DNA of 64,000 bases from Roseburia sp. (lineage in GTDB: Bacteria; Bacillota; Clostridia; Christensenellales; Pumilibacteraceae). This document shows positions 1-64,000 of this stretch, in pieces (the first letter of the stretch is position 1; the number at the start of each line of letters is the position of its first letter). The notes beneath the pieces were generated by a model that saw only the letters and a program-made list of their open reading frames with translations, had not been told where the DNA came from and searched no databases. The stretch is from contig JAMPDA010000006.1 in NCBI GenBank assembly GCA_023665905.1, positions 1-64,000 of the forward strand, in the 5' to 3' direction. The translations under genes were made by a program, and so were the position numbers.

Positions 1-56
1 TTACTATACACCTTTCACTGTCTACCTTTTCACTTTTCCTTTTTACATCTTCACTC
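1..56 (-). repeat. Remnant of the dispersed palindromic repeat family
   Basis: Read on the minus strand, this segment (GTGAAGATGTAAAAAGGAA and following) closely matches the interior of the repeat units at about 17536-17575 and 17829-17860. The flanking TCATTTCGA arms are not visible because the window begins here. It lies just downstream of the thioredoxin reductase stop codon. Calling it the same family is an inference from a roughly 40-base match. Confidence 0.5.
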
Positions 57-79
57 CGCGCCGCGCGCGTCGCGTCGCG

Positions 80-964
80 TCAGTCTTTAAGCGCGGTCTG
101 GACGGCGATCGCGCCGTCCGCAGCGGCGGTCGTGAGCTGGCGCACCGCCTTTCTTCTGCAATCGCCGGCGGCGTACACGCCCGCGACGCTCGTTCTGCAC
201 AGCTCGTCCGTGACGATATACCCGTCGGCGTCGAGTTCCACGCCGAACGCCGTGTTGTCGGGCTGCTGGCCTATCGCCACGAACAGTCCGTCAAGCTCGA
301 GCGTGCGCTCCGCGCCGTTTTCGGTTATTTTAATGCCGGTGAGCTCATCGGAGCCTAAAAGTTCCTTTACGACCGCGTTCTTCACGAGCCGCACGGTATT
401 GAGCCCTTCCGCGCGCTCGACGAGCGTAGGCTCGGCTCTGTATGTGTCGCGGCGGTGAATTATGTACACGAGTTTTGCTATGTCGGAAAGGTACAGCGCG
501 TCGGTAAACGCGGCGTTGCCGCCGCCGACAACCGCAACGGTTTTATCCGCAAAGAACGCGCCGTCGCACAGCGCGCAATAGCTGACGCCCGAGCCGATAA
601 GCTCCGCTTCGGCGTTCAAGCCGAGCCGACGGTGCTCGCAGCCTGCCGCGATGATGACGCGCTTTGTCTCGTAGCTGCCGATATCGGTGACGACGCGGAG
701 CGCGTCGCCCGTTCTTTCGATGCCCGTCACCGTTTCGCACTTGAACGTCGCGCCGAACTTTTCCGCCTGGTCGAACAGGTCGGAAGCGAACTGCGCGCCC
801 GAAATACTGCCTATGCCGGGATAGTTCTCCACCGTCGGCGCGTCCACTATCTGACCGCCGAACGATTCGCGCTCTATGACGAGCGTCTTTTTATTTGCCC
901 TACAAGCGTAAACGGCGGCGCTAAGCCCCGCCGTTCCGCCGCCGATTATTACAAAATCAAGCAT
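80..964 (-). CDS. trxB: Thioredoxin reductase, NADPH type
   Basis: A 294-aa flavoprotein that passes electrons from NADPH through FAD and a redox disulfide to thioredoxin-like proteins in the cytoplasm. Visible motifs are the FAD dinucleotide loop GGGTAGLSAA near residue 8, the redox pair CALC near residue 132, the NADPH loop VVGGGNAAFTDA, the NADPH-phosphate motif HRRDTYRA, and a C-terminal AAGDC FAD motif. The length fits low-molecular-weight TrxB. Its start overlaps the end of the upstream ribonucleotide reductase by 8 nt, so the two are co-transcribed and translationally coupled. That arrangement suggests it recharges the fused glutaredoxin-like tail of the reductase. It probably shares the NrdR-regulated promoter. 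Confidence 0.92.
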   Translation of the reverse strand: MLDFVIIGGGTAGLSAAVYACRANKKTLVIERESFGGQIVDAPTVENYPGIGSISGAQFASDLFDQAEKFGATFKCETVTGIERTGDALRVVTDIGSYETKRVIIAAGCEHRRLGLNAEAELIGSGVSYCALCDGAFFADKTVAVVGGGNAAFTDALYLSDIAKLVYIIHRRDTYRAEPTLVERAEGLNTVRLVKNAVVKELLGSDELTGIKITENGAERTLELDGLFVAIGQQPDNTAFGVELDADGYIVTDELCRTSVAGVYAAGDCRRKAVRQLTTAAADGAIAVQTALKD

Positions 965-3335
965 TGGCGCTTCCCTTGTCTATGAACTTTTTGATCTCCG
1001 CGACGCCTGCGTATTTATCGAACGCCGTGCCGTTGCTGACCACGAGCGTCGGCGCCTGCTTAACGCCGTACTTCTTCGCACTGTCGGGGTCTTTGACCGC
1101 GTTGATAACGTCAACGTCGATGCCCGCGTCTTTCAAAAGCGGCAGCGCCACTTTGCAGTTCGGGCACGTCGGCGTCGTGAACAGCGAGTAGTGCATCTCT
1201 CCGCCCGTCACGGTCGCCTGCTGTTCTTCCGCGCAGCCGCACTTGTGTCCGGTGTGCGGCGTTTGATACTTCATAGTGTTGTAAACCTTGCGGTCCTTGA
1301 ACTCCTGCGACTTGCCGTCGTTCCAGTTCTGCACGGGCCGGTAGTAGCCGGTGATGCGGCTGTTGACCTCGGTCTTGAGTCCGCACTTCGGGCACTCGTA
1401 CACCTCGCCTGCGATATAGCCGTGGTTGCGGCAAACGGAATAGGTCGGGGACAGTGTAAAGTACGGGAGCTTGTAGTTTTCCGCTATCGTGCGAACGAGC
1501 TTTGCGGCGGCTTTCCAGTCGGGCAGTTTCTCGCCCAGGAATGTATGGAAAACCGTGCCGGACGTATACAGCGTTTGAAGTTCGTCCTGTATCTCCAGCG
1601 CCGAGAACACGTCCTCCGTATAGCCGACGGGCAGGTGCGAGCTGTTGGTGTAGTACGGCGTGCCGTCCTCGTTGGCGGTGATGATGTCGGGATAGCGCTC
1701 CTTGTCGTGCTTGGCGAGACGGTACGTCGTGGACTCCGCCGGCGTCGCTTCGAGGTTGTAAAGATCGCCGTACTCCTCTTGATATATGACGAGCCGCTCG
1801 CGCATGTGATTGAGCACGTTTTTGGCAAACTCCTGCGCGCGCTCGTCGGTAAGATTTGCTCTCAGCCACTTGGCGTTAAGTCCGGCTTCGTTCATGCCGA
1901 CAAGCCCGATAGTCGAGAAGTGATTGTCGAAAGTGCCGAGATAGCGCTTGGTGTAGGGATAAAGCCCTTCGTTCATAAGGCGCGTTATTATGTCGCGCTT
2001 TATCTTGAGCGAGCGCGCCGCAATGTCCATCAGCTTGTCGAGCCGAGTGAAGAAGTCCTGCTCGTTTGCCGAAAGATACGCGAGCCGCGGCATATTGATG
2101 GTGACAACGCCGACCGAGCCGGTGCTCTCGCCGCTGCCGAAGAAGCCGCCCGATTTTTTGCGGAGCTCGCGAAGGTCGAGCCTGAGCCGGCAGCACATAC
2201 TGCGCACGTCGGAAGGCTCCATGTCGGAGTTGATGTAGTTGGAAAAATACGGCGTGCCGTACTTTGCCGCCATCTCGAACAGCAGACGGTTGTTTTCGGT
2301 GTCCGTCCAGTCGAAGTCGCGCGTAATGGAGTACGTCGGTATCGGGTATTGGAAGCCTCTGCCGTTGGCGTCGCCCTCTATCATTATTTCTATAAACGCC
2401 TTGTTGACCATGTCCATTTCTTTCTTGCAGTCTTTGTACTTGAAGTCCATGGGCTTGCCGCCGACTATGGCAGGCTGTTCGGCGAGGTCGGGCGGGCACG
2501 TCCAGTCGAGCGTGATGTTGGAGAACGGCGCTTGCGTTCCCCAGCGCGACGGAGTGTTGACGCCGAATATGAACGACTCGATGCACTTTTTTACCTCGCC
2601 GTACGTGAGGTTATCCACCTTGACGAACGGCGCGAGATAGGTGTCGAAGGACGAGAACGCCTGCGCGCCCGCCCATTCGTTTTGCATGATGCCCAAAAAG
2701 TTGACCATCTGGTTGCACAGCGTCGCGAGGTGGCTCGCCGGCGACGACGATATCTTGCCGGGTATGCCGCCCAATCCTTCCTGTATGAGCTGACGCAGCG
2801 ACCAGCCTGCGCAATATCCGGTGAGCATGGACATATCGTGGATATGTATGTCCGCATTGCGGTGCGCATTGGCTATTTCGTCGTCGTATATCTCGCTGAG
2901 CCAATAGTTGGCGGTAATCGCGCCGGAGTTGGAAAGTATAAGCCCGCCCACCGAGTACGTGACGGTGGAGTTCTCCTTGACGCGCCAGTCGGAAGCTTTT
3001 ACGTAGCTGTCCACAAGCTCTTTGTAATCGAGTATGGTGGACTTCATATTGCGGATCTTTTCGCGCTGCTTGCGATACAGAATGTACGCCTTGGCAACAT
3101 CGGCGTAGCCGGCTTGAATGAGCACCTGCTCTACGCTGTCCTGTATGTCCTCGACGGCTATAAGACCGTTTTGGACCTTGACCGCAAAATCGGCGGTAAC
3201 GCGGAGCGCTATCAAATCGATGATGTCGTCGTTGTACTGTTTCTTCTGGGCGTCGAACGCCTTTTTGATAGCTTGACTTATCTTGGATATGTCAAAATCC
3301 GTCGTCTTGCCGTCTCTTTTTACTACTTGATACAT
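957..3335 (-). CDS. nrdD: Anaerobic (class III) ribonucleoside-triphosphate reductase with fused glutaredoxin-like domain
   Basis: Reduces ribonucleotides to deoxyribonucleotides using an oxygen-sensitive glycyl radical. The 792-aa protein starts with an ATP-cone (MYQVVKRDGK, about residues 1-90), followed by the catalytic barrel. A Zn-type CPKC near residue 648 precedes the glycyl-radical motif SRITGYYRPV, with Gly near 663. After a KCGC stretch, residues about 714-792 form an extra thioredoxin/glutaredoxin-like domain with CPNC near 724. I chose ATG 3335 over the ATG 12 nt upstream because GGAGG lies 5 nt before it. The fused redoxin and downstream trxB suggest a thiol reductant rather than formate. 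The activase nrdG is not in the window. Confidence 0.95.
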   Translation of the reverse strand: MYQVVKRDGKTTDFDISKISQAIKKAFDAQKKQYNDDIIDLIALRVTADFAVKVQNGLIAVEDIQDSVEQVLIQAGYADVAKAYILYRKQREKIRNMKSTILDYKELVDSYVKASDWRVKENSTVTYSVGGLILSNSGAITANYWLSEIYDDEIANAHRNADIHIHDMSMLTGYCAGWSLRQLIQEGLGGIPGKISSSPASHLATLCNQMVNFLGIMQNEWAGAQAFSSFDTYLAPFVKVDNLTYGEVKKCIESFIFGVNTPSRWGTQAPFSNITLDWTCPPDLAEQPAIVGGKPMDFKYKDCKKEMDMVNKAFIEIMIEGDANGRGFQYPIPTYSITRDFDWTDTENNRLLFEMAAKYGTPYFSNYINSDMEPSDVRSMCCRLRLDLRELRKKSGGFFGSGESTGSVGVVTINMPRLAYLSANEQDFFTRLDKLMDIAARSLKIKRDIITRLMNEGLYPYTKRYLGTFDNHFSTIGLVGMNEAGLNAKWLRANLTDERAQEFAKNVLNHMRERLVIYQEEYGDLYNLEATPAESTTYRLAKHDKERYPDIITANEDGTPYYTNSSHLPVGYTEDVFSALEIQDELQTLYTSGTVFHTFLGEKLPDWKAAAKLVRTIAENYKLPYFTLSPTYSVCRNHGYIAGEVYECPKCGLKTEVNSRITGYYRPVQNWNDGKSQEFKDRKVYNTMKYQTPHTGHKCGCAEEQQATVTGGEMHYSLFTTPTCPNCKVALPLLKDAGIDVDVINAVKDPDSAKKYGVKQAPTLVVSNGTAFDKYAGVAEIKKFIDKGSANA

Positions 3336-3356
3336 GAAAACCTCCAAAGCTTGCTC

Positions 3357-3385
3357 ATTATATCACCGCATAATACCTTTGTCAA
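3357..3385 (-). promoter_or_regulatory. nrdD promoter, consensus sigma-A type
   Basis: On the minus strand TTGACA (3380-3385) and TATAAT (3357-3362) are separated by exactly 17 nt, a perfect consensus. The expected transcription start near 3350 leaves a leader of only about 15 nt, which holds the GGAGG ribosome site. Confidence 0.88.
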
Positions 3386-3392
3386 GCCTTTT

Positions 3393-3452
3393 ACCACAAT
3401 ATATTGTGGTTTTTAAAAAAATTTTTGCACAAGCACCACAATATATGCAATT
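3393..3452 (-). promoter_or_regulatory. Tandem NrdR-type boxes upstream of nrdD
   Basis: The perfect 18-bp palindrome ACCACAATATATTGTGGT (3393-3410) lies immediately upstream of the -35 hexamer. A second partial copy beginning ACCACAATATAT follows at 3435-3452. Start-to-start spacing is 42 bp, close to four helical turns, so both face the same side of the DNA. The sequences fit the known NrdR box (acaCWATATATWGtgt), the ATP/dATP-sensing repressor of ribonucleotide reductase genes. The nrdR gene itself is not in the window. Confidence 0.85.
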
Positions 3453-3496
3453 ATAACTATATTGCGCGAAAATTCGGAAAAAGTCGCATAAGATTG

Positions 3497-3520
3497 AAAA
3501 AGGTCGAACACCGTTCGACC
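3497..3520 (-). terminator. Rho-independent terminator after the GH36-like gene
   Basis: On the minus strand an 8-bp stem GGTCGAAC/GTTCGACC with a 3-nt loop is followed by TTTTT. It lies about 30 nt past the GH36-like stop and closes the yitT-htpG-SDR-GH36 operon before the nrdD promoter. Confidence 0.8.
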
Positions 3521-3550
3521 CGAAAAAGCGCGCTTTTTTATGCCAAAGCG

Positions 3551-5392
3551 TCATTCGTAGTCCGCGACCTGACCGAAATGGAAGGTCAGCGAGCCGCACG
3601 TATCGGACGCGTTTTCCACCGTTATGCCGTAGTGCGATAGCGCCGCGCCCGAAAAGGTCTTGTTAAGCTCGCGCACGCGGTATATGGCATGCTCGTCGAG
3701 CCCGCGGAATTTGACGCGGCGTTTTTTTGTTCCGCCGTCCAAAAGGCACACGGCATAGGCTTTGGACTTGTCGCCCGTGACCGCCATGAAGCAGAATTCG
3801 CCGCCCTCGGCGTTTTGTCTGTACAGGTCGCCGGTAACGACCGTCGCGGCGTCGTCCTGATAGGAAAACACCTGCGCGCGTATCGCGCGGCGCGCGTCCT
3901 CGCCGAGTGCGGACGGGTCGAGCTCGTATCCGAGACTGCCGAACGTCGCCGCGTCGAAGCGCGACTTTAGCGGAATACCGTTGTCCGACGGGATACTCAC
4001 GATATTGCGCAGCACGCACAGCGGAAGCGCCGCCGATCGCGCCGCCGTCGCGCCGCCGTCTGTAAATCCGCCCGCTTCCCCGTCGCCGCATACATATTCC
4101 GCGCGCTCGACCGCGATCTCGGGCGCTGCGTAAAGCCGATTGATCAGCCTCTGTTTACCGAGTGTGTCGGGATATCGCGCCGCGCCGCCGTCGGCACGCT
4201 CGCCCTTCAGCAATATGTACTCCGCGCCGTATTCCGAAACGCATTGCATCAGCCGCGAAAACGCAAGCTCCACGGCCTCGTCGCGCGAAAAGTCGAGCGC
4301 GTATCCGCCCTGCTCGCCCGAAGGTAGCGGCGCAGTCAAATCTCTGTGTTCCTCATAAATAACGCCGTCGCTTTCGACGCGCCGCGGATCGACCGCGATG
4401 CCGAGCTTTATGCCGTGCTCTGCACATTCTTCCGCGACGCGCTTGAAGTATTTTATATCTTCGGCACAGCCGTTGTACAGCCCGTCGCCGTCCGCGACAA
4501 AGACGTCCGCGCCGAGCTCCGAAGCGGCGCTTATCGTTTTGGAAAGCTTTTTCGTGTCGCGCACTTCCGTCGGGGTACACAGCGTCACCGGACGACGGCG
4601 CGCAAAAAAGTTTTCTGGAAGCGCCTCGTCGCGTATTATGTCGTGAAACGCGCGCGACACGCCGCCGAAGCCGACGTCCGAGAACACGCAGAGCGTTTCG
4701 GGCGCGACAAAGCTCTCGTCGGGACCCAAAGTTATCTCGTCGCCGAGCGCCGCGCCGAGCGTCGCGCGCGTCGAACGCCCGTCGCACTCGGTCTGCAAGG
4801 TCGCGTTTCCGCCGTACAACAAAAGCATGCCGTACACGTCGCCCGAATATTCGGTCGCGCCGTCGGACGCGCACGCGAAGTTACACTTATTGCGCCGAAG
4901 CGGCGCTCCGCACATTTCGCCGCCGACGTCGAGCTTGCCGTCGAAAACGGTCGCGCAGGCGAGCTTGCCGACGCGAATATTCACGTCGCCGATATTTTTC
5001 AAGACCGCGCGCCGAGCTATTCCGCCGCGCGAATACGGCGTGTAATACAGGTCGAGCACGATCCGCGCGTTATCGTCCTTGAGCGACAGCTTGAGCGTCT
5101 TGCCGCCGCGCAGGACGGGCATATCCTCATACGACGGCTTTTCCGTGACCTCGTAGCCGTCGAAAACAAAATCGAGCCGCAGCTTTTTTTCGCGTCGAAA
5201 AACCTCTATCGCACAAAGCCCGTCCGTCGGGAACTCGGGCTCCGACGTTTCGCCGCCCAGCGCCGCGAGGTCATCCTCGCGCTCGACGCGCTTTCCGAAG
5301 TACGCGCGGCACAGCCGTCCGTCTTTGACTACCACGGAATAGCACATCTCGCCGCCCGTCATATAGAAAAAATCGTCATCGGTGATTATCAT
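3551..5392 (-). CDS. GH36 alpha-galactosidase-like protein, catalytic Asp apparently lost
   Basis: A 613-aa protein recognisable as glycoside hydrolase family 36 by its N-terminal beta-sandwich (LDLYYTPYSRGGIARRAVLKN), the barrel stretch GIKLGIAVDPRRV...YEEHRDL...LDFSRDEAVELAF, and the late GSLGYELDP block. In true GH36 enzymes the nucleophile lies in a K-W-D-M-N-R motif. The aligned position here, near residue 397, reads LLKGERADGG with no Asp. The usual C-x-SGG-R-D acid/base block is degraded to a Gly-rich stretch, although a TD remains. It is also shorter than the usual ~730 aa. There is no signal peptide. GAGGAGAG precedes the ATG. It is the last gene of the yitT-htpG-SDR operon. It may be a non-catalytic sugar binder or a diverged enzyme. 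Confidence 0.7.
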   Translation of the reverse strand: MIITDDDFFYMTGGEMCYSVVVKDGRLCRAYFGKRVEREDDLAALGGETSEPEFPTDGLCAIEVFRREKKLRLDFVFDGYEVTEKPSYEDMPVLRGGKTLKLSLKDDNARIVLDLYYTPYSRGGIARRAVLKNIGDVNIRVGKLACATVFDGKLDVGGEMCGAPLRRNKCNFACASDGATEYSGDVYGMLLLYGGNATLQTECDGRSTRATLGAALGDEITLGPDESFVAPETLCVFSDVGFGGVSRAFHDIIRDEALPENFFARRRPVTLCTPTEVRDTKKLSKTISAASELGADVFVADGDGLYNGCAEDIKYFKRVAEECAEHGIKLGIAVDPRRVESDGVIYEEHRDLTAPLPSGEQGGYALDFSRDEAVELAFSRLMQCVSEYGAEYILLKGERADGGAARYPDTLGKQRLINRLYAAPEIAVERAEYVCGDGEAGGFTDGGATAARSAALPLCVLRNIVSIPSDNGIPLKSRFDAATFGSLGYELDPSALGEDARRAIRAQVFSYQDDAATVVTGDLYRQNAEGGEFCFMAVTGDKSKAYAVCLLDGGTKKRRVKFRGLDEHAIYRVRELNKTFSGAALSHYGITVENASDTCGSLTFHFGQVADYE

Positions 5393-5423
5393 ATTCTCTC
5401 CTCGCCGCTTACATATGTGCCGG

Positions 5424-6200
5424 CTATCCGAATATCTTTGCCGTCACATTGAGAAACAGTTTTTGCGGCAGCACGTGCCTCAGAAAATTCAACACCCTGT
5501 ATTTTGCTCCCACTATATAAAGCGGCTTGCCGCACTTGTTGCAGTGCTTATAAATCTTTTTTGCGGCTCTGTCGAGCTCCATGCGCTTATGCTCGCGCGA
5601 ATCGATCTTTTGCGCCGCGCGCTCCGGCGCGTCGCCGTAGCGTCCGCCGCCCGAACGCTTGACGCGGTTGCGCGTAAACTCCGTCTTTATGTCGCCCGGG
5701 CATATCGTGCTGACTTTTATCCCGAACGACTTGAGCTCCATATACAGTCCGTATGCCGCCATGTTGACGGCGGCTTTGCTCGCGCAGTACATGGCGCGAT
5801 ACGGCAAAGCAAAAAGCGCACACGCCGACGAAATAAAAGCGACGTGCCCGCCTTTTTCCATATATTTGAGCGCCGCCTGCGCAAGCGTGACCGCGCCCGT
5901 AAAATTCAGATCGATCTGCCGCTCGATATCCTCGGTCGGCAAAAGCTCCGTCGCGCCCGAAAGTCCGGCGCCGGCGCAAGCGATAACCGTGTCTATGCGC
6001 CCGTACTTTTGCCCGACGCCGTCCACGGCGCGTATAAGCGCTTCGGTGTCCGTAACATCGACGGCTATGTCGTCGCCGACGGCGGTGCGCGCCATGCCGA
6101 TCACCGTGTCGCCGCTTTGTCTGTACATCTCGGCGAGCGCCTTGCCTATGCCGCTCGTACTGCCCGATATTACGACTACGCGCGCGCTACGCTTTTTCAT
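5424..6200 (-). CDS. Short-chain dehydrogenase/reductase
   Basis: A 258-aa classical SDR. The Rossmann nucleotide-binding loop SGSTSGIG is near residue 12. CAGAG and NFTG sit at the NNAG-like position, the catalytic Ser is in ISSACA, and YCASK supplies the catalytic Tyr and Lys. After the CPGDIKTEF substrate loop the C-terminus is basic and hydrophobic and may be membrane-associated (YRVLNFLRHVLPQKLF). The ATG lies inside the 3' end of htpG (14-nt overlap), which implies translational coupling. The substrate cannot be told. Family members often act on lipids, sugars or steroids. Confidence 0.85.
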   Translation of the reverse strand: MKKRSARVVVISGSTSGIGKALAEMYRQSGDTVIGMARTAVGDDIAVDVTDTEALIRAVDGVGQKYGRIDTVIACAGAGLSGATELLPTEDIERQIDLNFTGAVTLAQAALKYMEKGGHVAFISSACALFALPYRAMYCASKAAVNMAAYGLYMELKSFGIKVSTICPGDIKTEFTRNRVKRSGGGRYGDAPERAAQKIDSREHKRMELDRAAKKIYKHCNKCGKPLYIVGAKYRVLNFLRHVLPQKLFLNVTAKIFG

Positions 6201-8238
6201 TGTCGTTTTCGGCTTTTTCCGGCTTTGCGGTTTTTGCTGTCTTTACGGTCTTTTCCGTTTTTTCGGCATTTGTCGCGTCGGCGCCGGACTTGGGCGCACG
6301 CTTGGTCGCGGTCTTACGTTCGCCGCTCGACGCCTTGCCCGTCTTGCTCGCCGTCGCAGGCTTTTCCGCTTTATCCGCTTTTTCCGGTTTTTCCGCTTTA
6401 TCCGTGGCTTTATCCTTCGGCTTTGCCGCGCCGACGGAGCCGACGCAAGCGAGCAGGCGGTTGAGCGCCGCCAAAAAGTCGGGCTCGGTCTTGTACCCTT
6501 CCGCGAGCAGCGCTTCGTTGTACAGGACGGTCACGGTGTCCGCAAACCTGTCGTCGGGCATGTTCTCCATGTTCTTGACGATGGGATGATCGAAGTTTAT
6601 CTGGAGCACGCGCTCCGCTTTTACGCCGCCGCCCATGGCGTCCATTACGCGCTCCATCTCGAGCGAAACGTCGCCTTTGGCGGCGAGGCACACGGGATAC
6701 GACTTGAGCTTGTCGGTCGCGGCGACAGCCGTTTTGCCCTTGAGCTGTTTTTCCAAACGCTTTATCAGCGCCTCGTGTCCCGCAGTCGTCGCTTTGTCGC
6801 TCGACGCGCCCGACGCAATATTTTCGAACTTATGTCCGTCGTACTCGTCGAGCAGGCGCGCTATAAACTCGTCCACGGGGTCTACAAAGTACAGTATGTC
6901 GCGCCCTGCCTCGCGCGCGCCCTCGAGCTGCGGCAGCATGGATATCTTTTCCTCCGTTTCGCCGCAGGCGTAAAGTATAGTCGCTTTGTCCGCCGCTTTT
7001 TCGACGTATTCTTTGAGCGTTACGGGCTTCTTTTCCGCGTCCGAATAATAGAGCAGCAGGTCCTTGAGCTTGTCCCTGTTCGCGCCGAAATTGTCGTACG
7101 CGCCGAACTTTATCGCTTTGCCGAACGCGTCGAATAACTTTTCGTATTTTCCCCTGTTGTTCTTGAGCAGTTTTTCAAACTCGGAAAGCAGTTTCTTTTC
7201 GAGCCCGTTCGCAATGGCGCGCAGTCTGCGGTCGTGCTGGAGCGTTTCGCGCGAAATATTCAGAGCGAGGTCGGGCGTATCCACCACGCCGCGCACGAAC
7301 CCGAGATATTCGGGAATGAGCTCCGAACATTTGTCCATTATCAACACGCCGTTGCAGTACAGCGAAAGTCCGCGCTTGTAGTCCTTGGTGTAATAATCGA
7401 ACGACGGCTCGCTCGGCACGTACATGAGCGAGGTGTAATCGACCGCGCCCTCTATGCGCGAAGTCACCGTGAGGAGCGGCGGCGTGTAGTCGCGATATGT
7501 GTGCATATAGAATTCGTCCAGCTCGTTCTCGCCCAGCTTGTCCTTTTGCTTTTTCCAAACGGGGATCATCGAGTTGAGCGTGGTCGTCTCCTCCACCGTC
7601 GCGTCGCCGTCCGCGGGCTTATCCGTAAGCATGCGTATGGGATATCTTATATAGTCGGAGTATTTCTTAACGAGCTCGCGCAGTCTGTATTCCTTTATAT
7701 ACTGCGAATAGTCCTCGTCCTCGCCGTCCGATTTGAGCTTGAGTATTACGCTCGTGCCGGGCTCGTCGCGCCGCGCTTCCGATATCTCGAAGCCGGACGC
7801 GCCGTCCGATTCCCACTTGTGCGCGACGGTCTCGCCCACTTTGCGGCTTATGACGGTAACTTTTTCGGCGACCATGAACGACGCGTAAAAGCCGACGCCG
7901 AACTGACCTATAAGGTCCTCGTCGTCCGTTTTGCCGCGCTCTTTCTTAAACGCTTCCGTGCCGCTCGCCGCTATCACGCCGAGATTGTTTTCGAGTTCTT
8001 CCGCCGACATGCCGACGCCGTTGTCCGTAACGGTGAGCGTGCGCGCCGCGGCGTCCGCCTTGAGCTCTATCGCAAAGTCCGCGTCGAGCGACGCGTCGGT
8101 GAGCGACATGAACCTGCGCTTATCTATCGCGTCGGACGCATTGGAAATGAGCTCGCGCAAAAATATCTCCCTGTTCGTGTAAATGGAGTTGATAACGAGA
8201 TCCAACAGTTTTTTGGACTCTGCCCTAAACTCTTTCAT
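6187..8238 (-). CDS. htpG: Molecular chaperone HtpG (Hsp90) with long charged C-terminal tail
   Basis: ATP-dependent Hsp90 chaperone. Residues 1-230 are the GHKL ATPase domain, with FLRELISNASDA (Mg/ATP Asn), DNGVGM and GQFGVGFYA. The middle domain and the dimerisation domain follow. At 683 aa it is about 55-75 residues longer than usual. The excess is a low-complexity Lys/Ala/Glu/Thr tail from about residue 606, resembling histone-like or linker sequence. AGGAGG lies 6 nt before the ATG. It sits 29 nt downstream of yitT and overlaps the SDR gene, so all four genes up to the GH36-like one are probably one operon. Confidence 0.95.
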   Translation of the reverse strand: MKEFRAESKKLLDLVINSIYTNREIFLRELISNASDAIDKRRFMSLTDASLDADFAIELKADAAARTLTVTDNGVGMSAEELENNLGVIAASGTEAFKKERGKTDDEDLIGQFGVGFYASFMVAEKVTVISRKVGETVAHKWESDGASGFEISEARRDEPGTSVILKLKSDGEDEDYSQYIKEYRLRELVKKYSDYIRYPIRMLTDKPADGDATVEETTTLNSMIPVWKKQKDKLGENELDEFYMHTYRDYTPPLLTVTSRIEGAVDYTSLMYVPSEPSFDYYTKDYKRGLSLYCNGVLIMDKCSELIPEYLGFVRGVVDTPDLALNISRETLQHDRRLRAIANGLEKKLLSEFEKLLKNNRGKYEKLFDAFGKAIKFGAYDNFGANRDKLKDLLLYYSDAEKKPVTLKEYVEKAADKATILYACGETEEKISMLPQLEGAREAGRDILYFVDPVDEFIARLLDEYDGHKFENIASGASSDKATTAGHEALIKRLEKQLKGKTAVAATDKLKSYPVCLAAKGDVSLEMERVMDAMGGGVKAERVLQINFDHPIVKNMENMPDDRFADTVTVLYNEALLAEGYKTEPDFLAALNRLLACVGSVGAAKPKDKATDKAEKPEKADKAEKPATASKTGKASSGERKTATKRAPKSGADATNAEKTEKTVKTAKTAKPEKAENDNEKA

Positions 8239-8267
8239 GATCCACCTCCTATCGATAAAGCCCGAAG

Positions 8268-9137
8268 CTATACGGAAAAGCCCTTGCCGCGCACTTCGCT
8301 CGCGGTAATGACGTACGCAAAGGTATCGGGATATTTCTTCAGTATCTTATTGAACTCCGCGAGCTGGCGTTTTCTTATGACGCAGACGACCATGGACTTG
8401 ACGTCATGGGAATACATGCCCACGGCGGAAATGCACGTAACGCCGCGCCCGAGCTTTTCTATAAGCTCTTTACTGAGCTCCTCGGGGTTGTTCGTGATTA
8501 TCTCGAACTTGATAGCAGTTTTGAAGCCTGTCGTAATGACGTCGCCGACCATAGCCTGACTGAACTCCTGTGTCAACGACATGAGCATCGGGTTGATGCC
8601 GTTGTTGTACACAAATACGGAAATGATCATGACTATGGCGTCCAAGCCGTATATGTACCAGGTGAGGTTGACTGTCGGCATTTTACGCTGTATCAATATG
8701 GCGACGATATCCGTTCCGCCGTTGGAGCCGCCTGCGCGCATGATAAGCGCAAACGCGACGCCGCCCAAAACGCCCGCGGCGACGGCGGCGAGCACCGGCT
8801 CGTCCACTTTGAAGTACGTAAAATCGCAGAATTTCTGCATGAGCACCATGCCGGACGACGACAGCAACAGCGCGATGCCGGACTTGACGGCAAACGCTCT
8901 GCCTATCAAAAAGAACGCTATGACGAGCAGCGGCGCATTTATAATGAGCATGGTGTAACCGGTGGAAAAACCGGTCTTGTACTCTATCATAGTGCCGATA
9001 CCGGTCACGCCGCCGGGCGCGAAGGAGTACGGGAGTACAAATACGGAAACGCATACGGCGCGCATTGCCGCAGCCATTAATATCATAAGCGGTATCTTCA
9101 CGAAATCGTGAACACGCTTTTTCGTTTTAGCCGTCAT
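8268..9137 (-). CDS. YitT family membrane protein
   Basis: A 289-aa protein with five or six hydrophobic segments in residues 12-190 (MILMAAAMRAVCVSVFVLPY...APGGVTGIGTMI...GGSNGGTDIVA). A cytoplasmic C-terminal DUF2179 domain of about 80 aa follows (FKTAIKFEIITNNPEELSKELI...GVTCISAVGMYS). This is the typical YitT/DUF161 layout, for which no transport substrate is firmly established. A 10-codon reading frame (9134-9166) ends in an ATGA overlap with the start codon. The nearest Shine-Dalgarno-like GAGGAAG lies inside that small frame, so coupling is possible. First gene of the htpG operon. Confidence 0.88.
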   Translation of the reverse strand: MTAKTKKRVHDFVKIPLMILMAAAMRAVCVSVFVLPYSFAPGGVTGIGTMIEYKTGFSTGYTMLIINAPLLVIAFFLIGRAFAVKSGIALLLSSSGMVLMQKFCDFTYFKVDEPVLAAVAAGVLGGVAFALIMRAGGSNGGTDIVAILIQRKMPTVNLTWYIYGLDAIVMIISVFVYNNGINPMLMSLTQEFSQAMVGDVITTGFKTAIKFEIITNNPEELSKELIEKLGRGVTCISAVGMYSHDVKSMVVCVIRKRQLAEFNKILKKYPDTFAYVITASEVRGKGFSV

Positions 9138-9181
9138 AGAGCGCAGTTCTCAACTTCCTCTGTCATGTATTTGCGTTGAGT

Positions 9182-9210
9182 ATTATATCAAACCGCACAA
9201 ATAAAATCAA
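9182..9210 (-). promoter_or_regulatory. Promoter of yitT-htpG operon
   Basis: On the minus strand TTGATT (9205-9210), a 17-nt spacer and TATAAT (9182-9187). The predicted leader is about 38 nt. No CIRCE or other heat-shock operator is visible despite the htpG cargo. Confidence 0.75.
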
Positions 9211-9240
9211 GCGTTTAATGCGGTTTGCAACGTAATAAAC

Positions 9241-9443
9241 TAGGTATTATACCCCAGGGCAAGCCCTGGCCCGCACGGCAACCGAATGTTGCACGAAGCA
9301 TTGCTTACGTTCTCGCTTGTAGTCATGTGTATGCTTGCCCTGGAGCACCCTACGGGTGTTCCGCCGCAAGCGGCGGTGTATAAAACCTAATTTGTCCACG
9401 TCTCAAATTTGCCCTTGCAAGCAAGCAAATTTGCTCCTCGAAT
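9241..9443 (-). repeat. Structured intergenic repeat, copy 1
   Basis: A 203-bp non-coding element nearly identical to 17051-17254. It opens with TAGGTATTATACC and carries the approximate inverse (GTATAAAACCTA) about 150 bp later. Inside are the hairpins CCAGGGC-AA-GCCCTGG, GCAAC-CGAAT-GTTGC and CGCCG-CAAG-CGGCG, a distal CTTGCCCTGG able to pair alternatively with the first hairpin arm, and a tail with CAAATTTG/CAAATTTG arms. No protein is encoded. It lies between the thioredoxin reductase-like gene and the yitT promoter and fills this 334-bp gap. Confidence 0.85.
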
Positions 9444-9471
9444 AAATAAGCGGTGCGGCAGGGCGCGATTA

Positions 9472-10344
9472 TCACGCGCCGCGAGCTTGCTTGATGTCCG
9501 CGACAATGCTCGTGCCCACGCGAATACCGTCCGCCACGGCTTTGCCTATCTGCTTTATCCCTGCGGTGCAGTCGCCTGCCGCGTAAAGCCCGGGGATATT
9601 GGTCATGCCGCGCGCGTCGGTAATTATCGCGCCGTTTTTATCGGTAAAAACGCCCATGCTCTTGCACAGCGCCGACGCGCCGAAAACGCCTATCGCGATA
9701 AAAAGCCCGTCAGCCTCGAGCGTAGTCCCGTCAGCGAACTCGACGCCTTTGAACCTGCCGTTCTCGCCGAACACGCGTTTTATTTTACTCTCCACCGTGT
9801 TTTCGGCGGCAAACGACGGTTTTTCGCCGTTTGTCAAAAGATACGCCTCGCCGACGACGGCTTTCAGCGCGTTGTATTCATGCTCGGCAAACTCGCCCGC
9901 GCCGACGACCGCGACACGCTTTTTGCGATAGAAAAACGCGTCGCACACCGCGCAGTAGCTAACGCCCTTGCCCTCAAGCTCGCCTATCCCGTCGATATCG
10001 GCGCGAGCGCGCGCCGCACCAGTCGCCGCTACGAGCCGTCTTGCGCGATAAACTCCGCCGACAGCCGTTACGCTGAACATCTCGCCGTCGAACTCGGCAA
10101 AAGTGACGCTGTCCGAGATTACTTCCGCACCCACCGCGCGCGCCTGCTCCAAGCCCGTTTCGTACAGCTCCGCGCCGCCTGTCGCGCCCGTGCCGTAGTA
10201 GTTTTCTATGCGCTCCGCCCTTAAAAGCGCCGAAGCGCCGTTATGCAACAGCGCGACCGAAAGCCCGCCGCGCACGGCGTACAGCGCAGTCGATACGCCC
10301 GCGGGCCCGCCGCCTATGATTATCGCATCGTACAACTTATCCAT
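9472..10344 (-). CDS. Thioredoxin reductase-like flavoprotein lacking the NADPH motif
   Basis: A 290-aa flavoprotein with FAD loop GGGPAGVSTA, redox pair CAVC followed by DAFFYRKK, and C-terminal AAGDCTAG. Unlike the gene at 80-964, the second nucleotide site is degenerate: GAGEFAEHE replaces GGGNxAxxxA, and the HRRxxxRA phosphate-binding motif is absent (LLTNGEKP). This pattern is known for ferredoxin-dependent flavin thioredoxin reductases of clostridia, so ferredoxin may be the donor here (inference). I reject the longer frame starting at 10512 because a consensus promoter occupies 10351-10380. The message starting from that promoter would be leaderless at ATG 10344. Confidence 0.82.
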   Translation of the reverse strand: MDKLYDAIIIGGGPAGVSTALYAVRGGLSVALLHNGASALLRAERIENYYGTGATGGAELYETGLEQARAVGAEVISDSVTFAEFDGEMFSVTAVGGVYRARRLVAATGAARARADIDGIGELEGKGVSYCAVCDAFFYRKKRVAVVGAGEFAEHEYNALKAVVGEAYLLTNGEKPSFAAENTVESKIKRVFGENGRFKGVEFADGTTLEADGLFIAIGVFGASALCKSMGVFTDKNGAIITDARGMTNIPGLYAAGDCTAGIKQIGKAVADGIRVGTSIVADIKQARGA

Positions 10345-10350
10345 AACTAT

Positions 10351-10380
10351 AGTATACCCGTAATGCCGCCGAATTGTCAA
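10351..10380 (-). promoter_or_regulatory. Leaderless promoter of thioredoxin reductase-like gene
   Basis: TTGACA (10375-10380), 18-nt spacer, TATACT (10351-10356), then only ATAGTT before ATG 10344. Transcription should begin at or next to the A of ATG. No Shine-Dalgarno site could fit. Confidence 0.85.
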
Positions 10381-10513
10381 GCCGAGCGCACGGTTCGCCC
10401 GAAACGGCGCGCGCAAAAACGCAAAAATGCCGACGCGCAGTACTCCGAAGAATACTGCGCGCCGACATATAACTATTCGGTGCAATGCGCCTTGCGGCGC
10501 ACGCTTTGGCAAA

Positions 10514-10885
10514 CTATTTTTTCGCTTTGCCGCTTTTCGGCTTTTTGCTTTTGGGCTTTTCTTCGTCCGCGGTCGCCGCGCTTTCGCCGCTATCGCCGTT
10601 TTCGGCGGCGACGTCGGTCTTTGTCAGGTTCGCGACGACGTCCGAAAAATCGCACGACACGGTCGATTGCACAGCCACGGGCGGCATGTCGTCATCGACT
10701 TTTTCGTCCGCGGTCTGCGACGGGCATTTCGCCGCACAGGCGCTACAGCTCGAGCAGCCGCAGCCGCACGACGGCGCGGACTCGCCGTTGCGCTTTGCGC
10801 GGACCTTACGCCACACACGCCAACCGACGATACCGCCCACAAAGAGTATTATGAGAATTATAAGTACTATTTCGAGCGCTGTCAT
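10514..10885 (-). CDS. FeoB-associated Cys-rich membrane protein
   Basis: A 123-aa protein with one N-terminal membrane helix (residues 4-24, IVLIILIILFVGGIVGW) and a basic stop-transfer segment. A Cys-rich cytoplasmic stretch CGCGCSSCSACAAKC (about 40-54) follows, then an acidic middle and a Lys/Ser/Pro tail. Small proteins of this layout accompany feoB in many Firmicutes and may bind iron or a cluster. It overlaps the feoB stop by 4 nt (ATGA), so translation is coupled. The tail makes it longer than the usual 50-70 aa relatives. Confidence 0.85.
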   Translation of the reverse strand: MTALEIVLIILIILFVGGIVGWRVWRKVRAKRNGESAPSCGCGCSSCSACAAKCPSQTADEKVDDDMPPVAVQSTVSCDFSDVVANLTKTDVAAENGDSGESAATADEEKPKSKKPKSGKAKK

Positions 10886-13254
10886 TTTTTATCCTCCTTG
10901 TCCGTCTGTTCCGAACTGTCTGCCGCCGTTGCCGGAGTGACCGTCGCGGCGCCTTCCGCCGCGAGCACAGCCTGCGCCGATACGGCGCGACGGTTCTTTA
11001 CCGCACGGTACACAAGGAACGCCACAAGCGCCACAAGCGCCAAGAGCACACAGACGCTCATAGGCATCATGTACGTATTGAAGTTGCCCAGCCAGAACAC
11101 TACGAAGCTGACCACATACGACGTTACGAGCCAGAACGCGATCGCCTGCGCCGAGCGACGGCGCGAGTTGAGTTCGCCCATCGCCGCGCCGACAGCGGCC
11201 ATGCACGGCACGCTGAACAGGTTGAACGCCATGTACGCAAAGCACGCGGCGGGCGTCATCGAGCCGATCATGGCTTCGAATGCGGACGTATCCGCATCGG
11301 ACGCCGTGCCCTCGAGTATGGCGTCGCCGTCAAGACCGGCGATGGTGCCGAGCGTCGCAACGACCATCTCTTTGGCTATAAGACCGGTTATCGCGGCGAC
11401 GACGAACCGCCAAGCGTATTCCGACTGCGCCGACGCCGAAACAAAGCCGTTCGGAGCCGCGAATATAGGATAGAAAATGTACTGTAAGCCTTTACCTATG
11501 TAGCCGAGTATACTGACGTCTATGTCGCAGTAGCCGCCCTTGCCGAACGACGACAGGAACCAAATGACTATTATAGACGCCGCAATTATCGTACCGGCGC
11601 GCACGAGGAAGTGCTTAAGCTTATCCCACAGGTGAATAAGCGTAGAAACGCACTGCGGGCGGTGATATGCCGGAAGCTCCATAATGAACGGCGGCGGATC
11701 GCCTTTTAATGCCGTGGACTTGAGCGCAAACGCGGCGATGACCGCGACCGCTATGCCCATGAGATACATTATAAACACGACGAGGTCGCCGTACCCGCTC
11801 CAATACGTGTTCGCCATTACGCCCGCAAACGTCGCCCATATCGGCAGCTTCGCGCCGCACGAGAAGAACGGTGACAGCATTATCGTCAGTCTGCGCTCTT
11901 TCTCGTCCTCGAGCGCTTTAGTGGCTATTATGCCGGGGACCGCACAGCCGAAGCACATGAGGAGCGGCATGAACGCTCTGCCCGAAAGCCCGAAGCGGCG
12001 GCACGCTCTGTCGAGAATAAACGCGACGCGCGCCATGTAGCCGGTGTCTTCCATAATGGACAGGCAAAGATACAACAACATTACTTGAGGAATAAAGCTC
12101 AGAACCGAGTCAAGACCGGAGAGCAAGCCGTCGCACAGGAAGCCGCTCACCCAAGTGCCTTCGTAGCCGGCACGCGCGAGCCCTTCCGCGCTCACGTCTA
12201 TAAGTCCGCCCGTACACCAACCCAATAGGCTTTGCAGCCATACGCCGAGACTGGGCACGCCGACGTCGCCCGGCTCTATCATGAGCGCGCTTGCAAAAAG
12301 CTCGTTGGTCACTTTTACGCCGAACAGCGAATTGAGGAAGAAGATATCCTCGCTGAACGTCATGTGGAACACGGCGAACATTATAAGCGCAAATATGGGG
12401 AGCGCCCATATTCTGTGCGTCAACACCTTATCGGCCTTGTCGGAACGCGACAGCGTTTCACGTGTGCCCGAGCGCGTCAGGCACGGAGAAAAGTTTTTCG
12501 CTATGTATTTGTATCGCGCGTCGGCGACGCTCGCCTCGCAGTCGCCCTCGCAAAAGTCTTCGGGCATCTCGCCCAAAGCCGACGCGAGCGACGCCGCAAG
12601 ATTGGGGAACCTCGCGTTCGCGGCTTCGTCCGCTTCGACGAGCTTGGACGCGTGGAAAAGCGGATTGGCGACACCCTCCGCCGCCAGCGTGTCGCGTATG
12701 CGCTCCGCAAACGGATACAGCGCATGATCGGTCAATACGCTGACGCCCTTGCGCGGGGTCTTAGCCGTTTCGACGGCTTTTTGCATGAGCTCTTTAACGC
12801 CGCTCCCTTTGAGCGCGCTCATCGGCATAACGGGCACGCCGAGCGCTTTTTCGAGCCCTGCGACGTCTATCTCGTCGCCGGAACGCTTTACGGCGTCCAT
12901 CATGTTGAGCGCGACTACTACGGGCACATCCGTTTCGAGCACCTGCGTGGTCAAATACAAGTTGCGTTCGAGGTTGGTCGCATCGATAATGTTTATAACA
13001 AGGTCGGGATTTTCGTCGATAATAAAATTACGCGAAACGATCTCCTCGGGCGTGTACGGCGAAAGCGAGTATATGCCGGGCAGATCGACTATGTCTATCC
13101 GCTCCGAGGTCTGTTTCTTCAGCCCTTTATATACGCCCTCGCGTTTTTCGACCGTCACTCCCGGCCAGTTTCCGACATGCGCGGTGCTGCCCGTCAGTCT
13201 GTTAAACAGCGTGGTCTTACCGCAGTTCGGATTTCCTATAAGCGCTATCTTCAT
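10882..13254 (-). CDS. feoB: Ferrous iron transporter FeoB
   Basis: A 790-aa Fe(II) uptake permease. The N-terminal G-protein domain has G1 GNPNCGKTT (residues 7-15), G3 DLPGIYSL and G4 NMMD, followed by a helical GDI-like spacer. The transmembrane part includes the Gate motifs CFGCAVPGI and SPFFSCGAKLP, with conserved Cys residues. AAGGAGA precedes the ATG. The 119-nt gap to feoA contains an AT-rich TATAAT without a convincing -35 and a hairpin CTGCGC/GCGCAG, so an internal promoter is possible but unproven. Confidence 0.96.
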   Translation of the reverse strand: MKIALIGNPNCGKTTLFNRLTGSTAHVGNWPGVTVEKREGVYKGLKKQTSERIDIVDLPGIYSLSPYTPEEIVSRNFIIDENPDLVINIIDATNLERNLYLTTQVLETDVPVVVALNMMDAVKRSGDEIDVAGLEKALGVPVMPMSALKGSGVKELMQKAVETAKTPRKGVSVLTDHALYPFAERIRDTLAAEGVANPLFHASKLVEADEAANARFPNLAASLASALGEMPEDFCEGDCEASVADARYKYIAKNFSPCLTRSGTRETLSRSDKADKVLTHRIWALPIFALIMFAVFHMTFSEDIFFLNSLFGVKVTNELFASALMIEPGDVGVPSLGVWLQSLLGWCTGGLIDVSAEGLARAGYEGTWVSGFLCDGLLSGLDSVLSFIPQVMLLYLCLSIMEDTGYMARVAFILDRACRRFGLSGRAFMPLLMCFGCAVPGIIATKALEDEKERRLTIMLSPFFSCGAKLPIWATFAGVMANTYWSGYGDLVVFIMYLMGIAVAVIAAFALKSTALKGDPPPFIMELPAYHRPQCVSTLIHLWDKLKHFLVRAGTIIAASIIVIWFLSSFGKGGYCDIDVSILGYIGKGLQYIFYPIFAAPNGFVSASAQSEYAWRFVVAAITGLIAKEMVVATLGTIAGLDGDAILEGTASDADTSAFEAMIGSMTPAACFAYMAFNLFSVPCMAAVGAAMGELNSRRRSAQAIAFWLVTSYVVSFVVFWLGNFNTYMMPMSVCVLLALVALVAFLVYRAVKNRRAVSAQAVLAAEGAATVTPATAADSSEQTDKEDKK

Positions 13255-13373
13255 AAAACATCTCCTTTTTTGTATTTACGCGAAGGCTGCGCATTTCCGC
13301 CTCCGCGCAGTTATTTTCAATTATAATAGGGTTTTGGATACGGGCACACCGACAGGCGCGCTCCGCTCCCCAC

Positions 13374-13604
13374 TCAATCGGTGGTGACAGTCACCGACTG
13401 CGCTTCCGTCTTACGAAGCGTCAGTTCGTAACCGCGCAGGGTCACTTCTACGGGATCGCCGAGCGGCGCGACTTTGCGCATCGCTACGCTCGCACCGGGC
13501 GTTATCCCCATGTCGAACAGCCGCCTACGCAGCCTTCCCTCGCCCGAAATGGACTTGACTTCGCCCGACTCGCCTATCGCAAGCTCCGACAGCAATTTTT
13601 CCAT
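13374..13604 (-). CDS. feoA: FeoA family protein, proximal to feoB
   Basis: A 76-aa SH3-like FeoA that docks on FeoB and modulates iron uptake. Visible features are the G-E-x-G-x-V start of the fold, RRRLFDMGITPGASV and the closing RGYELTLRK strand. AGGAGG 4 nt before ATG 13604 decides the start. The frame is open to 13652, but the extra 16 residues have no ribosome site. Second of two FeoA genes in the operon. Confidence 0.9.
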   Translation of the reverse strand: MEKLLSELAIGESGEVKSISGEGRLRRRLFDMGITPGASVAMRKVAPLGDPVEVTLRGYELTLRKTEAQSVTVTTD

Positions 13605-13712
13605 GATACCTCCTATTGTCATTTTTGTGTTACGTTCTGCGTCGAACGACACAGAACAGTTAGCGACTGCGAACCCATCGGCAAAAAATTCGCCCGAAAG
13701 CGCACATAAAAC

Positions 13713-13943
13713 TCATGCGAATATCGGGCTTTTGCGAACGATAATATTTTCCGCCATTGCGCGGTTGAGCGCAATGCGCGAATCGTGCACGCGCACGATC
13801 ATATTGCCGTCGGAAACGGACAGCTTTACGAGCTCCGATCCGGACATAATGCCGAGATTTTCGAGGTGACGGCGCGTCTTTGCGTCCCCCATCACCCTGA
13901 CTACGGATACAGCTTCGCCCTGCGGCGCTTTATCGAGCGGCAT
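13713..13943 (-). CDS. feoA: FeoA family protein, first gene of feo operon
   Basis: A 76-aa FeoA paralogue with GEAVSVVRV, RRHLENLGIMSGSEL and the terminal DSRIALNRAMAENIIV strand. GAGAGGAGG lies 7 nt upstream of ATG 13943. An upstream in-frame ATG at 14000 gives 19 extra residues with no family similarity. It differs clearly in sequence from the second FeoA, so the pair could form a heteromeric regulator of FeoB, as seen in other clostridial feoAAB operons. Confidence 0.88.
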   Translation of the reverse strand: MPLDKAPQGEAVSVVRVMGDAKTRRHLENLGIMSGSELVKLSVSDGNMIVRVHDSRIALNRAMAENIIVRKSPIFA

Positions 13944-14017
13944 GACCGTGCCTCCTCTCCGAATTTGTGCGTGTTCGCTCCGTGCAACTTCAGTTCGCAA
14001 TAAGCAACCACGTACAT

Positions 14018-14046
14018 ATTATATATGCGCGATAAATCGGTGTCAA
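14018..14046 (-). promoter_or_regulatory. feo operon promoter
   Basis: Perfect TTGACA (14041-14046), 17-nt spacer, TATAAT (14018-14023). The leader is about 70 nt. I see no canonical Fur box, so the iron-responsive operator, if any, is not recognisable here. Confidence 0.85.
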
Positions 14047-14080
14047 GCATTTTCAACAAGTTTTTCGGTTTTGCGGCACA

Positions 14081-14120
14081 AAAAAATACGGACTGCCGTC
14101 GATCGGCGATCCGTATTTTC
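14081..14120. terminator. Terminator downstream of the lipoprotein amylase
   Basis: AAAAATACGGA pairs with TCCGTATTTT around an inner TGCCG/CGGCG stem. The outer arms are A- and T-rich, so it can act in both directions. It separates the amylase (stop 14197) from the feo promoter. Confidence 0.75.
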
Positions 14121-14196
14121 GTGAGTTTGCGTTATTTATCCGCGTTTACAAACCGCCGAAGCGGCATGTATGAATATTGCGGAAACGACGGCTTTT

Positions 14197-17004
14197 TCAG
14201 CGCTCGAATATAGCCGAGCCGTACGCGCCGATATTGGCGCTTCCGAATAGCGCCGTGCCCGAATCGCTCACGGTCTTGCTCGAGCCCGTCAGGTTGTGGT
14301 AAGAAACTATCGTTTCCGAGCCCTTTGTGACCGTTATCTTGAGCAAGCCGTTATCGTTGGCGCAAGTGACGTTGCCGCTTATCAACGCCGAGTGGGCGTT
14401 GCGCACGGCGGTCAGCGCCTTTACGTAATTGAGCAGCGACGAGGGATTGGGTTCCTGATCCGCCACGCTTGACGTGCTGCCGTTAAGGTTCAAGTCGGTA
14501 ATGGCGGTGCACTTATTCTGCCAAGTGCTCGTCCACTTCATCGACTGACGTCTGCCGTCGTCGCCCGTTGCTTGGCTCACCTGATATCCCACTAAACCTA
14601 TCTCGTCGCCGTAGTATATCCAGCTCAGTCCCGGCAAAGTCATTATTATCGCGAAATACAGTTTGCGATACGATTCGTTATTGAGATAATACTGCAAGCG
14701 GTTGATATCGTGGTTGGACGAGATCCAGGAGTTTATCGCCCTGTCGCCGCGCGCGGAGTTGTACATAGAAACGTTGCTGTTGACCATGCCCACGATGCTG
14801 TTTACATCGCTGTTTTTGATATTGTTCGGAAGATTGAAGAACGCGCAGAAATCGAACAGGCTGTCCATTCCGGCATAGAACGGCGACACGTTGCCGGCAT
14901 TGCCGTCGAGTTGCTCGCCCAAAAGGAAGCAGTGCGGATATTTGGACTTGAGTTTGTAGTTGAATTCCTTGAAGAACTCGACGTTTTTGGTGAGGTTGTA
15001 CCTATAATCGGTTTCGCCGCGATAATCGTCGCCGCCGGCGTTTGTGCTTTCGTCCGACATGAATATGTGCTTGATAGCGTCCATGCGGAAGCCGTCCAGC
15101 CCGAAGTTCATCCAATACGACGCAACGTCCGTCATCATATTTCTTACGGCTTGACAGTCGTAATTGAGCTCAGGCATGCCGGCGCCGAACGACGAATAAT
15201 ACGACCAGCCGTCGCCCGTCGTGTACCAGCGTCCGCCGCCGTCCGACTGCTTCCACCTGTAGAAATCGCGGTACTTGATCTGAGCGGTACTGCCGTCCTG
15301 ATAGGTCGTCGTTTCGATTATGCCCTGCTTGGACTTTAAGAACCACTCGTTGCGCGTGGAAGTGTGGTTTACGACGAGGTCCATTATGACCTTCATTCCG
15401 TTCTCGTGCGCCTTATACACCAGCTCGCGATAGTCGGCATTCGTGCCGAACTTGGGATCTATACTGTAATAATCGTAGCAGTCGTAGCCGTGATACGAGT
15501 CGCTGAGCTGTATGGGCGTCAGCCACAAAACATCGACGTTCAGCCCTTTAAGATATGTGAGCTTATTGATAATTCCGCGGATATCGCCCACGCCGTCGTT
15601 ATTGCTGTCGCAGAAAGACGCGACGAATATCTGATATCCCACGCCCATGTCGTCACAGGTCGTAGCCGTCGAGGCCTTGGGCAGGGTTGCCGCATACGAA
15701 CGGTTGACGTCGGAATTGCTCGCACGCATATTCTCTTTATTGGAGCTGTACTCGAAGCCGCTCAAGTACGCCTTGCCGTCCGACGTTTCGCCCTCTTTGA
15801 TGAACCAGTGATAGCTGTCGCCCACCTTGCGCGCGTTAGACTTGGAAACGCTGCAATCTCCGCCGTCCTCGCTTATCCAATTATCGTTCTCGATGATCGC
15901 CGCCTTGAAGTTGAACGACGAGCCGTACGACGAAAGTGATATCGCATAGACCGCGCCCGAAGCGTCCGTAGTGGTCTTGGTTACCTTCGTGCTGCTGCCG
16001 TTTCCCCACACCCAAAGCGACCATCTGCTGTAATCGCCGTTCATGCGCAGATAGTGTATGTACATGGTGTTGGACGCCGTCATCGTCGGCGTATAGCTTA
16101 TCTCGTCGCTGCCGACGCGCTGCCACTTGGCGAACAGCGTCATGTTGTCCTGAATTTTATCGGTGGAAAAATCCCAAGCGGTCGTGCCGTTTTCGACGTA
16201 CCAGCCGGTAAGGGTGTAGCCGCTGCGCGTCACATTGGGCGCAGTGAGCTTGGTATTGCTCTTAACGGTCTGCGCCGCAGGATTGCTCAATCCCGCTTTG
16301 CGCGCGGCGAGCGTAACATTGAACGTAGCGGTCACATCGTTCGTCCCCGGCGTGTCGTCGCCGTTGTCGCCGTTGTCGCCGTTGTCGCCATCATTGTCGC
16401 CATTGTCGCCGTTATCGCCGTTGTCACCGTTATCGCCGTTATCGCCGTTGCCGCTTGTCGAAGTCCACTTGGCGTACAGGAAGGTGTCGCGCGTGATCGT
16501 ATTTTCGGAAAAATTCCAGGCGGTAGTGCGCGTCGCGTCGGCAAACCAGCCGTCGAACCGATATCCGCTCTTTGTGGGCGCGGCAGGCTCCGCCACCTTT
16601 TCGCCCGATTGAACGCGTTTACTGTCAACCGCGCTTCCGCCGTCGCTGTAGAACGTGACGGTGTAGTAGACCGTTTCGGCGTTCGCCCACTTGGCGTAGA
16701 GCGTTATATTTCGTTCTATGGGTGTCGTTTCAAAGCCGAACGGCTTGGAAAACGCCACGTCGGAGTACCAGTCCACAAAAGTATAACCCGAGAACGTCGG
16801 ATTGGTCGGGCGCTCCGCGGTTTCCCCCGACAGAATGCTTTGGCTTTGGACCTCGCTTCCGCCGTTGGAATTAAACGTGACCGTATAGTATGTATCGCCG
16901 CCCTTATTTGAGCAGCCGGCAAGCGCAACAGCCGCGCCGAGTATAACGGCAACGACCGCCGCAACAGCCGCGGTAAACCCGAACCGTTTTTGTTTGTTTT
17001 TCAT
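14197..17004 (-). CDS. Secreted lipoprotein alpha-amylase/pullulanase-like enzyme (GH13) with InlB-type repeats
   Basis: A 935-aa surface glucan-degrading enzyme. The signal peptide ends in the lipobox LAGC (Cys31). Three Flg_new/Listeria-Bacteroides repeats follow (about 39-110, 114-181, 226-292), each with a GY..GWY...W core and a YAKW/FAKW end. A Gly-Asp-Asn linker (about 184-220) separates repeats two and three. Residues about 297-420 resemble a CBM41/pullulanase N-domain (MYIHYLRMNGDYSRWSLWVWG). The GH13 barrel carries Asp in GFRMDAIKH (~640), Glu in LLGEQ (~695) and Asp in SSNHD (~765). GGAGGG precedes the ATG. Its promoter lies upstream of repeat copy 2, giving an unusually long leader. 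Confidence 0.9.
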   Translation of the reverse strand: MKNKQKRFGFTAAVAAVVAVILGAAVALAGCSNKGGDTYYTVTFNSNGGSEVQSQSILSGETAERPTNPTFSGYTFVDWYSDVAFSKPFGFETTPIERNITLYAKWANAETVYYTVTFYSDGGSAVDSKRVQSGEKVAEPAAPTKSGYRFDGWFADATRTTAWNFSENTITRDTFLYAKWTSTSGNGDNGDNGDNGDNGDNGDNDGDNGDNGDNGDDTPGTNDVTATFNVTLAARKAGLSNPAAQTVKSNTKLTAPNVTRSGYTLTGWYVENGTTAWDFSTDKIQDNMTLFAKWQRVGSDEISYTPTMTASNTMYIHYLRMNGDYSRWSLWVWGNGSSTKVTKTTTDASGAVYAISLSSYGSSFNFKAAIIENDNWISEDGGDCSVSKSNARKVGDSYHWFIKEGETSDGKAYLSGFEYSSNKENMRASNSDVNRSYAATLPKASTATTCDDMGVGYQIFVASFCDSNNDGVGDIRGIINKLTYLKGLNVDVLWLTPIQLSDSYHGYDCYDYYSIDPKFGTNADYRELVYKAHENGMKVIMDLVVNHTSTRNEWFLKSKQGIIETTTYQDGSTAQIKYRDFYRWKQSDGGGRWYTTGDGWSYYSSFGAGMPELNYDCQAVRNMMTDVASYWMNFGLDGFRMDAIKHIFMSDESTNAGGDDYRGETDYRYNLTKNVEFFKEFNYKLKSKYPHCFLLGEQLDGNAGNVSPFYAGMDSLFDFCAFFNLPNNIKNSDVNSIVGMVNSNVSMYNSARGDRAINSWISSNHDINRLQYYLNNESYRKLYFAIIMTLPGLSWIYYGDEIGLVGYQVSQATGDDGRRQSMKWTSTWQNKCTAITDLNLNGSTSSVADQEPNPSSLLNYVKALTAVRNAHSALISGNVTCANDNGLLKITVTKGSETIVSYHNLTGSSKTVSDSGTALFGSANIGAYGSAIFER
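16364..16455 (-). repeat. 9-bp microsatellite coding the Gly-Asp-Asn linker
   Basis: About ten tandem copies of a 9-bp unit (plus-strand phase CGCCGTTGT with T/A variants) encode GDN repeats in the amylase. The unit is a multiple of three, so slippage would change linker length without a frameshift. Confidence 0.85.
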
Positions 17005-17050
17005 GGAATTCCCTCCGTCCGATAAGACTTGAGATACGCCGAAAGTAAAT

Positions 17051-17254
17051 TAGGTATTATACCCCAGGGCAAGCCCTGGACCCGCACGGCAACCGAATGT
17101 TGCACGAAGCATTGCTTACGTTCTCGCTTGTGATTGTACACAGGCTTGCCCTGGAGCACCCTACGGGTGTTCCGCCGCAAGCGGCGAGGTATAAAACCTA
17201 ATTTGTCCACGTCGCAAATTTGCTCCCGCAAGCGGGCAAATTTGCTCCTCGAAT
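17051..17254 (-). repeat. Structured intergenic repeat, copy 2
   Basis: A 204-bp copy of the element at 9241-9443, about 90% identical by eye, with the same terminal TAGGTATTATACC / GGTATAAAACCTA pair, the same internal hairpins and the same CAAATTTG tail. Differences cluster in loops and at arm positions that stay paired (for example CCCGC-AAG-CGGG in the tail). It lies between the amylase ATG and the promoter at 17266-17294 and would be transcribed in the amylase leader. Confidence 0.85.
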
Positions 17255-17265
17255 CGACCGAATAT

Positions 17266-17294
17266 ATGATACGACTATTAATTTGATTTGTCAA
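17266..17294 (-). promoter_or_regulatory. Probable promoter of the lipoprotein amylase
   Basis: TTGACA (17289-17294), 17-nt spacer, TATCAT (17266-17271) on the minus strand. Transcription from here would give a leader of about 255 nt containing the whole structured repeat. Confidence 0.65.
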
Positions 17295-17333
17295 GCGTTA
17301 GCGCAAACAGTATTAGCCACAACCCATCTCCTC

Positions 17334-17460
17334 GTCATTTCGACTTGTGCGAGTACAGCCTTTCCACCTTCTTGTCATTTCGACTTATGCGAGAACAGCC
17401 TTTCCACCCTCTTGTCATTTCGACCTATGCGACGAAAGCCTTTCCCCACTCGATGTCATT
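17334..17460 (+). repeat. 40-bp direct tandem repeat, three units
   Basis: GTCATTTCGAC recurs at 17334, 17374, 17414 and 17455, each of the first three followed by a TRTGCGA...AGCCTTTCC block. The units touch without spacers, and the fourth start is the beginning of the longer palindromic unit. They look like partial duplications of the repeat's outer end. Confidence 0.8.
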
Positions 17461-18080
17461 TCGACCGGAGCGAGCGACGCGAGCGCAGCGGAGAAATCCA
17501 GCGGCGCAAGCCGCGCATGGCGGCGCAAGCCGCAAGTGAAGATGTAAAAAGGAATAGTGAAAAAGTGGTCGGTGAAACGGCTTCCCTACTCTGCGGCGGA
17601 TCGCCTGGATTTCTCGACTTCGCTCGAAATGACATGGGTGTGTGCGAAGCATGATTGATAATAGCATGCTCCGCTTTATTATAAGCAGATAAGCTCAACC
17701 ACCTTCTTGTCATTTCGACCGAACGACGGAAGCCTTTTCTTCCCGATGTCATTTCGACCGGAGCGAGCGACAGCGAGCGCAGCGGAGAAATCCAGCGGCT
17801 TTGCCGCGCATGGCGGCGCAAGCCGCAAGTGAAGGTGTAAAAAGGAATAGTGAATAGGTGGACGGTGGTTGAGCTTTTCCATCTTGCGGCGGTTCGCCTG
17901 GATCTCTCCACGCGCATTGCTCCGCAATGCTTGGTCGAGATGACAAGACACTTATTATGCCGCACACTCCAACCACCGTCCTGTCAACACTCATTGCCGC
18001 ATACTCCAACCACCCCGATGTCATTTCGACCGGAGCGAGCGACAGCGAGCGCAGCGGAGAAATCCAGCGGCGTAGCCGCG
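17453..18080. repeat. Cluster A of palindromic MITE-like repeat units
   Basis: Units begin ATGTCATTTCGACCGGAGCGAGCGA...GCGGAGAAATCCAGCGGC. The complete units end with the inverse arm GGATTTCTCGACTTCGCTCGAAATGACA or a variant. Units are at 17453-17637 and 17746-17944, with a half unit from 18018. The interior (GTGAAGATGTAAAAAGGAATAGTGAA) is also conserved. Translated frames across them (such as CHFDRSERSE) are spurious. I see no gene between 17255 and 18263. Confidence 0.85.
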
Positions 18081-18184
18081 CATGTTTATGATAAAGCTTT
18101 ATAAATCTACGGCAACGCTCAATCACCCTATCGACATTTCGCCGCAACGCGCAATAACATTGCCGCAATCGCCGCGATAACACG

Positions 18185-18215
18185 AAAAAAGCTCGGGAGC
18201 AACTCCCAAGCTTTT
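18185..18215 (-). terminator. Terminator after the 73-aa membrane protein gene
   Basis: On the minus strand GCTTGGGAG-TTG-CTCCCGAGC is followed by TTTTTT. It lies about 50 nt beyond the stop codon at 18264. Confidence 0.85.
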
Positions 18216-18263
18216 CCGGCTAAACATAATCATAAATAGCTTTGATTTTGCGCTCCGCAGTTA

Positions 18264-18485
18264 TTATACGGGCAGGAGGCGCAAAATGTGCTTGCTGACG
18301 ATCATGAGAATGAGGTCAACGATCCAGAGGATAAAGCCGAGACCGATCAAACGGATGATGCCCGCTACGATCTTGCCGTCGGAAAATCTCGTGATCGCGC
18401 CGCAAAGCCACGACGTAACCGGAATAATCGCCAAGATCAAGCTGACAATATACGAAAGACCAAAGTAATCGCTCTTGCTTGCCAT
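18264..18485 (-). CDS. Small two-helix membrane protein
   Basis: A 73-aa protein that I do not recognise with certainty. Residues about 10-32 (LSYIVSLILAIIPVTSWLCGAIT) and 40-66 (AGIIRLIGLGFILWIVDLILMIV) form two hydrophobic helices joined by a short polar loop FSDGK. The layout resembles small conserved membrane proteins of clostridia, loosely like YqaE/Pmp3, but the sequence is not close enough to assign. It has its own promoter, a good ribosome site (AAGGAG 8 nt before ATG) and its own terminator, so it is a monocistronic, probably expressed gene. Confidence 0.75.
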   Translation of the reverse strand: MASKSDYFGLSYIVSLILAIIPVTSWLCGAITRFSDGKIVAGIIRLIGLGFILWIVDLILMIVSKHILRLLPV

Positions 18486-18517
18486 GATTATTTCTCCTTT
18501 TTGATTTCGTTGTAGGT

Positions 18518-18547
18518 ATTATACAACATTATATGTACGCATGTCAA
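18518..18547 (-). promoter_or_regulatory. Promoter of the 73-aa membrane protein gene
   Basis: TTGACA (18542-18547), 18-nt spacer, TATAAT (18518-18523). Leader about 25 nt with AAGGAGA. Confidence 0.8.
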
Positions 18548-18631
18548 GTATATTCCGAAATTTCGGCTATGTATTTTGGAAAATCTGTTATCGACATAAA
18601 ATTACGAAATTAACCGCGCGCAATCACAAAA

Positions 18632-18660
18632 CCAAAAGCCCGAGAATATCGGGCTTTTGG
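18632..18660. terminator. Bidirectional terminator ending the sigma-factor operon
   Basis: A perfect 12-bp stem CCAAAAGCCCGA/TCGGGCTTTTGG with a 5-nt loop, 13 nt past the lipoprotein stop. The stem itself provides T-rich ends in both directions. Confidence 0.88.
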
Positions 18661-18673
18661 CAGATGTTCGCCT

Positions 18674-19198
18674 TTACGCTTCCGTGCTGATAGTGATTGT
18701 AACAAAACCCGCGACCGGCACCTGAACCGGCTCGCCATTTTCATAGACCATATCGTCAAGTGGGCTCCTATCGGTTATTTTACTGACAACACGCTCTTGG
18801 GCGCACGGTTGCAAAACTTTTATAATGAAATGATTGGCTTCATCCGGATTTACTTTTATTTCTATTTTTGTTTCGTCGTATTCGAATTCGGTCGGATAAT
18901 AATATTCCGGATCGGACAACTTCATTTCACGGCCATCATCATAAAAAAACATATCGTATTCGGTATTTACAGCTAATACGGCGCTTTTTTGATGCTGGTT
19001 GCCCTTGCCGCTGTAATTACTCCAAAGAGCTGACCCGTCTTCCCAAAAACACTTGTCTGTTCCGCCGCTGTCTTGTATAACCGTATCGACCGCTATCAGC
19101 ATGGGACTACTTCCACTCTGCGTATTTTGTTTGTCTGTGCATGCAAAGAAAGAACAACAAATCAATCCCGTCAGCAATATGAGCACAAATTTTTTCAT
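18674..19198 (-). CDS. Small lipoprotein of the sigma-factor operon
   Basis: A 174-aa lipoprotein of unknown function. The N-terminus MKKFVLILLTGLICCSFFAC is a lipoprotein signal with the acylated Cys at residue 20. The mature part is acidic and beta-rich (TEFEYDETKIEIKVNPDEANHF), ending in an immunoglobulin-like strand pair (VPVAGFVTITIST). TGAGG precedes the ATG. It lies 43 nt downstream of the membrane protein at 19242-20030 and before a strong terminator. The context suggests an envelope protein controlled by, or sensed through, the ECF-type sigma factor. No family assigned. Confidence 0.8.
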   Translation of the reverse strand: MKKFVLILLTGLICCSFFACTDKQNTQSGSSPMLIAVDTVIQDSGGTDKCFWEDGSALWSNYSGKGNQHQKSAVLAVNTEYDMFFYDDGREMKLSDPEYYYPTEFEYDETKIEIKVNPDEANHFIIKVLQPCAQERVVSKITDRSPLDDMVYENGEPVQVPVAGFVTITISTEA

Positions 19199-19241
19199 AT
19201 CAGCGCCTCAAAAGTGAATTTTATTAAACACGACCTTCTTT

Positions 19242-20030
19242 TTATTGCTGTGACAAGAGCAATTCTTCTGCTATCTCGAAAAGCCTTGTTCCGTCGGGAT
19301 CATCCTTTAAAGTGATATAATAGCCGTAGCTGTCGAAATCGAAGATACCGTAGGTATAGCTGTAGCCCGCTCCCCACTTGATCGGAATATCGGACACCGT
19401 GCTTTCGTTGGTGCAAACAGATATATTGTATGCCAAAAACGCCAAAGTTTCGGCGTCGGCAGTGACGACGTACTCTATTTCATCATTGGTATTCGTGTCT
19501 TTAAAGCTCACGCTAAAGCCCAAAAAACCGCCCGCGGACCTTCGGGTGTATTCGGCGAACGAATATTCGGTCGCGCCCTGCCTGTCTAAGTACAAAAAAT
19601 GCGTGCCGTGCAGTTCGTTATATTCTTGAACGGTGCACTGTAAATTCGACTTTTCATACGCAGGGTCTTGCGCCGAGCCCCCGGAGCCGCCCGGATCGCC
19701 CACGTAGTCAAAGTCGTCGGAGCCTCCGGGGTCGCCCGAATCGCCCGAGTAGTCAAAGTCGCCGGAGCTGCTCCATCCGCCCGAGCCGTCCGACTCGCCG
19801 CTGTTGCGCAACAGCAATGTAGGGATCAAAACGACAGCCAAAACCGCCGCCGACGCGAGCGGCGCAAATATAGCCACTCGCCTGCCGATCGACTTTTTTT
19901 TCGCCGCGGTGTTGCTCGCGCCCGTATTTTGCGAAATCTCGGGGTGCGCTTTTTTCAGCTCCTCCGCCAGAGCTTTATTATCGCGCGCGCCGTTTTCACG
20001 TATGATTTTGTGAAGATCTTGTTCCCTCAA
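19242..20030 (-). CDS. Membrane protein, probable anti-sigma factor or sigma-operon sensor
   Basis: A 262-aa single-pass protein. The charged cytoplasmic N-terminus (about 1-48) includes AEELKKAHPEI. One transmembrane helix (about 51-72, VAIFAPLASAAVLAVVLIPTLLL) leads to a Gly/Asp/Ser repeat stalk (DFDYSGDSGDPGGSDDFDYVGD) and an extracytoplasmic domain of about 140 aa (LQCTVQEYNELHG...LFEIAEELL). The topology and position directly after the sigma gene fit an anti-sigma factor, but no ZAS or other known motif is visible, so this is inferred. The start is TTG at 20028-20030, fixed by GGAGG 5 nt upstream. Confidence 0.75.
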   Translation of the reverse strand: MREQDLHKIIRENGARDNKALAEELKKAHPEISQNTGASNTAAKKKSIGRRVAIFAPLASAAVLAVVLIPTLLLRNSGESDGSGGWSSSGDFDYSGDSGDPGGSDDFDYVGDPGGSGGSAQDPAYEKSNLQCTVQEYNELHGTHFLYLDRQGATEYSFAEYTRRSAGGFLGFSVSFKDTNTNDEIEYVVTADAETLAFLAYNISVCTNESTVSDIPIKWGAGYSYTYGIFDFDSYGYYITLKDDPDGTRLFEIAEELLLSQQ

Positions 20031-20084
20031 ACGAACCTCCGATACGTATAGGTATATAGCAGATTTTGAAGTTTTGTCCGAAAC

Positions 20085-20618
20085 TCACTCCAAATATTTT
20101 TCCAATTTTTTCAAAGCGCGCTTCAAGACATAGGCGACCGAGCTTTTGGGCATGCCCGTCTGTTTTGCGATCTCACGCACCGTCATGCCCATGAATATCT
20201 TGCTTTCTATTATCTCGCGCTCCTGCGCGTCGAGCTTAGCTATCGCCTGCTCCACATCGTATTTATCCAATATCCCGTCGTCGAAAGACGGTCCGCCGCT
20301 GTCGGCGTATTTGTTTTCGTCCGCCGCCGCTTCCGCCGCGACCTCGACCGCGTTGCGGTTCAGCCTGTACGCCTCGTTCTGCGTTATTTTAACTATCCAA
20401 GCCAAGCCGTTTTTCGAGCTGTCGAAAGAGTGCACGGCGCTCAAGATCCTGTCGTAAGCCGAAAACACGACGTCCTCGACGAGCGATTTGTCTGCGAGAT
20501 ACTTATAGGCTATGTACTGCATATACCCGCGCGAATAATCAATGAACTCTTCCAAGCAGTCTTCGCCGTTCATCAACTCGAATAAATATCTATTGATTTG
20601 TTCGCGAGTGGTTTTCAT
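20085..20618 (-). CDS. RNA polymerase sigma factor, ECF-like
   Basis: A 177-aa sigma-70 family protein with region 2 (residues about 20-90: YMQYIAYKYL.DKSLVEDVVFSAYDRIL, then the WIVKITQNEAYRLNR part) and region 4 (about 118-175: LDAQEREIIESKIFMGMTVREIAKQTGMPKSSVAYVLKRALKKLEKYL, a clear helix-turn-helix). A short acidic linker replaces region 3, as in ECF factors. It is the first gene of a three-gene operon with a membrane partner and a lipoprotein. The promoter -10 is only 6 nt before the ATG, so the message is leaderless. Confidence 0.9.
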   Translation of the reverse strand: MKTTREQINRYLFELMNGEDCLEEFIDYSRGYMQYIAYKYLADKSLVEDVVFSAYDRILSAVHSFDSSKNGLAWIVKITQNEAYRLNRNAVEVAAEAAADENKYADSGGPSFDDGILDKYDVEQAIAKLDAQEREIIESKIFMGMTVREIAKQTGMPKSSVAYVLKRALKKLEKYLE

Positions 20619-20624
20619 GTTTAC

Positions 20625-20653
20625 ACTATATTATTTTTAACGCCGTTTGTCAA
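20625..20653 (-). promoter_or_regulatory. Leaderless promoter of the sigma-factor operon
   Basis: TTGACA (20648-20653), 17-nt spacer, TATAGT (20625-20630), then GTAAAC and the ATG. It has housekeeping-type rather than ECF-type elements, so autoregulation is not evident. Confidence 0.83.
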
Positions 20654-20679
20654 TATCGCCGAAAAAATCGCACAAAAAA

Positions 20680-20699
20680 AACGACGGGAGTCCGCCGTT
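20680..20699 (-). terminator. Terminator after the 77-aa protein gene
   Basis: On the minus strand AACGGCGG-ACT-CCCGTCGT is followed by at least eight T residues, 6 nt past the stop at 20706. Confidence 0.85.
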
Positions 20700-20705
20700 C
20701 TCTGT

Positions 20706-20939
20706 TTACGCGTTGGCTTTTTTCCACGCATCGGCTTTCGCCTTGGTGAGAGCGACGAGGCTCTCGGTCTTGTACGGGGAATCGGGACCGCCGTTGGCGT
20801 ACAGGAAAAGCGCGCCGTCCGCGGCGACGAACAGTATTTCCTCGTAGCCGGCAGGGTTGCCGTACTCGCAGTGCGTGACCTTTTTTACGATATCCATTTT
20901 TTCGGTGTCGTAAGCCTTGCCCTTGACCGTTTTCTTCAT
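20706..20939 (-). CDS. Small conserved-looking protein, function unknown
   Basis: A 77-aa soluble protein beginning MKKTVKGKAYDTEKMDIVKK and ending with a Lys/Ala helix. The order K-G-K-x-Y-D-T, then GNPAGYEEILFVAADGALFLYANGG, resembles short clostridial proteins that start KKTVNGKVYDT and contain an ALYRT..G.YFL..EGG core, often of unknown function. The likeness is from memory and partial. It has a full expression cassette: promoter at 20970-20998, AAGGAGGTG 7 nt before the ATG, and a strong terminator. It is divergent from ridA. Confidence 0.75.
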   Translation of the reverse strand: MKKTVKGKAYDTEKMDIVKKVTHCEYGNPAGYEEILFVAADGALFLYANGGPDSPYKTESLVALTKAKADAWKKANA

Positions 20940-20969
20940 AACGTGCCACCTCCTTTATTTATCGAGCAC

Positions 20970-20998
20970 ATTATATCACATTCCGAATAAAATCACAA
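20970..20998 (-). promoter_or_regulatory. Promoter of the 77-aa protein gene
   Basis: TTGTGA (20993-20998), 17-nt spacer, TATAAT (20970-20975), leader of about 25 nt. Confidence 0.7.
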
Positions 20999-21029
20999 CT
21001 GTTTTGCCGCCGCGCAAAAACGAAAATAC

Positions 21030-21058
21030 TTGACGTAAAAATTCGCATAATATACAAT
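21030..21058 (+). promoter_or_regulatory. Probable ridA promoter
   Basis: TTGACG (21030-21035), 17-nt spacer, TACAAT (21053-21058). The leader of about 50 nt ends with AAGGAG before the ATG. Confidence 0.65.
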
Positions 21059-21115
21059 ACTAAAGGCAGACGGCACGCACCGCGCCGCCGCACTTTTCCG
21101 AGCAAGGAGATAATC

Positions 21116-21499
21116 ATGAAAAAGACGGAAATAAAGACCGAAAACGCGCCCAAGGCGATAGGCCCGTACTCGCAGGCGGTGATCGCCGGCAAGACGCTGT
21201 TCGCTTCCGGTCAGATACCCATTGACCCCGCGACGGGCAATATCGAAAGCGACGACATTGCCGCACAAACCCACCGCGTGCTCAAAAACATCGAAGGTCT
21301 GCTCGGCGAGTGCAAGCTCGGCTTTGCCGACGTAGTAAAGACGACCGTATTTTTGACAGACCTTGCCGACTTCGACACGGTCAACGCGATATACGGGCAA
21401 TACTTCCCCACGCCGTATCCTGCGCGCAGTTGCGTTCAGGTTGCGAAGCTGCCCAAAAACGCCAAGATAGAAATTGAAATAACCGCGCGCCTGCGCTGA
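21116..21499 (+). CDS. ridA: RidA family reactive-intermediate deaminase
   Basis: A 127-aa trimeric enzyme that hydrolyses toxic enamine/imine intermediates released by PLP-dependent dehydratases to ketoacids. Features are the GPYSQAV loop near residue 17, ASGQIPIDPATG, the VVKTTVFLTDLADFDTVNAIY core, and the C-terminal PARSCVQVAKLPKNAKIEIEITA with the substrate Arg. AAGGAG lies 6 nt before the ATG. Single-gene unit with its own terminator. Confidence 0.95.
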   Translation: MKKTEIKTENAPKAIGPYSQAVIAGKTLFASGQIPIDPATGNIESDDIAAQTHRVLKNIEGLLGECKLGFADVVKTTVFLTDLADFDTVNAIYGQYFPTPYPARSCVQVAKLPKNAKIEIEITARLR

Positions 21500-21503
21500 A
21501 AGC

Positions 21504-21538
21504 TTGCGCCGGTGGATTTTGTCCACTCCGCAATTTTA
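21504..21538 (+). terminator. Terminator after ridA
   Basis: TTGCG...GTGGA-TTTTG-TCCAC...CGCAA stem with a small internal loop, followed by TTTT. Confidence 0.7.
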
Positions 21539-21545
21539 AAAACTC

Positions 21546-21575
21546 TTGACAAAGGCACGGCATGCGTGCTAAACT
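21546..21575 (+). promoter_or_regulatory. Near-leaderless promoter of the DivIC-like gene
   Basis: TTGACA (21546-21551), 18-nt spacer, TAAACT (21570-21575). The ATG at 21586 is 10 nt past the -10, leaving a leader of about 0-5 nt. Confidence 0.75.
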
Positions 21576-21585
21576 ATTTTACGTT

Positions 21586-21867
21586 ATGACAAACTCGACA
21601 AATAAAACAGTCATTAAAATAGTAGTTGCGTCGCTCGCGGCGCTTTTGGCGCTGTTTATAGTGGCGCTCATTATCAATCTCGTGCGGCTTAGCGCGGTCA
21701 ACGCTCGCAAGGACGAGCTGGCGGCGCAGTCGGCGCAGCTCGACGCGCTCATCGAGGAGAACACCGAGCTCATCACCTACTGCAATTCGTCTGAGTTTGT
21801 GGAGGAGTACGCGCGCAAGTATCTCGACATGGTGTACCGCGGCGAGATAGTGCTCGAAGTGGAATAA
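21586..21867 (+). CDS. Septum formation initiator, FtsB/DivIC-like
   Basis: A 93-aa single-pass cell-division protein. The membrane helix is at about residues 9-34 (VIKIVVASLAALLALFIVALIINLV). A coiled coil follows (RKDELAAQSAQLDALIEENTEL) and then the conserved FVEEYARKYLDMVYRGEIV tail. It would act in the divisome linking FtsL to septal synthesis. The frame is open from 21562, but that ATG overlaps the -10 element, so I start at 21586. An AAAGG before 21562 keeps the alternative alive. Followed by a terminator, then a ppx/gppA homologue. Confidence 0.88.
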   Translation: MTNSTNKTVIKIVVASLAALLALFIVALIINLVRLSAVNARKDELAAQSAQLDALIEENTELITYCNSSEFVEEYARKYLDMVYRGEIVLEVE

Positions 21868-21874
21868 CTTAGGT

Positions 21875-21904
21875 ATCGGGCGTAGGCTACTGCGCCCGAT
21901 TTTA
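21875..21904 (+). terminator. Terminator or attenuator between divIC and ppx/gppA
   Basis: ATCGGGCG/CGCCCGAT stem with a 10-nt loop followed by TTTTAATTT. No clear promoter lies between it and the next gene, so partial read-through probably feeds the phosphatase gene. Confidence 0.7.
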
Positions 21905-21936
21905 ATTTACCCGATCTTAATTTAGAGGAACGCCGG

Positions 21937-22788
21937 ATGACAGAAAACAAGACCGCGTCGCGCCGCGCCGCGATAGACATAGGCTCCAATTCCGTAAGGC
22001 TCGCGATGTCCGACGGGACGGTGCGCTCGCGCATAACCAAGCTCGCGAACGGCATAGCGGAAACGGGCGCGCTCGCACACGACGGCTTCGAGGCGACGCT
22101 AAACGCGCTCGAAGAATACGCCGAACTGTGCCGCGACGCAAACACTACGGTGTTCGCGACCGAGGCTGTGCGCCGCGCGGCGAACGGAAAAGAGTTCTGC
22201 GCCGCCGTAAAAGCGCGGACGGATTTCGACGTTGCCGTGCTGTCGCCCGAACAGGAAGCGCGGCTCGCGCTTTTCGGCGCGGTAAAACCGCAGGGCGCGG
22301 TGACGGTGTGCGACCTCGGCGGCGGAAGTATGGAGCTCATATCCTCGCGCGACGGCGTTCGACCCGATTACGTTAAAAGCCTGCCGCTCGGCGTGGTGGT
22401 TGTAAAAAACAGGTTCGACGGCGACTATCGCGCGGCGATAGACACTGTGCCGACGCTCGTAGCGGAGTACGGCGATGTTCCCGACTATCCGCTCGTGGTG
22501 TCCGGCGGAAGCGCGTGCGCCATAGCGGCGTGCATGCTGAACCTTCCCGTCTACGACAAATCGGCGGTAAACGGCGCGACGTTTTCCGCGCGCGAGCTGG
22601 ACGGGTTTATGCCGATGCTTTTAAGACGCAACCTCGCGCTATTCAGACCGGTCTGCGCCGCGCGCGCCGACACCGTGCCGTACGGCGCGATAATAATTCA
22701 GGCGCTGTTGAACCACATCGGCGCGGAAAAGTTTTCCGTTTCCGATTCGGGCAATCTCGACGCGGTGTTAAACGGCTTTGAGTTTTAG
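21937..22788 (+). CDS. Ppx/GppA family phosphatase
   Basis: A 283-aa ASKHA-fold phosphatase acting on polyphosphate or (p)ppGpp-type pentaphosphate. Seen are the phosphate-1 loop AAIDIGSNSVRLAM near residue 12, the FATEAVRRAANG block, the catalytic-Glu region EQEARLALFGA, phosphate-2 CDLGGGSMEL and a late VVSGGSACAIAA loop. It corresponds to the compact N-terminal exopolyphosphatase unit without the HD domain of longer Ppx. GAGGA lies 7 nt before the ATG. Polyphosphatase and pppGppase activities cannot be separated by sequence alone. Confidence 0.9.
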   Translation: MTENKTASRRAAIDIGSNSVRLAMSDGTVRSRITKLANGIAETGALAHDGFEATLNALEEYAELCRDANTTVFATEAVRRAANGKEFCAAVKARTDFDVAVLSPEQEARLALFGAVKPQGAVTVCDLGGGSMELISSRDGVRPDYVKSLPLGVVVVKNRFDGDYRAAIDTVPTLVAEYGDVPDYPLVVSGGSACAIAACMLNLPVYDKSAVNGATFSARELDGFMPMLLRRNLALFRPVCAARADTVPYGAIIIQALLNHIGAEKFSVSDSGNLDAVLNGFEF

Positions 22789-22846
22789 CCGCACAATGCA
22801 AGTATATCCTATATATAAATATCTCGCGGCGCAAGCCGCAAAAAGC

Positions 22847-22878
22847 GGAGCGCGTAAAGCTTATGCCTTACGCGCTCC
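22847..22878. terminator. Bidirectional terminator between ppx/gppA and gerQ
   Basis: A perfect 11-bp stem GGAGCGCGTAA/TTACGCGCTCC with a 10-nt loop. AAAAGC precedes it and CTTTA follows, so it works for both convergent units. Confidence 0.85.
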
Positions 22879-22897
22879 TTTACTGTTTATCTATCCG

Positions 22898-23146
22898 TCA
22901 GCAGAACGTGACGAACTTGATGGCGAATATATCCGTCAGACAGATCTTGTCGCCGCACGTGACGCCGACGTACGAGTTGCCCACTATGTACAGATCGCCG
23001 GTTATGGATTGGAGCGCGCCGTTAAAGAGCGATATTTCTATCTTGACGCGCCTGCCCATATTGTCGGCGAAAAGCTGTCGCCAGGTCCCGACATTGGCTT
23101 CCGAGTCGAAATCGGGCATGGGATCGGGGAAGTTTAAGTCTTGCAT
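22898..23146 (-). CDS. GerQ-like spore coat/germination protein
   Basis: An 82-aa protein with an acidic N-terminus (PDPMPDFDSEA) then a compact beta fold (VGTWRQLFADNMGRRVKIEI...TGDLYIVGNSYVGVTCGDKICLTDIFAIKFVTF). This resembles the GerQ family, which anchors CwlJ in the spore coat. The link is strongly supported by position: it follows a CwlJ-like hydrolase by 42 nt, as in Bacillus cwlJ-gerQ. AAGGAG precedes the ATG. The sequence match alone is moderate. Confidence 0.68.
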   Translation of the reverse strand: MQDLNFPDPMPDFDSEANVGTWRQLFADNMGRRVKIEISLFNGALQSITGDLYIVGNSYVGVTCGDKICLTDIFAIKFVTFC

Positions 23147-23188
23147 ATTGATATCTCCTTTTTAATATTTTTACGAAAAAGACGGACG

Positions 23189-23599
23189 TCACGTGTTGAA
23201 ATAGCTCGACGTCGGCGAATAGAAGCAGTGATTTCCTATTCTCGTGCGCAGATAGCCGTTGTTGTTGGGAAAGTTCGCTCGGCACGACGACGAGTACGGA
23301 TTGAAAAACCACAGCGCGTCGCCGACCTCGCCCAACCGACCGCCGGCAAGCGCCCACTGCGCTATGTCGTAATGCACCTGCTCGGGCGAAAGATTGTAAA
23401 TGCTCTGCGGCTGGTCTGTCGCGCACTCGAACTGACGTGGCGCAAAAATGACGTCGGGGACGCTGTTATATCTGCCGTACTCCCCTGCGGACGAAACCAC
23501 CCTGTTCATAACGACGGAAGCGACGGCGCGCATGCCGTTTTCGCCCTCGCCGCCCGCCTCGCATTTAATAAGCCTTGCCAACAATTCCAGATCGCTCAT
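23189..23599 (-). CDS. Spore cortex-lytic cell wall hydrolase CwlJ-like
   Basis: A 136-aa Hydrolase_2 (SleB/CwlJ) domain protein that degrades cortex peptidoglycan at muramic-lactam sites during germination. LELLARLIKCEAGGEGENGM carries the catalytic Glu near residue 14. The AVASVVMNRV helix, IYNLSPEQVHYDIAQWALAGG and GDALWFFNP...NHCFY follow. The lack of a signal peptide and the length match CwlJ (142 aa in Bacillus) rather than SleB. Pairing with a GerQ-like gene supports a spore-forming host. TATAAT is only 5 nt before the ATG, with no good -35. Confidence 0.88.
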   Translation of the reverse strand: MSDLELLARLIKCEAGGEGENGMRAVASVVMNRVVSSAGEYGRYNSVPDVIFAPRQFECATDQPQSIYNLSPEQVHYDIAQWALAGGRLGEVGDALWFFNPYSSSCRANFPNNNGYLRTRIGNHCFYSPTSSYFNT

Positions 23600-23604
23600 A
23601 CCGT

Positions 23605-23610
23605 ATTATA
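23605..23610 (-). promoter_or_regulatory. Probable -10 element of cwlJ, leaderless
   Basis: CATATATAAT ends 5 nt before the ATG. A consensus -35 is missing at the expected place (ACGTTC), as would be expected for a sporulation sigma factor. The specific sigma cannot be decided from sequence. Confidence 0.5.
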
Positions 23611-23638
23611 TATGCACGCTTTTTATGGAACGTGAAAA

Positions 23639-23666
23639 AACGGCCGCATATGCAATGCGAGCCGTT
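23639..23666 (-). terminator. Terminator of the 32.5-23.7 kb operon
   Basis: On the minus strand AACGGC-T-CGCAT-TGCAT-ATGCG-GCCGTT is followed by TTTTT. Its T-tract abuts the upstream part of the cwlJ promoter. Confidence 0.85.
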
Positions 23667-23712
23667 AAAGCTTTTGTTCATGTTCAAAATATCGTTGCCG
23701 CAAATTCAATAA

Positions 23713-24015
23713 TCAGCCGCGCCACTGATATTTTTCGAGGTCCACCGCGTTGTCCGACACCGCAACTCCTTCCGCCTCGAGTAGCGCGCGCTGTCTGTCC
23801 GCGCCGCCGAAAGCGAACCCGGGCGCGAGCATGCCGCGGCTGTTGACCACGCGGTGACAGGGCACGACGACGGGCGTCGGGTTTACGTGCAGTGCGTTGC
23901 CCACCGCCCTTGCGGCGTTGCGATGACCGCACATGAGCGCTATCTGACCGTATGTAGCCACCTTGCCGCGCGGTATCGCTTTTACCGTTTCGTACACTTC
24001 TTCGCAAAACGTCAT
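23713..24015 (-). CDS. Short MGMT-family DNA methyltransferase-like protein, PCHR retained
   Basis: A 100-aa protein holding only the DNA-binding and active-site half of O6-alkylguanine-DNA alkyltransferases: VYETVKAIPRGKVATYGQIA with the RGxVxTYG wing, the AVGNALHVNPTP region, then PCHRVV with the acceptor Cys. Alkyltransferase-like (ATL) proteins of this size usually have Trp instead of Cys, so this one could be a catalytic mini-MGMT. ATG 24015 follows the upstream stop by 10 nt. A start at 24063 would overlap DUF3737 and add a Lys-rich stretch. Last gene of the long operon. Confidence 0.82.
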   Translation of the reverse strand: MTFCEEVYETVKAIPRGKVATYGQIALMCGHRNAARAVGNALHVNPTPVVVPCHRVVNSRGMLAPGFAFGGADRQRALLEAEGVAVSDNAVDLEKYQWRG

Positions 24016-24025
24016 TTCGCCGCGC

Positions 24026-24937
24026 TCACTTTCCGCCTTTTTCACCTTTTTCGCCTTTTTCACCCTTTCCGTCCGCGGCGCGCATAAGCTGCGGCTCGAT
24101 GAGCACTTTGCCTTTGGCGTCCTTTACGTCGCGTATTATCTCGCCGACTTTGGGAACACGTATGACGCCCTTCAGCGGATTTTTTATGCTGACTATCTCG
24201 TCGCGCAGTATCGCCGACACTTCCGACCGCTCGAACGCGAGGTCGGTGTTTATCATGACGCAGTCGATGAGCTTGAGGTTTTTGCAGTAGCAAAGCGGCT
24301 GTGTGCCAATTATCGTGCAGTTTTTGAGCGTCAGCCCGTCGCTGTACCAGGCGAGATATTCGCCCACCACGAGGCTGTTTTCCACGGTGACGTTTTTGCT
24401 GTGCCAAAACGCGTCCTTCGTGTCGAGCTTGCTGTTTTTAATGACGACGTTTTTTACGTATTGGAACGAATACTTGCCCTTAAAGTCCAGCCCGACGGCG
24501 CGGATATCGCGCGCGCGCATCATAAAATACTCGCTCTTTGCCGTAGTGTTTTTAAAGTACACGCCGACGGACGACCAGCCGAACTCTGGCGACACGATGT
24601 CGCAATCGACGATCACCGCATTCTTACATTCGCGCAACGCCTTTATGCCGTGCAGTTCCGAATTTTTAATATCTATATTGTTCGTGTACCACAGTGCGGC
24701 GCGGCAGTTTTCCGTCATCTTGCAGTTTTCGAGCGTTACCGCGCGGTCGTGCCACAGCGGATAGCGCAAGTCGAAAAAGCAGTCGGACGCGTACACCGTG
24801 CCGCACTCTTTGAGCGCGCTTTCGCCGTCCGCTTCGCCTGCGAACTTACAACCGTAGATCGCAATGTTTTCCGCGCCGTACAGCGCGCGTTCTTCGTCGA
24901 ATACTTTATTCTCTTCCTTCGTCCGAATGTTCGTCAT
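24026..24937 (-). CDS. DUF3737 family beta-helix protein
   Basis: A 303-aa protein that folds as a right-handed parallel beta helix, judged by repeating 20-25 residue rungs such as ENCKMTENCRAALWYTNNIDIKN and NVVIKNSKLDTKDAFWHSKNVTVENS. This matches DUF3737, found in gut Firmicutes and Bacteroides, with no proven function. There is no signal peptide. The C-terminus is a GKGEKGEKGEKGGK tail encoded by a 9-bp repeat. The ATG overlaps the upstream gene by 32 nt, so translation is coupled. Confidence 0.85.
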   Translation of the reverse strand: MTNIRTKEENKVFDEERALYGAENIAIYGCKFAGEADGESALKECGTVYASDCFFDLRYPLWHDRAVTLENCKMTENCRAALWYTNNIDIKNSELHGIKALRECKNAVIVDCDIVSPEFGWSSVGVYFKNTTAKSEYFMMRARDIRAVGLDFKGKYSFQYVKNVVIKNSKLDTKDAFWHSKNVTVENSLVVGEYLAWYSDGLTLKNCTIIGTQPLCYCKNLKLIDCVMINTDLAFERSEVSAILRDEIVSIKNPLKGVIRVPKVGEIIRDVKDAKGKVLIEPQLMRAADGKGEKGEKGEKGGK

Positions 24938-25409
24938 TTGTACCCCCGTTTTGCGCTATTGCGCCGTTGAGATAGCTTATTGCCGCCGACGCGTTGAATA
25001 TATGGCGCAGTCGGTATTTTTTCGTCCTGCCCTTGCCGTCCTTTGCGTAAACGGTGAGCGTGCCCGTTGCGAGATCCTTTTCGTAAAACGCGCGCTTGTA
25101 CTTTATCGCCGTAACGCTGCCTATCGGAACAGACTTTCGCGCGTCCGAGCCTCTGCGCTTAAGCACGATGCGCGTGTTATATACGGTATATGTCTGCTCG
25201 TTGCCGAGCGACAACAATATGGCAATGACGCCGAAAACGAGAACGATCGCGGCGACGAGTATGCCTATCAACACGCTGAGCGCGCACAGTCCGCACGCCG
25301 CCGCCGCGAGCACGACGGCAAAGCATGCGCGCACCGCGATAGCCTTGCGCCGATACGCTTTGTAATTCATTGTGAACTGGAACAGCACTTTTTCTTCTAT
25401 ATCGTCCAT
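24906..25409 (-). CDS. Membrane protein with PH-like (YdbT/DUF304-type) domain
   Basis: A 167-aa protein with a short cytoplasmic start and two closely spaced hydrophobic helices (about 26-47 and 48-68). A beta-rich cytoplasmic domain follows (YTVYNTRIVLKRRGSDARKSVPIGSVTAIKYKRAF...GTLTVYAKDG...RLRHIFNASAAISYLN), typical of bacterial pleckstrin-homology-like membrane proteins. The tail is acidic. It starts 7 nt after the antiporter stop and overlaps the DUF3737 start. The function is unknown and the assignment rests on the helix pair plus the strand pattern. Confidence 0.72.
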   Translation of the reverse strand: MDDIEEKVLFQFTMNYKAYRRKAIAVRACFAVVLAAAACGLCALSVLIGILVAAIVLVFGVIAILLSLGNEQTYTVYNTRIVLKRRGSDARKSVPIGSVTAIKYKRAFYEKDLATGTLTVYAKDGKGRTKKYRLRHIFNASAAISYLNGAIAQNGGTNDEHSDEGRE

Positions 25410-25416
25410 AGTCCTC

Positions 25417-26421
25417 CTACAAAACTATCACAGCGGTGGTCAACAGCAGATACAGCACGTACAGCGCCGGACTGACGCAGTTCAGCGCCTGCGCGCCGAA
25501 TAGCGCCGCGCGTTGCCGTTTTTTCGAGTTCTTCAATATCATCATCGCGAGCGTGGCGACGGTCGCTATCGCGCCGAGGATCAAAAGGCATTTCGAGTCG
25601 AAGTTGAGCGCGTACACGTCGGCGGTGTTCGGCATAAACGAAAGTATATCCGCAACGACTAAAATGGTGAAGTTGAAGATGTTGGAGCCCACTATATTGC
25701 CTGCCGCGGCGTCGAAATTGCCGCGCTTGCACAGCGTTATGGAGGATATGAGTTCGGGAAGGCTTGTGGCGACGCCCAAAAACAGCGCGCCCGCAAAGGT
25801 CTTGCCGAGCTCGAGCTTGTCCGCCACTGCGTCGGTGAAATACGTCATGCATATCGACGCGCCTATCAAAACGACCGCGCACACACCGAACCTGACGAGC
25901 GCTTGCTTCAGCGTTATATTTTCGTCCGCTCCGTCGTCCGACTTTTCGGAGGTCTTGGGCATTTTGCTCAAAAACAGCACGTACAGCACGAGTATGGCAA
26001 AGGACACCGCCGAGTACCAGGCTATGCGCATGTACTCGCCAAAAAACAAACCGATCGCGGTGAGCGCGTACATGCCGAGCGCAACGACGAGCGCTATGCA
26101 GTAAAACGGCGTGAACTTCACTTTTTTAAAACCGCGCGCGAACACGAGCATTATCATTCCGAAAAACGCAAGGTTGATAAGGTCCGACCCCAAGATGTTG
26201 CCGATGACGATCGAGCTTTCACGCACGACCCAGATCGCCGACAGGCTGGTGAAAAGCTCGGGCAGGCTCGTGACCGCGGCGAGCATGACGCCGCCTATGA
26301 ACGCGCCCGAAATATTGCTCTTGGCGTCGATTATGTCCACGTACTTTCCGAGCTTCATCGACAGCACAACGACTATCGCGACCATCGCGACATATCCGAC
26401 GTACACTATCCAATCGCTCAT
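25417..26421 (-). CDS. Calcium/sodium (CaCA family) antiporter
   Basis: A 334-aa integral membrane exchanger with about ten helices in two inverted halves. Each half has the signature alpha repeat: GGVMLAAVTSLPELFTSLSA (about 43-62) and GALFLGVATSLPELISSITL (about 215-234), whose Glu residues bind the cation. GNILGSDLINL and GNIVGSNIFNF follow the repeats. A charged cytoplasmic loop (SKMPKTSEKSDDGADENIT) separates the halves. It is of the YrbG/CAX-like bacterial type. It overlaps the radical SAM gene by 4 nt (ATGA). Confidence 0.9.
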   Translation of the reverse strand: MSDWIVYVGYVAMVAIVVVLSMKLGKYVDIIDAKSNISGAFIGGVMLAAVTSLPELFTSLSAIWVVRESSIVIGNILGSDLINLAFFGMIMLVFARGFKKVKFTPFYCIALVVALGMYALTAIGLFFGEYMRIAWYSAVSFAILVLYVLFLSKMPKTSEKSDDGADENITLKQALVRFGVCAVVLIGASICMTYFTDAVADKLELGKTFAGALFLGVATSLPELISSITLCKRGNFDAAAGNIVGSNIFNFTILVVADILSFMPNTADVYALNFDSKCLLILGAIATVATLAMMILKNSKKRQRAALFGAQALNCVSPALYVLYLLLTTAVIVL

Positions 26422-27053
26422 TTTCCGCTCTCCGTGACGTGCGAGGCGTAATTATCGCCGATATACTCGCGAACGCGCAGCGGCACGCCGAGCCGAGCCG
26501 CGAGTTTTCGGCACTTCTCCTCGTCGTCTTTACTTATAACGTCAACGACCGTCACCGTCACGTCTATATCTTCCGCCTTGCAGTCGCGTATAAAATCGAG
26601 CACGGCGGAAAACGCCGCTATGCCGTAGCGCGACGAGGTTATCGCAAGGTACGACCTTTCGTCAAACTGGTTCAAAGACACCGACACCCTGTCTATGCAG
26701 TCTTTAAGCTCGGGCGCGATATTCCGCCCTGCGGACATGCCGCCCAATCCGTTCGTGTTGAGGCGCGTGCGCAAGCCCATCGTCTTAAACCGCTTCGCGC
26801 ACTCTATAAGAACGTCGAGCGCTTCTGTGGGCTCGCCGTAGCCGCAAAACACGACCTCGTCGCTCGTCAGCCTGTATTTGGCGGCGGCGTAAGCGGCGAT
26901 AATGTCGTCCGCCGACGGCTCTTTTGCTATCCAAAGCTTTGTACCGGCTATGCAGTCGTCGGTCGTGCGAATGCAAAACTTACAGTTATTCTGACAGCGG
27001 TTGGTAAGATTGATATACGCTACGCCGTCCAAAACATAAACGTAGTTGTCCAA
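26418..27053 (-). CDS. TatD-associated radical SAM protein
   Basis: A 211-aa radical SAM enzyme with the cluster motif NRCQNNCKFC (residues 18-27), the CGYGEPTE Gly-rich SAM site, and later RVSVSLNQFDERSY. A small family of this kind is known to sit next to tatD and is named for that linkage. The substrate is unknown. It starts 3 nt after the tatD stop and overlaps the antiporter start, so it is embedded in the operon. There are no extra C-terminal cluster Cys residues, unlike SPASM enzymes. Confidence 0.88.
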   Translation of the reverse strand: MDNYVYVLDGVAYINLTNRCQNNCKFCIRTTDDCIAGTKLWIAKEPSADDIIAAYAAAKYRLTSDEVVFCGYGEPTEALDVLIECAKRFKTMGLRTRLNTNGLGGMSAGRNIAPELKDCIDRVSVSLNQFDERSYLAITSSRYGIAAFSAVLDFIRDCKAEDIDVTVTVVDVISKDDEEKCRKLAARLGVPLRVREYIGDNYASHVTESGK

Positions 27054-27056
27054 CTA

Positions 27057-27830
27057 TCACTTCTCCGTCATGCGGAAAAACAGCCGCTTTACGTTTTCGG
27101 TAGTCGCGCGCTCGATGATCTCCGGCGAAACGCCCTTGATCTCGGCAAGCCTGTCGCGAACGAGCGCGACGTTTTTGGGATAGTTGATCTGTCCCAAGAA
27201 TTTCGACGGCGAAAGGTACGGCGCGTCGGTTTCGAGCAATATCCTGTCGAGCGGCGTTTCCTTTGCCGCCGCCGCGAGGTTTTTGGCGTTGTTGTATGTC
27301 AGTTTTCCGCCGAACGCGAGATATAAACCCTTGCGCACGCAGTATTTTGCGGTTTCCACGGAGCCCGAAAAACAATGCATCACGCCACTCTGCGGAAAAT
27401 TCCTGTCTTTGAGAAAATCATAAAATTCGCCGGCGGCTTCGCGGACGTGGAACATCATCGGCAGGCAAAGCTCGCGCGCGAGCTCGTACTGCGCGTTCAA
27501 AGCGGCGATCTGCGCCGGCTTATCGAAGTCGTCGCGGTGAAAGTCCAATCCGAACTCGCCTATCGCGACCGTCTTTTTGTGCGAAGCGAGGCGGCGCAAC
27601 TCGTCGAGCCCGTCCGCCGACACCTCCTCGGGATAATACGGGTGCACGCCCACCGTTGCGAATATGCCGTCGTTGCAGTCGGCGAGCCGAACGCACTCGC
27701 GCGAAGACGCGAGGTCGCAGCCGACCGAAATTATCGCTTCCAGCCCGTCGCTCGCCATGCTCGCTATTATCGACTTGCCGCCGTCGCCGTACTGCTCGTC
27801 GTATATGTGCGCGTGCGAATCTATCAGCAT
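27057..27830 (-). CDS. tatD: TatD family metal-dependent hydrolase
   Basis: A 257-aa TIM-barrel hydrolase, probably a Mg-dependent DNase or D-aminoacyl-tRNA-related enzyme. Metal ligands are visible: DSHAHI at the N-terminus, the GEFGLDFH Glu, MMFHVREA, GVMHCFSG and LLETDAPYL. The length is normal for the family. It overlaps metG by 7 nt, the conserved metG-tatD arrangement of Firmicutes, and is followed 3 nt later by the TatD-linked radical SAM gene. Confidence 0.94.
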   Translation of the reverse strand: MLIDSHAHIYDEQYGDGGKSIIASMASDGLEAIISVGCDLASSRECVRLADCNDGIFATVGVHPYYPEEVSADGLDELRRLASHKKTVAIGEFGLDFHRDDFDKPAQIAALNAQYELARELCLPMMFHVREAAGEFYDFLKDRNFPQSGVMHCFSGSVETAKYCVRKGLYLAFGGKLTYNNAKNLAAAAKETPLDRILLETDAPYLSPSKFLGQINYPKNVALVRDRLAEIKGVSPEIIERATTENVKRLFFRMTEK

Positions 27831-29806
27831 ATCTTATCTCCGGCATTGCCACTCGGCGTCACAAGCCGCGGCAGTCCGTCCTCTCCCACCGAGCAGAGCA
27901 GCATGCCCTCGGAAACTATCCCGCACAGCTTTGCTGGCTTGAGGTTGGCGACCAAAGCCGCCTTTTTGCCCTTTACGTCCTCGGGTGAGTACGCGCGCGC
28001 GATCCCCGACACTATGGTGCGGCGGCGCTCGCCGTCGAAGACGGTAAGCTTCAAAAGCTTGTCTGATTTTTCGACGCGCACGCAGTCCTCTATATCGACG
28101 ACGCGAAGTTCGGTCTTGAAGAAATCGTCTATCGTTATCGTATCTGCGGGAGCGTCACCCTTTTTATCGGGCGCGGCTTTATCGCTCGGCTTTTTTGCGT
28201 CGGACTTAGCCTTTTCGCCTTCCGCTATCTTTTCGAGCTCGGCGAGCTCCTTTTTCATATCGAGGCGATTGAGTATGGGCTCTATCTCCGAAGTTTTGTA
28301 GTTATCCACCGCGCCGAACGAGCATTGCGAAAAATCGCTCGGAACGCTAAGTCCCAAACCGTCGAATATGCGGCGCGGATACGCGGTGATAAACGGCAGC
28401 AACAGGTTGGCGCAAATGCGCACAGCCTCAAGCAGACAGTACATCACCGTATTGAGCCGCTCCGTATCGCCCTCTTTCTTGAGCGCCCAGGGCTTGTTGG
28501 CGTCGATGTACTTGTTAGCCCTGTCAATAACGCCGAATATCTTTTCGAGCGCCTTGCCGAGCAGCGGCTTGTCCATATCCGCGCGCACGGCGTCCAAAAG
28601 CGCGTCCGCGGCGGCGGCGAACTCTTTGTCCGCGTCGTTCAGCTCGCCCTTTTTTACATTGCCGTCGAAGTACTGACGGCACATGGCGAACGTACGGCGG
28701 ACAAGGTTGCCGAGGTCGTTTACGAGGTCGTTATTTATCGCCGAAAGCAACATCTCGTTGCTGTAGTCCATATCGTCGCCGAACGGCATATTGCGCAGCA
28801 GGCAATATCTCAGCGCGTCCACGCCGTATCTGTCCGTAAGAATGAACGGATCGACGACGTTGCCCTTGGACTTGCTCATCTTGTCGCCGTCGAACATTAT
28901 CCAGCCGTGCCCGTACACGCGTTTGGGAACGGGCAGGTCGAGCGCCATGAGTATAGCCGGCCAAACGATGGAATGGAAACGCACTATCTCCTTTGCCATG
29001 ACGTGCATGTCGCACGGCCAATATTTGGCGAACTTATCGCTGTTCTTTTGTCCCGTAACATCCTCGATATCGCCGTAGCCGAGCGCCGTTATATAGTTGG
29101 GTAGCGCGTCTATCCACACGTAGATGACGTGCTTTTCGTCGAACGGGACTTTTATACCCCAATCGAACGACGTGCGCGTAACGGCGAGGTCGCTCAGTCC
29201 CTTGTCGATAAAATTATTGACCATTTCCTTTACGCGCGAATCGGGCTGAAGGAAATCGGTTTCGGTGAGCAGCTTGCGCACGCGGTCGGCGTACTTGCTG
29301 AGCCTAAAGAAATAGCAGTCCTCTTTGGAGTCGCGCACGAGCCGTCCGCAGTCGGGACACTTGCCGTCTACGAGCTGAGTTTCCGTCCAGAACGATTCGC
29401 ACGGCTCGCAGTATTTTCCCTTGTACTCGGACTTATAGATATCGCCCTTTTCGTACAGCTTGGTGAATATGTCGGCAATGGCTTTTTCGTGCGCCGCGTC
29501 GGTGGTGCGGATAAAGCCGTCGGCGGCAATATCCATGCGCGCCCACAGCTTTTTTATCCTGTCGGCGAGCCCGTCAACGAAATCGCGCGGCGTCATTCCG
29601 CGCTCGGCAGCGGCACGCTGAACCTTCTGCCCGTGCTCGTCCGTTCCCGTCAGATAAAAGACGTCGTAGCCGTCCATGCGCTTGAATCGCGCAATGGCGT
29701 CGCACGCGACGGTGGTATAGCAATGCCCTATATGCAGGCTACCGCTCGCATAGTAGATGGGCGTGGTTATATAGAATGTTTTTTTCGTCTTTTTTTGCTG
29801 TTTCAT
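27824..29806 (-). CDS. metG: Methionyl-tRNA synthetase with C-terminal tRNA-binding domain
   Basis: A 660-aa class I aminoacyl-tRNA synthetase. YYASGSLHIGHCYT holds the HIGH motif near residue 20. A zinc knuckle CEPCESF...CPDCGR (about 144-165) is present, KMSKSKGN is near 310, and the anticodon-binding helical domain follows. After a Lys/Ala/Asp linker (about 525-550) comes an EMAP-II-like tRNA-binding/dimerisation domain (FFKTELRVVDIEDC...VANLKPAKLCGI). GGAG precedes the ATG. It sits 19 nt after the ABC transporter gene. No T-box leader is visible because the gene lies inside an operon. Confidence 0.96.
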   Translation of the reverse strand: MKQQKKTKKTFYITTPIYYASGSLHIGHCYTTVACDAIARFKRMDGYDVFYLTGTDEHGQKVQRAAAERGMTPRDFVDGLADRIKKLWARMDIAADGFIRTTDAAHEKAIADIFTKLYEKGDIYKSEYKGKYCEPCESFWTETQLVDGKCPDCGRLVRDSKEDCYFFRLSKYADRVRKLLTETDFLQPDSRVKEMVNNFIDKGLSDLAVTRTSFDWGIKVPFDEKHVIYVWIDALPNYITALGYGDIEDVTGQKNSDKFAKYWPCDMHVMAKEIVRFHSIVWPAILMALDLPVPKRVYGHGWIMFDGDKMSKSKGNVVDPFILTDRYGVDALRYCLLRNMPFGDDMDYSNEMLLSAINNDLVNDLGNLVRRTFAMCRQYFDGNVKKGELNDADKEFAAAADALLDAVRADMDKPLLGKALEKIFGVIDRANKYIDANKPWALKKEGDTERLNTVMYCLLEAVRICANLLLPFITAYPRRIFDGLGLSVPSDFSQCSFGAVDNYKTSEIEPILNRLDMKKELAELEKIAEGEKAKSDAKKPSDKAAPDKKGDAPADTITIDDFFKTELRVVDIEDCVRVEKSDKLLKLTVFDGERRRTIVSGIARAYSPEDVKGKKAALVANLKPAKLCGIVSEGMLLCSVGEDGLPRLVTPSGNAGDKIC

Positions 29807-29825
29807 TGCGGTCTCCGTTTTTACG

Positions 29826-32507
29826 CTATTCCGATCTCAACGCGACGACGGGATCTCTCTTGGACGCACTGCGCGCAGGAAGCATGCCGGCTATCAACGT
29901 AAGTACGACGCTTATCGCCACAAGCAACAGCGCGTGCCACCAGGCGAGCACGACGAGGCTGGTGTTCACCGCACCGTCCGATATGCCTATAAACAGTCTG
30001 CTGAGCGGGAAAGACACTATAAACGTAAACAGCACGCCGATAATGCCTGCGGCTAAGCCTATTATTATCGTTTCGGCATTGAACACTCGCATAATGTCGA
30101 GCTTGCGCGCGCCGACGGCGCGGAGCACGCCTATTTCCTTTGTGCGCTCCACGACGGACGCGTAAGTGATTATGCTTATCATGACCGACGACACGATGAG
30201 CGATATCGCCGCAAACGCTATGAGCACGTACGAAATTATGTCAATCATATCCTCGACGGTCGAAGTGACGAGCGACGCCGCGTCCATTGTATATATCGTG
30301 TCGTCTTCCGCTTTTTCGTCGTTGTACTGCTCTATGTAACTTATCATATCCGTCTTTTTGGCGAAAGTTATCGGATAGAAATTGTACGCGCTCGGCAGAT
30401 CGCTTCCGCCCACGTGCGCGAGCGCCATGTCGCGCAGATCGTCGGCTGTTATATTGAGCCCGAGCGGCTTCGCCGTCATGGCGAGCGTGAGCGCGACCGT
30501 TGCAAAGTTGGCGCCTTCCATGGGGAAAGACCCGCCGGAGCCTATGCTCATGGAAAACGCGTCGTGGACGCACTTGGTCGTATCGGCGGCTTGCGCTCTT
30601 GCGACTTCGCTGTTTTTGCTGTTTGCGAGCACGTTTTTATACAGCTCGGGGGTGTACACAAGTCCGCTGTTGAAAAGCGCGAGCGCGGCGCTCTCCTTTA
30701 TGCGCATAACGCCTACTACTTTGAGCGTCATGTTGTTTTCGTCGTCGTAAAGCGTCGCCCACTGCTCGGCTGTCGGATTGGAATTGTCGAAGGACACGTA
30801 AATGCCGTCGCCCGCCCTTTGAGAGAACCACTGATCGTTGTAAACGAGTTTCAGTTCCTGTCCGATGACGTCGTCGAACGCGAGTTCCAGCGTTTCGGCG
30901 TCGCCCGTGCTCTGCGGCACGCTAAGACCGATACTCTGCATGGTCGTGCGCTTTATCGTATTGTCAGAGCCGATAACGAGCGCTATCTCGTTCGCTTCCG
31001 TCGGGTACTTTCCCTGCAACACGTCGTACTGCGAAAGCACGTAATCGCGGTTGTTCAAAAGCTGTTGAAACTCGGACGAGCTCGTGCCGATCATGCTGGT
31101 GACGGCGGTGTTTACGGTGTCGAGCTTGCCGTAACCCGATTTGGTGTTCATGTTTTTGCTTATTACGTAAAGCTCCTGCGAATAGTCTGCCGTAACGTCT
31201 ATGACGAGATTTTGCGGAATGTTCTTTACGTGCTCGTCGAACTCGCGCGTGATCTTGTTGAAGTGGTACGCGGCGAGCGTCGATTTGTTTTTGACTATCA
31301 GCTTGTTGCCGTCGGGGAACTCCTCGAACTTCGCGCTCGAACCGTTCATGTTGCCCATCATGGTATCCACATCCATGGTGATCTGCGTCACCGTAACGGG
31401 ATAGTGCGCAAGCATGGACGTCTGCATGTCCTCTATGTATCCGTTGAAGCCGTTTGCGAGCGCAAGCACGAGCGCCACGCCGATAATGCCGATAGAGCCG
31501 GCGACGGACGTCGCTATCGTCCTGCCCTTTTTGGTGATAAGATTGCGCCAGGACAGCCCGAACGCCGTGAAAAAGCTCATGGAAGTGCGCTTCATCGCGG
31601 CTTTGTTCGCCTTTGTTATCGCCTTTTGCTCTTTCTTTTTTTGCTTTAACAGCAGTTTTTCTTCCGCTTTCGCATCCGTCGCCTTATTCTCGGCAGCAGG
31701 CTGTTCGCTCGTCTCGTTCTTTTCCGCCGCCGCGGCGTTATCGCCGTCCGCGTCCGCACTCGCGCTATCGCCTGCGCTTTCGTCCGCCTGCGCGACATCG
31801 GGCGCAGCGGGCTCCTCGATCTCGGGGAGTTCCACGGGCGACGTGTCGCCCACTATCCTGCCGTCGAGCATGGAGATAATGCGCGTAGAGTACTCCTCGG
31901 CGAGCGCCGCATTGTGCGTGACCATAATGACGAGGCGGTCGTTGGCTATCTCTTTGAGGATATCCATGACCTGCACACTCGTTTCGCTGTCGAGTGCGCC
32001 CGTCGGCTCGTCCGCCAAGATGATATCGGGGTTGTTCACGATAGCGCGGGCTATGGCGACGCGCTGCATCTGACCGCCGGACATCTGGTTCGGACGCTTT
32101 TTCATTTCCTTTTCAAGCCCGACGCGCTTTAGCGCTTCCGCCGCGCGGCGTTGACGCTCCGCCTTTTTGACGCCCGAAAGCGTAAGGGCGAGCTCGACGT
32201 TGCCGAGCACGGTAAGGTGCGGTATCAGGTTGTACGACTGAAAGACAAAGCCTATCTTCTGATTGCGATACGCGTCCCAATCCGACGGCTTAAAGTACTT
32301 TGTGGAGCGGCCGTTTATGACAAGGTCGCCGTCCGTATAGCGGTCGAGTCCGCCGATTATATTCAAAAGCGTGGTTTTTCCGCAGCCCGACTGTCCGAGT
32401 ATGGACACCATTTCGTTTTCGCGAAAGCCGAGCGACACCTCTTTAAGAGCGTGTACTTTATCGTCGCCTACGATATAATCTTTTGTGATTTTTCTCAGTT
32501 CGAGCAT
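29826..32507 (-). CDS. MacB-like ABC transporter, ATPase fused to FtsX-type permease
   Basis: An 893-aa fusion. Residues about 1-230 are the ATPase (Walker A GQSGCGKTT, signature MSGGQMQR, Walker B ILADEPTGALD with the catalytic Glu). A low-complexity acidic/Ala then Lys linker spans about 232-310. The permease has one helix near 330-352, a large extracytoplasmic domain (about 355-745) and three C-terminal helices around the FtsX signature VVERTKEIGVLRAVGARK. MacB-type mechanotransmission ABC proteins export lipoproteins, peptides or antibiotics, or drive peptidoglycan hydrolases. The cargo is unknown. GGAGGAG precedes the ATG. First gene of the metG operon. Confidence 0.9.
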   Translation of the reverse strand: MLELRKITKDYIVGDDKVHALKEVSLGFRENEMVSILGQSGCGKTTLLNIIGGLDRYTDGDLVINGRSTKYFKPSDWDAYRNQKIGFVFQSYNLIPHLTVLGNVELALTLSGVKKAERQRRAAEALKRVGLEKEMKKRPNQMSGGQMQRVAIARAIVNNPDIILADEPTGALDSETSVQVMDILKEIANDRLVIMVTHNAALAEEYSTRIISMLDGRIVGDTSPVELPEIEEPAAPDVAQADESAGDSASADADGDNAAAAEKNETSEQPAAENKATDAKAEEKLLLKQKKKEQKAITKANKAAMKRTSMSFFTAFGLSWRNLITKKGRTIATSVAGSIGIIGVALVLALANGFNGYIEDMQTSMLAHYPVTVTQITMDVDTMMGNMNGSSAKFEEFPDGNKLIVKNKSTLAAYHFNKITREFDEHVKNIPQNLVIDVTADYSQELYVISKNMNTKSGYGKLDTVNTAVTSMIGTSSSEFQQLLNNRDYVLSQYDVLQGKYPTEANEIALVIGSDNTIKRTTMQSIGLSVPQSTGDAETLELAFDDVIGQELKLVYNDQWFSQRAGDGIYVSFDNSNPTAEQWATLYDDENNMTLKVVGVMRIKESAALALFNSGLVYTPELYKNVLANSKNSEVARAQAADTTKCVHDAFSMSIGSGGSFPMEGANFATVALTLAMTAKPLGLNITADDLRDMALAHVGGSDLPSAYNFYPITFAKKTDMISYIEQYNDEKAEDDTIYTMDAASLVTSTVEDMIDIISYVLIAFAAISLIVSSVMISIITYASVVERTKEIGVLRAVGARKLDIMRVFNAETIIIGLAAGIIGVLFTFIVSFPLSRLFIGISDGAVNTSLVVLAWWHALLLVAISVVLTLIAGMLPARSASKRDPVVALRSE

Positions 32508-32538
32508 CTAAAGCTCCTCCGCATAGCTATTGTACTAT

Positions 32539-32567
32539 ATTATATACTCAAAAACAAAATTAATCAA
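32539..32567 (-). promoter_or_regulatory. Promoter of the ABC-metG-tatD operon
   Basis: TTGATT (32562-32567), 17-nt spacer, TATAAT (32539-32544). Leader of about 25 nt with GGAGGAG. It is divergent from the gene at 32632. Confidence 0.75.
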
Positions 32568-32631
32568 CAAATTATAGACCGCCGCGAATAAAAAATATTG
32601 ACGGGAAAATACTAAGCAAAGAGGTGTAGCT

Positions 32632-32919
32632 ATGAAACTGAAAGACAAAATTAGATCCGTTTGGTCGAACATGCGCAAAAAAGGCAAAAACAAGAGCGCC
32701 GACGCCGAGCTCGCCGCCGACGAGGTTTTGCGCGAGGAGGTATTCCCCAAAAAGACGCGCCGCAAGTCCGAAAACTGCGACTGCAACGGCAGCGACTGCG
32801 ACTGCGACAAAAGCGCGGCGTCGAGCAAAAAGCCTTTGAGCAAGCGCTCGCGCCCGACCAACGACAATTATCGCATGATAGACCGCGACGACGGCACATG
32901 CGACAGCGGCAAAAGCTGA
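32632..32919 (+). CDS. Small Lys/Cys-rich protein, function unknown
   Basis: A 95-aa hydrophilic protein that I do not recognise. A basic N-terminal third (KLKDKIRSVWSNMRKKGKNK) leads to an acidic-basic helix and then a Cys cluster NCDCNGSDCDCDK (about 49-61). The C-terminus is basic/polar with one more Cys (GTCDSGKS). Five Cys in total suggest metal or redox binding. AGAGGTG lies 5 nt before the ATG and a strong terminator follows, so it looks like a real monocistronic gene. No clear promoter with both hexamers is visible in the 120-nt divergent gap. Confidence 0.68.
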   Translation: MKLKDKIRSVWSNMRKKGKNKSADAELAADEVLREEVFPKKTRRKSENCDCNGSDCDCDKSAASSKKPLSKRSRPTNDNYRMIDRDDGTCDSGKS

Positions 32920-32924
32920 AAACG

Positions 32925-32963
32925 AAAAAATTGCGTTTACTTTTCGGTAAACGCAATTTTTTT
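32925..32963 (+). terminator. Terminator after the Lys/Cys-rich gene
   Basis: AAAAAATTGCGTTTAC/GTAAACGCAATTTTTTT with a 6-nt loop. T-runs exist in both directions. Confidence 0.88.
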
Positions 32964-33049
32964 CGTCGGCACGTGTGTCTGAGGCAGCTTTGCGGCAAGA
33001 CTCACACCACCGCCGTGTTATTATTAAAGCGGCGAAAGACTATTCTTCC

Positions 33050-33482
33050 CTATGTCATTTCGACCCAATGCCGCGCGCTCCAACCACCTGCTTTGTTATT
33101 TCGACATACGCGACGCAAGCACTTTCCCCCGATGTCATTTCGACCGGAGCGAACGAAGTGAGCGGAGCGGAGAAATCCAGCGGCTTTGCCGCGCATGGGT
33201 ATTGTATAACTGTAGTAAAGCCGCTTCACCTTGCGGCGGATCGCCTAGACCTCTCGACTGCGCTCGAGGTGACATAGGTATGGGCAAAGCATGATTGATA
33301 ATAGCACACTCCGCTTTGTTATATGCCGATAAGTAAAACCAACTCCTTGTCATCTCGACCGGAGCGAGCGATAGCGAGCGGAGCGGAGAAATCCAGCGGC
33401 TTCGCCGCGCATGGGTATTGTACGGCTTTACCTTTCTGCGGCGGTTCGCCTAGATTTCTCGACTTCGCTCGAGATGACATAA
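33050..33482. repeat. Cluster B of palindromic MITE-like repeat units
   Basis: Two complete units (about 33132-33276 and 33346-33481) start GATGTCATTTCGACCGGAGCGA or CTTGTCATCTCGACCGGAGCGA and end in the inverse arm GCGCTCGAGGTGACAT or CGCTCGAGATGACAT. Degenerate half units precede them. The interior is shorter than in cluster A. The 580-bp gap between 32920 and 33501 contains only these repeats and the terminator. I see no gene. Confidence 0.85.
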
Positions 33483-33501
33483 CGGTGGTTTGAGTGCACA
33501 C

Positions 33502-34470
33502 TCATCGCCCGAGTTTTTTAAAAAACGGGCGTTTAATCTCGTTATTATACAGCGCGCAGACCTCGTCGAACGTGGGCACACTTTCTATGCCGCCTAAGCG
33601 CGACGCCGTTATCGACGCGGCTTTTACGGCAAAACCGCACGCCTCTCCGAACGAGTACATGCCTATCTGCGGATAAGTGAGGGCGAGCGCGCCCACAAAG
33701 GTGTCGCCGACGCCCGTCGTGTCCACGACCGATACTTTTCGCGCCGGAAGGTGCGCGTTCATTTTGCCGCCGTCGGAAAAAGCGACGCCGCGCTCGCCGA
33801 GCGTTATCACCGCATACGGCACGCCCATAGAGTGTATACGCTCCGCGGCGAGGATCTCGCCGTCTCTGTCGTCCGGCGCAACGCCGGTAAGCTCTTGGGT
33901 TTCCTCTGCGTTTGCGACGAGGATATCCACATTGTAGAACATGTCCTCGGGGAGCTCTTTGAACGGCGCGGGCTTGAGCACCGTGGTCATTCCGAGCATA
34001 CGGGCTTTTCTCAGCGCGTAGGCTACGATATACAGCGGCGCTTCGAGCTGACACAAAAACGTGTCGGAATCGGTCGCACCGGCAAACGCCTCGTCGATAT
34101 CCGATTTATTTATAGTGTTATTCGCGCCGCCGTAAACGATCGCGCGCTTATCTCTGCCCGAAGTAAAGGAAAACACCGAGCCCGTCGTCCTGTTTACCTG
34201 CCGCACGAATTCGGTGTCCACGCCGAACGAACGGAGCGTTTCTATAAGCTTCGAACCGACGGCGTCTTTGCCGACGCGCCCTATCATTTTTACGCTCGGC
34301 TTGTTTTCGCCGCGCCGCGCGCTCAGCCTTGCGACAGCCGCCGCCTGGCACGCACCCTTGCCGCCGAGCTGTGTTCTGCACGCTTCGGCGGTTATCGTTT
34401 CGCCTTTTTTGGGCAAACGCTCGCACTCGAGCGTTATGTCGTTATTGACGCAGCCCAGAACGTATATCAT
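33502..34470 (-). CDS. rbsK: Ribokinase (PfkB family sugar kinase)
   Basis: A 322-aa sugar kinase phosphorylating ribose or a related sugar. The LGCVNNDITLECERLPKKGETI start and the LGGKGACQAAAVARL motif (Gly-Gly substrate site) are near residues 5 and 38. VANAEETQELTG, ITLGERGV and the catalytic DTTGVGDTFVGAL block (Asp near residue 259) follow. AGGAG lies 8 nt before ATG 34470. The frame extends to 34572, but those residues would lie inside the upstream gene. The start overlaps the Na/Pi gene by 29 nt. Ribokinase is the closest fit, but other PfkB sugars are possible. Confidence 0.85.
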   Translation of the reverse strand: MIYVLGCVNNDITLECERLPKKGETITAEACRTQLGGKGACQAAAVARLSARRGENKPSVKMIGRVGKDAVGSKLIETLRSFGVDTEFVRQVNRTTGSVFSFTSGRDKRAIVYGGANNTINKSDIDEAFAGATDSDTFLCQLEAPLYIVAYALRKARMLGMTTVLKPAPFKELPEDMFYNVDILVANAEETQELTGVAPDDRDGEILAAERIHSMGVPYAVITLGERGVAFSDGGKMNAHLPARKVSVVDTTGVGDTFVGALALTYPQIGMYSFGEACGFAVKAASITASRLGGIESVPTFDEVCALYNNEIKRPFFKKLGR

Positions 34471-36331
34471 TCGTCGTATCTCCTTCTGTTTGGGCTTGTG
34501 CCGCCATTTCGGCGTCCGTATCCTTTTCCGTCGGATCGAGTTCGGGCTGCTTCGCTTCGGCGTCGCCGCCATGCCGCATTTGCAGACTGTTTCCGTTGTG
34601 CTTGCGCTCGCGCGTGCGGCGCTTCTGTTCCTCCGCGATCTTATCCATCGCCTCGCGCTGCGAGCCGGACGGCGATTTTATGGAAAACGCTATATTGGTA
34701 AGGTGGTCGGCTATGCGCTCGAGCGCGTTTGTTATGGCGTAAAAATACGTTCCGCTCTCCACCGTGCAACCGCCTGCGTTCAGCCTGCGTATATGATTGT
34801 AGCCGAGCAGGCGCTTTGTCATGTCCACTTCCTCTTCGCGCGCGGAAAAGCCGTTGAGCTTGCCGACAGCGTTGTTTTCGAATATGAACAGCGCCTCGTC
34901 GAACATCGCCATCACCTTGTCGTACATGTCCTCCAGCTCGTCGATCGCGCCTTGCGTAAACGAGCAGTCGTTTTCCTTCATCTCGCGCGCGTAGCCCATA
35001 AAGTCGTCGGCATGGTCGGCTATGCGCTCTATGTCGTTGACCACATGGTGCAAAGACCCGACGAATTTTTCGTCCGAGCGCGTCAGCGACCGCGACGAAA
35101 GCTTTATCAAATACTTGGAAACGCCCTTGTTGATGAAATTGATGCGCTGCTCGTCGCGCTCCACTTTTTCGTGCTCGGAAAGGTCCTGCGTCAGCACGGC
35201 GGTCATAGCGCGCCGAAGATTGGCTTTTGCCATTTCGCCCATGTGGTCCACCTCGCGCTTGACCTGCGCGACGGCTATGGGCGGAGTCTGCAAAAAGCGC
35301 TCGTCGATGTAGTACATGTGCGGCGCTTCGTCCTCGCCGCCGCGCTTTTCGCGCACAACGAACGACGCAAAGCGCGTGAGCTGTTTTATAAACGGCAGGA
35401 GCATGAGCGTCGTCAAAAGATTGAATATTACGTGGAAAAGCGCGACCTGCATTTGCGCGCTGCTCGACATCTTGCCGAACAGCCACACAACGCCGTCCTT
35501 AAAGACCCATATGAATACGGTGAATATTATCGTGCCGATAGCGTTGAACAGCAGGTGTATGACCGCTGTGCGCTTTGCGTTTGTGCTCGCGCCGAAAGCA
35601 GCGAGTATGGCGGTAACGCACGTGCCGATATTGGTGCCGAGTATTATAAAAAGCGCGCTCTGCATGGGAATGATGGGCGCGCCGACAGCGCCGTTTATAT
35701 ATGTGGGCGCCGCCATTGTAACTACGAGCGCCGTCATCGCCGTCGAGGACTGAAACAGCGCCGTAAATACTATTCCGATAAATATTAGAAGCAGAGGGAA
35801 ATCCACCTTGGTAAAAACCGTCTGCAAGCCCTGTGTGAGAGTATCCGAACCTTTGAGCGCACTGCTCATGAACGACAGACCGACGAACATAAGCCCGAGA
35901 CCGGATATAGCCGAGCCCAGCTTGCGCACGGTGTCGTTTTTGGAGAACATCGTCATTGCGACGCCGATAAACGCGAGTATCGCCATATACCCGCCGAAAT
36001 CGAAGCCGGACAGCGCAATAATAACGCCGGTGAGCGTCGTGCCGATGTTTGCGCCCATAATGATAGACGTCGCCTGAAAAAGCGTCATAAGACCGGCGTT
36101 GACAAAACCTATTACCATGACGGTAGTCGCCGCCGACGAGTTGACGAGTATAGTCGTTATCGCGCCTACGCCCACGCCGGCGAAGCGGTTGTTGCTTATC
36201 TTGCCGAACAGCTTGCGCATGCCCTTGCCGGCGCTGCGCTCCAGACCGTCGCTCAACATCTTCATTCCGATCATGAGCACGCCCAATCCGGCTATCAACG
36301 ATAAAACACTTAATACGACTTTCAATGCCAT
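34442..36331 (-). CDS. Na/Pi cotransporter with C-terminal PhoU-like domain
   Basis: A 629-aa protein. Residues 1-310 are two inverted Na_Pi_cotrans halves, each with a QSS/NSS-type motif (ILVNSSAATTVMVIG and LFQSSTAMTALVVT), flanked by GANIGTTLTG and LGTNIGTCVTA. Residues about 340-550 are helical and PhoU-like (FINKGVSKYLIKLSSRSLTRSDEKFVGSLHHVVNDIERIADHADDFMGYA). The C-terminal 60 aa are polar low complexity. It probably imports phosphate with sodium and is gated by the PhoU-like part. The promoter faces that of the ABC exporter. Sharing an operon with ribokinase hints at phosphate/ribose metabolism. Confidence 0.92.
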   Translation of the reverse strand: MALKVVLSVLSLIAGLGVLMIGMKMLSDGLERSAGKGMRKLFGKISNNRFAGVGVGAITTILVNSSAATTVMVIGFVNAGLMTLFQATSIIMGANIGTTLTGVIIALSGFDFGGYMAILAFIGVAMTMFSKNDTVRKLGSAISGLGLMFVGLSFMSSALKGSDTLTQGLQTVFTKVDFPLLLIFIGIVFTALFQSSTAMTALVVTMAAPTYINGAVGAPIIPMQSALFIILGTNIGTCVTAILAAFGASTNAKRTAVIHLLFNAIGTIIFTVFIWVFKDGVVWLFGKMSSSAQMQVALFHVIFNLLTTLMLLPFIKQLTRFASFVVREKRGGEDEAPHMYYIDERFLQTPPIAVAQVKREVDHMGEMAKANLRRAMTAVLTQDLSEHEKVERDEQRINFINKGVSKYLIKLSSRSLTRSDEKFVGSLHHVVNDIERIADHADDFMGYAREMKENDCSFTQGAIDELEDMYDKVMAMFDEALFIFENNAVGKLNGFSAREEEVDMTKRLLGYNHIRRLNAGGCTVESGTYFYAITNALERIADHLTNIAFSIKSPSGSQREAMDKIAEEQKRRTRERKHNGNSLQMRHGGDAEAKQPELDPTEKDTDAEMAAQAQTEGDTTNDIRSGLRQ

Positions 36332-36357
36332 ACTGCCCTATTTTAGAATACTGAAAT

Positions 36358-36386
36358 ATTGTACGACAATATTCGCAAATTGTCAA
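36358..36386 (-). promoter_or_regulatory. Promoter of the Na/Pi-ribokinase operon
   Basis: TTGACA (36381-36386), 17-nt spacer, TACAAT (36358-36363). Leader of about 20 nt with a weak AGGG ribosome site. No Pho box is evident. Confidence 0.8.
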
Positions 36387-36438
36387 GCGCGCAAAGGTAA
36401 AATGCGACTATGGGGGATACTCCGTTATTCAAGTGTGC

Positions 36439-36467
36439 TTGACAACGGAAAACGTAATATATATAAT
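36439..36467 (+). promoter_or_regulatory. Leaderless promoter of the ABC exporter pair
   Basis: Perfect TTGACA (36439-36444), 17-nt spacer, TATAAT (36462-36467). The ATG at 36477 follows after 9 nt, leaving a leader of about 0-4 nt. Confidence 0.85.
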
Positions 36468-36476
36468 AATGTAGTT

Positions 36477-38165
36477 ATGTTACGACTTGCGCGATTTTTA
36501 AAAGGTCATATACCGCAGGCGATCATCGCGCCGCTTTGCAAGCTTATCGAGGCGATAGCGGAGCTTGCCGTGCCGATGATAGTAGCCAACGTCATCGACG
36601 TCGGCATTGCGAACGGCGATAAAGCGTATGTCATCAAATATTGCATAATAATCGCGGCGCTCGCCGTCGGCGGCTTTATAATATCGGTCACGGGACAGTA
36701 CCTTGCGTCGAAGGTGAGTTTGGGCTTCGGCACAAAGCTTCGCGCCGAAACGTTCAAGCGCGTCAACGCCCTTCCCTCGCCCGCTGCCAACGATATCGGC
36801 TCGGCGTCGCTCGTCACGCGCATCACGAGCGACGTGCTGAACTGCCAAAACACGGTCAATATGTTCCTGCGGCTCGTACTGCGCACGCCGTTCGTCCTCG
36901 TCGGCGCGCTCGTCATGAGCATGATAATAGACCCCGTTCTGTCGCTACTGTTCGTCGCCATGGTCTTACTCCTCGGCGCGATAATTACGTGCGTGCTCAA
37001 AATTTCGTTGCCGCGCATAAAAAGAGCGCAGAAAAACCTTGACGAGCTGTCGCGCAGTTCCGCGGAAAGCCTGACGGGCGCGCGCGTCATTCGCGCGTTC
37101 TCCAAACAGACCGCGACCGAGGACGCGTTCTCGTCCGCCGCCGACGCCACGGCAAAGACGAATATAGGCGCGGCGCGCATACACGCACTTCTCAATCCGC
37201 TGACCTTTGCCGTCGTCAATCTCGCTATAATCGCGGTGCTGTGGCTGGGAGGCTACAAGGTGAACAGCGGCGCGCTCACTCAAGGTCAGATCGTCGCGCT
37301 TATCAACTATCTCAATCAGGCGCTTGCGGTCATAATCGTGGTGGGCAACGTGTTTTCCGTATTCACGCGCTCGGCGGCGTGCGCGGCGCGCGTCAACGAG
37401 ATACTCGACGCGACGCCTGATGCAGACGGCGAGCTTGCGGAGATCAAGGACGGCGACGAAATACTTAGGTTCGACAACGTCAGTTTTGCGTACGACGGCG
37501 ACTACGACGTGCGGGATATTTCGTTCACTCTCGAGCGCGGGAAAACGCTCGGCATAATAGGCGGAACGGGCAGCGGCAAGTCCACCGTTATCAACCTTAT
37601 AGAACGCTTCTACACGCCCGACGTCGGGTCGATCGCGTTTTGCGGCGAGCCGATAAACTCCTATCGCGCCGACGTGTTCCGAAGTCGGATAGGCTACGTG
37701 CCGCAGCGCGCCGCCGTTCTTACGGGGACCATTCGCAGCAACCTCGAGATCGCCTGTCCGAGCCTCACCGAAGAGCGCGCCGTCGCCGCGCTCAAAACCG
37801 CTCAAGCCGACGAGCTTTTATCGTCGCACGGGCTCGACGGCGAGATAGCGCAGGACGGCAAAAACCTGTCCGGCGGTCAGCGCCAGCGCGTATCGATAGC
37901 GCGCAGTCTTTGCCGCGACAACATACTGTATCTGTTCGACGACGCGACATCTGCGCTCGACTACAGGACGGAACGCAATTTCATCGACGCGATGAAGTCA
38001 GTTTCGGGCGCAAAGATATTCGTTTCCCAGCGCATAAGCGCGGTATCGGGCTGCGACGAGATATTGGTGCTCGACAACGGCAGGATCGTAGGGCGCGGCA
38101 CGCACGCCGAGCTCAAGCGCGACTGTCCGCTGTACGCCGAGTTCTGTGCGTCGCAAATGGGTTGA
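36477..38165 (+). CDS. ABC exporter half, subunit with degenerate catalytic site
   Basis: A 562-aa MsbA/LmrA-type half transporter. Six membrane helices span residues about 15-300 and the ATPase about 325-562. Walker A is GGTGSGKST, the signature LSGGQRQRVSIARSL, and Walker B YLFDDATSALD. The catalytic Glu after Walker B is Asp here, the known sign of the degenerate site in heterodimeric exporters such as TM287/288 and BmrCD. ATG 36477 is fixed by the promoter immediately upstream. The stop is separated from the next ATG by 2 nt, so the two halves are made together. Multidrug or lipid export is likely, substrate unknown. Confidence 0.9.
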   Translation: MLRLARFLKGHIPQAIIAPLCKLIEAIAELAVPMIVANVIDVGIANGDKAYVIKYCIIIAALAVGGFIISVTGQYLASKVSLGFGTKLRAETFKRVNALPSPAANDIGSASLVTRITSDVLNCQNTVNMFLRLVLRTPFVLVGALVMSMIIDPVLSLLFVAMVLLLGAIITCVLKISLPRIKRAQKNLDELSRSSAESLTGARVIRAFSKQTATEDAFSSAADATAKTNIGAARIHALLNPLTFAVVNLAIIAVLWLGGYKVNSGALTQGQIVALINYLNQALAVIIVVGNVFSVFTRSAACAARVNEILDATPDADGELAEIKDGDEILRFDNVSFAYDGDYDVRDISFTLERGKTLGIIGGTGSGKSTVINLIERFYTPDVGSIAFCGEPINSYRADVFRSRIGYVPQRAAVLTGTIRSNLEIACPSLTEERAVAALKTAQADELLSSHGLDGEIAQDGKNLSGGQRQRVSIARSLCRDNILYLFDDATSALDYRTERNFIDAMKSVSGAKIFVSQRISAVSGCDEILVLDNGRIVGRGTHAELKRDCPLYAEFCASQMG

Positions 38166-38167
38166 CT

Positions 38168-39922
38168 ATGAAAAACACCGCTATCAAAAAACAGCGCGGC
38201 GCACTCCGTCGGCTCATGAAGTACTTAAAGCCTTACGCGCACTATCTCGTCGCGGCGTTCATATGCGCCGCCGTAAGCTCCGCCGCGCAGATCTACGCGC
38301 CTATCGTCATAGGCGACGCGGTGGACAGCATTGTCGGCGCGGGCGCGGCGGACTTTACCCTGCTGACAAAGTACGCGTGTATCCTCGCAGGGCTCATAAC
38401 CGCCGTAATGTTGTTCCAATGGCTTATGAACCTACTCGCACAGCGCGCGGCGCACCTTTGCGTCCGCGACGCGCGGCGCGACGGCTTTAAGGCGATAACG
38501 CGCGCGCCGCTTTCGTATATAGACTCGCATGCTCACGGCGATCTCGCCGCGCGGCTGTCGGTAGACGCGGACCAGATAGCGGACGGCGTCATTCAGGGCG
38601 CGACGCAGATATTTACGGGCGTCATCACCATTGCAGGCACGCTCGTGCTGATGATACGCATCAATCATTGGATAGCGCTCGCAATCGCCGCGCTCACTCC
38701 GCTGTCGCTCATCGTGTCCTTCCTCGTCGCCAAGTTCTCGCACAAATACTTCACCGAACAATCGAACGTCCGCGGCGAACTGTATCAAAAGAGCGAGGAA
38801 ACAGTAAAGAACCGCGCGCTTATAACCGCGTACGGCTACGCGCCGCGCGCCGAAGAAAGCTTTGAAAAGACCAACAAAGACCTCAAAAAATGCGGCTTCA
38901 AGGCGACATTCTTTTCGTCGCTCGTCAATCCGTCCACGCGGCTCATAAACGCGCTCGTGTACGCCGTAGCCGCCGCTATGGGCACGGTGTACGCCGTGCA
39001 GGGCGCCATGACGGTCGGCGGAATAACAAAGCTGTTGCTGTACGCCAATCAGTTCGCCAAACCGCTCAACGAGATCACGGGCGTCATTACCGAGTTCCAG
39101 ACCGCGCTCGCGGCGTCTAAGCGCGTGGTCGATCTCACCGACGTCGAGCCGCAGGACGACGACGGAAAAGCAATGGCGTTAAACGGCGACGTCGCGCTCG
39201 ACGGCATGAGCTTTTCGTACGTCGAAGGCAAACCCATTCTGCGCGACCTTAATCTCGAAGCGGAGCGAGGCACGATGGTCGCGATCGTCGGGCGCACGGG
39301 TTGCGGCAAGACCACGCTCATCAATCTTTTGATGCGCTTTTACGACCCCGACGGCGGACGCATACTCTACGACGGCGAAAATGCGTCGAGTATAAAACGC
39401 AGTAGCGTTCGGTCCGCGTTCGGCATGGTGCTTCAGGACAGTTGGATATTCAAAGGCACGGTGCGCGACAACATCGCTTACGGCAAGCCCGACGCGACCG
39501 ACGACGAGGTAAAAGCCGCCGCAAAGGAAGCGGATATCGACGGATTTATCGAGCGGCTTCCCAACGGCTACGACACCGTAATAGACGACGGCGACGGCAT
39601 TTCGCAAGGTCAAAAACAGCTCATAAACATCGCGCGCGTCATGCTCGCCGATCCGCCCATGCTCATTCTCGATGAGGCGACGAGCAACATCGACACGCGC
39701 ACCGAAAAGCGCGTTCAGCAAGCGTTCGACAAGCTTTTAAAGCCGGAAAACGGAAAGAAAAAGACGGGCTTTGTCGTCGCGCACAGACTGTCCACTATAA
39801 TCAACGCCGATATGATACTCGTCATGGACGACGGAAAAATAGTCGAGCGCGGCACGCACGCCGAACTTCTCGAAAAGAACGGCGCATACGCCGCGCTGTA
39901 CAACGCGCAGTTCGCACACTGA
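38168..39922 (+). CDS. ABC exporter half, catalytically canonical subunit
   Basis: A 584-aa partner of the preceding gene. The membrane domain occupies residues about 20-310, with helices such as YLVAAFICAAVSSAAQIYAPIVIG. The ATPase has Walker A GRTGCGKTT, signature ISQGQKQLINIARVM and Walker B MLILDEATSNID with the catalytic Glu. The signature ISQGQ in place of LSGGQ is typical of this subunit type, so in the heterodimer one ATP site is functional and one degenerate. The 2-nt spacing with no own ribosome site implies termination-reinitiation coupling. Ends with a terminator. Confidence 0.9.
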   Translation: MKNTAIKKQRGALRRLMKYLKPYAHYLVAAFICAAVSSAAQIYAPIVIGDAVDSIVGAGAADFTLLTKYACILAGLITAVMLFQWLMNLLAQRAAHLCVRDARRDGFKAITRAPLSYIDSHAHGDLAARLSVDADQIADGVIQGATQIFTGVITIAGTLVLMIRINHWIALAIAALTPLSLIVSFLVAKFSHKYFTEQSNVRGELYQKSEETVKNRALITAYGYAPRAEESFEKTNKDLKKCGFKATFFSSLVNPSTRLINALVYAVAAAMGTVYAVQGAMTVGGITKLLLYANQFAKPLNEITGVITEFQTALAASKRVVDLTDVEPQDDDGKAMALNGDVALDGMSFSYVEGKPILRDLNLEAERGTMVAIVGRTGCGKTTLINLLMRFYDPDGGRILYDGENASSIKRSSVRSAFGMVLQDSWIFKGTVRDNIAYGKPDATDDEVKAAAKEADIDGFIERLPNGYDTVIDDGDGISQGQKQLINIARVMLADPPMLILDEATSNIDTRTEKRVQQAFDKLLKPENGKKKTGFVVAHRLSTIINADMILVMDDGKIVERGTHAELLEKNGAYAALYNAQFAH

Positions 39923-39923
39923 A

Positions 39924-39950
39924 AAAGGCGTCGAAGTTTCGGCGCCTTTT
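39924..39950 (+). terminator. Terminator after the ABC exporter
   Basis: AAGGCG-T-CGAA...TTCG-G-CGCCTT stem with one T-G wobble, followed by TTTT. Confidence 0.8.
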
Positions 39951-39993
39951 AATATACACAACTCTATATATCTAATACAACGGGCAAAAAGTA

Positions 39994-41601
39994 TCAGCCG
40001 TCGTTGTACTGCTTTGCGGCTTTAGAGCCGAGCTTGGCGGCTTGGCGGATAAAGCCGAGCCCTGTGCTCTTGTTCTGCTCGACGCCCTCGCCGTTTATAA
40101 AGCAAATGCCGAGGTTGTACATCGCGTCGGGGTGTTTTTGCTTGGCGGCTTCCTTGAACCAGAACACCGCCTGCTCGAAGTCCTGCTCGAGCTCGTCGCC
40201 CTCGTAATACAGCTCGCCGAGCGAGTTTTGCGACACGGCATTGCCCTCGAGCGCCGACGCGGTGAGCTCGTCGTAATGCTCCCAGAACTCCTTGGTCGCG
40301 ATCCGCTTGCGATACTCCTCCTCTATTTCCGCAAACTCGCGCACGAGCTTGCGCTCCTCCTCTATCTTGCTTTCGGGATAGCCTATGGACTCGTTGTATT
40401 CGATACGCTTTTGCGGATCGGAAAGCGTGGCGTACGCCGATTCGATTTTTTCGAGCTTTGCCGCAATGCTTTCGTCGTCCGCCTTATTGGCATAACGCTT
40501 TTTCAGTTTTATGTACGCCGCGGCTATCTCGTCGCCCGTCGCCCATATGAGCACGCCGAGCGCGCCGTACAGCGTCGTCTTGGCAAGCCGACGGTCGGCG
40601 TTTTGCTTTTTCGACCAGTCCTGCAGCTTGCGTTCGGCGTCAGACAAAAATTCCTCGCTCTGCGCGTACTGCTGCCACTGATCGTTTTCTGCGCGCAGCT
40701 CCTCCACCTCGGTCGTCAGCATTTGGACCTGACGGTTGAGCTCGTCTATCTCCTCCTGCATCTGCTTGCGCTTGTCGAGCTGAAGCTGTATCTGCGCCTT
40801 GTTGCGAAGCTCCGCCTGATATTTTTCGTGCTCCAAAGCCGCACTGCGCTCACGCTCCTGCGCGAGCAGGTTTTCCGTTTCCGCCTCGAGATCGCGCACT
40901 CGGCGCTTGGAGCCGTTGCGAAGCTCCGACAGCCGTTCTTCCATCTCTTTGGCGCGGATCTTTTCCTGCGCGAGCTCCCTATCCCTGATGAACAGCTCGT
41001 GCTCGAGATCGCGCCTGTCGCGCTCCGCTTCGGTAAGCTGCGACTTAGCCGCGCGCTCCTCGTCGAGCGAGCTCTTCAGCGATTTATTTTCGGCGGCAAG
41101 AGATCTCAACTCCTCTTTCAGCTTGGAGATCTCTTTTTGCGCGATCGCCGCCGCTTCCGCCGCGCCGCGCTCACGTCCGGCTTGGAACGCCTGGTTTTTT
41201 ATCGCCGTTATCTGCGCTTGAGCCTGTGCCTGCGCCTGTGCTTGGGCGTGCGCCGCCGCCTGCACGCGCGCGCTGAACGCCGTCGTGGGATCCATGCGCA
41301 TATTTCGCATAGCCGCCTGCCGCGCCGCCGCCTGCGCCTGAGCGCGCTGACGCGCGATTATATCCTCGGGCTTGGGCTTAGGGGTGGAAGCTTCCGCGAG
41401 CTTATTGTCGTATTCCGAGCGCTTTTGCGGATCGGAAAGGACGTCGTACGCCTCGTTGATATCGGCAAACATATCCGCCGCCGACGCGTTATCGGGATTG
41501 ACGTCCGGATGATAGCGTTTTGCGAGCACGCGATAACTGCGCTTTATTTCGTCCTCGGACGCCGTAGGCTGAACTTTTAATATCTGATAATAATTTTTCA
41601 T
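39994..41601 (-). CDS. J-domain/coiled-coil/Sel1 protein, HPD retained
   Basis: A 535-aa multidomain protein. A canonical N-terminal J domain ([20 protein letters not shown]...[11 protein letters not shown] near residue 31) should stimulate an Hsp70. Residues about 140-345 form a long coiled coil preceded by an Ala/Gln-rich stretch. At about 347-415 is a second J-like fold ([27 protein letters not shown]...[15 protein letters not shown]) in which HPD is replaced. The C-terminal ~90 aa are Sel1-type repeats ([11 protein letters not shown]...[29 protein letters not shown]). There is no membrane helix or Zn domain, so it is not DnaJ. It follows its paralogue by 1 nt (TGAcATG). Confidence 0.85.
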
Positions 41602-41602
41602 G

Positions 41603-43108
41603 TCAATTCTGGAAGAATTGCGCCGCCATCTGCGATCCGAGCTTGGCGGCTCGGCGTATAAAGCTTTGACCTATATTTCGATTTTGCTCCACGCCCTCGC
41701 CGTTTATATAGCATATGCCGAGATTGTAAAGCGCCTCGGGATGACTGAGCTTTGCCGCTTCTTTAAACCAAAAGAAAGCCTGATCGGCGTCCTTTTCCAC
41801 TCTGTCGCCGTTGCAATACATCTCGCCGAGCGTGTTCTGCGCTTCCGCGTTCCCCGAAAGTCCGGACGCGACGGTGTCGTCGAAGTCCGCCCAAAACTTG
41901 TCGTTTGCTATTTTGCTGCGATACTCGTCGAGCGCCGCCCTGTTAGCCTCGAGCTTTTTCCTGTCCTCGTCTATGTGCTGCTGCGTAACGCCTATGGACG
42001 CGTTGTATTCCGCACGGGCGTCCGCGTCCGAAAGCGCGACATACGCGTCGTTTATTTTGGACAGTTTATCTATGCTCTCGTCGTCGAACCGCGACGAATA
42101 CTCTTTGACGAGCTTGGCAAACGCCGCGTCTATCTCGTCCGCCGTCGCCCAAACGAGCACGCCCAGCATGCCATAAAACGTGGGCTTTGCAAAGCGCTGC
42201 GCCGCATGTATCATTTCGATGATGTCGTAGACCTTAACTTCTTCGCTCGGCGCGGCCGCCTCGCCCGTAAGCTGACGGCGCAGCCGCACGTTTTCCGAAC
42301 GCACTTCGCGAAGCTCCGCATTGAGATCGCGTATGCGGCTGTTGAGCTCGTCGGTCTGCTCGCGCAGGCGCGTGCGTTTATCCTGCTCTATCTGCGCCTG
42401 CATTTTATTCTGTATGGTGACGGTTTCGAGAGCGCGCACGCGCTGTTGCGACTTTGCAAGCGCGTCGCGAAGCGAACTGACTTCCACCGCGGTGCGCTTT
42501 GCTATATTCTTTTCGTCCACGGCGGCGCGAAGCGCGCGGAGCTGCTGCTCTATATCGTTGGCGCGCAGCTTTTCCTGCGCGAGCTCGCGATTGCGGCTCA
42601 AAAGCGTCTGCTCGGCGTCGCGGCGAGCGCGATCGCTGTCGTTGACGCTCGCCTTGAGCTGTTTTATATCTTCCATGAGCGCGTCGATATCGGCGTGCAG
42701 CTTGTTTATCTCCTCCGAATCCGCCGTCCTCGCTTCCGTAAATCCGCGCGCGTGACCGGCCTGATACGCCTGATTGCGCACGGTGGTCATCTGGACCTGT
42801 ATCTGCGCCGGCGTCATATTGACCGGCGGAGCGGAGTTGACTTCCGCCTGCTTTTTGCCGCGCGGCACGCTGTCCGACGCTTTGCCGCCTAAGTCCGACC
42901 CGTCCATCCACTTGTCGTACGCTTCGCGCAATTTCGGATCGGCGAGCACGTTGTAAGCCTCGTTGATATCCGCCAATTTGTCCATAAAGTCAACGCCGTC
43001 CGAATTGGTGTACGGGCTGCGCTGATTGGCGAGCATGAGATAACTGCTCCGAATTTCGCTTTCGGACGCATTGGCATCAACATTGAGGATCCTGTAGTAA
43101 TTCTTCAT
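41603..43108 (-). CDS. J-like/coiled-coil/Sel1 paralogue, HPD lost
   Basis: A 501-aa paralogue of the downstream gene with the same order of parts: J-like domain 1-67 ([22 protein letters not shown]), coiled coil about 120-300, a second J-like domain about 318-385 ([23 protein letters not shown]...[15 protein letters not shown]), and Sel1 repeats about 420-501. The first domain reads [12 protein letters not shown] where HPD belongs, so it should not activate Hsp70. The matching coiled coils suggest a heterodimer with the HPD-bearing paralogue (inference). First gene of the pair, with its own promoter and an ~80-nt leader. No Shine-Dalgarno is visible before the ATG. Confidence 0.82.
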
Positions 43109-43193
43109 ATCGGCAAATCTTTATGTCTGCATTTTCCGCAAGTCGGTTTTTCGCGGCATGCGCAAAGCCGAGCATGCGAATATTCACTATATA

Positions 43194-43222
43194 AGTATAC
43201 AATGCCCGTCGCGTTTAGTCAA
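43194..43222 (-). promoter_or_regulatory. Promoter of the J/Sel1 gene pair
   Basis: TTGACT (43217-43222), 17-nt spacer, TATACT (43194-43199). The leader contains GCATGC-N10-GCATGC (43156-43177), a hairpin of unknown role. Confidence 0.78.
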
Positions 43223-43324
43223 TACATAACTTGAAATTATTTTACAAAAAACATCACGTTCCGTCACGCAAAAAGCGACGCAAACGCGCCGCCTTATCTA
43301 TCCGTACATATTAAATTATATCGT

Positions 43325-43909
43325 TCAATCGCCGAGCTTGAGCTTTTTCCAGCCGGCGCCGGTCGGCGTGTAGTCCTCTATATTCGCTATCGCGTCGCCT
43401 GCCGTTTCCGCCTGCGCGTACATATTTTTGCACTCGCGCGTCACGAACCGCCCGTCCGCCATGCGGACCATAAAGCTCTCGAGCGCGTCGAAGTAGCCGT
43501 CGATATTGTAAACGACTATCGCTTTGTCGTGCCGCCCGAGCTGCTTGAGCGTGAGTATCTCGAAAAACTCGTCGAGCGTGCCCACGCCGCCGGGAACGAT
43601 GATATACGCTTCCGCGAGCTCCTCCATCAAGCGCTTGCGCTCGGACATATCGTCCGTATACGTCATTTTGTCCGCGCCGTCGAACAGCGCTTCCACGCCG
43701 TCGTCGCGGAAAAACGACGGGACTATGCCGTGTATATAACCGCCGCCGCGCTTTACTCCGCGCGCCACGGCGCCCATAAGACCGCTACCGCCGCCGCCGA
43801 AAACAAGCTCGTGACCGCGCGCGGCGATCTCCGCGCCGAGCTCCTCCACCGCCTTGATATATTTATCGTCTATATGCGCGCTCGCCGCGCCGAATACACA
43901 TATCCTCAT
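43325..43909 (-). CDS. LOG family nucleoside 5'-monophosphate phosphoribohydrolase
   Basis: A 194-aa Rossmann-like enzyme. MRICVFGAAS, the GGGGSGLMGAVARG nucleotide loop (about 38-51) and the diagnostic PGGVGTLDEFFE motif (about 106-117) mark the LOG/TIGR00730 family. Its members hydrolyse AMP or cytokinin-type nucleotides to base plus ribose 5-phosphate. It has its own perfect promoter, and AAAGGAGA lies 4 nt before the ATG. It is separated from the J/Sel1 pair by that pair's promoter. Confidence 0.93.
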   Translation of the reverse strand: MRICVFGAASAHIDDKYIKAVEELGAEIAARGHELVFGGGGSGLMGAVARGVKRGGGYIHGIVPSFFRDDGVEALFDGADKMTYTDDMSERKRLMEELAEAYIIVPGGVGTLDEFFEILTLKQLGRHDKAIVVYNIDGYFDALESFMVRMADGRFVTRECKNMYAQAETAGDAIANIEDYTPTGAGWKKLKLGD

Positions 43910-43956
43910 TTACTCTCCTTTACGGGGTACGCATATAATTTATAACCGCCATATAT

Positions 43957-43985
43957 ATTATATACAATTTTCGGAAAAATGTCAA
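43957..43985 (-). promoter_or_regulatory. Promoter of the LOG gene
   Basis: TTGACA (43980-43985), 17-nt spacer, TATAAT (43957-43962), then an AT-rich leader of about 40 nt with AAAGGAGA. Confidence 0.85.
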
Positions 43986-44008
43986 TACGCAATTCGCAAA
44001 GCGCTCGC

Positions 44009-44842
44009 TCAACCGCGGAAATTCGGAATATATGCCGCGCTCGCCGAACGCATGTCCTGAAAATATCCGTTTGTAAACCCGAGCTTTAGCGCATGCTCCG
44101 TCACTATCCTGTACTCGAGCTTACTTATCTTTCTCGAAGGCTCGCCGACGCCGTTGGGCGTAAATTGGCTCATCAGCGATATCACCGTGTCTGTCCCGAG
44201 CTCCGCCGCTATCCAGTCGAGAACGCGCAGTGAATTATCCACATGCCCGGGCAGCACCAGGTGCCTGACTATAAGTCCGCGCTCGAGTATCGGCGCGCTG
44301 TTGACTTCGCGGCGCACGTCGCGCGTCTTACGCATTTCCTTTATCGCGGCGGACGCATATTCGAAGTAGTCGGGCGCGCGCGAATATCGCGCTCCCGTTT
44401 CTTCGTCGGCGTACTTGAGGTCGGTCAGGAACACGCCCGTAAACTCGCGCGCGCGTTTAACGGCGTCCGTCGTTTCGTAGCCCGACGTGTTGTATATTAT
44501 CGAGTGTTCCTTTTTGCACAAAAAAAGCGCTCGCTCTATCGCGCCGATGTAGTGCGTGGGAGTGACGAGGTCGAGCGCGCCGCTCGCGCCGTCGAACAGC
44601 GCCGCAAGCTCGCCGGCGTCGTACACTTTGCCGCCGCCACGGCTTATATCTATGTTTTGGCAGTACGAACAGCCGAGCGAACAACCGCCGAAGAATACGG
44701 CTGTAAGCTTTCCGAGACACGGTTCTTCGTACTCGAACGGATCGACTGTTTTTGCGACCGTAGCCTTTTCGCCGCCGCCGCACCGTCCCACAGTCTTACT
44801 GCGGTCAACGCCGCACTTGCGCGGACAGTCGTTGCATATCAT
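44009..44842 (-). CDS. Radical SAM protein, PFL-activating-enzyme-like
   Basis: A 277-aa radical SAM enzyme. It opens with a Cys-rich knuckle (CNDCPRKCGVDR...GRCGGG), then the cluster motif CSLGCSYC (about 54-61), LDLVTPTHYIG, and a LVLPGHVDNS motif. This is the pattern of putative pyruvate-formate-lyase activating proteins of the COG1313 type, whose true substrate is mostly unknown. It is not NrdG-like in length or N-terminus, though it could still activate a glycyl-radical enzyme. Its ATG overlaps the DUF2726 stop by 4 nt. Confidence 0.87.
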   Translation of the reverse strand: MICNDCPRKCGVDRSKTVGRCGGGEKATVAKTVDPFEYEEPCLGKLTAVFFGGCSLGCSYCQNIDISRGGGKVYDAGELAALFDGASGALDLVTPTHYIGAIERALFLCKKEHSIIYNTSGYETTDAVKRAREFTGVFLTDLKYADEETGARYSRAPDYFEYASAAIKEMRKTRDVRREVNSAPILERGLIVRHLVLPGHVDNSLRVLDWIAAELGTDTVISLMSQFTPNGVGEPSRKISKLEYRIVTEHALKLGFTNGYFQDMRSASAAYIPNFRG

Positions 44843-45414
44843 TTGAGTATGTTTTTATGTATTACGCGCTTGACCGTCTGATAGCTGAGATCGCCGTCCA
44901 GCCAGAACGTGACGAGCGGCATATGCGCCGCGGCGCAGATAGCGGCGACCTTTTCGTCGCGCGCCTGCCTATCGGCGCGCAGGTGCGAGCGGTCGTTCAG
45001 TTCGACCAGCAGCAACGGCTCGTACGTGTCGCGATCGACAAAGCAATAGTCGCACACGCGGAAAAGCTCGTTCCTGTACGTCGTGTTCGTCTTTTTGTCT
45101 ATTACGCAGTTGAGCGCCACCTGCGGCACGACGTCGTACTTATCGGGCGAGATCTGCCGAAGCGTGAGCAAAAAATTGTATTCGGGACGGGTCAACAGCG
45201 TGCCCTTGCGCTCGTATCTCGAATTGAGGCGGACTTTTTCGCGCGGCTTGTGCAACAGCGCAAACATGCAGAAAATTATGAGCGCAAGACCCGCGACGGT
45301 CATTATCCAAAACGTGTTCTCGGCAAAGGCGCGGAAAAACGGCATCAGACTGAACGCGAAAAACGTCAGTCCGACGAAGAAAAACACGATATATATGCCT
45401 TTTCTGATTTTCAT
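44839..45414 (-). CDS. DUF2726 membrane protein
   Basis: A 191-aa protein with two N-terminal helices (about 7-29, 34-56), a basic segment, then a DUF2726 domain (about 78-180). That domain shows EYNFLLTLRQI..DKYDVVPQVALNCVID, the FRVCDYCFVD core and LLLVELNDRSHLRADRQARDEKV. The fold is predicted in the literature to be nuclease-related (PD-(D/E)xK-like, with the E-L-N-D acid positions). The membrane anchor is unusual for a nuclease, so the role is unclear. It lies upstream of the radical SAM gene and overlaps it. Confidence 0.78.
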   Translation of the reverse strand: MKIRKGIYIVFFFVGLTFFAFSLMPFFRAFAENTFWIMTVAGLALIIFCMFALLHKPREKVRLNSRYERKGTLLTRPEYNFLLTLRQISPDKYDVVPQVALNCVIDKKTNTTYRNELFRVCDYCFVDRDTYEPLLLVELNDRSHLRADRQARDEKVAAICAAAHMPLVTFWLDGDLSYQTVKRVIHKNILK

Positions 45415-45567
45415 TCCGGATCCTTGCCGCCGCGACGGCGGTCATGTACGGGTCTATATTACGCCCGCATTTTTCTTATCTTATTTTGTATAGATCCCGT
45501 TCAAACGCGCCGTACGTCGTTGTTTGGCGGCGCGGTAAAACATGCGTTATTCTCTTATTATAAAGAA

Positions 45568-46683
45568 TTACTCCGCGCTCTCCGCCGCGTTTTCCTCGGG
45601 CGCGGCTACTTCTTCGCGCTCCGCAGTGTCCGCGGTCGCGGTCGCGGTCGCGGCAAAATTTCCGCGCTGTCTGAAGCCCTTATCCTGACGGTCCTGCCTG
45701 CCCTTCGGGAGTATCACGACGTAGCGATACGGCTCCTTGCCCTCCGACGCGGTGGTCACGCGCTCGTCGTCCGTCAACGCGTTGTGCACCGTGCGGCGGT
45801 CTATGCGCTCCATCGGCTCGAGCTTTATTTTGCGACGCTTCGCCGCGCACTCGCCGGCCTTGCGACGCGCCATGGCGGTGAGCGACGCCGCTCTGCGCTC
45901 GCGATAGCCGTTGCAGTCCACCGTGAGGTTTACACGACACTTCTCCGCACGCGCGCCCGTTTCGGCAAGATAAGTAATGGCGGACAACGTTTCGCCGTGC
46001 CGTCCGATTATGAGCGAATCGTCGCCCGTCGGCGCGGTGATTTCGATATACTCTGGATCGTTCGCCTTCGCCTCGACGGTCGCGCCGTCGAAGCCCATTT
46101 TAACGAGCGTCTGCTTTACGAACTCCAAAGCGCGCTCCGCCGCCGCTTTGTCCTGCGCGTCGAGCTTGCGCGGTTTCGCTTCGCTCTTTTCCGCGGCTTT
46201 ATCGGCGGCGTTCGGCTTTTGCTCGGTGTCGCGCGGCTGTTTGCGCTGCTGCTTCTTTTCGCCGACGGTCTTGTCCGCACCCGTGCGCTCGACGGGCTTT
46301 TCGCCGCCTTTTTGCTCAGCGTCGGCGCTTTTGCCACCGCTCTGTTTATCCGTCTTTTCGGGTCTTGCCGTTCGGGCTTGCGGCGCTTTTGTCGCTTTTT
46401 CCTCTTTCGCCGCCTTTGCCGGTTTTTCCGATGTATCCGCTTTTACCAGTTTTTCCGTTTTTTCCGTTTTTTCCGTAGCTGACGGCGTCTTTTCTTCCGC
46501 CGCCTTTTCGGGAACGTCGGGCTTCGGCGCTTCCGTTTCCAGCGTCAAGCGCACTTTGGCTTTGCGGAACAGTCCGCCCGATTCCAAAACTTCTACCTTA
46601 ACATCGTCCAAGTCGGCGCCGAGCTGCTTCAAGCCCTGATTGATGGCGTCGTCCACTTTTTTGGCTGTAACTTCGATAGTCAC
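45568..46683 (-). CDS. khpB: RNA-binding protein KhpB (Jag/SpoIIIJ-associated)
   Basis: A 371-aa protein with an N-terminal Jag domain (about 1-55, ending GLFRKAKVRLTLE) and a long Lys/Glu/Ala low-complexity linker (about 56-170). A KH-like domain with the GxxG loop IGRHGETL (about 225-232) and an R3H domain (ERIDRRTVHNALTDD) follow. The tail is an Ala/Thr/Glu repeat. With KhpA it binds RNA and affects cell elongation and division. The linker is longer than usual. The start is GTG at 46681-46683 after AGGTAGGT. It sits in its normal place after yidC. Confidence 0.9.
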   Translation of the reverse strand: MTIEVTAKKVDDAINQGLKQLGADLDDVKVEVLESGGLFRKAKVRLTLETEAPKPDVPEKAAEEKTPSATEKTEKTEKLVKADTSEKPAKAAKEEKATKAPQARTARPEKTDKQSGGKSADAEQKGGEKPVERTGADKTVGEKKQQRKQPRDTEQKPNAADKAAEKSEAKPRKLDAQDKAAAERALEFVKQTLVKMGFDGATVEAKANDPEYIEITAPTGDDSLIIGRHGETLSAITYLAETGARAEKCRVNLTVDCNGYRERRAASLTAMARRKAGECAAKRRKIKLEPMERIDRRTVHNALTDDERVTTASEGKEPYRYVVILPKGRQDRQDKGFRQRGNFAATATATADTAEREEVAAPEENAAESAE

Positions 46684-46733
46684 TTTTATTACCTACCTTT
46701 GCCGAAGGGCATTATTATTTATTTCTTCTTGTT

Positions 46734-48152
46734 TTATTTCTTCTTGTCGGTCCTGTCCGCGCCCGAACCGTAATTCATGAGTTCGTTCGGATCGGGACGA
46801 CCGCTGCGCTGCACGGTGATAGTGGCGCTCTTCTTCGCTTTTTTGGCTTTCGCTCCGCCGGCGTCCGCATTTGCCTCGACGCTCTGCGTTTCGCGCGCGC
46901 CGGCGTTGGGGTTAGCGCCCTTTACGTAGTGTATTATGGGCGACTGCTTATACGTGACCGTGCGCGTACTGCCCGCGGAAATGCCGTAGGTGCGCTTCCT
47001 TTTGGCGTTGTCTATAAGCTTTATCACCGCGCCCGAAAGCACGTTTATCAGCAGCGACGTCGCACTGTTGACTACCATGTACAGCGCAAATATAGACGCG
47101 TACTGTATAGCGAACACCGCCATCATGACGGGCATGACGAACATCATGACCTTCATACTGACCGCCGCGCCGCCGTTCGCATTGACCTGACCGGCGCGCT
47201 TTTGCTGATACATGGATAAAAGCTGCGACCCGACGGACAAAAGAACTACGAGTATGGGGAGTATCAGATATCCGTTGGTCCTGTTGGCGTCGCTCTCGTT
47301 GAGCAGCTTGTACATGACGCGGTTATACACCGCCTCGTTTAAGAACCTGTCTATCACTTCGCTGTCCAAGCCGTTCCGCGACGAGTTTTTGTATTTGTCT
47401 ATCGCCTTGACGAACGCCGAATACGACAGTATGGCGTGATCTCCCCAGGGCACATCGGGCGCCCATATGTTTTTTATCCACAAAAAGCTCGACTGCGCTT
47501 TTTCCGTGCTCTCGAGCGCAAAGTCGTCGGAAAGCGAGTACTCCGTCTTGAGCTCGGCGACAAAGTCCTGCGATATCCCGTTGTAGTACATTTCGAACAC
47601 CACTTCCTGCCCGACCTTTTCGGCAATTTCGCCGCGCGCGGTTTCCTCCGCGGTCGGGTTTTGGGGATCTATAGGGTCATATATTTGACTATACGCGCTT
47701 TCGTAGCCGTCGTACAGCGTGGTGTATTCCTTGAGCGTCATGTATTGCGCGACCGTGTTCATGGAAAGCCAGAGCGTTATGAACACGACCATGGTTATTA
47801 TCATGGGCAAGCACGCCGAAAAGTAGCTGTAGCCCTCCTTGCGGTTGAGCTCCATCTGCTTTTGCGCGAACGCCTGTTTATCGTTGCCGTACTGTTTTTG
47901 GAGCTTTTCCATAGTCGGCTTGAGGCGCTCGGTTATCTTTCTGTTCTTGTTCATCTTGAAACGCTGAAAGATATCGAAAGGCGACAAAATAAGCTTTAAC
48001 AGCACGGTAAACACCACTATACGCCAGCCGTAATCGCTTATAAAGTCGAAAACGTTGAGTATGAGCAAGTGCCACATCTTGCCGGGAGCCGTCACGTCGG
48101 GCGTGATAGCTTCCGCGCCGATAAATGATATAATAGAATTCAGAAAAGCCAT
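46734..48152 (-). CDS. yidC: Membrane protein insertase YidC/Oxa1 (SpoIIIJ type)
   Basis: A 472-aa Gram-positive YidC with an N-terminal helix, the YGWRIVVFTVLLKLILSPFDI segment, a cytoplasmic charged hairpin (MNKNRKITERLKPTMEKLQKQYG), and helices around 110-135, 300-320 and 340-385. An unusually long stretch of about 150 aa (140-290, TLYDGYESAYSQIYDPIDPQN...) is probably extracytoplasmic, between helices 2 and 3. The C-terminal tail is Lys-rich. It inserts membrane proteins with or without SecYEG. The ATG overlaps yidD by 13 nt. Confidence 0.92.
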   Translation of the reverse strand: MAFLNSIISFIGAEAITPDVTAPGKMWHLLILNVFDFISDYGWRIVVFTVLLKLILSPFDIFQRFKMNKNRKITERLKPTMEKLQKQYGNDKQAFAQKQMELNRKEGYSYFSACLPMIITMVVFITLWLSMNTVAQYMTLKEYTTLYDGYESAYSQIYDPIDPQNPTAEETARGEIAEKVGQEVVFEMYYNGISQDFVAELKTEYSLSDDFALESTEKAQSSFLWIKNIWAPDVPWGDHAILSYSAFVKAIDKYKNSSRNGLDSEVIDRFLNEAVYNRVMYKLLNESDANRTNGYLILPILVVLLSVGSQLLSMYQQKRAGQVNANGGAAVSMKVMMFVMPVMMAVFAIQYASIFALYMVVNSATSLLINVLSGAVIKLIDNAKRKRTYGISAGSTRTVTYKQSPIIHYVKGANPNAGARETQSVEANADAGGAKAKKAKKSATITVQRSGRPDPNELMNYGSGADRTDKKK

Positions 48153-48424
48153 TTCATATCTCCGTGCGGATTATCGGGGACGGGATCGAAGCCGCCGTCT
48201 TTCCAGGGCACACAGCGCAAAAGCCGCCCTACGCCGAGTGCGATACCCTTGACGACGCCGAACTTGCGTATCGCTTCGACCATGTATGTCGAACAGCTCG
48301 GCGTATATATGCACACGTCGGGAAGCAACGGGGATACGCACTTTTTATAAAAAAACACGAGTCCCAAAAACAGCCACTTAAACGTGAGGATATCGATTAC
48401 GATGCGTCGCGCGCGCCGCTTCAT
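48140..48424 (-). CDS. yidD: Membrane protein insertion efficiency factor YidD
   Basis: A 94-aa protein with an amphipathic N-terminus (RRARRIVIDILTFKWLF), the invariant YKKCVSPLLPDVCIYTPSCSTYMVEAI block with three Cys, and GRLLRCVPWKDGGFDPVP. It helps YidC substrates insert. It overlaps rnpA by 4 nt and yidC by 13 nt, so the block is tightly coupled. Confidence 0.95.
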   Translation of the reverse strand: MKRRARRIVIDILTFKWLFLGLVFFYKKCVSPLLPDVCIYTPSCSTYMVEAIRKFGVVKGIALGVGRLLRCVPWKDGGFDPVPDNPHGDMKWLF

Positions 48425-48750
48425 TTCAAAAGTCCCGCGCGCGTAAAAAGCCGCGTAAGCTGACCGTCGAGAACGGCGTAATCCTTGCCTGCGGCCGACG
48501 GATTGGCGGTGACGACCGCCTGACAGCCGTTAAGCCTTGATATCATGCAGCCGACGGACGCTCTCAGCCTGCGCTTGACCTTGTTGCGCACGACGGCTTT
48601 TCCCACCTTGTTGGACACGGAAAAACCCACCCGAACGCTTCGCGCCGGCGTGAATATCAATGCTACGTCCGGCTCCGAAAAACGCCTGCCGTTGCGGTAG
48701 ACGTATGCAAACGAACCGTGTTTATTCAGTCTGTGCGCTTTGTCGAGCAA
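48421..48750 (-). CDS. rnpA: Ribonuclease P protein component
   Basis: A 109-aa basic protein subunit that helps the RNase P RNA trim tRNA 5' ends. HRLNKHGSFAYVYRNGRR, VGFSVSNKVGKAVVRNKVKRRLRAS (the RNR motif) and the C-terminal region fit RnpA. The start is TTG at 48748-48750, which touches the rpmH stop (TAATTG). GGAAAG in the end of rpmH serves as the ribosome site. Confidence 0.94.
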   Translation of the reverse strand: MLDKAHRLNKHGSFAYVYRNGRRFSEPDVALIFTPARSVRVGFSVSNKVGKAVVRNKVKRRLRASVGCMISRLNGCQAVVTANPSAAGKDYAVLDGQLTRLFTRAGLLK

Positions 48751-48900
48751 TTACTTTCCGAGCGGCTTGGGAGTGAGGTTTGCTCTGCCCTTATTGCGGC
48801 GGCGTTTGAGCACTCTCCTGCCGCCCTGCGTCTTCATTCTCTGACGGAAGCCGTGGACCTTGCGCTGTGCGCGCTTTTTGGGTTGATAAGTTCTTTTCAT
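48751..48900 (-). CDS. rpmH: 50S ribosomal protein L34
   Basis: A 49-aa, very basic protein: [20 protein letters not shown], then [19 protein letters not shown] and a PLGK end. This is the full L34 signature. GGAG lies 8 nt before the ATG. First gene of rpmH-rnpA-yidD-yidC-khpB with its own promoter. In most bacteria this block adjoins dnaA and oriC, but here the upstream neighbour is a serpin gene. Confidence 0.97.
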
Positions 48901-48951
48901 ATCGTTTTCTCCGGATCTATGCGGATCTTACCGCATTGCATACTGCGTTAT

Positions 48952-48980
48952 ATTATAAGACAAATCGGCGGTCAAGTCAA
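48952..48980 (-). promoter_or_regulatory. rpmH operon promoter
   Basis: TTGACT (48975-48980), 17-nt spacer, TATAAT (48952-48957). Leader about 45 nt. Confidence 0.82.
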
Positions 48981-49092
48981 GGGTTTTTATGCCTGTTTAC
49001 AAAAATGCGCGGCGGACGAAAAACGCGCGAAGCTGCTGTCCGCGCGTTTAAATTGAAAAAGCCGCCGCGTACGAGGTGACACCCCGTAAAAT

Positions 49093-50415
49093 TCAGATAT
49101 TACTTACCACGCCCGAAAAAAGCGTTACATCTTGCCGATCCGTAATGATAAACCCGAAAGCTCTGTCAACAATAAAATCTTCTTTGATAATTATAATTTC
49201 CGAAGGCGCGCTGGTGCCTGCCAACGCCTCGGCTGTCGCCGCCGCGCCTTCGATGCCCTTTCTGTCCACCGTAAGATCGGTCACATGCATAACAGTATCG
49301 CAATGGCTCGGCGTATCGGTCAGCGCGGAAAGATCGCATTCCGACGCTCTGAAAAACAGATCTATTCCGAACTTATCTTGTAATATTTCGGTGATGTTAT
49401 CGTCGTACTTGCACTTGTATTCGGGGAACAAGACCCGCGTCATGTAATGCACACTCATAGACTCATCATAGGAGCCGTAGTCCTCTATGGAATTGACAGA
49501 GGCAATGTTCTCCGTCGAAAAAACGCTGTCTATCGTATGACCGTCCTTGGGCAAAATGAACTTGATCTTATAGCCGCTGTAGGTCGTCGTGTAGAATGTC
49601 GTAAACGTATCGAACTCCGCCGTTCTGCCGCTATTATAAAAGCCTTGCAACAGCAACACGTTTTTTACGGATCCGTCTTTAGCCGTAAAATCGTAGCTGT
49701 CCGACGCAAACGGCAGATCGCTGCCGTCATCACGCCATATTGTTTTGAGATAAAGCGTATTGATAAGCGTAAACAGCGTTTCATCCGAAAGCAGGAAATC
49801 TTTGTCTATTAGACCTTTGGTCTGTTTCTTGACAAAATCCCGAATATCACTATTGGCTTTTTCGGTGTTATATTTGAAATCGGCGGAATATGAGTACGCA
49901 TAATAATTTTCGGACAGGGACTCAATACAGGACCGCTTTACGTCCGCCGAGCTGTCTATCCAAACGGAATTCGTAATATCAAGCAAACCCACGGTCTTGT
50001 CATTCCTCTTATGCTCTACGGCAAGCGAGCGATACAAAGTGGGAAATTGCGTTTCGAGTTGTTGATACGTAACTCCGAGCGCGTCGAGAATTTCACGACG
50101 CGTATTGCCGGCTGTACATTCCGCCGAGAGCGCAAGCGCCATATATACGGATATGGGCGACACGGCAAAATTGTCTTGCCCGTTGTAAACCGAATACGAA
50201 TATGCCGCAAAATCGGCGGCGAACGCCTCGACGCCTTTCTTTAAGAACAGATAATCGTCGGCTTCGAGCGCGGAGTACTCGATTGCCTCAACGGCTTTGG
50301 GCTCGCCCAAAAGCGCGCTTTCGCCTGCGGACGCGCCTCTCCCGCAAGCCGTAAGCGGCAATGCAAACATCACCGCACAAACCATTATCGAAACGATTTT
50401 GTATCTTGCCTTCAT
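49093..50415 (-). CDS. Serpin, lipoprotein-anchored
   Basis: A 440-aa serine protease inhibitor-fold protein. The signal peptide ends LTAC (Cys24), so it is probably lipid-anchored outside the membrane. Serpin blocks seen are NFAVSPISVYMALALSAECTAG, DITNSVWID, LINTLYLKTIW and the C-terminal AFGFIITDRQDVTLFSGVV. The reactive-loop hinge GIEGAAATAEALAG has the small residues needed for loop insertion, so it is predicted inhibitory. The scissile bond should lie near TSAPS. CGGAGG precedes the ATG. Such serpins occur sporadically in gut Firmicutes and bifidobacteria and may protect against host or rival proteases. Confidence 0.92.
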   Translation of the reverse strand: MKARYKIVSIMVCAVMFALPLTACGRGASAGESALLGEPKAVEAIEYSALEADDYLFLKKGVEAFAADFAAYSYSVYNGQDNFAVSPISVYMALALSAECTAGNTRREILDALGVTYQQLETQFPTLYRSLAVEHKRNDKTVGLLDITNSVWIDSSADVKRSCIESLSENYYAYSYSADFKYNTEKANSDIRDFVKKQTKGLIDKDFLLSDETLFTLINTLYLKTIWRDDGSDLPFASDSYDFTAKDGSVKNVLLLQGFYNSGRTAEFDTFTTFYTTTYSGYKIKFILPKDGHTIDSVFSTENIASVNSIEDYGSYDESMSVHYMTRVLFPEYKCKYDDNITEILQDKFGIDLFFRASECDLSALTDTPSHCDTVMHVTDLTVDRKGIEGAAATAEALAGTSAPSEIIIIKEDFIVDRAFGFIITDRQDVTLFSGVVSNI

Positions 50416-50463
50416 ACGTGATCCTCCGAAAAGCTCGAATTACTTTTTGATATGTCATAGAGG

Positions 50464-50492
50464 TATATACGCCGTTCTGCCGTTTTGTCCAA
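50464..50492 (-). promoter_or_regulatory. Serpin promoter
   Basis: TTGGAC (50487-50492), 17-nt spacer, TATATA (50464-50469). Leader about 40 nt ending with CGGAGG. Confidence 0.65.
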
Positions 50493-50556
50493 ATATTATA
50501 AAAAATTTTTCCGCGTACCGTAAATTCCTTTAAATTTTTCCTGTTTCGTATGCCGC

Positions 50557-50585
50557 TTGCAATAACGCGTAACTTGCTGTATAAT
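50557..50585 (+). promoter_or_regulatory. Leaderless promoter of ttcA-like gene
   Basis: TTGCAA (50557-50562), 17-nt spacer, TATAAT (50580-50585), then GGTTGT and ATG 50592. There is no room for a leader. Confidence 0.8.
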
Positions 50586-50591
50586 GGTTGT

Positions 50592-51314
50592 ATGAAACTC
50601 CAAAAGCTTTTATCGTTCGTTCGGCGGTGCGACGCCGATTTCGGGCTTATAGAAACGGGCGACCGCATAGCCGTCGGACTGTCCGGCGGAAAAGACTCCG
50701 TGTCGCTGCTGTACGCACTCGGCGCATACAGGCGATTCAGTCCGCACGCGTTCGAGCTATGCGCCGTCGCCGTGGACCCGGGGTCGGGCGCCGACTTTTC
50801 GCCGCTGCACCCGATGTGCGAAGCGCTGAACGTGCCGCTGTATATAGTGGAAACGCAGATCGCGCCCATAGTATTCGACGAGCGCAAAGAAAAAAATCCG
50901 TGTTCGCTGTGCGCAAAAATGCGGCGCGGCGCGCTCGACAATAAGCTCAACGAGATAGGCTTCAACGTGCTCGCGCTCGGGCACAACGCCGACGACCTTG
51001 TGGAAACGTTTTTGCTCGGCATGATGTTCGAGGGCAGGCTGAGCACGCTCGCTCCCAAGTCGTTTATGGATAGGTCGGGCATTAAGCTCATTCGTCCGCT
51101 CATCTATGTGCGCGAAAAAGACACCGCGGCGTTCGTGCGCGAAAACAACGTGCCGACGGTATTCAATCCGTGTCCGGCAAACGGCAAGACGTATCGCGAA
51201 ACTATGAAATCGCTTATAGAGCACATGAACGGCATTGCGCCCTTTGCCTTCGACAGAATACACTCCGCACTCGTCCACCCCGAGCGCAATAACTTGATAG
51301 ATAAGAACAAGTGA
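50592..51314 (+). CDS. TtcA/TilS-family tRNA thiolation protein
   Basis: A 240-aa PP-loop ATPase. GLSGGKDSVSLLYAL (about 29-43) binds ATP. PCSLCAKMRRGAL holds the CxxC that, with CP near residue 197, can carry an Fe-S cluster, and GHNADDLVETFLLGMMF is the conserved helper motif. These fit TtcA, which makes 2-thiocytidine at tRNA position 32, but related clostridial paralogues may have other targets. The frame is open from 50550, yet that ATG overlaps the promoter. ATG 50592 makes a leaderless message. Confidence 0.88.
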   Translation: MKLQKLLSFVRRCDADFGLIETGDRIAVGLSGGKDSVSLLYALGAYRRFSPHAFELCAVAVDPGSGADFSPLHPMCEALNVPLYIVETQIAPIVFDERKEKNPCSLCAKMRRGALDNKLNEIGFNVLALGHNADDLVETFLLGMMFEGRLSTLAPKSFMDRSGIKLIRPLIYVREKDTAAFVRENNVPTVFNPCPANGKTYRETMKSLIEHMNGIAPFAFDRIHSALVHPERNNLIDKNK

Positions 51315-51330
51315 TTTTTTTAAAGCCGAA

Positions 51331-51356
51331 AGACCGCGACGTGCGCGGTCTTTTTT
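51331..51356. terminator. Terminator between ttcA-like gene and cytoplasmic amylase
   Basis: AGACCGCG-ACGTG-CGCGGTCT followed by TTTTT on the plus strand. On the minus strand it is followed only by TTCGGC, so it is mainly for the ttcA-like gene. Confidence 0.85.
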
Positions 51357-51381
51357 GTGCGCAACTATTGCGCGTTTTGAG

Positions 51382-53028
51382 CTATTCTTTTATCTCGGCA
51401 TGCTCGCCGCACGCATCGATAGCGATAGTCCGCTTGCCGACCGCGCCGTTGCGCTTTGTATGTATATCCCCGCCCGTGGCGTTTATGCGGAGCGTGTCAG
51501 CGCCGCGCTCCATAACGAGCACGCCGTTGTCGCACTCTATGCTCATAGTCGTGCCGCGCTCTTCCGCCGCGCGCATTCCGGCGAGCAAGCGCACGGTGTC
51601 CGACGTCTTGCCGCCCGTTTTGCTCCAATCGAAGCCGCGCCGACAGTCGGGGTCGGCGTCGCCCGCCATGGGCAGTTCGTCACCGTAATACACCGTAGGC
51701 ATGCCGTCGTAGAAAAACATGACGCACAGCGCGGCGATGTGGTTGAAAGTATTTTCGCCGCACAGCGTATAAAACCTGTGCGTGTCGTGACTGCCGATTA
51801 GGTTCATCATCATGTTCGCGCTCGGCGCGTTCGTGTGCATGTAGTTGCGCACGAGCCGCTCCGCCGCTCCGAACGCGTCGATCTTGCGGAAAGCCAGCCA
51901 GTCGCGCACGGCGCGCGCGAAGCCGTAGTTCATAACGCCGTCGAACACGTCGCCGCCGAGCGTGGCGTTTGCGTCCATCCAATTCTCGCCTATCATTATC
52001 GCATTTGCGTCCGCCGCCTTGACCGCGGCGCGGACGTGCCGCCACAGCGCCGGCGCAACGTCGTCGGCAACGTCGAGCCGCCAGGCGTCAATGCCAAACT
52101 TTTTTATCCAGTGCACGGCGACGCCGGACACGAAATCGACGACCTTGGGGTTGTCGCAGTTGAACTTCGGCATGTACGCGACGTTCCAGGCAAACGTTTC
52201 GTAATTGCACTTTTTAAAATCGGGCTTGTCGCCGTTTATCAAAAACCAATCGTAAAACTCGGACGCCCTGCCCTTTTCCGCTACGTCGCGAAACATGGGA
52301 TTGAGCGCCGAACAGTGATTGAAAACGCCGTCGAGTATGACCTTGATTCCGAGCGCATGCGCGCGCTCTACGAACGTTTTAAACGCCGCATCGCCGCCCA
52401 GCTCGTCCGAAACGCGATAATAGTCTTCCACGTCGTAGTGGTGGCTCGTGTGCGACGGGTTTATCGGCGTGACGTACACGGTGTTGATGCCGAGCGATCT
52501 TATGTAGTCGAGTTTTTCCGCCGCACCCCATAGCTCGCCGCCGAACACGTCCATACCGTGCGGACGCTTTTTCCAATCGAGCTTAGGCTTAGACGTGTAA
52601 AACCTGTCGGGAAATATCTGATAGACCGTCGCGTTGCGGAACTTTTCCGGCACGGACAGTATGTCGCTGTCCGACACGAACGGAAGCTGAAAATGCGGAA
52701 AGTACGAGTCGGAAACGTATTCGGGCGCGACGGCGCCCGTTTCGATATAATACACCCTGTTATCCGAATGATCGGTCACGACAAAATAGTACACTCGCCG
52801 TCCTCGCGAGGTGTCTATCTCCGTTTCGTAGTAGTCGAAAAGCGAATCGGTAAACCGCTTTTTCATGGGAAGCGTGCACACCGGCTTTTCGCTGTACTTG
52901 AGCTTTATAACGATCTCGACTTTTTTGAGGTCGTTCGCCGCCGCGCGCAGTCTTACGACAGCCCTGTCGCGCGAGATCGGAAAGGCGTACTCGCTCTGCG
53001 GTTTATGATAAAGCGCGTGCAGGTTCAC
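51382..53028 (-). CDS. Cytoplasmic GH13 alpha-glucan hydrolase (neopullulanase/cyclomaltodextrinase type)
   Basis: A 548-aa enzyme without signal peptide. The N-terminal ~120 aa form a beta-sandwich of the CBM34-like kind. The barrel starts at ATVYQIFPDRFY, typical of maltogenic amylase/neopullulanase (GH13_20). Catalytic Asp is in DAWRLDVADD (~317), Glu in MIGENW (~347) and Asp in IGSHDTH (~414). It would cleave maltodextrins imported after extracellular digestion. The start is GTG directly after the CorC-like stop (TAAGTG), with GAGGAAG in the end of that gene, so translation is coupled. An operon of CorC and amylase is odd functionally. Confidence 0.92.
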   Translation of the reverse strand: MNLHALYHKPQSEYAFPISRDRAVVRLRAAANDLKKVEIVIKLKYSEKPVCTLPMKKRFTDSLFDYYETEIDTSRGRRVYYFVVTDHSDNRVYYIETGAVAPEYVSDSYFPHFQLPFVSDSDILSVPEKFRNATVYQIFPDRFYTSKPKLDWKKRPHGMDVFGGELWGAAEKLDYIRSLGINTVYVTPINPSHTSHHYDVEDYYRVSDELGGDAAFKTFVERAHALGIKVILDGVFNHCSALNPMFRDVAEKGRASEFYDWFLINGDKPDFKKCNYETFAWNVAYMPKFNCDNPKVVDFVSGVAVHWIKKFGIDAWRLDVADDVAPALWRHVRAAVKAADANAIMIGENWMDANATLGGDVFDGVMNYGFARAVRDWLAFRKIDAFGAAERLVRNYMHTNAPSANMMMNLIGSHDTHRFYTLCGENTFNHIAALCVMFFYDGMPTVYYGDELPMAGDADPDCRRGFDWSKTGGKTSDTVRLLAGMRAAEERGTTMSIECDNGVLVMERGADTLRINATGGDIHTKRNGAVGKRTIAIDACGEHAEIKE

Positions 53029-54291
53029 TTACTTTTCTTCCTCTTTGGGCGCTACGATAATTTTGACCTCCGCAACGCGCTTTGCGGTCGCGCGCGTAAC
53101 GGTTATCCTTAAGTTTTCGTACTCGAAGCTCTCTCCGGCTATAGGGATCTTTTCCATCTGCTCCGTCACCCAACCGCCGACGGACGAAGACTCGAACTCC
53201 TCGCGCACGTCCACGTCCATGTATTCAAAAGCATCGAGCAGCGGCGCGTTGCCGTTTACGATATACACGCCGTCGCCAGTCTTTTTGATGAACTCCTCCA
53301 CCTCGTCGTGCTCGTCGTATATCTCGCCCACCAATTCTTCCAAAATGTCTTCCATGGTTATTATGCCGCTCGTGCCGCCGTACTCGTCCACGACGACCGC
53401 CATGTGTATCTTATCCTTTTGCATCATGCGAAGCGCGGCGGAGATCTTCATGTTCGCCGAAAGGCAGACCGTCTTTTGTATGCACGAGCGGAAATTATCC
53501 GCACCGTCGAGCAGCGCGATAAGAAAGTCCTTTTCGTGTATTATGCCGACCACCGCGTCTATGGTGCCGCTGTACACCGGCATGCGCGAATACGCGTTTT
53601 CTCTGAACATCTCCGCGACGCGCTCCATGCTCGCGTCCTCGGGAACGGCGGCGACGCCGACGCGGTGGACCATTATGTCGCCCACGTCGAGATCCTCGAA
53701 CTCTATGGCCGACCGTATAAGCTCCGACTCGTGCTCGTCTATCCCGCCCTCGCTGTGCGCGGTTTCCACGTATGTCAAAAGCTCGTCTTCGCTGATAGGC
53801 GGACCTTTTTTTACTTTGAATATCTTAAGAAGCAGTTTTTTCCACTGCGAGAATATCCAGGTGAGCGGAAAGAACAGAACTTCCAACCACAGCAGTATCA
53901 CCGAAAACGCCCTAACCATGCCCTCGGGGTGTTCCTTGGCGAACGTCTTGGGCGTTATCTCGCCGAATATGAGTACGGCAAGCGTCATGGCGACGGTGGA
54001 AAGCGTAACGGCTTTGGAGCTGTCGGTCATGAAGCTGACAAACAGCACCGTCGCAAGCGACGACGCAACGATATTGACTATATTGTTTCCGATAAGTATC
54101 GTCGTTATCAACTTATCGTATCCGTCTATCATCTTTCCGGCGCGCTTAGCCCATTTTACACCGTTCGCCTCGAGCGTATGCAGCCTTACGCGGCTGACGC
54201 TCGTAAACGCCGTTTCGGACGCCGAGAAAAACGCCGAAACAAAAACAAGAACAATTAAAACTACCAATAAGCCTATTTGAGATGGGTCCAT
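53029..54291 (-). CDS. Hemolysin/CorC family membrane protein (CNNM-CBS-CorC)
   Basis: A 420-aa protein. Residues about 1-180 are a DUF21/CNNM membrane domain (SAFFSASETAFTSVSRVRL, FGEITPKTFAKEHPE). Two CBS domains (about 200-320, MVHRVGVAAVPEDASM and HMAVVVDEYGGTSGIITMEDILEELVG) and a CorC_HlyC transporter-associated domain (about 335-415) follow. The family is linked to Mg2+/Co2+ efflux rather than hemolysis. I start at ATG 54291 because the frame further upstream crosses the promoter at 54334-54362. GGGAGAG lies 17 nt before the ATG, a little far. Confidence 0.9.
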   Translation of the reverse strand: MDPSQIGLLVVLIVLVFVSAFFSASETAFTSVSRVRLHTLEANGVKWAKRAGKMIDGYDKLITTILIGNNIVNIVASSLATVLFVSFMTDSSKAVTLSTVAMTLAVLIFGEITPKTFAKEHPEGMVRAFSVILLWLEVLFFPLTWIFSQWKKLLLKIFKVKKGPPISEDELLTYVETAHSEGGIDEHESELIRSAIEFEDLDVGDIMVHRVGVAAVPEDASMERVAEMFRENAYSRMPVYSGTIDAVVGIIHEKDFLIALLDGADNFRSCIQKTVCLSANMKISAALRMMQKDKIHMAVVVDEYGGTSGIITMEDILEELVGEIYDEHDEVEEFIKKTGDGVYIVNGNAPLLDAFEYMDVDVREEFESSSVGGWVTEQMEKIPIAGESFEYENLRITVTRATAKRVAEVKIIVAPKEEEK

Positions 54292-54333
54292 GAGGGACTG
54301 TTTACACTCTCCCGAAAAGAAATTATAGGGCAT

Positions 54334-54362
54334 TATACCATATCGGCGCGCCGATGTCAATA
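54334..54362 (-). promoter_or_regulatory. Promoter of CorC-like/amylase operon
   Basis: Perfect TTGACA (54357-54362), 17-nt spacer containing CGGCGCGCCG, TATAAT (54334-54339). Confidence 0.85.
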
Positions 54363-54443
54363 GCTTGCGTCGATTTCGACACCGATTTCGGCGGCGCAAT
54401 ATGTATGCGCGCACCGTGATATTAGTATACGCGATAACGCTAA

Positions 54444-54465
54444 AAAAGCGCCTTACGGCGCTTTT
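54444..54465 (-). terminator. Terminator after the zinc-ribbon gene
   Basis: AAAAGCGCC/GGCGCTTTT stem with a 4-nt loop and T-rich ends, 5 nt past the stop codon. Confidence 0.85.
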
Positions 54466-54470
54466 ACAAG

Positions 54471-54650
54471 TTAATTGTTAGAATTTTGATTGTTGCGCTG
54501 AGCGGCGCGGCGAGCTTTGTAAGCCTTGCGGCACTCGGGACAACGGGTCGGCTCATGCGTGAAGCCCTTTTCGGCGTAAAATTCCTGTTCGCCGGCGGTG
54601 AACGTAAACTCTTTGCCGCAGTCCCTGCAAGACAAAACCTTATCTGTCAT
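54471..54650 (-). CDS. Small zinc-ribbon protein (zf-trcl type)
   Basis: A 59-aa protein: MTDKVLSCRDCGKEF, then TFTAGEQEFYAEKGF, then RCPECRKAYKARRA and an Asn/Gln-rich end. The two CxxC pairs (residues 8-11 and 37-40) and the FTxGEQxFYAxKGF centre are the probable zinc-binding domain found widely in Firmicutes, function unknown. AAAGGAGT lies 12 nt before the ATG. It has its own promoter and terminator, so it is monocistronic. Confidence 0.9.
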   Translation of the reverse strand: MTDKVLSCRDCGKEFTFTAGEQEFYAEKGFTHEPTRCPECRKAYKARRAAQRNNQNSNN

Positions 54651-54747
54651 AAACGATGTTGCACTCCTTTTAAAGATTCAACTTTTAAAAAGCGCCAAGC
54701 AAATAGGGTCGTAGCTTGCGATGTCACTGTTTAAAACTTGTAATTAT

Positions 54748-54776
54748 ATAATACCATAAAGCGGCGGAATTGTCAA
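54748..54776 (-). promoter_or_regulatory. Promoter of the zinc-ribbon gene
   Basis: TTGACA (54771-54776), 17-nt spacer, TATTAT (54748-54753), with the overlapping TATATA one helical step away. The leader is about 90 nt and includes AAAGGAGT. Confidence 0.75.
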
Positions 54777-54808
54777 TCGATTTAACTCTGTATTCCGCAA
54801 GAATAAAT

Positions 54809-54831
54809 TAGGTATTATACCCGTGGCAAGT
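54809..54831. repeat. Terminal fragment of the structured intergenic repeat
   Basis: TAGGTATTATACCC then GTGGCAAG matches the first ~23 bp of the elements at 9241 and 17051. The rest is missing. It lies between trxA and the zinc-ribbon gene and may be a decayed or excised copy. Confidence 0.55.
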
Positions 54832-54870
54832 TCCGAAATCCCGTCTGTTGTTTAGACATGAACTCCGTTT

Positions 54871-55173
54871 TTATATGCCGAACGCGTCTTTTATCTCATC
54901 GAGCGAAGTGAGCCCTACAAAGCGCTCCACTACCACGCCGTCCTCGAAAAGCACAAGCGTGGGGATACTGCTCACCTGAAAATCGGCAGGCAGCGTGTCG
55001 TCCGCGTCTACGTCTATCTTTACGAGGTTTACGTCCGTCGCCTTTTCAAGCTCCTCGACGATAGGCGCCTGCGCGCGGCACGGACCGCACCAGCTCGCCC
55101 AAAAATCGACGACCGTCTTGCCCTTGGAAGTTATCTCGTTGAATTCTTCGACTGTGGGGTTTAGTTTTACCAT
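54871..55173 (-). CDS. trxA: Thioredoxin
   Basis: A 100-aa cytoplasmic disulfide reductase. VVDFWASWCGPCRAQAPIV carries the active WCGPC (about 28-32), the cis-Pro is in SSIPTLVLFEDG, and Asp is at the buried position near the start of the fold. AAGGAG lies 7 nt before the ATG. It is 59 nt downstream of the dipeptidase gene and may share its transcript. It is the likely partner of the thioredoxin reductases at 80-964 and 9472-10344. Confidence 0.96.
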   Translation of the reverse strand: MVKLNPTVEEFNEITSKGKTVVDFWASWCGPCRAQAPIVEELEKATDVNLVKIDVDADDTLPADFQVSSIPTLVLFEDGVVVERFVGLTSLDEIKDAFGI

Positions 55174-55232
55174 GATATATCTCCTTGTTGTGTTTAGCGA
55201 ATTTTATTTAGTATGCACATTCGCGGAACATA

Positions 55233-56645
55233 TTACATATTCGCGAGCTCTACGGCAGCCGCATAGTATATTTCGTAGTTTTTAAACAGTTGCGCTACGG
55301 GGAAATTCTCGTCCGCCTTGTGCATATTGATGTCGATGTCGACGGGAGTGCAACCGAAAGCGACCGCGTTTGGAAGCTCGCGCGCGTACGTACCGCCGCC
55401 GACTTTGAGCGGAGCCGTCATGTCGCCCGTCAGTCTTCTGTACACGCCGAGGAGCGTTTTGATGAGCGGCGCTTCTTCGTCGATATACAGGTTTTTATGA
55501 TAGTCGCGTATCTCCGCCTTGCAGCCGACTGCGGCTTCGATCTTTTCGACTACAAATTCGGGCGTGACGCCGAGCGGAAGCCTAAAATCTATCGTAAGCA
55601 CGAGCTCGCCGCCGTCAAGGCGCGCCTGCGCCATGCACATGGTTAGGTCGCCGCTTTTGGGGTCGTCCACATATATCCCGAGCTTTTCGGAAGCCAGCGG
55701 CGTGCAGAGAAAGTCGTATATCCCGCCGACATACTCGGATCCGATCTCGGCGCCGAACGCCGCCAAAAACCCGAGTGTTTTCCACAGCGCGTTGTCGCCT
55801 TTTTCGGGCGTGGACGCATGCTCCGCCACGCCGTTTGCCGTTACGGTCATACAGTCGGCGTTGCGTATTTCGTAATCGGAAAACGCGTTGCCTGCGGAAA
55901 CTATCCGCTCGGCAAGCGGCGCTTTTTTAAACAGCTCGTCCGTAGGGCTGCCGCCGCAAAGCGCTTTTATCGCTTTTTCGAGCTTGCTGTTCGGTATTAT
56001 CTTCACGCTCGATCTGTCGGGAACGGCGTTATAACACTCCGCGCCGTCGATGTACGAAATGTTTTCCGCGAGCGCGCCGTCGGCAAAGTGCAGGTCGAGG
56101 TGCAGTATTCCCTTTTCGCTGTTTATGACGGGAAACTCGGAGTCGGGCACGAACGACATGACGGGAACTTCGCCGCCGCTCGCGAGATAGCGCCGAATAC
56201 ACGACGAGCCGCGTTCCTCGTCCGCGCCGACGATAAGGCGCACTCGGCGCTTCAGCTTGACGTTGTTGTCGGCAAGCGTTTTGAGCGCGTGCAGACACAC
56301 CACGACCGCGCCCTTGTCGTCGCCGACGCCTCTGCCGTAGACCTTGCCGTTTTCTTCCGTCATCTTGAACGGGTCGGCGGACCAGCCGTTGCCTGCGGGC
56401 ACCACGTCGAGATGTCCGAGTATGCCTATGCACTCCTTGCCGGCGCCGACCTCCGCGTATGCGCAAGCGCCGTCTATAGACTCCGCTTTGAGCCCATACG
56501 AGCGCGCTTTGTTTACGAACCACTCTATCGCGCGCAGACATTCCGCGCCGTAAGGCGCGCCGTCCGTCGGCTGCGAGTACACGCTGGGTATAGCCACTAT
56601 TTCGGCGAGATCGTCCAAGACGCGCCGAGTAAACATTTCATCCAT
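55233..56645 (-). CDS. Sapep/PepV-type metal dipeptidase (M20 family)
   Basis: A 470-aa cytosolic dipeptidase that trims dipeptides, including beta-Ala or D-Ala types. Metal ligands are visible: GHLDVVPAG (His, catalytic Asp), GRGVGDDKGA (bridging Asp), ADEERGSSC (catalytic Glu and ligand Glu), and late KVGGGTYARELPN with the terminal ligand His in INMHKADENFP. A lid/dimerisation domain lies at about 170-340. AAAGGAAAT precedes the ATG. Divergent from gltX. Confidence 0.93.
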   Translation of the reverse strand: MDEMFTRRVLDDLAEIVAIPSVYSQPTDGAPYGAECLRAIEWFVNKARSYGLKAESIDGACAYAEVGAGKECIGILGHLDVVPAGNGWSADPFKMTEENGKVYGRGVGDDKGAVVVCLHALKTLADNNVKLKRRVRLIVGADEERGSSCIRRYLASGGEVPVMSFVPDSEFPVINSEKGILHLDLHFADGALAENISYIDGAECYNAVPDRSSVKIIPNSKLEKAIKALCGGSPTDELFKKAPLAERIVSAGNAFSDYEIRNADCMTVTANGVAEHASTPEKGDNALWKTLGFLAAFGAEIGSEYVGGIYDFLCTPLASEKLGIYVDDPKSGDLTMCMAQARLDGGELVLTIDFRLPLGVTPEFVVEKIEAAVGCKAEIRDYHKNLYIDEEAPLIKTLLGVYRRLTGDMTAPLKVGGGTYARELPNAVAFGCTPVDIDINMHKADENFPVAQLFKNYEIYYAAAVELANM

Positions 56646-56662
56646 AATAGATTTCCTTTTGC

Positions 56663-56691
56663 TTGCGTTTTATCCGCGAAAGCTATATAAT
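56663..56691 (+). promoter_or_regulatory. gltX promoter
   Basis: TTGCGT (56663-56668), 17-nt spacer, TATAAT (56686-56691). Leader about 45 nt with AGGAGA. No T-box structure is visible. Confidence 0.7.
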
Positions 56692-56740
56692 ATTTACAAT
56701 TCATTTTAGCACAACCGCAAAAACGTGTCAAGGAGAGAAC

Positions 56741-58150
56741 ATGGTTCGCACGAGATTTGCACCCAGCCCGACGGGATATATGCACATAGGCAACCTGCGC
56801 ACCGCGCTCTACGCCTATCTGTTCGCCAAAAAGAACGGCGGCAAGTTTATTCTGCGCATAGAGGACACCGACCAAACGCGCGAGGTCGAAGGCGCGGTCG
56901 AAATAATAAAAGCCGCGCTCAAAAAAGCCGGCATGGACTACGACGAAGGTCCGGACGTCGGCGGCGACTTCGGTCCGTACGTGCAGTCGCAACGCAAGGA
57001 TATATATATGGAATACGCGCGCAAGCTCATTAAAAGCGGCGACGCGTACTACTGTTTCTGCACCAAAGAGCGGCTCGCCGAGCTCCACGAGAGCGGCGCG
57101 ACCAAGTACGACAAGCACTGCCTGCACCTATCCGAAGCGGAGATCGAGCGCCGCATAAAAAACGGCGAGCCTTACGTCATTCGCCAGAATATCCCCGAAA
57201 CGGGTCGCGGGTCTTATCACGACATGGTGTTCGGCGACGTTACGGTAGACTACAAAGACCTCGAGGACAACATACTCATAAAATCGGACGGCATGCCGAC
57301 GTACAACTTCGCCAACGTCATCGACGACCATTTGATGGGTATTACGCACTGTATACGCGGCGTCGAATATTTGATGTCCACGCCCAAATACAATCTTCTG
57401 TACGACGCGCTCGGCTGGGAGCGTCCCGTGTATATACACCTTCAGCCGATAATGCGCGACGCCACGCACAAGCTGAGCAAGCGCGACGGCGACGCAGGCT
57501 TCGAGGACTTTTTAAACAAGGGTTTCCTTCCCCACGCTATAGTCAACTACATCGCGTTGCTCGGCTGGAACCCCAAAGACAACCGCGAAAAACTGTCCAT
57601 GAGCGAGCTTATAGAGAGCTTTTCGGTGGAAGGACTGCAAAAGTCCGCCTCGATATTCGACGAAACGAAAATGCGCTGGCTCAACTCGCTGTACGTAAAA
57701 GAGCTCGCGCCCGACGAATTTCATCGCTTGGCGCAGCCGTTTTACGACGAATACTATCCCGACAGGAATATAGACTACGCATATCTTTCCGAGCTTTTGC
57801 AATCGCGCGTGGAGATTTTATCGGACATAAAGGAGCGCGCGGCGTTCCTCGACGCATTCGACGGCTTCGACCTGTCGCTTTTTTGCAACAAAAAATGGAA
57901 GACGGACGAAGCGCTCGCAAGGCAGATCATCGACGAATGTATAGAGTGCACGGGATCCGACGATCTATCTGCCGCACTCGAAGCGCTCGCGGAAAAGCGC
58001 GGACTGAAAAAAGGTCAAGTCCTGTGGATATATCGCATTGCGCTCACCGGCGCGGCGGCAACACCGGGCGGCGGCGCGGAAATGGTGCGTCTGTTCGGCA
58101 AAAAAGAATCCCTGCGGCGGCTCGAAACGGTAAAGTCGCGGCTCGGCTGA
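56741..58150 (+). CDS. gltX: Glutamyl-tRNA synthetase
   Basis: A 469-aa class I synthetase. TRFAPSPTGYMHIGNLRTA holds the HIGH motif (about 15-18) and LRIEDTD is the Glu-recognition loop. RVEYLMSTPKYNLLYDALGW-like residues follow (here CIRGVEYLMST), with HKLSKRDGD as the KMSKS loop near 245. A helical anticodon-binding domain ends the protein. It probably is the non-discriminating type common in Firmicutes and charges both tRNA-Glu and tRNA-Gln. AGGAGA lies 4 nt before ATG 56741. The upstream in-frame ATG overlaps the promoter. Confidence 0.96.
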   Translation: MVRTRFAPSPTGYMHIGNLRTALYAYLFAKKNGGKFILRIEDTDQTREVEGAVEIIKAALKKAGMDYDEGPDVGGDFGPYVQSQRKDIYMEYARKLIKSGDAYYCFCTKERLAELHESGATKYDKHCLHLSEAEIERRIKNGEPYVIRQNIPETGRGSYHDMVFGDVTVDYKDLEDNILIKSDGMPTYNFANVIDDHLMGITHCIRGVEYLMSTPKYNLLYDALGWERPVYIHLQPIMRDATHKLSKRDGDAGFEDFLNKGFLPHAIVNYIALLGWNPKDNREKLSMSELIESFSVEGLQKSASIFDETKMRWLNSLYVKELAPDEFHRLAQPFYDEYYPDRNIDYAYLSELLQSRVEILSDIKERAAFLDAFDGFDLSLFCNKKWKTDEALARQIIDECIECTGSDDLSAALEALAEKRGLKKGQVLWIYRIALTGAAATPGGGAEMVRLFGKKESLRRLETVKSRLG

Positions 58151-58161
58151 ACTTATGAATT

Positions 58162-58187
58162 AAACCGCTCTTGACAAGGAGCGGTTT
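58162..58187 (+). terminator. gltX terminator overlapping the GH3 promoter
   Basis: A perfect 9-bp stem AAACCGCTC/GAGCGGTTT followed by a T. Its 8-nt loop is TTGACAAG and contains the -35 hexamer of the next gene. Confidence 0.85.
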
Positions 58188-58199
58188 TCATGTTACAAT
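58171..58199 (+). promoter_or_regulatory. Leaderless promoter of the GH3 gene
   Basis: TTGACA (58171-58176), 17-nt spacer, TACAAT (58194-58199), then 7 nt and ATG 58207. Confidence 0.82.
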
Positions 58200-58206
58200 A
58201 CGAAAA

Positions 58207-60546
58207 ATGGACTACGAAATACTCGACATAGAAAAAACGCTCGCGTATCTCACGACGGACGAAAAACTGCGCATGCTGTCCGGCGACGGCATGTGGCATA
58301 CTTTCGGTGCAGGCGAGCTGCCGCGCGTCCGCATGTCCGACGGTCCCAACGGACTGCGCATGACGGGCGGCGCCATGTCGTCCGCCGTTCCCGCTACGTG
58401 CTACCCCACTCCGTCCATGCTCGCGAACAGCTGGGATCTCGCCCTTTTGTACAGCGTGGGCTCGGCTATCGGCAAGGAAGCGACGGCTATGGGCGTAAAT
58501 CTACTGCTCGCGCCCGGGCTCAACATCAAGCGCAACCCGCTCGGCGGCAGGAACTTCGAATATTATTCGGAGGACCCGTATCTCTCGGGCGAGCTCGGCA
58601 AAGCGTTCGTTTCGGGCGTACAGGCGACGGGCGTCGGCGCGTGCGTCAAGCATTTCGCCGCCAACAATCAGGAAGACAAGCGCATGTATTCCGACTCCGT
58701 GGTGGACGAGCGTGCGCTGCGCGAGATTTATCTGAAACCCTTTGAGATAGCCGTTGAGGCGGAGCCTGCGGCGGTCATGTGCGCGTACAACAAAGTCAAC
58801 GGGCAGTATTGCTCGCAAAACGAATATCTGCTCAAAACGGTACTGCGCGACGAGTGGGGATACAAGGGCGTCACCCTGTCCGACTGGGGTGCGGTGCGCG
58901 ACAGATCGGTAGCGCTCAACGCAGGGCTCGATCTCGAAATGCCCGATTCCCACGGGCTGTTCGCTGACGACCTGCATGCCGACATAGAAAGCGGCTATAT
59001 ATCCGAGCAGACGGTGGACGACAGTCTGCGGCGCATACTCGCGCTTACCGACAATGTGTATCTCGAGCCGTACGGCGACTTCGACGCCGACGCAAACGAC
59101 AGGCTCAGCTACAACGCCGCCGCCGCGAGCATAGTGCTTTTGAAAAACGAAAACGGCTTTCTGCCGCTTACAAAGGCGCTTAAAGTGGCGGTCTGCGGCG
59201 CGCTCGCCGAGGACTCGCCCATTCAGGGCGGCGGAAGCTCGCATGTCACGGCGCTCAAAAACCTCTCGCCGCTCGACGCGTTTGCAAAGCGCTCCATAGA
59301 AGTGGAATATTATCGCGGATATTCGCCCAACAAAAAAGAAAACGCACGGCTCATCGCGGAAGCGCTCGACGGCGCAAAAAACTGCGACGCCGTTATAGTG
59401 TATGCCGGCGCGCCTACGCCTGCCGAGGGCATAGACCGCGCCGATCTCGAGCTCCCCGCAGAACAGAACGAGCTTATTTCCGCGCTCACCGCCGCAGGCA
59501 GCAGAGTTGTCATAGTGCTCAATTCCGCAGGACCCGTGCTCATGCCCTGGATAAACAGGGTGCGCGCCGTCGTGTACGCAGGGCTGAACGGGCAGAGCGG
59601 CGCGGCGGCGGCTGTGGACGTGCTGTACGGCAGGATCAACCCCCGCGGCAAGCTCGCCGAAACGTTCCCGCTCGACGCTAAGGACTTACACGCCGACTTC
59701 GGCGGATATCGCGCGCTCTATCGCGAAAGCATTTTCGTCGGCTACAGGTTCTACGACAAAACGCAACGGCGCGTGCTGTTCCCCTTCGGTCACGGGCTGT
59801 CGTTCAGCGATATAAAATACGACGGCGCGCGCATAAAGCGCGTCGGCGCCGACTACGACGTGGAAGTTACGCTCACAAACGCTTCCGCGCGCGACGCGTA
59901 CGAGATAGTTCAGATATACGTTTCCGACAGAACGGGCAGAATCATGTGCCCTGAAAAACAGCTCGCCGGTTTCGGCAAGGCGTTCGTCGAGGGCAAGACG
60001 TCGAGCGCGGTCACAATACGATTGGATAAACGCGCATTCCGATTTTTCGACGTCAACAGCGGCAAGTTTTCCGTTGCCGACGGCGAGTACAAGATAATCG
60101 TCGCCGCGTCCGCCGCCGACATCAAGTCGGAAGCGAGCGTCCATATAGACGGCGACTTCTTTGAAAAAGCGGACTACCCCGCGGCATACGACTTACCCGA
60201 GTTCGACATATCTGACGCGGATTTCGAAGAAGTGCTGGGCTACCCTATTCCGCCCGAAACGCCGCGGCCGCAAAAGGGCGAGTTCACGCTCGACAGCTGT
60301 ATCAACGATATCAAAAAGACGTTCGTCGGCAGGATAGCGGCGCGCGCCGCGCTCCGCCGCGCCAAAGAAAACGGCGGAGACGGCGGCATGCAAAAAAGCG
60401 CGCTCATCGAGTCGGCGCTCAACACCCCTCTTTCGGCGGTCTGTTCCATGTCCGACGGCGCGATGTCACCCAATACGGCAAGAGGCATTGTGGACATGGC
60501 AAACGGCAAGTTTTTCAAGGGCTTAAAGTCTATACTTAAAAAGTAA
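58207..60546 (+). CDS. GH3 family beta-glucosidase
   Basis: A 779-aa cytoplasmic glycosidase with no signal peptide. The GH3 N-domain has DGPNGLRM and APGLNIKRNPLGGRNFEYYSEDPYL, then KHFAANNQE, ERALREIYLKPFEIAV, and the nucleophile Asp in LSDWGAV (~226). The alpha/beta sandwich domain has QGGGSSHVTAL, and a fibronectin-III-like domain follows (DAYEIVQIYVSD). The last ~100 aa (FDISDADFEEVLGYP...GKFFKGLKSILKK) are a helical tail common in clostridial GH3. The substrate could be a beta-glucoside or beta-xyloside. I reject the TTG at 58171 as start because it is the promoter -35. Confidence 0.93.
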   Translation: MDYEILDIEKTLAYLTTDEKLRMLSGDGMWHTFGAGELPRVRMSDGPNGLRMTGGAMSSAVPATCYPTPSMLANSWDLALLYSVGSAIGKEATAMGVNLLLAPGLNIKRNPLGGRNFEYYSEDPYLSGELGKAFVSGVQATGVGACVKHFAANNQEDKRMYSDSVVDERALREIYLKPFEIAVEAEPAAVMCAYNKVNGQYCSQNEYLLKTVLRDEWGYKGVTLSDWGAVRDRSVALNAGLDLEMPDSHGLFADDLHADIESGYISEQTVDDSLRRILALTDNVYLEPYGDFDADANDRLSYNAAAASIVLLKNENGFLPLTKALKVAVCGALAEDSPIQGGGSSHVTALKNLSPLDAFAKRSIEVEYYRGYSPNKKENARLIAEALDGAKNCDAVIVYAGAPTPAEGIDRADLELPAEQNELISALTAAGSRVVIVLNSAGPVLMPWINRVRAVVYAGLNGQSGAAAAVDVLYGRINPRGKLAETFPLDAKDLHADFGGYRALYRESIFVGYRFYDKTQRRVLFPFGHGLSFSDIKYDGARIKRVGADYDVEVTLTNASARDAYEIVQIYVSDRTGRIMCPEKQLAGFGKAFVEGKTSSAVTIRLDKRAFRFFDVNSGKFSVADGEYKIIVAASAADIKSEASVHIDGDFFEKADYPAAYDLPEFDISDADFEEVLGYPIPPETPRPQKGEFTLDSCINDIKKTFVGRIAARAALRRAKENGGDGGMQKSALIESALNTPLSAVCSMSDGAMSPNTARGIVDMANGKFFKGLKSILKK

Positions 60547-60650
60547 CGGAGTAATGCGCAACACCGATGTCAGCCTATCATCGGCGGCTAATAGGACGCC
60601 CGTACAGCGTCGGCGGTGCAGGCGGCATTCATCACTAAACGGAGAACCAC

Positions 60651-61943
60651 ATGCAGAAAATAGATGTTTTCGACTACATAGACCGCGCCGCAGCGGTTTT
60701 GGACGCCAATCTCGTCGGCTTCACGCATGCGGCGGACAAGCTGACCGAGTATCTTACAAACACGTTCGGCGATATCGACGCCACGATAGGCGTGACCTCG
60801 CGCATAAAGACGCGCGACAGCCTTAAGGAAAAAATACTGCGCAACAATCTGTACAAGGAGTCCTCGGCGGAACGGCTCGTGTTCGACATGCACGACATCA
60901 TAGGCATCAAGATAGAGTGCAGGTTCTTTAAAGACGAGGAATATCTGTACGAAAAGATACGCGAGGTCTTTTGTCAGGACGTCGGCGACGGCTTTTACTC
61001 GCCCGTCGGCAAAAAAGCTATCAAGCTCAAGCTCGGCGTGCCGCAGCCCGAACGCCAAAAAAACGGGTACGCCATTTACCGCATAGACGGCAACGTGCTG
61101 TACGCCGGCGAAAGCTACAACTTCGAGCTTCAGATAAAATCGCTCGTCAACAGCTTTTGGTCGGAAATCGAACACAAACTGATATACAAAAACAACAGAC
61201 TCAACCAGTCCGACAACCTAATAAAAGAAATGCTGCTGTCCACGCACGAAAGTCTTTCGGGCATAGACCACCAGCTCAACCTCATTTTCGACCGCGTAGC
61301 CGGCAACTCCCTCGTCAACCAGCACGAACAGCTTAAAAACATGGTCGCGCTCGGCATAAACGAGATGTTTACGGCTATCGTAAAAGCCAATACGGGCATA
61401 CCCGTTGCGATAACGGAATACACCGAAGCCGTAGTGGAATATCTGCTTTCCGCGTCGTCGTACGTCAAGGACATGTCGGGCGACTCGCTGTATAAAATAA
61501 TTTCGTCGGGAGTGCGCTCCGTCGCGCCCGAAAGCGTCGGCGCGGACGACGACGAACAAAGCGCCGACGGCGACAACAATTACAGCGGTCTAATTATCAG
61601 CCTTATGGAATGGATGCGCAATATGGATTACGGCGCGATCGCCATAGGCGAACAGATAAAGCTCGAGCCGAAGATATCGGGCGTCGGCGGCGAGATAGCA
61701 AAGGTGTTTTTAAACGGCATAAACTCCGACTTTTATCTTAACACGTTTTTTCATATATTTTTCTCGCTGGAGCGCGGCACGGACGAGGAAGATTTCGCAA
61801 GCTATATAGATTACTACGCAAACCGCATCGTCGGCGGCAAAACGCAGGAGCAAATGTACAAAACGCTCGCCGCGCTTTTGGAAGTTCCGACGTACAAGCT
61901 TCCGCTCGAAAGCACGATCGTCGAGCTTTCGCGCATAGCCTGA
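60651..61943 (+). CDS. RelA/SpoT-like nucleotidyltransferase-domain protein with long helical C-terminus
   Basis: A 430-aa protein. Residues about 30-185 resemble the (p)ppGpp synthetase fold: TSRIKTRDSLKEKI (the R-x-K-x-x-x-S ATP site), FDMHDIIGIKIECRF (the catalytic D-x-x-G-I), and FELQIKSLVNSFWSEIEHKLIYK (E-x-Q-I ... W-x-E-x-E-H). The classic YRSxH G-loop is altered to NGYAIYRID, so GTP specificity may have changed. The ~240 C-terminal residues are helical with no known ACT/TGS domains. No HD hydrolase domain. GGAG lies 6 nt before the ATG. It may be a small alarmone synthetase or a toxin-type RSH enzyme. Confidence 0.75.
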   Translation: MQKIDVFDYIDRAAAVLDANLVGFTHAADKLTEYLTNTFGDIDATIGVTSRIKTRDSLKEKILRNNLYKESSAERLVFDMHDIIGIKIECRFFKDEEYLYEKIREVFCQDVGDGFYSPVGKKAIKLKLGVPQPERQKNGYAIYRIDGNVLYAGESYNFELQIKSLVNSFWSEIEHKLIYKNNRLNQSDNLIKEMLLSTHESLSGIDHQLNLIFDRVAGNSLVNQHEQLKNMVALGINEMFTAIVKANTGIPVAITEYTEAVVEYLLSASSYVKDMSGDSLYKIISSGVRSVAPESVGADDDEQSADGDNNYSGLIISLMEWMRNMDYGAIAIGEQIKLEPKISGVGGEIAKVFLNGINSDFYLNTFFHIFFSLERGTDEEDFASYIDYYANRIVGGKTQEQMYKTLAALLEVPTYKLPLESTIVELSRIA

Positions 61944-61985
61944 CAGCGCGCGCCGCATTACTTCTTGCTTGTGCTCCGATTTTCC

Positions 61986-62014
61986 TTGCCTTTTCCGTTT
62001 TGTTGTGATAAACT
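61986..62014 (+). promoter_or_regulatory. Probable promoter of the GalT2-like gene
   Basis: TTGCCT (61986-61991), 17-nt spacer, TAAACT (62009-62014). Leader of about 30 nt with GGAGG. Confidence 0.6.
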
Positions 62015-62053
62015 GTAAAAGTAATTTTTTCTATGCCACGGAGGCCCTATAAC

Positions 62054-63190
62054 ATGAAAACCAATGTAAAAAACACGATAGATAAGCTTTTGGCGTATGC
62101 CGCGGACAATCTTATGCTGGACGCGCTCGACAAAACGTACACGCTCAACAGACTTTCGGCTGTGTGCGGCGTCGCTCTGCCCGAAAGCACGGACGAAGCC
62201 GATTACGGCGACGCTACGCTCGATTCTCTCCTTTCCGAGCTTGCCGCCGCCCTTCCCGATATCGATAAGCGCGCGGTCGCGGACATGCTCATGCCGCTGC
62301 CGCACACGGTCAATCAATATTTCAACGACGAGCTAAACCGCAACGTCGGCAAGGCGCGCGATTTCCTTTTCGAACTGCACGCGCTCGGCGGTTACGCGTC
62401 CTCGGACGGCGCGCACGGTTGCGACGGCTATTCGTATCGCGCGGCGTACGACGGCGACACACGGTCGGCGTTCCTGCCCGTCGGCGACGAGCTCAAGTAC
62501 ACGCCCGTCGCAGTGGGCGGCAAAGTGGCGCGGCTCGAGTGTCCCGACGTGTTCATTGCCGACATCTTGGCGCGCGAGCTCGCGTACGCGGAAAAGTACG
62601 GCGGCGCGATAGCAAAGCGCATAGGCGGCGACGCTGCCGAATATCTCTGCTGCGACGGCTGCGCACTGTCTTCCGCAAAAGTGAAAAAACAGCTTTCGGA
62701 CGGCGCGGTAAAGACGGCGCTTCTGGACTACCCCGTGCCCGTCCTCGCCTTTTCGGGCATTGCCAAAAACAGCGTCATGCAAACCGCGGCGCGTATCGTC
62801 AAGCATGCCGTAGACGCCGGCATCGACTGCGTTTGCGCAGCGTCGGCGCAGGAAAAAAACGGCGGGGTGACGTTCTACGCGGTATTCGCGAAGCCGGAAA
62901 TGACCGACGGCGACGGCGTTCTTGCTAAAAACACCGACGCTCTGACGCCCTGCGGCGTTTTTGAAACGATCGACTTTGAGCCGCTCCTGCCCGTTCTCGA
63001 AAAGGGCGTCGCGCTCTCTACCGACCTGTTTATGTTCAAGCCGATATACTCGTCGATAGGCGGAGTAAAGCACGGACAAAAGGCGCGCGAAGCGCTCGAC
63101 GGCGCAGTGGTCGCGCTGTTCAAGACGGCGCTCGAAAAGTCCGCCTCCTGCAACGAAGCGCGCGCGACCGCGCTCGTTGACGAGAAATAA
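62054..63190 (+). CDS. Protein with GalT class II-like N-terminus, catalytic centre absent
   Basis: A 378-aa protein. Residues about 1-115 follow the start of class II galactose-1-phosphate uridylyltransferases (COG4468): IDKLLAYAADNLM..ALDKTYTLNRL, DSLLSELAAALPDIDKRAVADMLMPLPHTVNQYF, KARDFLFELHALGGYASSD. Further on I cannot find the HxHxQ catalytic motif, and the protein is ~110 aa shorter than GalT2 (~490). The rest (CCDGCALSSAKVKKQL, PVLAFSGIAKNSVMQTAARIV) is unassigned. GGAGG lies 9 nt before ATG 62054. It precedes a Sel1 gene by 1 nt. The function is unknown. Confidence 0.62.
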   Translation: MKTNVKNTIDKLLAYAADNLMLDALDKTYTLNRLSAVCGVALPESTDEADYGDATLDSLLSELAAALPDIDKRAVADMLMPLPHTVNQYFNDELNRNVGKARDFLFELHALGGYASSDGAHGCDGYSYRAAYDGDTRSAFLPVGDELKYTPVAVGGKVARLECPDVFIADILARELAYAEKYGGAIAKRIGGDAAEYLCCDGCALSSAKVKKQLSDGAVKTALLDYPVPVLAFSGIAKNSVMQTAARIVKHAVDAGIDCVCAASAQEKNGGVTFYAVFAKPEMTDGDGVLAKNTDALTPCGVFETIDFEPLLPVLEKGVALSTDLFMFKPIYSSIGGVKHGQKAREALDGAVVALFKTALEKSASCNEARATALVDEK

Positions 63191-63191
63191 C

Positions 63192-63605
63192 ATGACCGTA
63201 CCTAAAGAACTTAAAGCGCGCGTTGACGCGGACGACCCTCAGGCGATGTACGAGTACGCACAGCTCATACGCGCCGAAAACCCGACGGAAGCGGACAAGT
63301 TTATCATGCTCGCCGCTCAGCTCGGCTATCCCGATGCCGCCGAATGTTTGGGCGACAAATATCTGGACGCGGGCGACATACAAAATGCCAAAATGTGCTA
63401 CAAAACGGGCGCAAAGGGCGGGCTCAGCGACTGCGCGGTCAAGCTCGCGGTCATCGGCATGTCCGCCGACGAGCAAGCAGGTGTGCGCGAGCTGGAAGAA
63501 CTCGCCGAAATGGGCGTCAAGTCCGCCTGCGTCGCGCTTGCCGATTATCACAAGGCGAACGGCAACAGAAAAGAAGCGGCGTTTTGGCGCTCGCTCATAA
63601 AGTAA
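63192..63605 (+). CDS. Sel1/TPR-like repeat protein
   Basis: A 137-aa all-helical protein of about four helix-pair repeats: PQAMYEYAQLIRA, ADKFIMLAAQLGYPDAAECLGDKYLDAGD, NAKMCYKTGAKGGLSDCAVKLAVIG, ELEELAEMGVKSACVALADYHKANG. The A-x-x-G-x-x-x-A spacing is Sel1-like and suggests a protein-binding adaptor. ATG 63192 follows the GalT2-like stop by 1 nt, so the two are translationally coupled and may act together. Similar Sel1 ends occur on the J-domain pair at 40-43 kb. Confidence 0.78.
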   Translation: MTVPKELKARVDADDPQAMYEYAQLIRAENPTEADKFIMLAAQLGYPDAAECLGDKYLDAGDIQNAKMCYKTGAKGGLSDCAVKLAVIGMSADEQAGVRELEELAEMGVKSACVALADYHKANGNRKEAAFWRSLIK

Positions 63606-63648
63606 TTTTTACGAATATATTTAACTATAAAGCGCAACAATTATCGGC

Positions 63649-64000
63649 ATGAACGAAAAACCTAAAAATACCGCGCAGAGCGGCGCATACTACTATATCC
63701 AAACGGACGATGACGAGCTCGCGAAGCGCGCGTTCGCCTGCCCTATGCTGATCGTCATATCCTTTCTGTTGCAGCTCGTGACGCTCATCATGCCGCAGGG
63801 CTGTTTGGAGTACGTCACGAACAACATTTCGTCGTACGCATACGTGTATGTGTGGGCGGTATTTATAATGATAATAACCGCCATAACCGTCATTATACTC
63901 GGCTTTACACGCTATAAAATAGCAAAGCGCATACCCGTAGAGCGCGCGCCGAAAAACGGGTTTAAGCGCCGCACTTTCTTAGGCGTGGAAATATATACGG
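63649..64000 (+). CDS. Membrane protein, N-terminal part (cut by the window end)
   Basis: The frame is open from ATG 63649 to the window edge (117 codons): a polar start MNEKPKNTAQSGAYYYIQTD, then two hydrophobic helices (about 36-54 MLIVISFLLQLVTLIM and 70-92 VYVWAVFIMIITAITVIIL) separated by a short outside loop, then a basic stretch KIAKRIPVERAPKNGFKRR. I do not recognise the family. No clear Shine-Dalgarno is seen. TATAAA at 63625-63630 could be a -10, but no -35 is obvious. Confidence 0.6.
   Translation, partial: MNEKPKNTAQSGAYYYIQTDDDELAKRAFACPMLIVISFLLQLVTLIMPQGCLEYVTNNISSYAYVYVWAVFIMIITAITVIILGFTRYKIAKRIPVERAPKNGFKRRTFLGVEIYT

Follow-up and report, generated by a model that had tools for sequence, protein, structure and literature searches.

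The window (the whole stretch of 64,000 nucleotides analyzed here) codes on its minus strand for an ECF-type sigma factor with regions 2 and 4 (177 aa; 20085-20618), a membrane partner that is a probable anti-sigma factor by its alignment and genetic linkage (262 aa, TTG start; 19242-20030), and a lipoprotein (174 aa; 18674-19198). The three genes form one operon, running from a sigma-A-type promoter (TTGACA-17-TATAGT; 20625-20653, minus strand) to an intrinsic terminator with a 13-bp stem (18631-18661, minus strand). We place the bounds of the locus at 18674-20653, from the end of the lipoprotein gene to the first base of the -35 box. An earlier note on this DNA described the order as sigma factor, single-pass protein with a stalk and an external domain, and small lipoprotein, and the open reading frames agree; the TTG start that it gave the partner has a Shine-Dalgarno sequence, GGAGG, five bases upstream (20036-20040, minus strand), and its leaderless reading of the sigma gene accords with a -10 box that ends 6 nt before the ATG, a prediction from sequence. 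Close relatives of the operon are in MAGs labelled Clostridiales bacterium or uncultured Clostridia bacterium.

ECF (group IV) sigma factors have regions 2 and 4 only and are about 170 to 200 aa long, and the window sigma factor, with both regions in 177 aa, is one of them. It matches Sigma70_r4_2 (8.4e-12) and Sigma70_r2 (7.7e-7) in Pfam and TIGR02937 in NCBIfam (3e-20, over the cut-off). The promoter in front of it scores 11/12 against the consensus, in a scan that overall returned 5 sites in 3 kb versus 4.0 expected by shuffling, and from the position of its -10 box the predicted RNA start is the A of the ATG itself. Among loci of the genus, a sigma-A-type promoter lies 5 to 9 bases before the start codon in 18 of 29 sigma-matching rows (a picked fragment and a probable non-sigma row are counted among the 29). 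Other ORFs of at least 120 aa have such a promoter in 15 of 248 cases, and in 13 of 248 when the search is shifted 30 bases upstream. Sigma genes of other genera in the family more often have a Shine-Dalgarno-like sequence. A leaderless start peculiar to the sigma gene is rejected, as the same genome has 25 exact matches to TTGACA-N16/18-TATAAT-N4/9-ATG at putative gene starts (13 with a gap of six by manual count), and leaderless starts may be common and widely used in this genome or lineage. The distinctive point is the frequency of predicted leaderless-type placement among the sigma genes of the genus. The available text of a 2011 survey assigns the leaderless genes of Firmicutes to Lactobacillales and Mycoplasma (PMC3160421).

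The partner begins with a segment that is cytoplasmic by charge (residues 1-52) and has a predicted helix at residues 6-28, followed by a transmembrane segment (residues ~53-75; 19806-19874, minus strand), assigned by eye with the preceding KKK...RR marking the inside. Beyond the membrane are a Gly/Asp/Ser stalk (residues 76-121; 19668-19805, minus strand), delimited by alignment to close homologues and by low model confidence, and an extracellular alpha/beta domain (residues 122-262; 19245-19667, minus strand) modeled by AlphaFold with pLDDT mostly 78-93. All 40 aligned homologues have a short cytoplasmic N-terminus ahead of the membrane segment, and a comparison of six proteins, the window partner and its five closest relatives, shows no change at 13 of the first 31 residues. 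Across 25 sequences Cys206, Tyr137, and Tyr237 do not vary, but Cys206 is not conserved throughout the 40. The stalk consists of the repeat units DFDYSGDSGDPGGSD and DFDYVGDPGGSGGS, the second copy being shortened. That the stalk may vary in length, as had been suggested, is borne out by the alignment, in which the five closest homologues have shorter linkers; these homologues also lack the repeat, which is confined to the window partner and is rejected as a feature of the family. We note that the window also codes for an exported alpha-amylase (14197-17004, minus strand) with Listeria-Bacteroides repeats and a long linker of Gly-Asp-Asn repeats. Considered alongside the partner stalk, it suggests that surface proteins of this organism habitually contain Gly/Asp linkers.

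The partner matches no Pfam or NCBIfam family at E≤1, RsiV, RsgI, and RsiW included, in keeping with the earlier note, which had seen no recognized anti-sigma motif in it, and a profile of 40 partners against PDB sequences gave nothing below E 0.069. A presumed resemblance of the outer domain to DUF4367 is absent from every Pfam and NCBIfam scan result. In an AlphaFold model built from six rows, block means over residues 121-262 are mostly 78-93 and nearly all of residues 34-119 fall below 50; the predicted order of elements in the outer domain is E-H-E-E-E-H-E-E-E-E-H. Foldseek returned no match to this domain at E≤0.001. The best 28 rows from VIA-align have Z scores of 5.0-7.6 (rmsd 3.3-4.6 over 85-118 residues), headed among the matches listed by Dip2269 (Z 7.6) and Tsi3 (7.5), with the RseB C-terminal domain at Z 7.0-7.5 (rmsd 3.4-4.1, 91-98 aligned), MucB at 6.4, and PsbP/Mog1-like proteins at about 5-6. 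Because these scores are tied and all have Z <8, we limit the claim to a Mog1/PsbP-like arrangement of the modeled outer domain. The lysozyme-binding domain of RsiV is absent among the Foldseek and VIA-align matches listed, which excludes nothing.

Searches with the partner alone give matches in 16/20 genomes of the genus, in 40/74 family genomes at E≤0.001 (with many short ones among the weak matches), and in 61/396 of the order at E≤1e-5. For linkage we used 63 partner ORFs (profile E≤1e-5) from retrieved loci, mainly the stronger matches. By a gene-call filter, 56 of the 63 have a sigma gene upstream on the same strand, and the number rises to 59 when the three forward frames ahead of every partner are checked, with sigma matches that cover at least 140 of 176 model positions. 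The earlier note had taken homologues never linked to sigma factors as the outcome that would count against its proposal, and this count is in favor of that proposal. In all 59, the sigma gene adjoins the partner directly or across a peptidase-type gene only. The four exceptions are one partner at a contig end (L051) and three (L046, L047, and L102) with weak traces of a sigma end (7-9 bits). The partner is a real family, order-wide and regularly encoded with a sigma factor. Two of the exceptions are peptidase-partner pairs (L046 4314-5821 and L047 3601-5108) in which the sigma is a weak trace of its last ~25 codons, and one of these pairs is next to an intact paralogous operon; they look to be natural losses of the sigma gene with the other two genes retained.

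The module of sigma and partner put forward in the earlier note is supported, but its three-gene make-up is only one version of the module, the commonest third gene being of a C39-like peptidase type. For 39 of the 63 partner ORFs, a protein of this family is coded between sigma and partner. Among 23 companion rows, two of which (L041 and L042) were added by eye, Cys81 is present in at least 90% and His217 in all, and the C39-like label is given because of this conserved Cys and His plus one subthreshold match to PF13529. The best PF13529 score is 22.9 bits versus a cut-off of 24 (L106, 1.4e-4), L105 (0.021) is likewise below the cut-off, and the other companion members scanned with Pfam have no C39 match. 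L041 and L042 also code for a radical SAM protein (PF04055 by a scan of L041, by likeness in L042) beside a larger protein (L041 6952-8301 and L042 7182-8528) that is C39-like by eye. The putative catalytic Cys of the L042 protein (NNC) is, again by eye, a Tyr in L041, so one of the two may be a dead enzyme. The companion in L058 is a GLUG-repeat lipoprotein. A second, diverged module, with sigma, C39-like, and partner-like membrane proteins, is present elsewhere in the genome that contains the window (G000 contig C4, L062 3125-5294, minus strand).

The window lipoprotein has a lipobox Cys20 and, with its relatives, invariant Cys50 and Cys132. It has no Pfam match at E≤1 and three weak NCBIfam matches, all under their own cut-offs, and its profile against PDB sequences gives nothing below 0.33. 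Full-length relatives are present in 6/74 genomes of the family as eight copies, all within an operon of the lipoprotein type, and 12 further family genomes have weak matches covering the first 31-90 positions only. The six lipoprotein-type sigma factors form one clade (100/100 in a midpoint-rooted tree), nested in a 16-row group (96/94) with peptidase-type sigma factors of the genus. Since the peptidase type is scattered over the whole sigma tree, the lipoprotein-carrying version in the window is probably derived.

The search for a promoter motif of the sigma factor itself yielded a candidate. The sigma-partner gaps of six operons have two fixed blocks with free spacers, TTGGACAA-N15/16-ATATACC, with variants TCGGACAA in the window, GGACAG in L041, and CTATACC in L042; the window copy, TCGGACAA-N16-ATATACC, is at 20050-20081 on the minus strand. 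Both blocks also precede the lipoprotein gene in L039, L040, L041, and L043 and the C39-like gene in L041 (with one mismatch) and L042, so that five operons have the motif before lipoprotein or C39-like genes; the six-operon alignment has no such site before the lipoprotein gene of the window. The sites lie 11-46 nt ahead of start codons. Genome-wide searches with GGACAA-N16/17-TATACC give 22 sites for the six genomes that have this operon type and 8 for the 14 other genomes of the genus, against 3 for a reversed control in all 20. In the genome to which the window belongs there are exactly two; both fall within the window, one between sigma and partner and the other at 50462-50490, and a looser pattern gives the same two. 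With a matrix built from eleven sites of other genomes, the window excluded, 50461-50492 scores 32.8, 20050-20081 scores 27.2, and a third site scores 15.5; 40 random sequences of equal length from a first-order Markov model have a mean maximum of 12.0 and a highest score of 20.4. We conclude that this motif is the probable promoter recognized by the sigma factor.

Ahead of the sigma gene in the window, the matrix gives no sense site with a high score, and on that ground autoregulation of the sigma gene from its own promoter is rejected; the gene has a housekeeping promoter and is probably translated leaderless. Sister C39-type operons of the genus carry a different block pair in the same place, GGAAAA-N17-GATATAG, with wider spacing; the class-B-type pattern has 15 matches genome-wide, 6 of them placed at operons, versus 6 for the reversed control. 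Nine sites of the window-type motif lie outside the operon region in the six genomes, of which four precede lipoprotein genes and five have no evident gene start and look like chance. For the eight sites in other genus genomes, the next 200 bases contain no start codon with a Shine-Dalgarno sequence that opens a frame of at least 50 codons. Extra copies facing away are present upstream of sigma in three operons (L041 6385 and L042 6164, in minus-strand counts, and L040 5826), with no evident gene after them and, by eye, hairpins after two; possibly they drive short RNAs.

The second predicted promoter in the window, TTGGACAA-N16-ATATACC (50461-50492, minus strand), is the top-scoring site of the window and, by exact pattern, the only one in this genome beyond the sigma-partner gap, and a lipoprotein serpin of 440 aa starts 46 nt after it (49093-50415, minus strand). 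The match to PF00079 (E 1.6e-42) spans profile positions 17-369 of 370, a full-length domain, and the serpin is a predicted regulon member. Another genome with the same operon type, G006, has a motif site 30 bases before its own serpin. Serpins are coded in 8 of the 20 genus genomes (9 genes), and in both serpin genomes with the lipoprotein-type operon (G000, which contains the window, and G006) the serpin carries a motif site. The other four of the six genomes with this operon type have no serpin, which is therefore no fixed target. None of the seven serpin genes in six genomes lacking the operon type is on a contig bearing a motif site. Upstream DNA was read for 8 of the 9 genes, one of two in G011 being left out, and the G010 serpin has a GGACAAAAC block upstream with the second block absent. 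A 211-aa lipoprotein, matched in 5/20 genus genomes in all, has a motif site in G006 and G008, which carry its sole full-length copies. The earlier note had put the module forward as a possible envelope-stress sensor; these sites point to a predicted regulon of surface proteins that includes the serpin.

We consider it likely that the locus codes for an ECF sigma factor and a dedicated, membrane-anchored anti-sigma factor whose family is missing from the profile libraries, and that the sigma acts through its own promoter on the partner, the lipoprotein, and the serpin. The sigma would be produced from the housekeeping promoter, probably as a leaderless message, and the partner, through its short cytoplasmic part, would keep it at the membrane. 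An event outside the cell, acting on the extracellular domain or stalk, would free it, by analogy with the regulated proteolysis of RsiV or RseA. Free sigma would then use TTGGACAA-N15/16-ATATACC, the sites of which are defined by conservation. With this promoter placed after the sigma gene, more partner and, by read-through, more lipoprotein would be made as negative feedback with no rise in the sigma gene, and the surface serpin 30 kb away would also be raised. On this layout, the brake would strengthen as activity rises, and the sigma gene would not amplify itself. This account is favored because a sigma gene is upstream of 59/63 partner ORFs and because 13 of the first 31 cytoplasmic residues are invariant in six proteins. 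Also in its favor are the motif in all six sigma-partner gaps, the site counts, the matrix scores, and the sites before serpins in two genomes and before the 211-aa lipoprotein in G006 and G008. It is weakened because no anti-sigma family matches the partner, because the window lipoprotein has no site of its own and serpins are missing in four of the six operon genomes, and because five of nine outlying sites and the three outward-facing copies have no evident gene. A further weakness is that an AlphaFold model of a sigma-partner read-through fusion, from only 11 rows, has no confident docking: sigma regions 2 and 4 are at 81-92 and 70-84, the partner helix has pLDDT 46-54 (52-61 without sigma), and pTM is 0.36.

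Extracellular proteolysis is attractive as the signal because the output is a serpin and sister modules carry exported peptidase-like proteins. A version nested in the anti-sigma explanation, possible but doubtful, is that outside proteases cut the exposed stalk and so free the sigma, which raises a surface serpin that inhibits them. The serpin targets in two genomes and the C39-like peptidase-type proteins of the sister modules are consistent with this, as is the serpin of Bifidobacterium breve, which the available portions of two reports describe as papain-induced via a two-component system (PMC8012564, PMC7822027). However, four of the six operon genomes lack serpins, the repeat stalk is private to the window partner, and both the signal and the inhibitory activity of the serpin are presumed; we offer the protease-sensing account as a guess. 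A broader and somewhat more speculative form would have an order-wide family of modules managing extracellular proteolysis, most of them with an exported papain-like peptidase coded between sigma and anti-sigma, and with the window version coupling proteolysis of the stalk to a membrane-anchored serpin. This form includes an effect of the leaderless sigma message versus the Shine-Dalgarno message of its inhibitor, by which a change in the mode of translation start alone would shift the sigma to anti-sigma ratio.

Less probable is a different arrangement, in which the partner is an exported output and no anti-sigma factor, control of the sigma comes from its level alone or from another protein, and the genes are linked as those of a sigma and its target. 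The motif between sigma and partner does make the partner a predicted target, the fusion model has no docking, and L046 and L047 retain the peptidase-partner pair with a sigma gene reduced to a weak trace, all of which would suit an output. However, an output pure and simple would need no cytoplasmic segment, yet all 40 aligned homologues have one, with good conservation among the close relatives; the pairing with sigma also persists while the third gene changes. It is more improbable still that the motif sites are operators of another regulator or the promoter of another sigma factor, since, although the motif is tied to this sigma by sequence only and G006, G008, and G013 carry extra sites of unclear meaning, there are two blocks at near-fixed spacing with a free spacer 11-46 nt before start codons, site counts track the presence of the lipoprotein-type operon across 20 genomes, and the sister C39-type operons carry GGAAAA-N17-GATATAG in the same place.

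With the partner taken as an anti-sigma factor, the module resembles several known systems. Like SigE-RseA-RseB and AlgU-MucA-MucB, it has a three-part logic with an extra exported protein, and the C-terminal domains of RseB (Z 7.5) and MucB (Z 6.4) superpose on the partner outer domain, but these values are below 8 and tied with the unrelated Tsi3 and Dip2269, kinship is not implied, and the outer domain here is built into the membrane partner. SigI belongs to another sigma group than the window ECF sigma. The SigI-RsgI systems of Clostridium thermocellum also comprise several sigma/membrane anti-sigma pairs in one clostridial genome, as the available text has it (PMC3990059), but they sense carbohydrate, and the window partner has no match to the RsgI model. 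The lysozyme-sensing SigV-RsiV system of Bacillus subtilis and Clostridioides difficile likewise has a membrane anti-sigma factor with an extracellular sensor and a protective output, in the passages available (PMC10202637), whereas the window partner matches no known anti-sigma model, the sigma gene is outside its own predicted promoter, and the predicted target is a serpin rather than wall modification. SerRK-SerU of B. breve also regulates a serpin, with induction by papain in the portions of the reports cited above (PMC8012564, PMC7822027), but through a two-component system rather than the predicted sigma/anti-sigma pair. Class I anti-sigma factors (ASDI) are described, in the part of the source at hand, as having an N-terminal four-helix domain of about 100 aa (PMC7406223). 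The partner falls outside this definition, with ~52 residues before the membrane, one low-confidence predicted helix, and no model match. Of the traits that define an anti-sigma factor by function, encoding together with a sigma holds for 59 of 63 partner ORFs, and binding and inhibition of the sigma are predicted, the fusion model having no confident docking.

In the literature searched, we found no ECF/C39 cassette and no sigma-controlled serpin, and the sigma itself may have been grouped earlier. The module as predicted is a well-supported new variant of ECF signaling, with a probable anti-sigma family invisible to the profile libraries searched and a predicted promoter code that is directly testable. 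It would tie an ECF sigma factor to a bacterial serpin; the protease-induced serpin circuit otherwise met, in the texts available, is the two-component system of Bifidobacterium. The serpin target hints at a switch that may respond to external attack. A ready set of separate switches would come from the order-wide sigma/C39-like/partner cassette, whose paralogues have class-specific promoter blocks. We also note a small protein of 77 aa coded directly upstream of the sigma gene in the window (20706-20939, minus strand) and a similar 76-aa protein in the same place next to a sigma gene in a genome of another family (L200 3379-3609).
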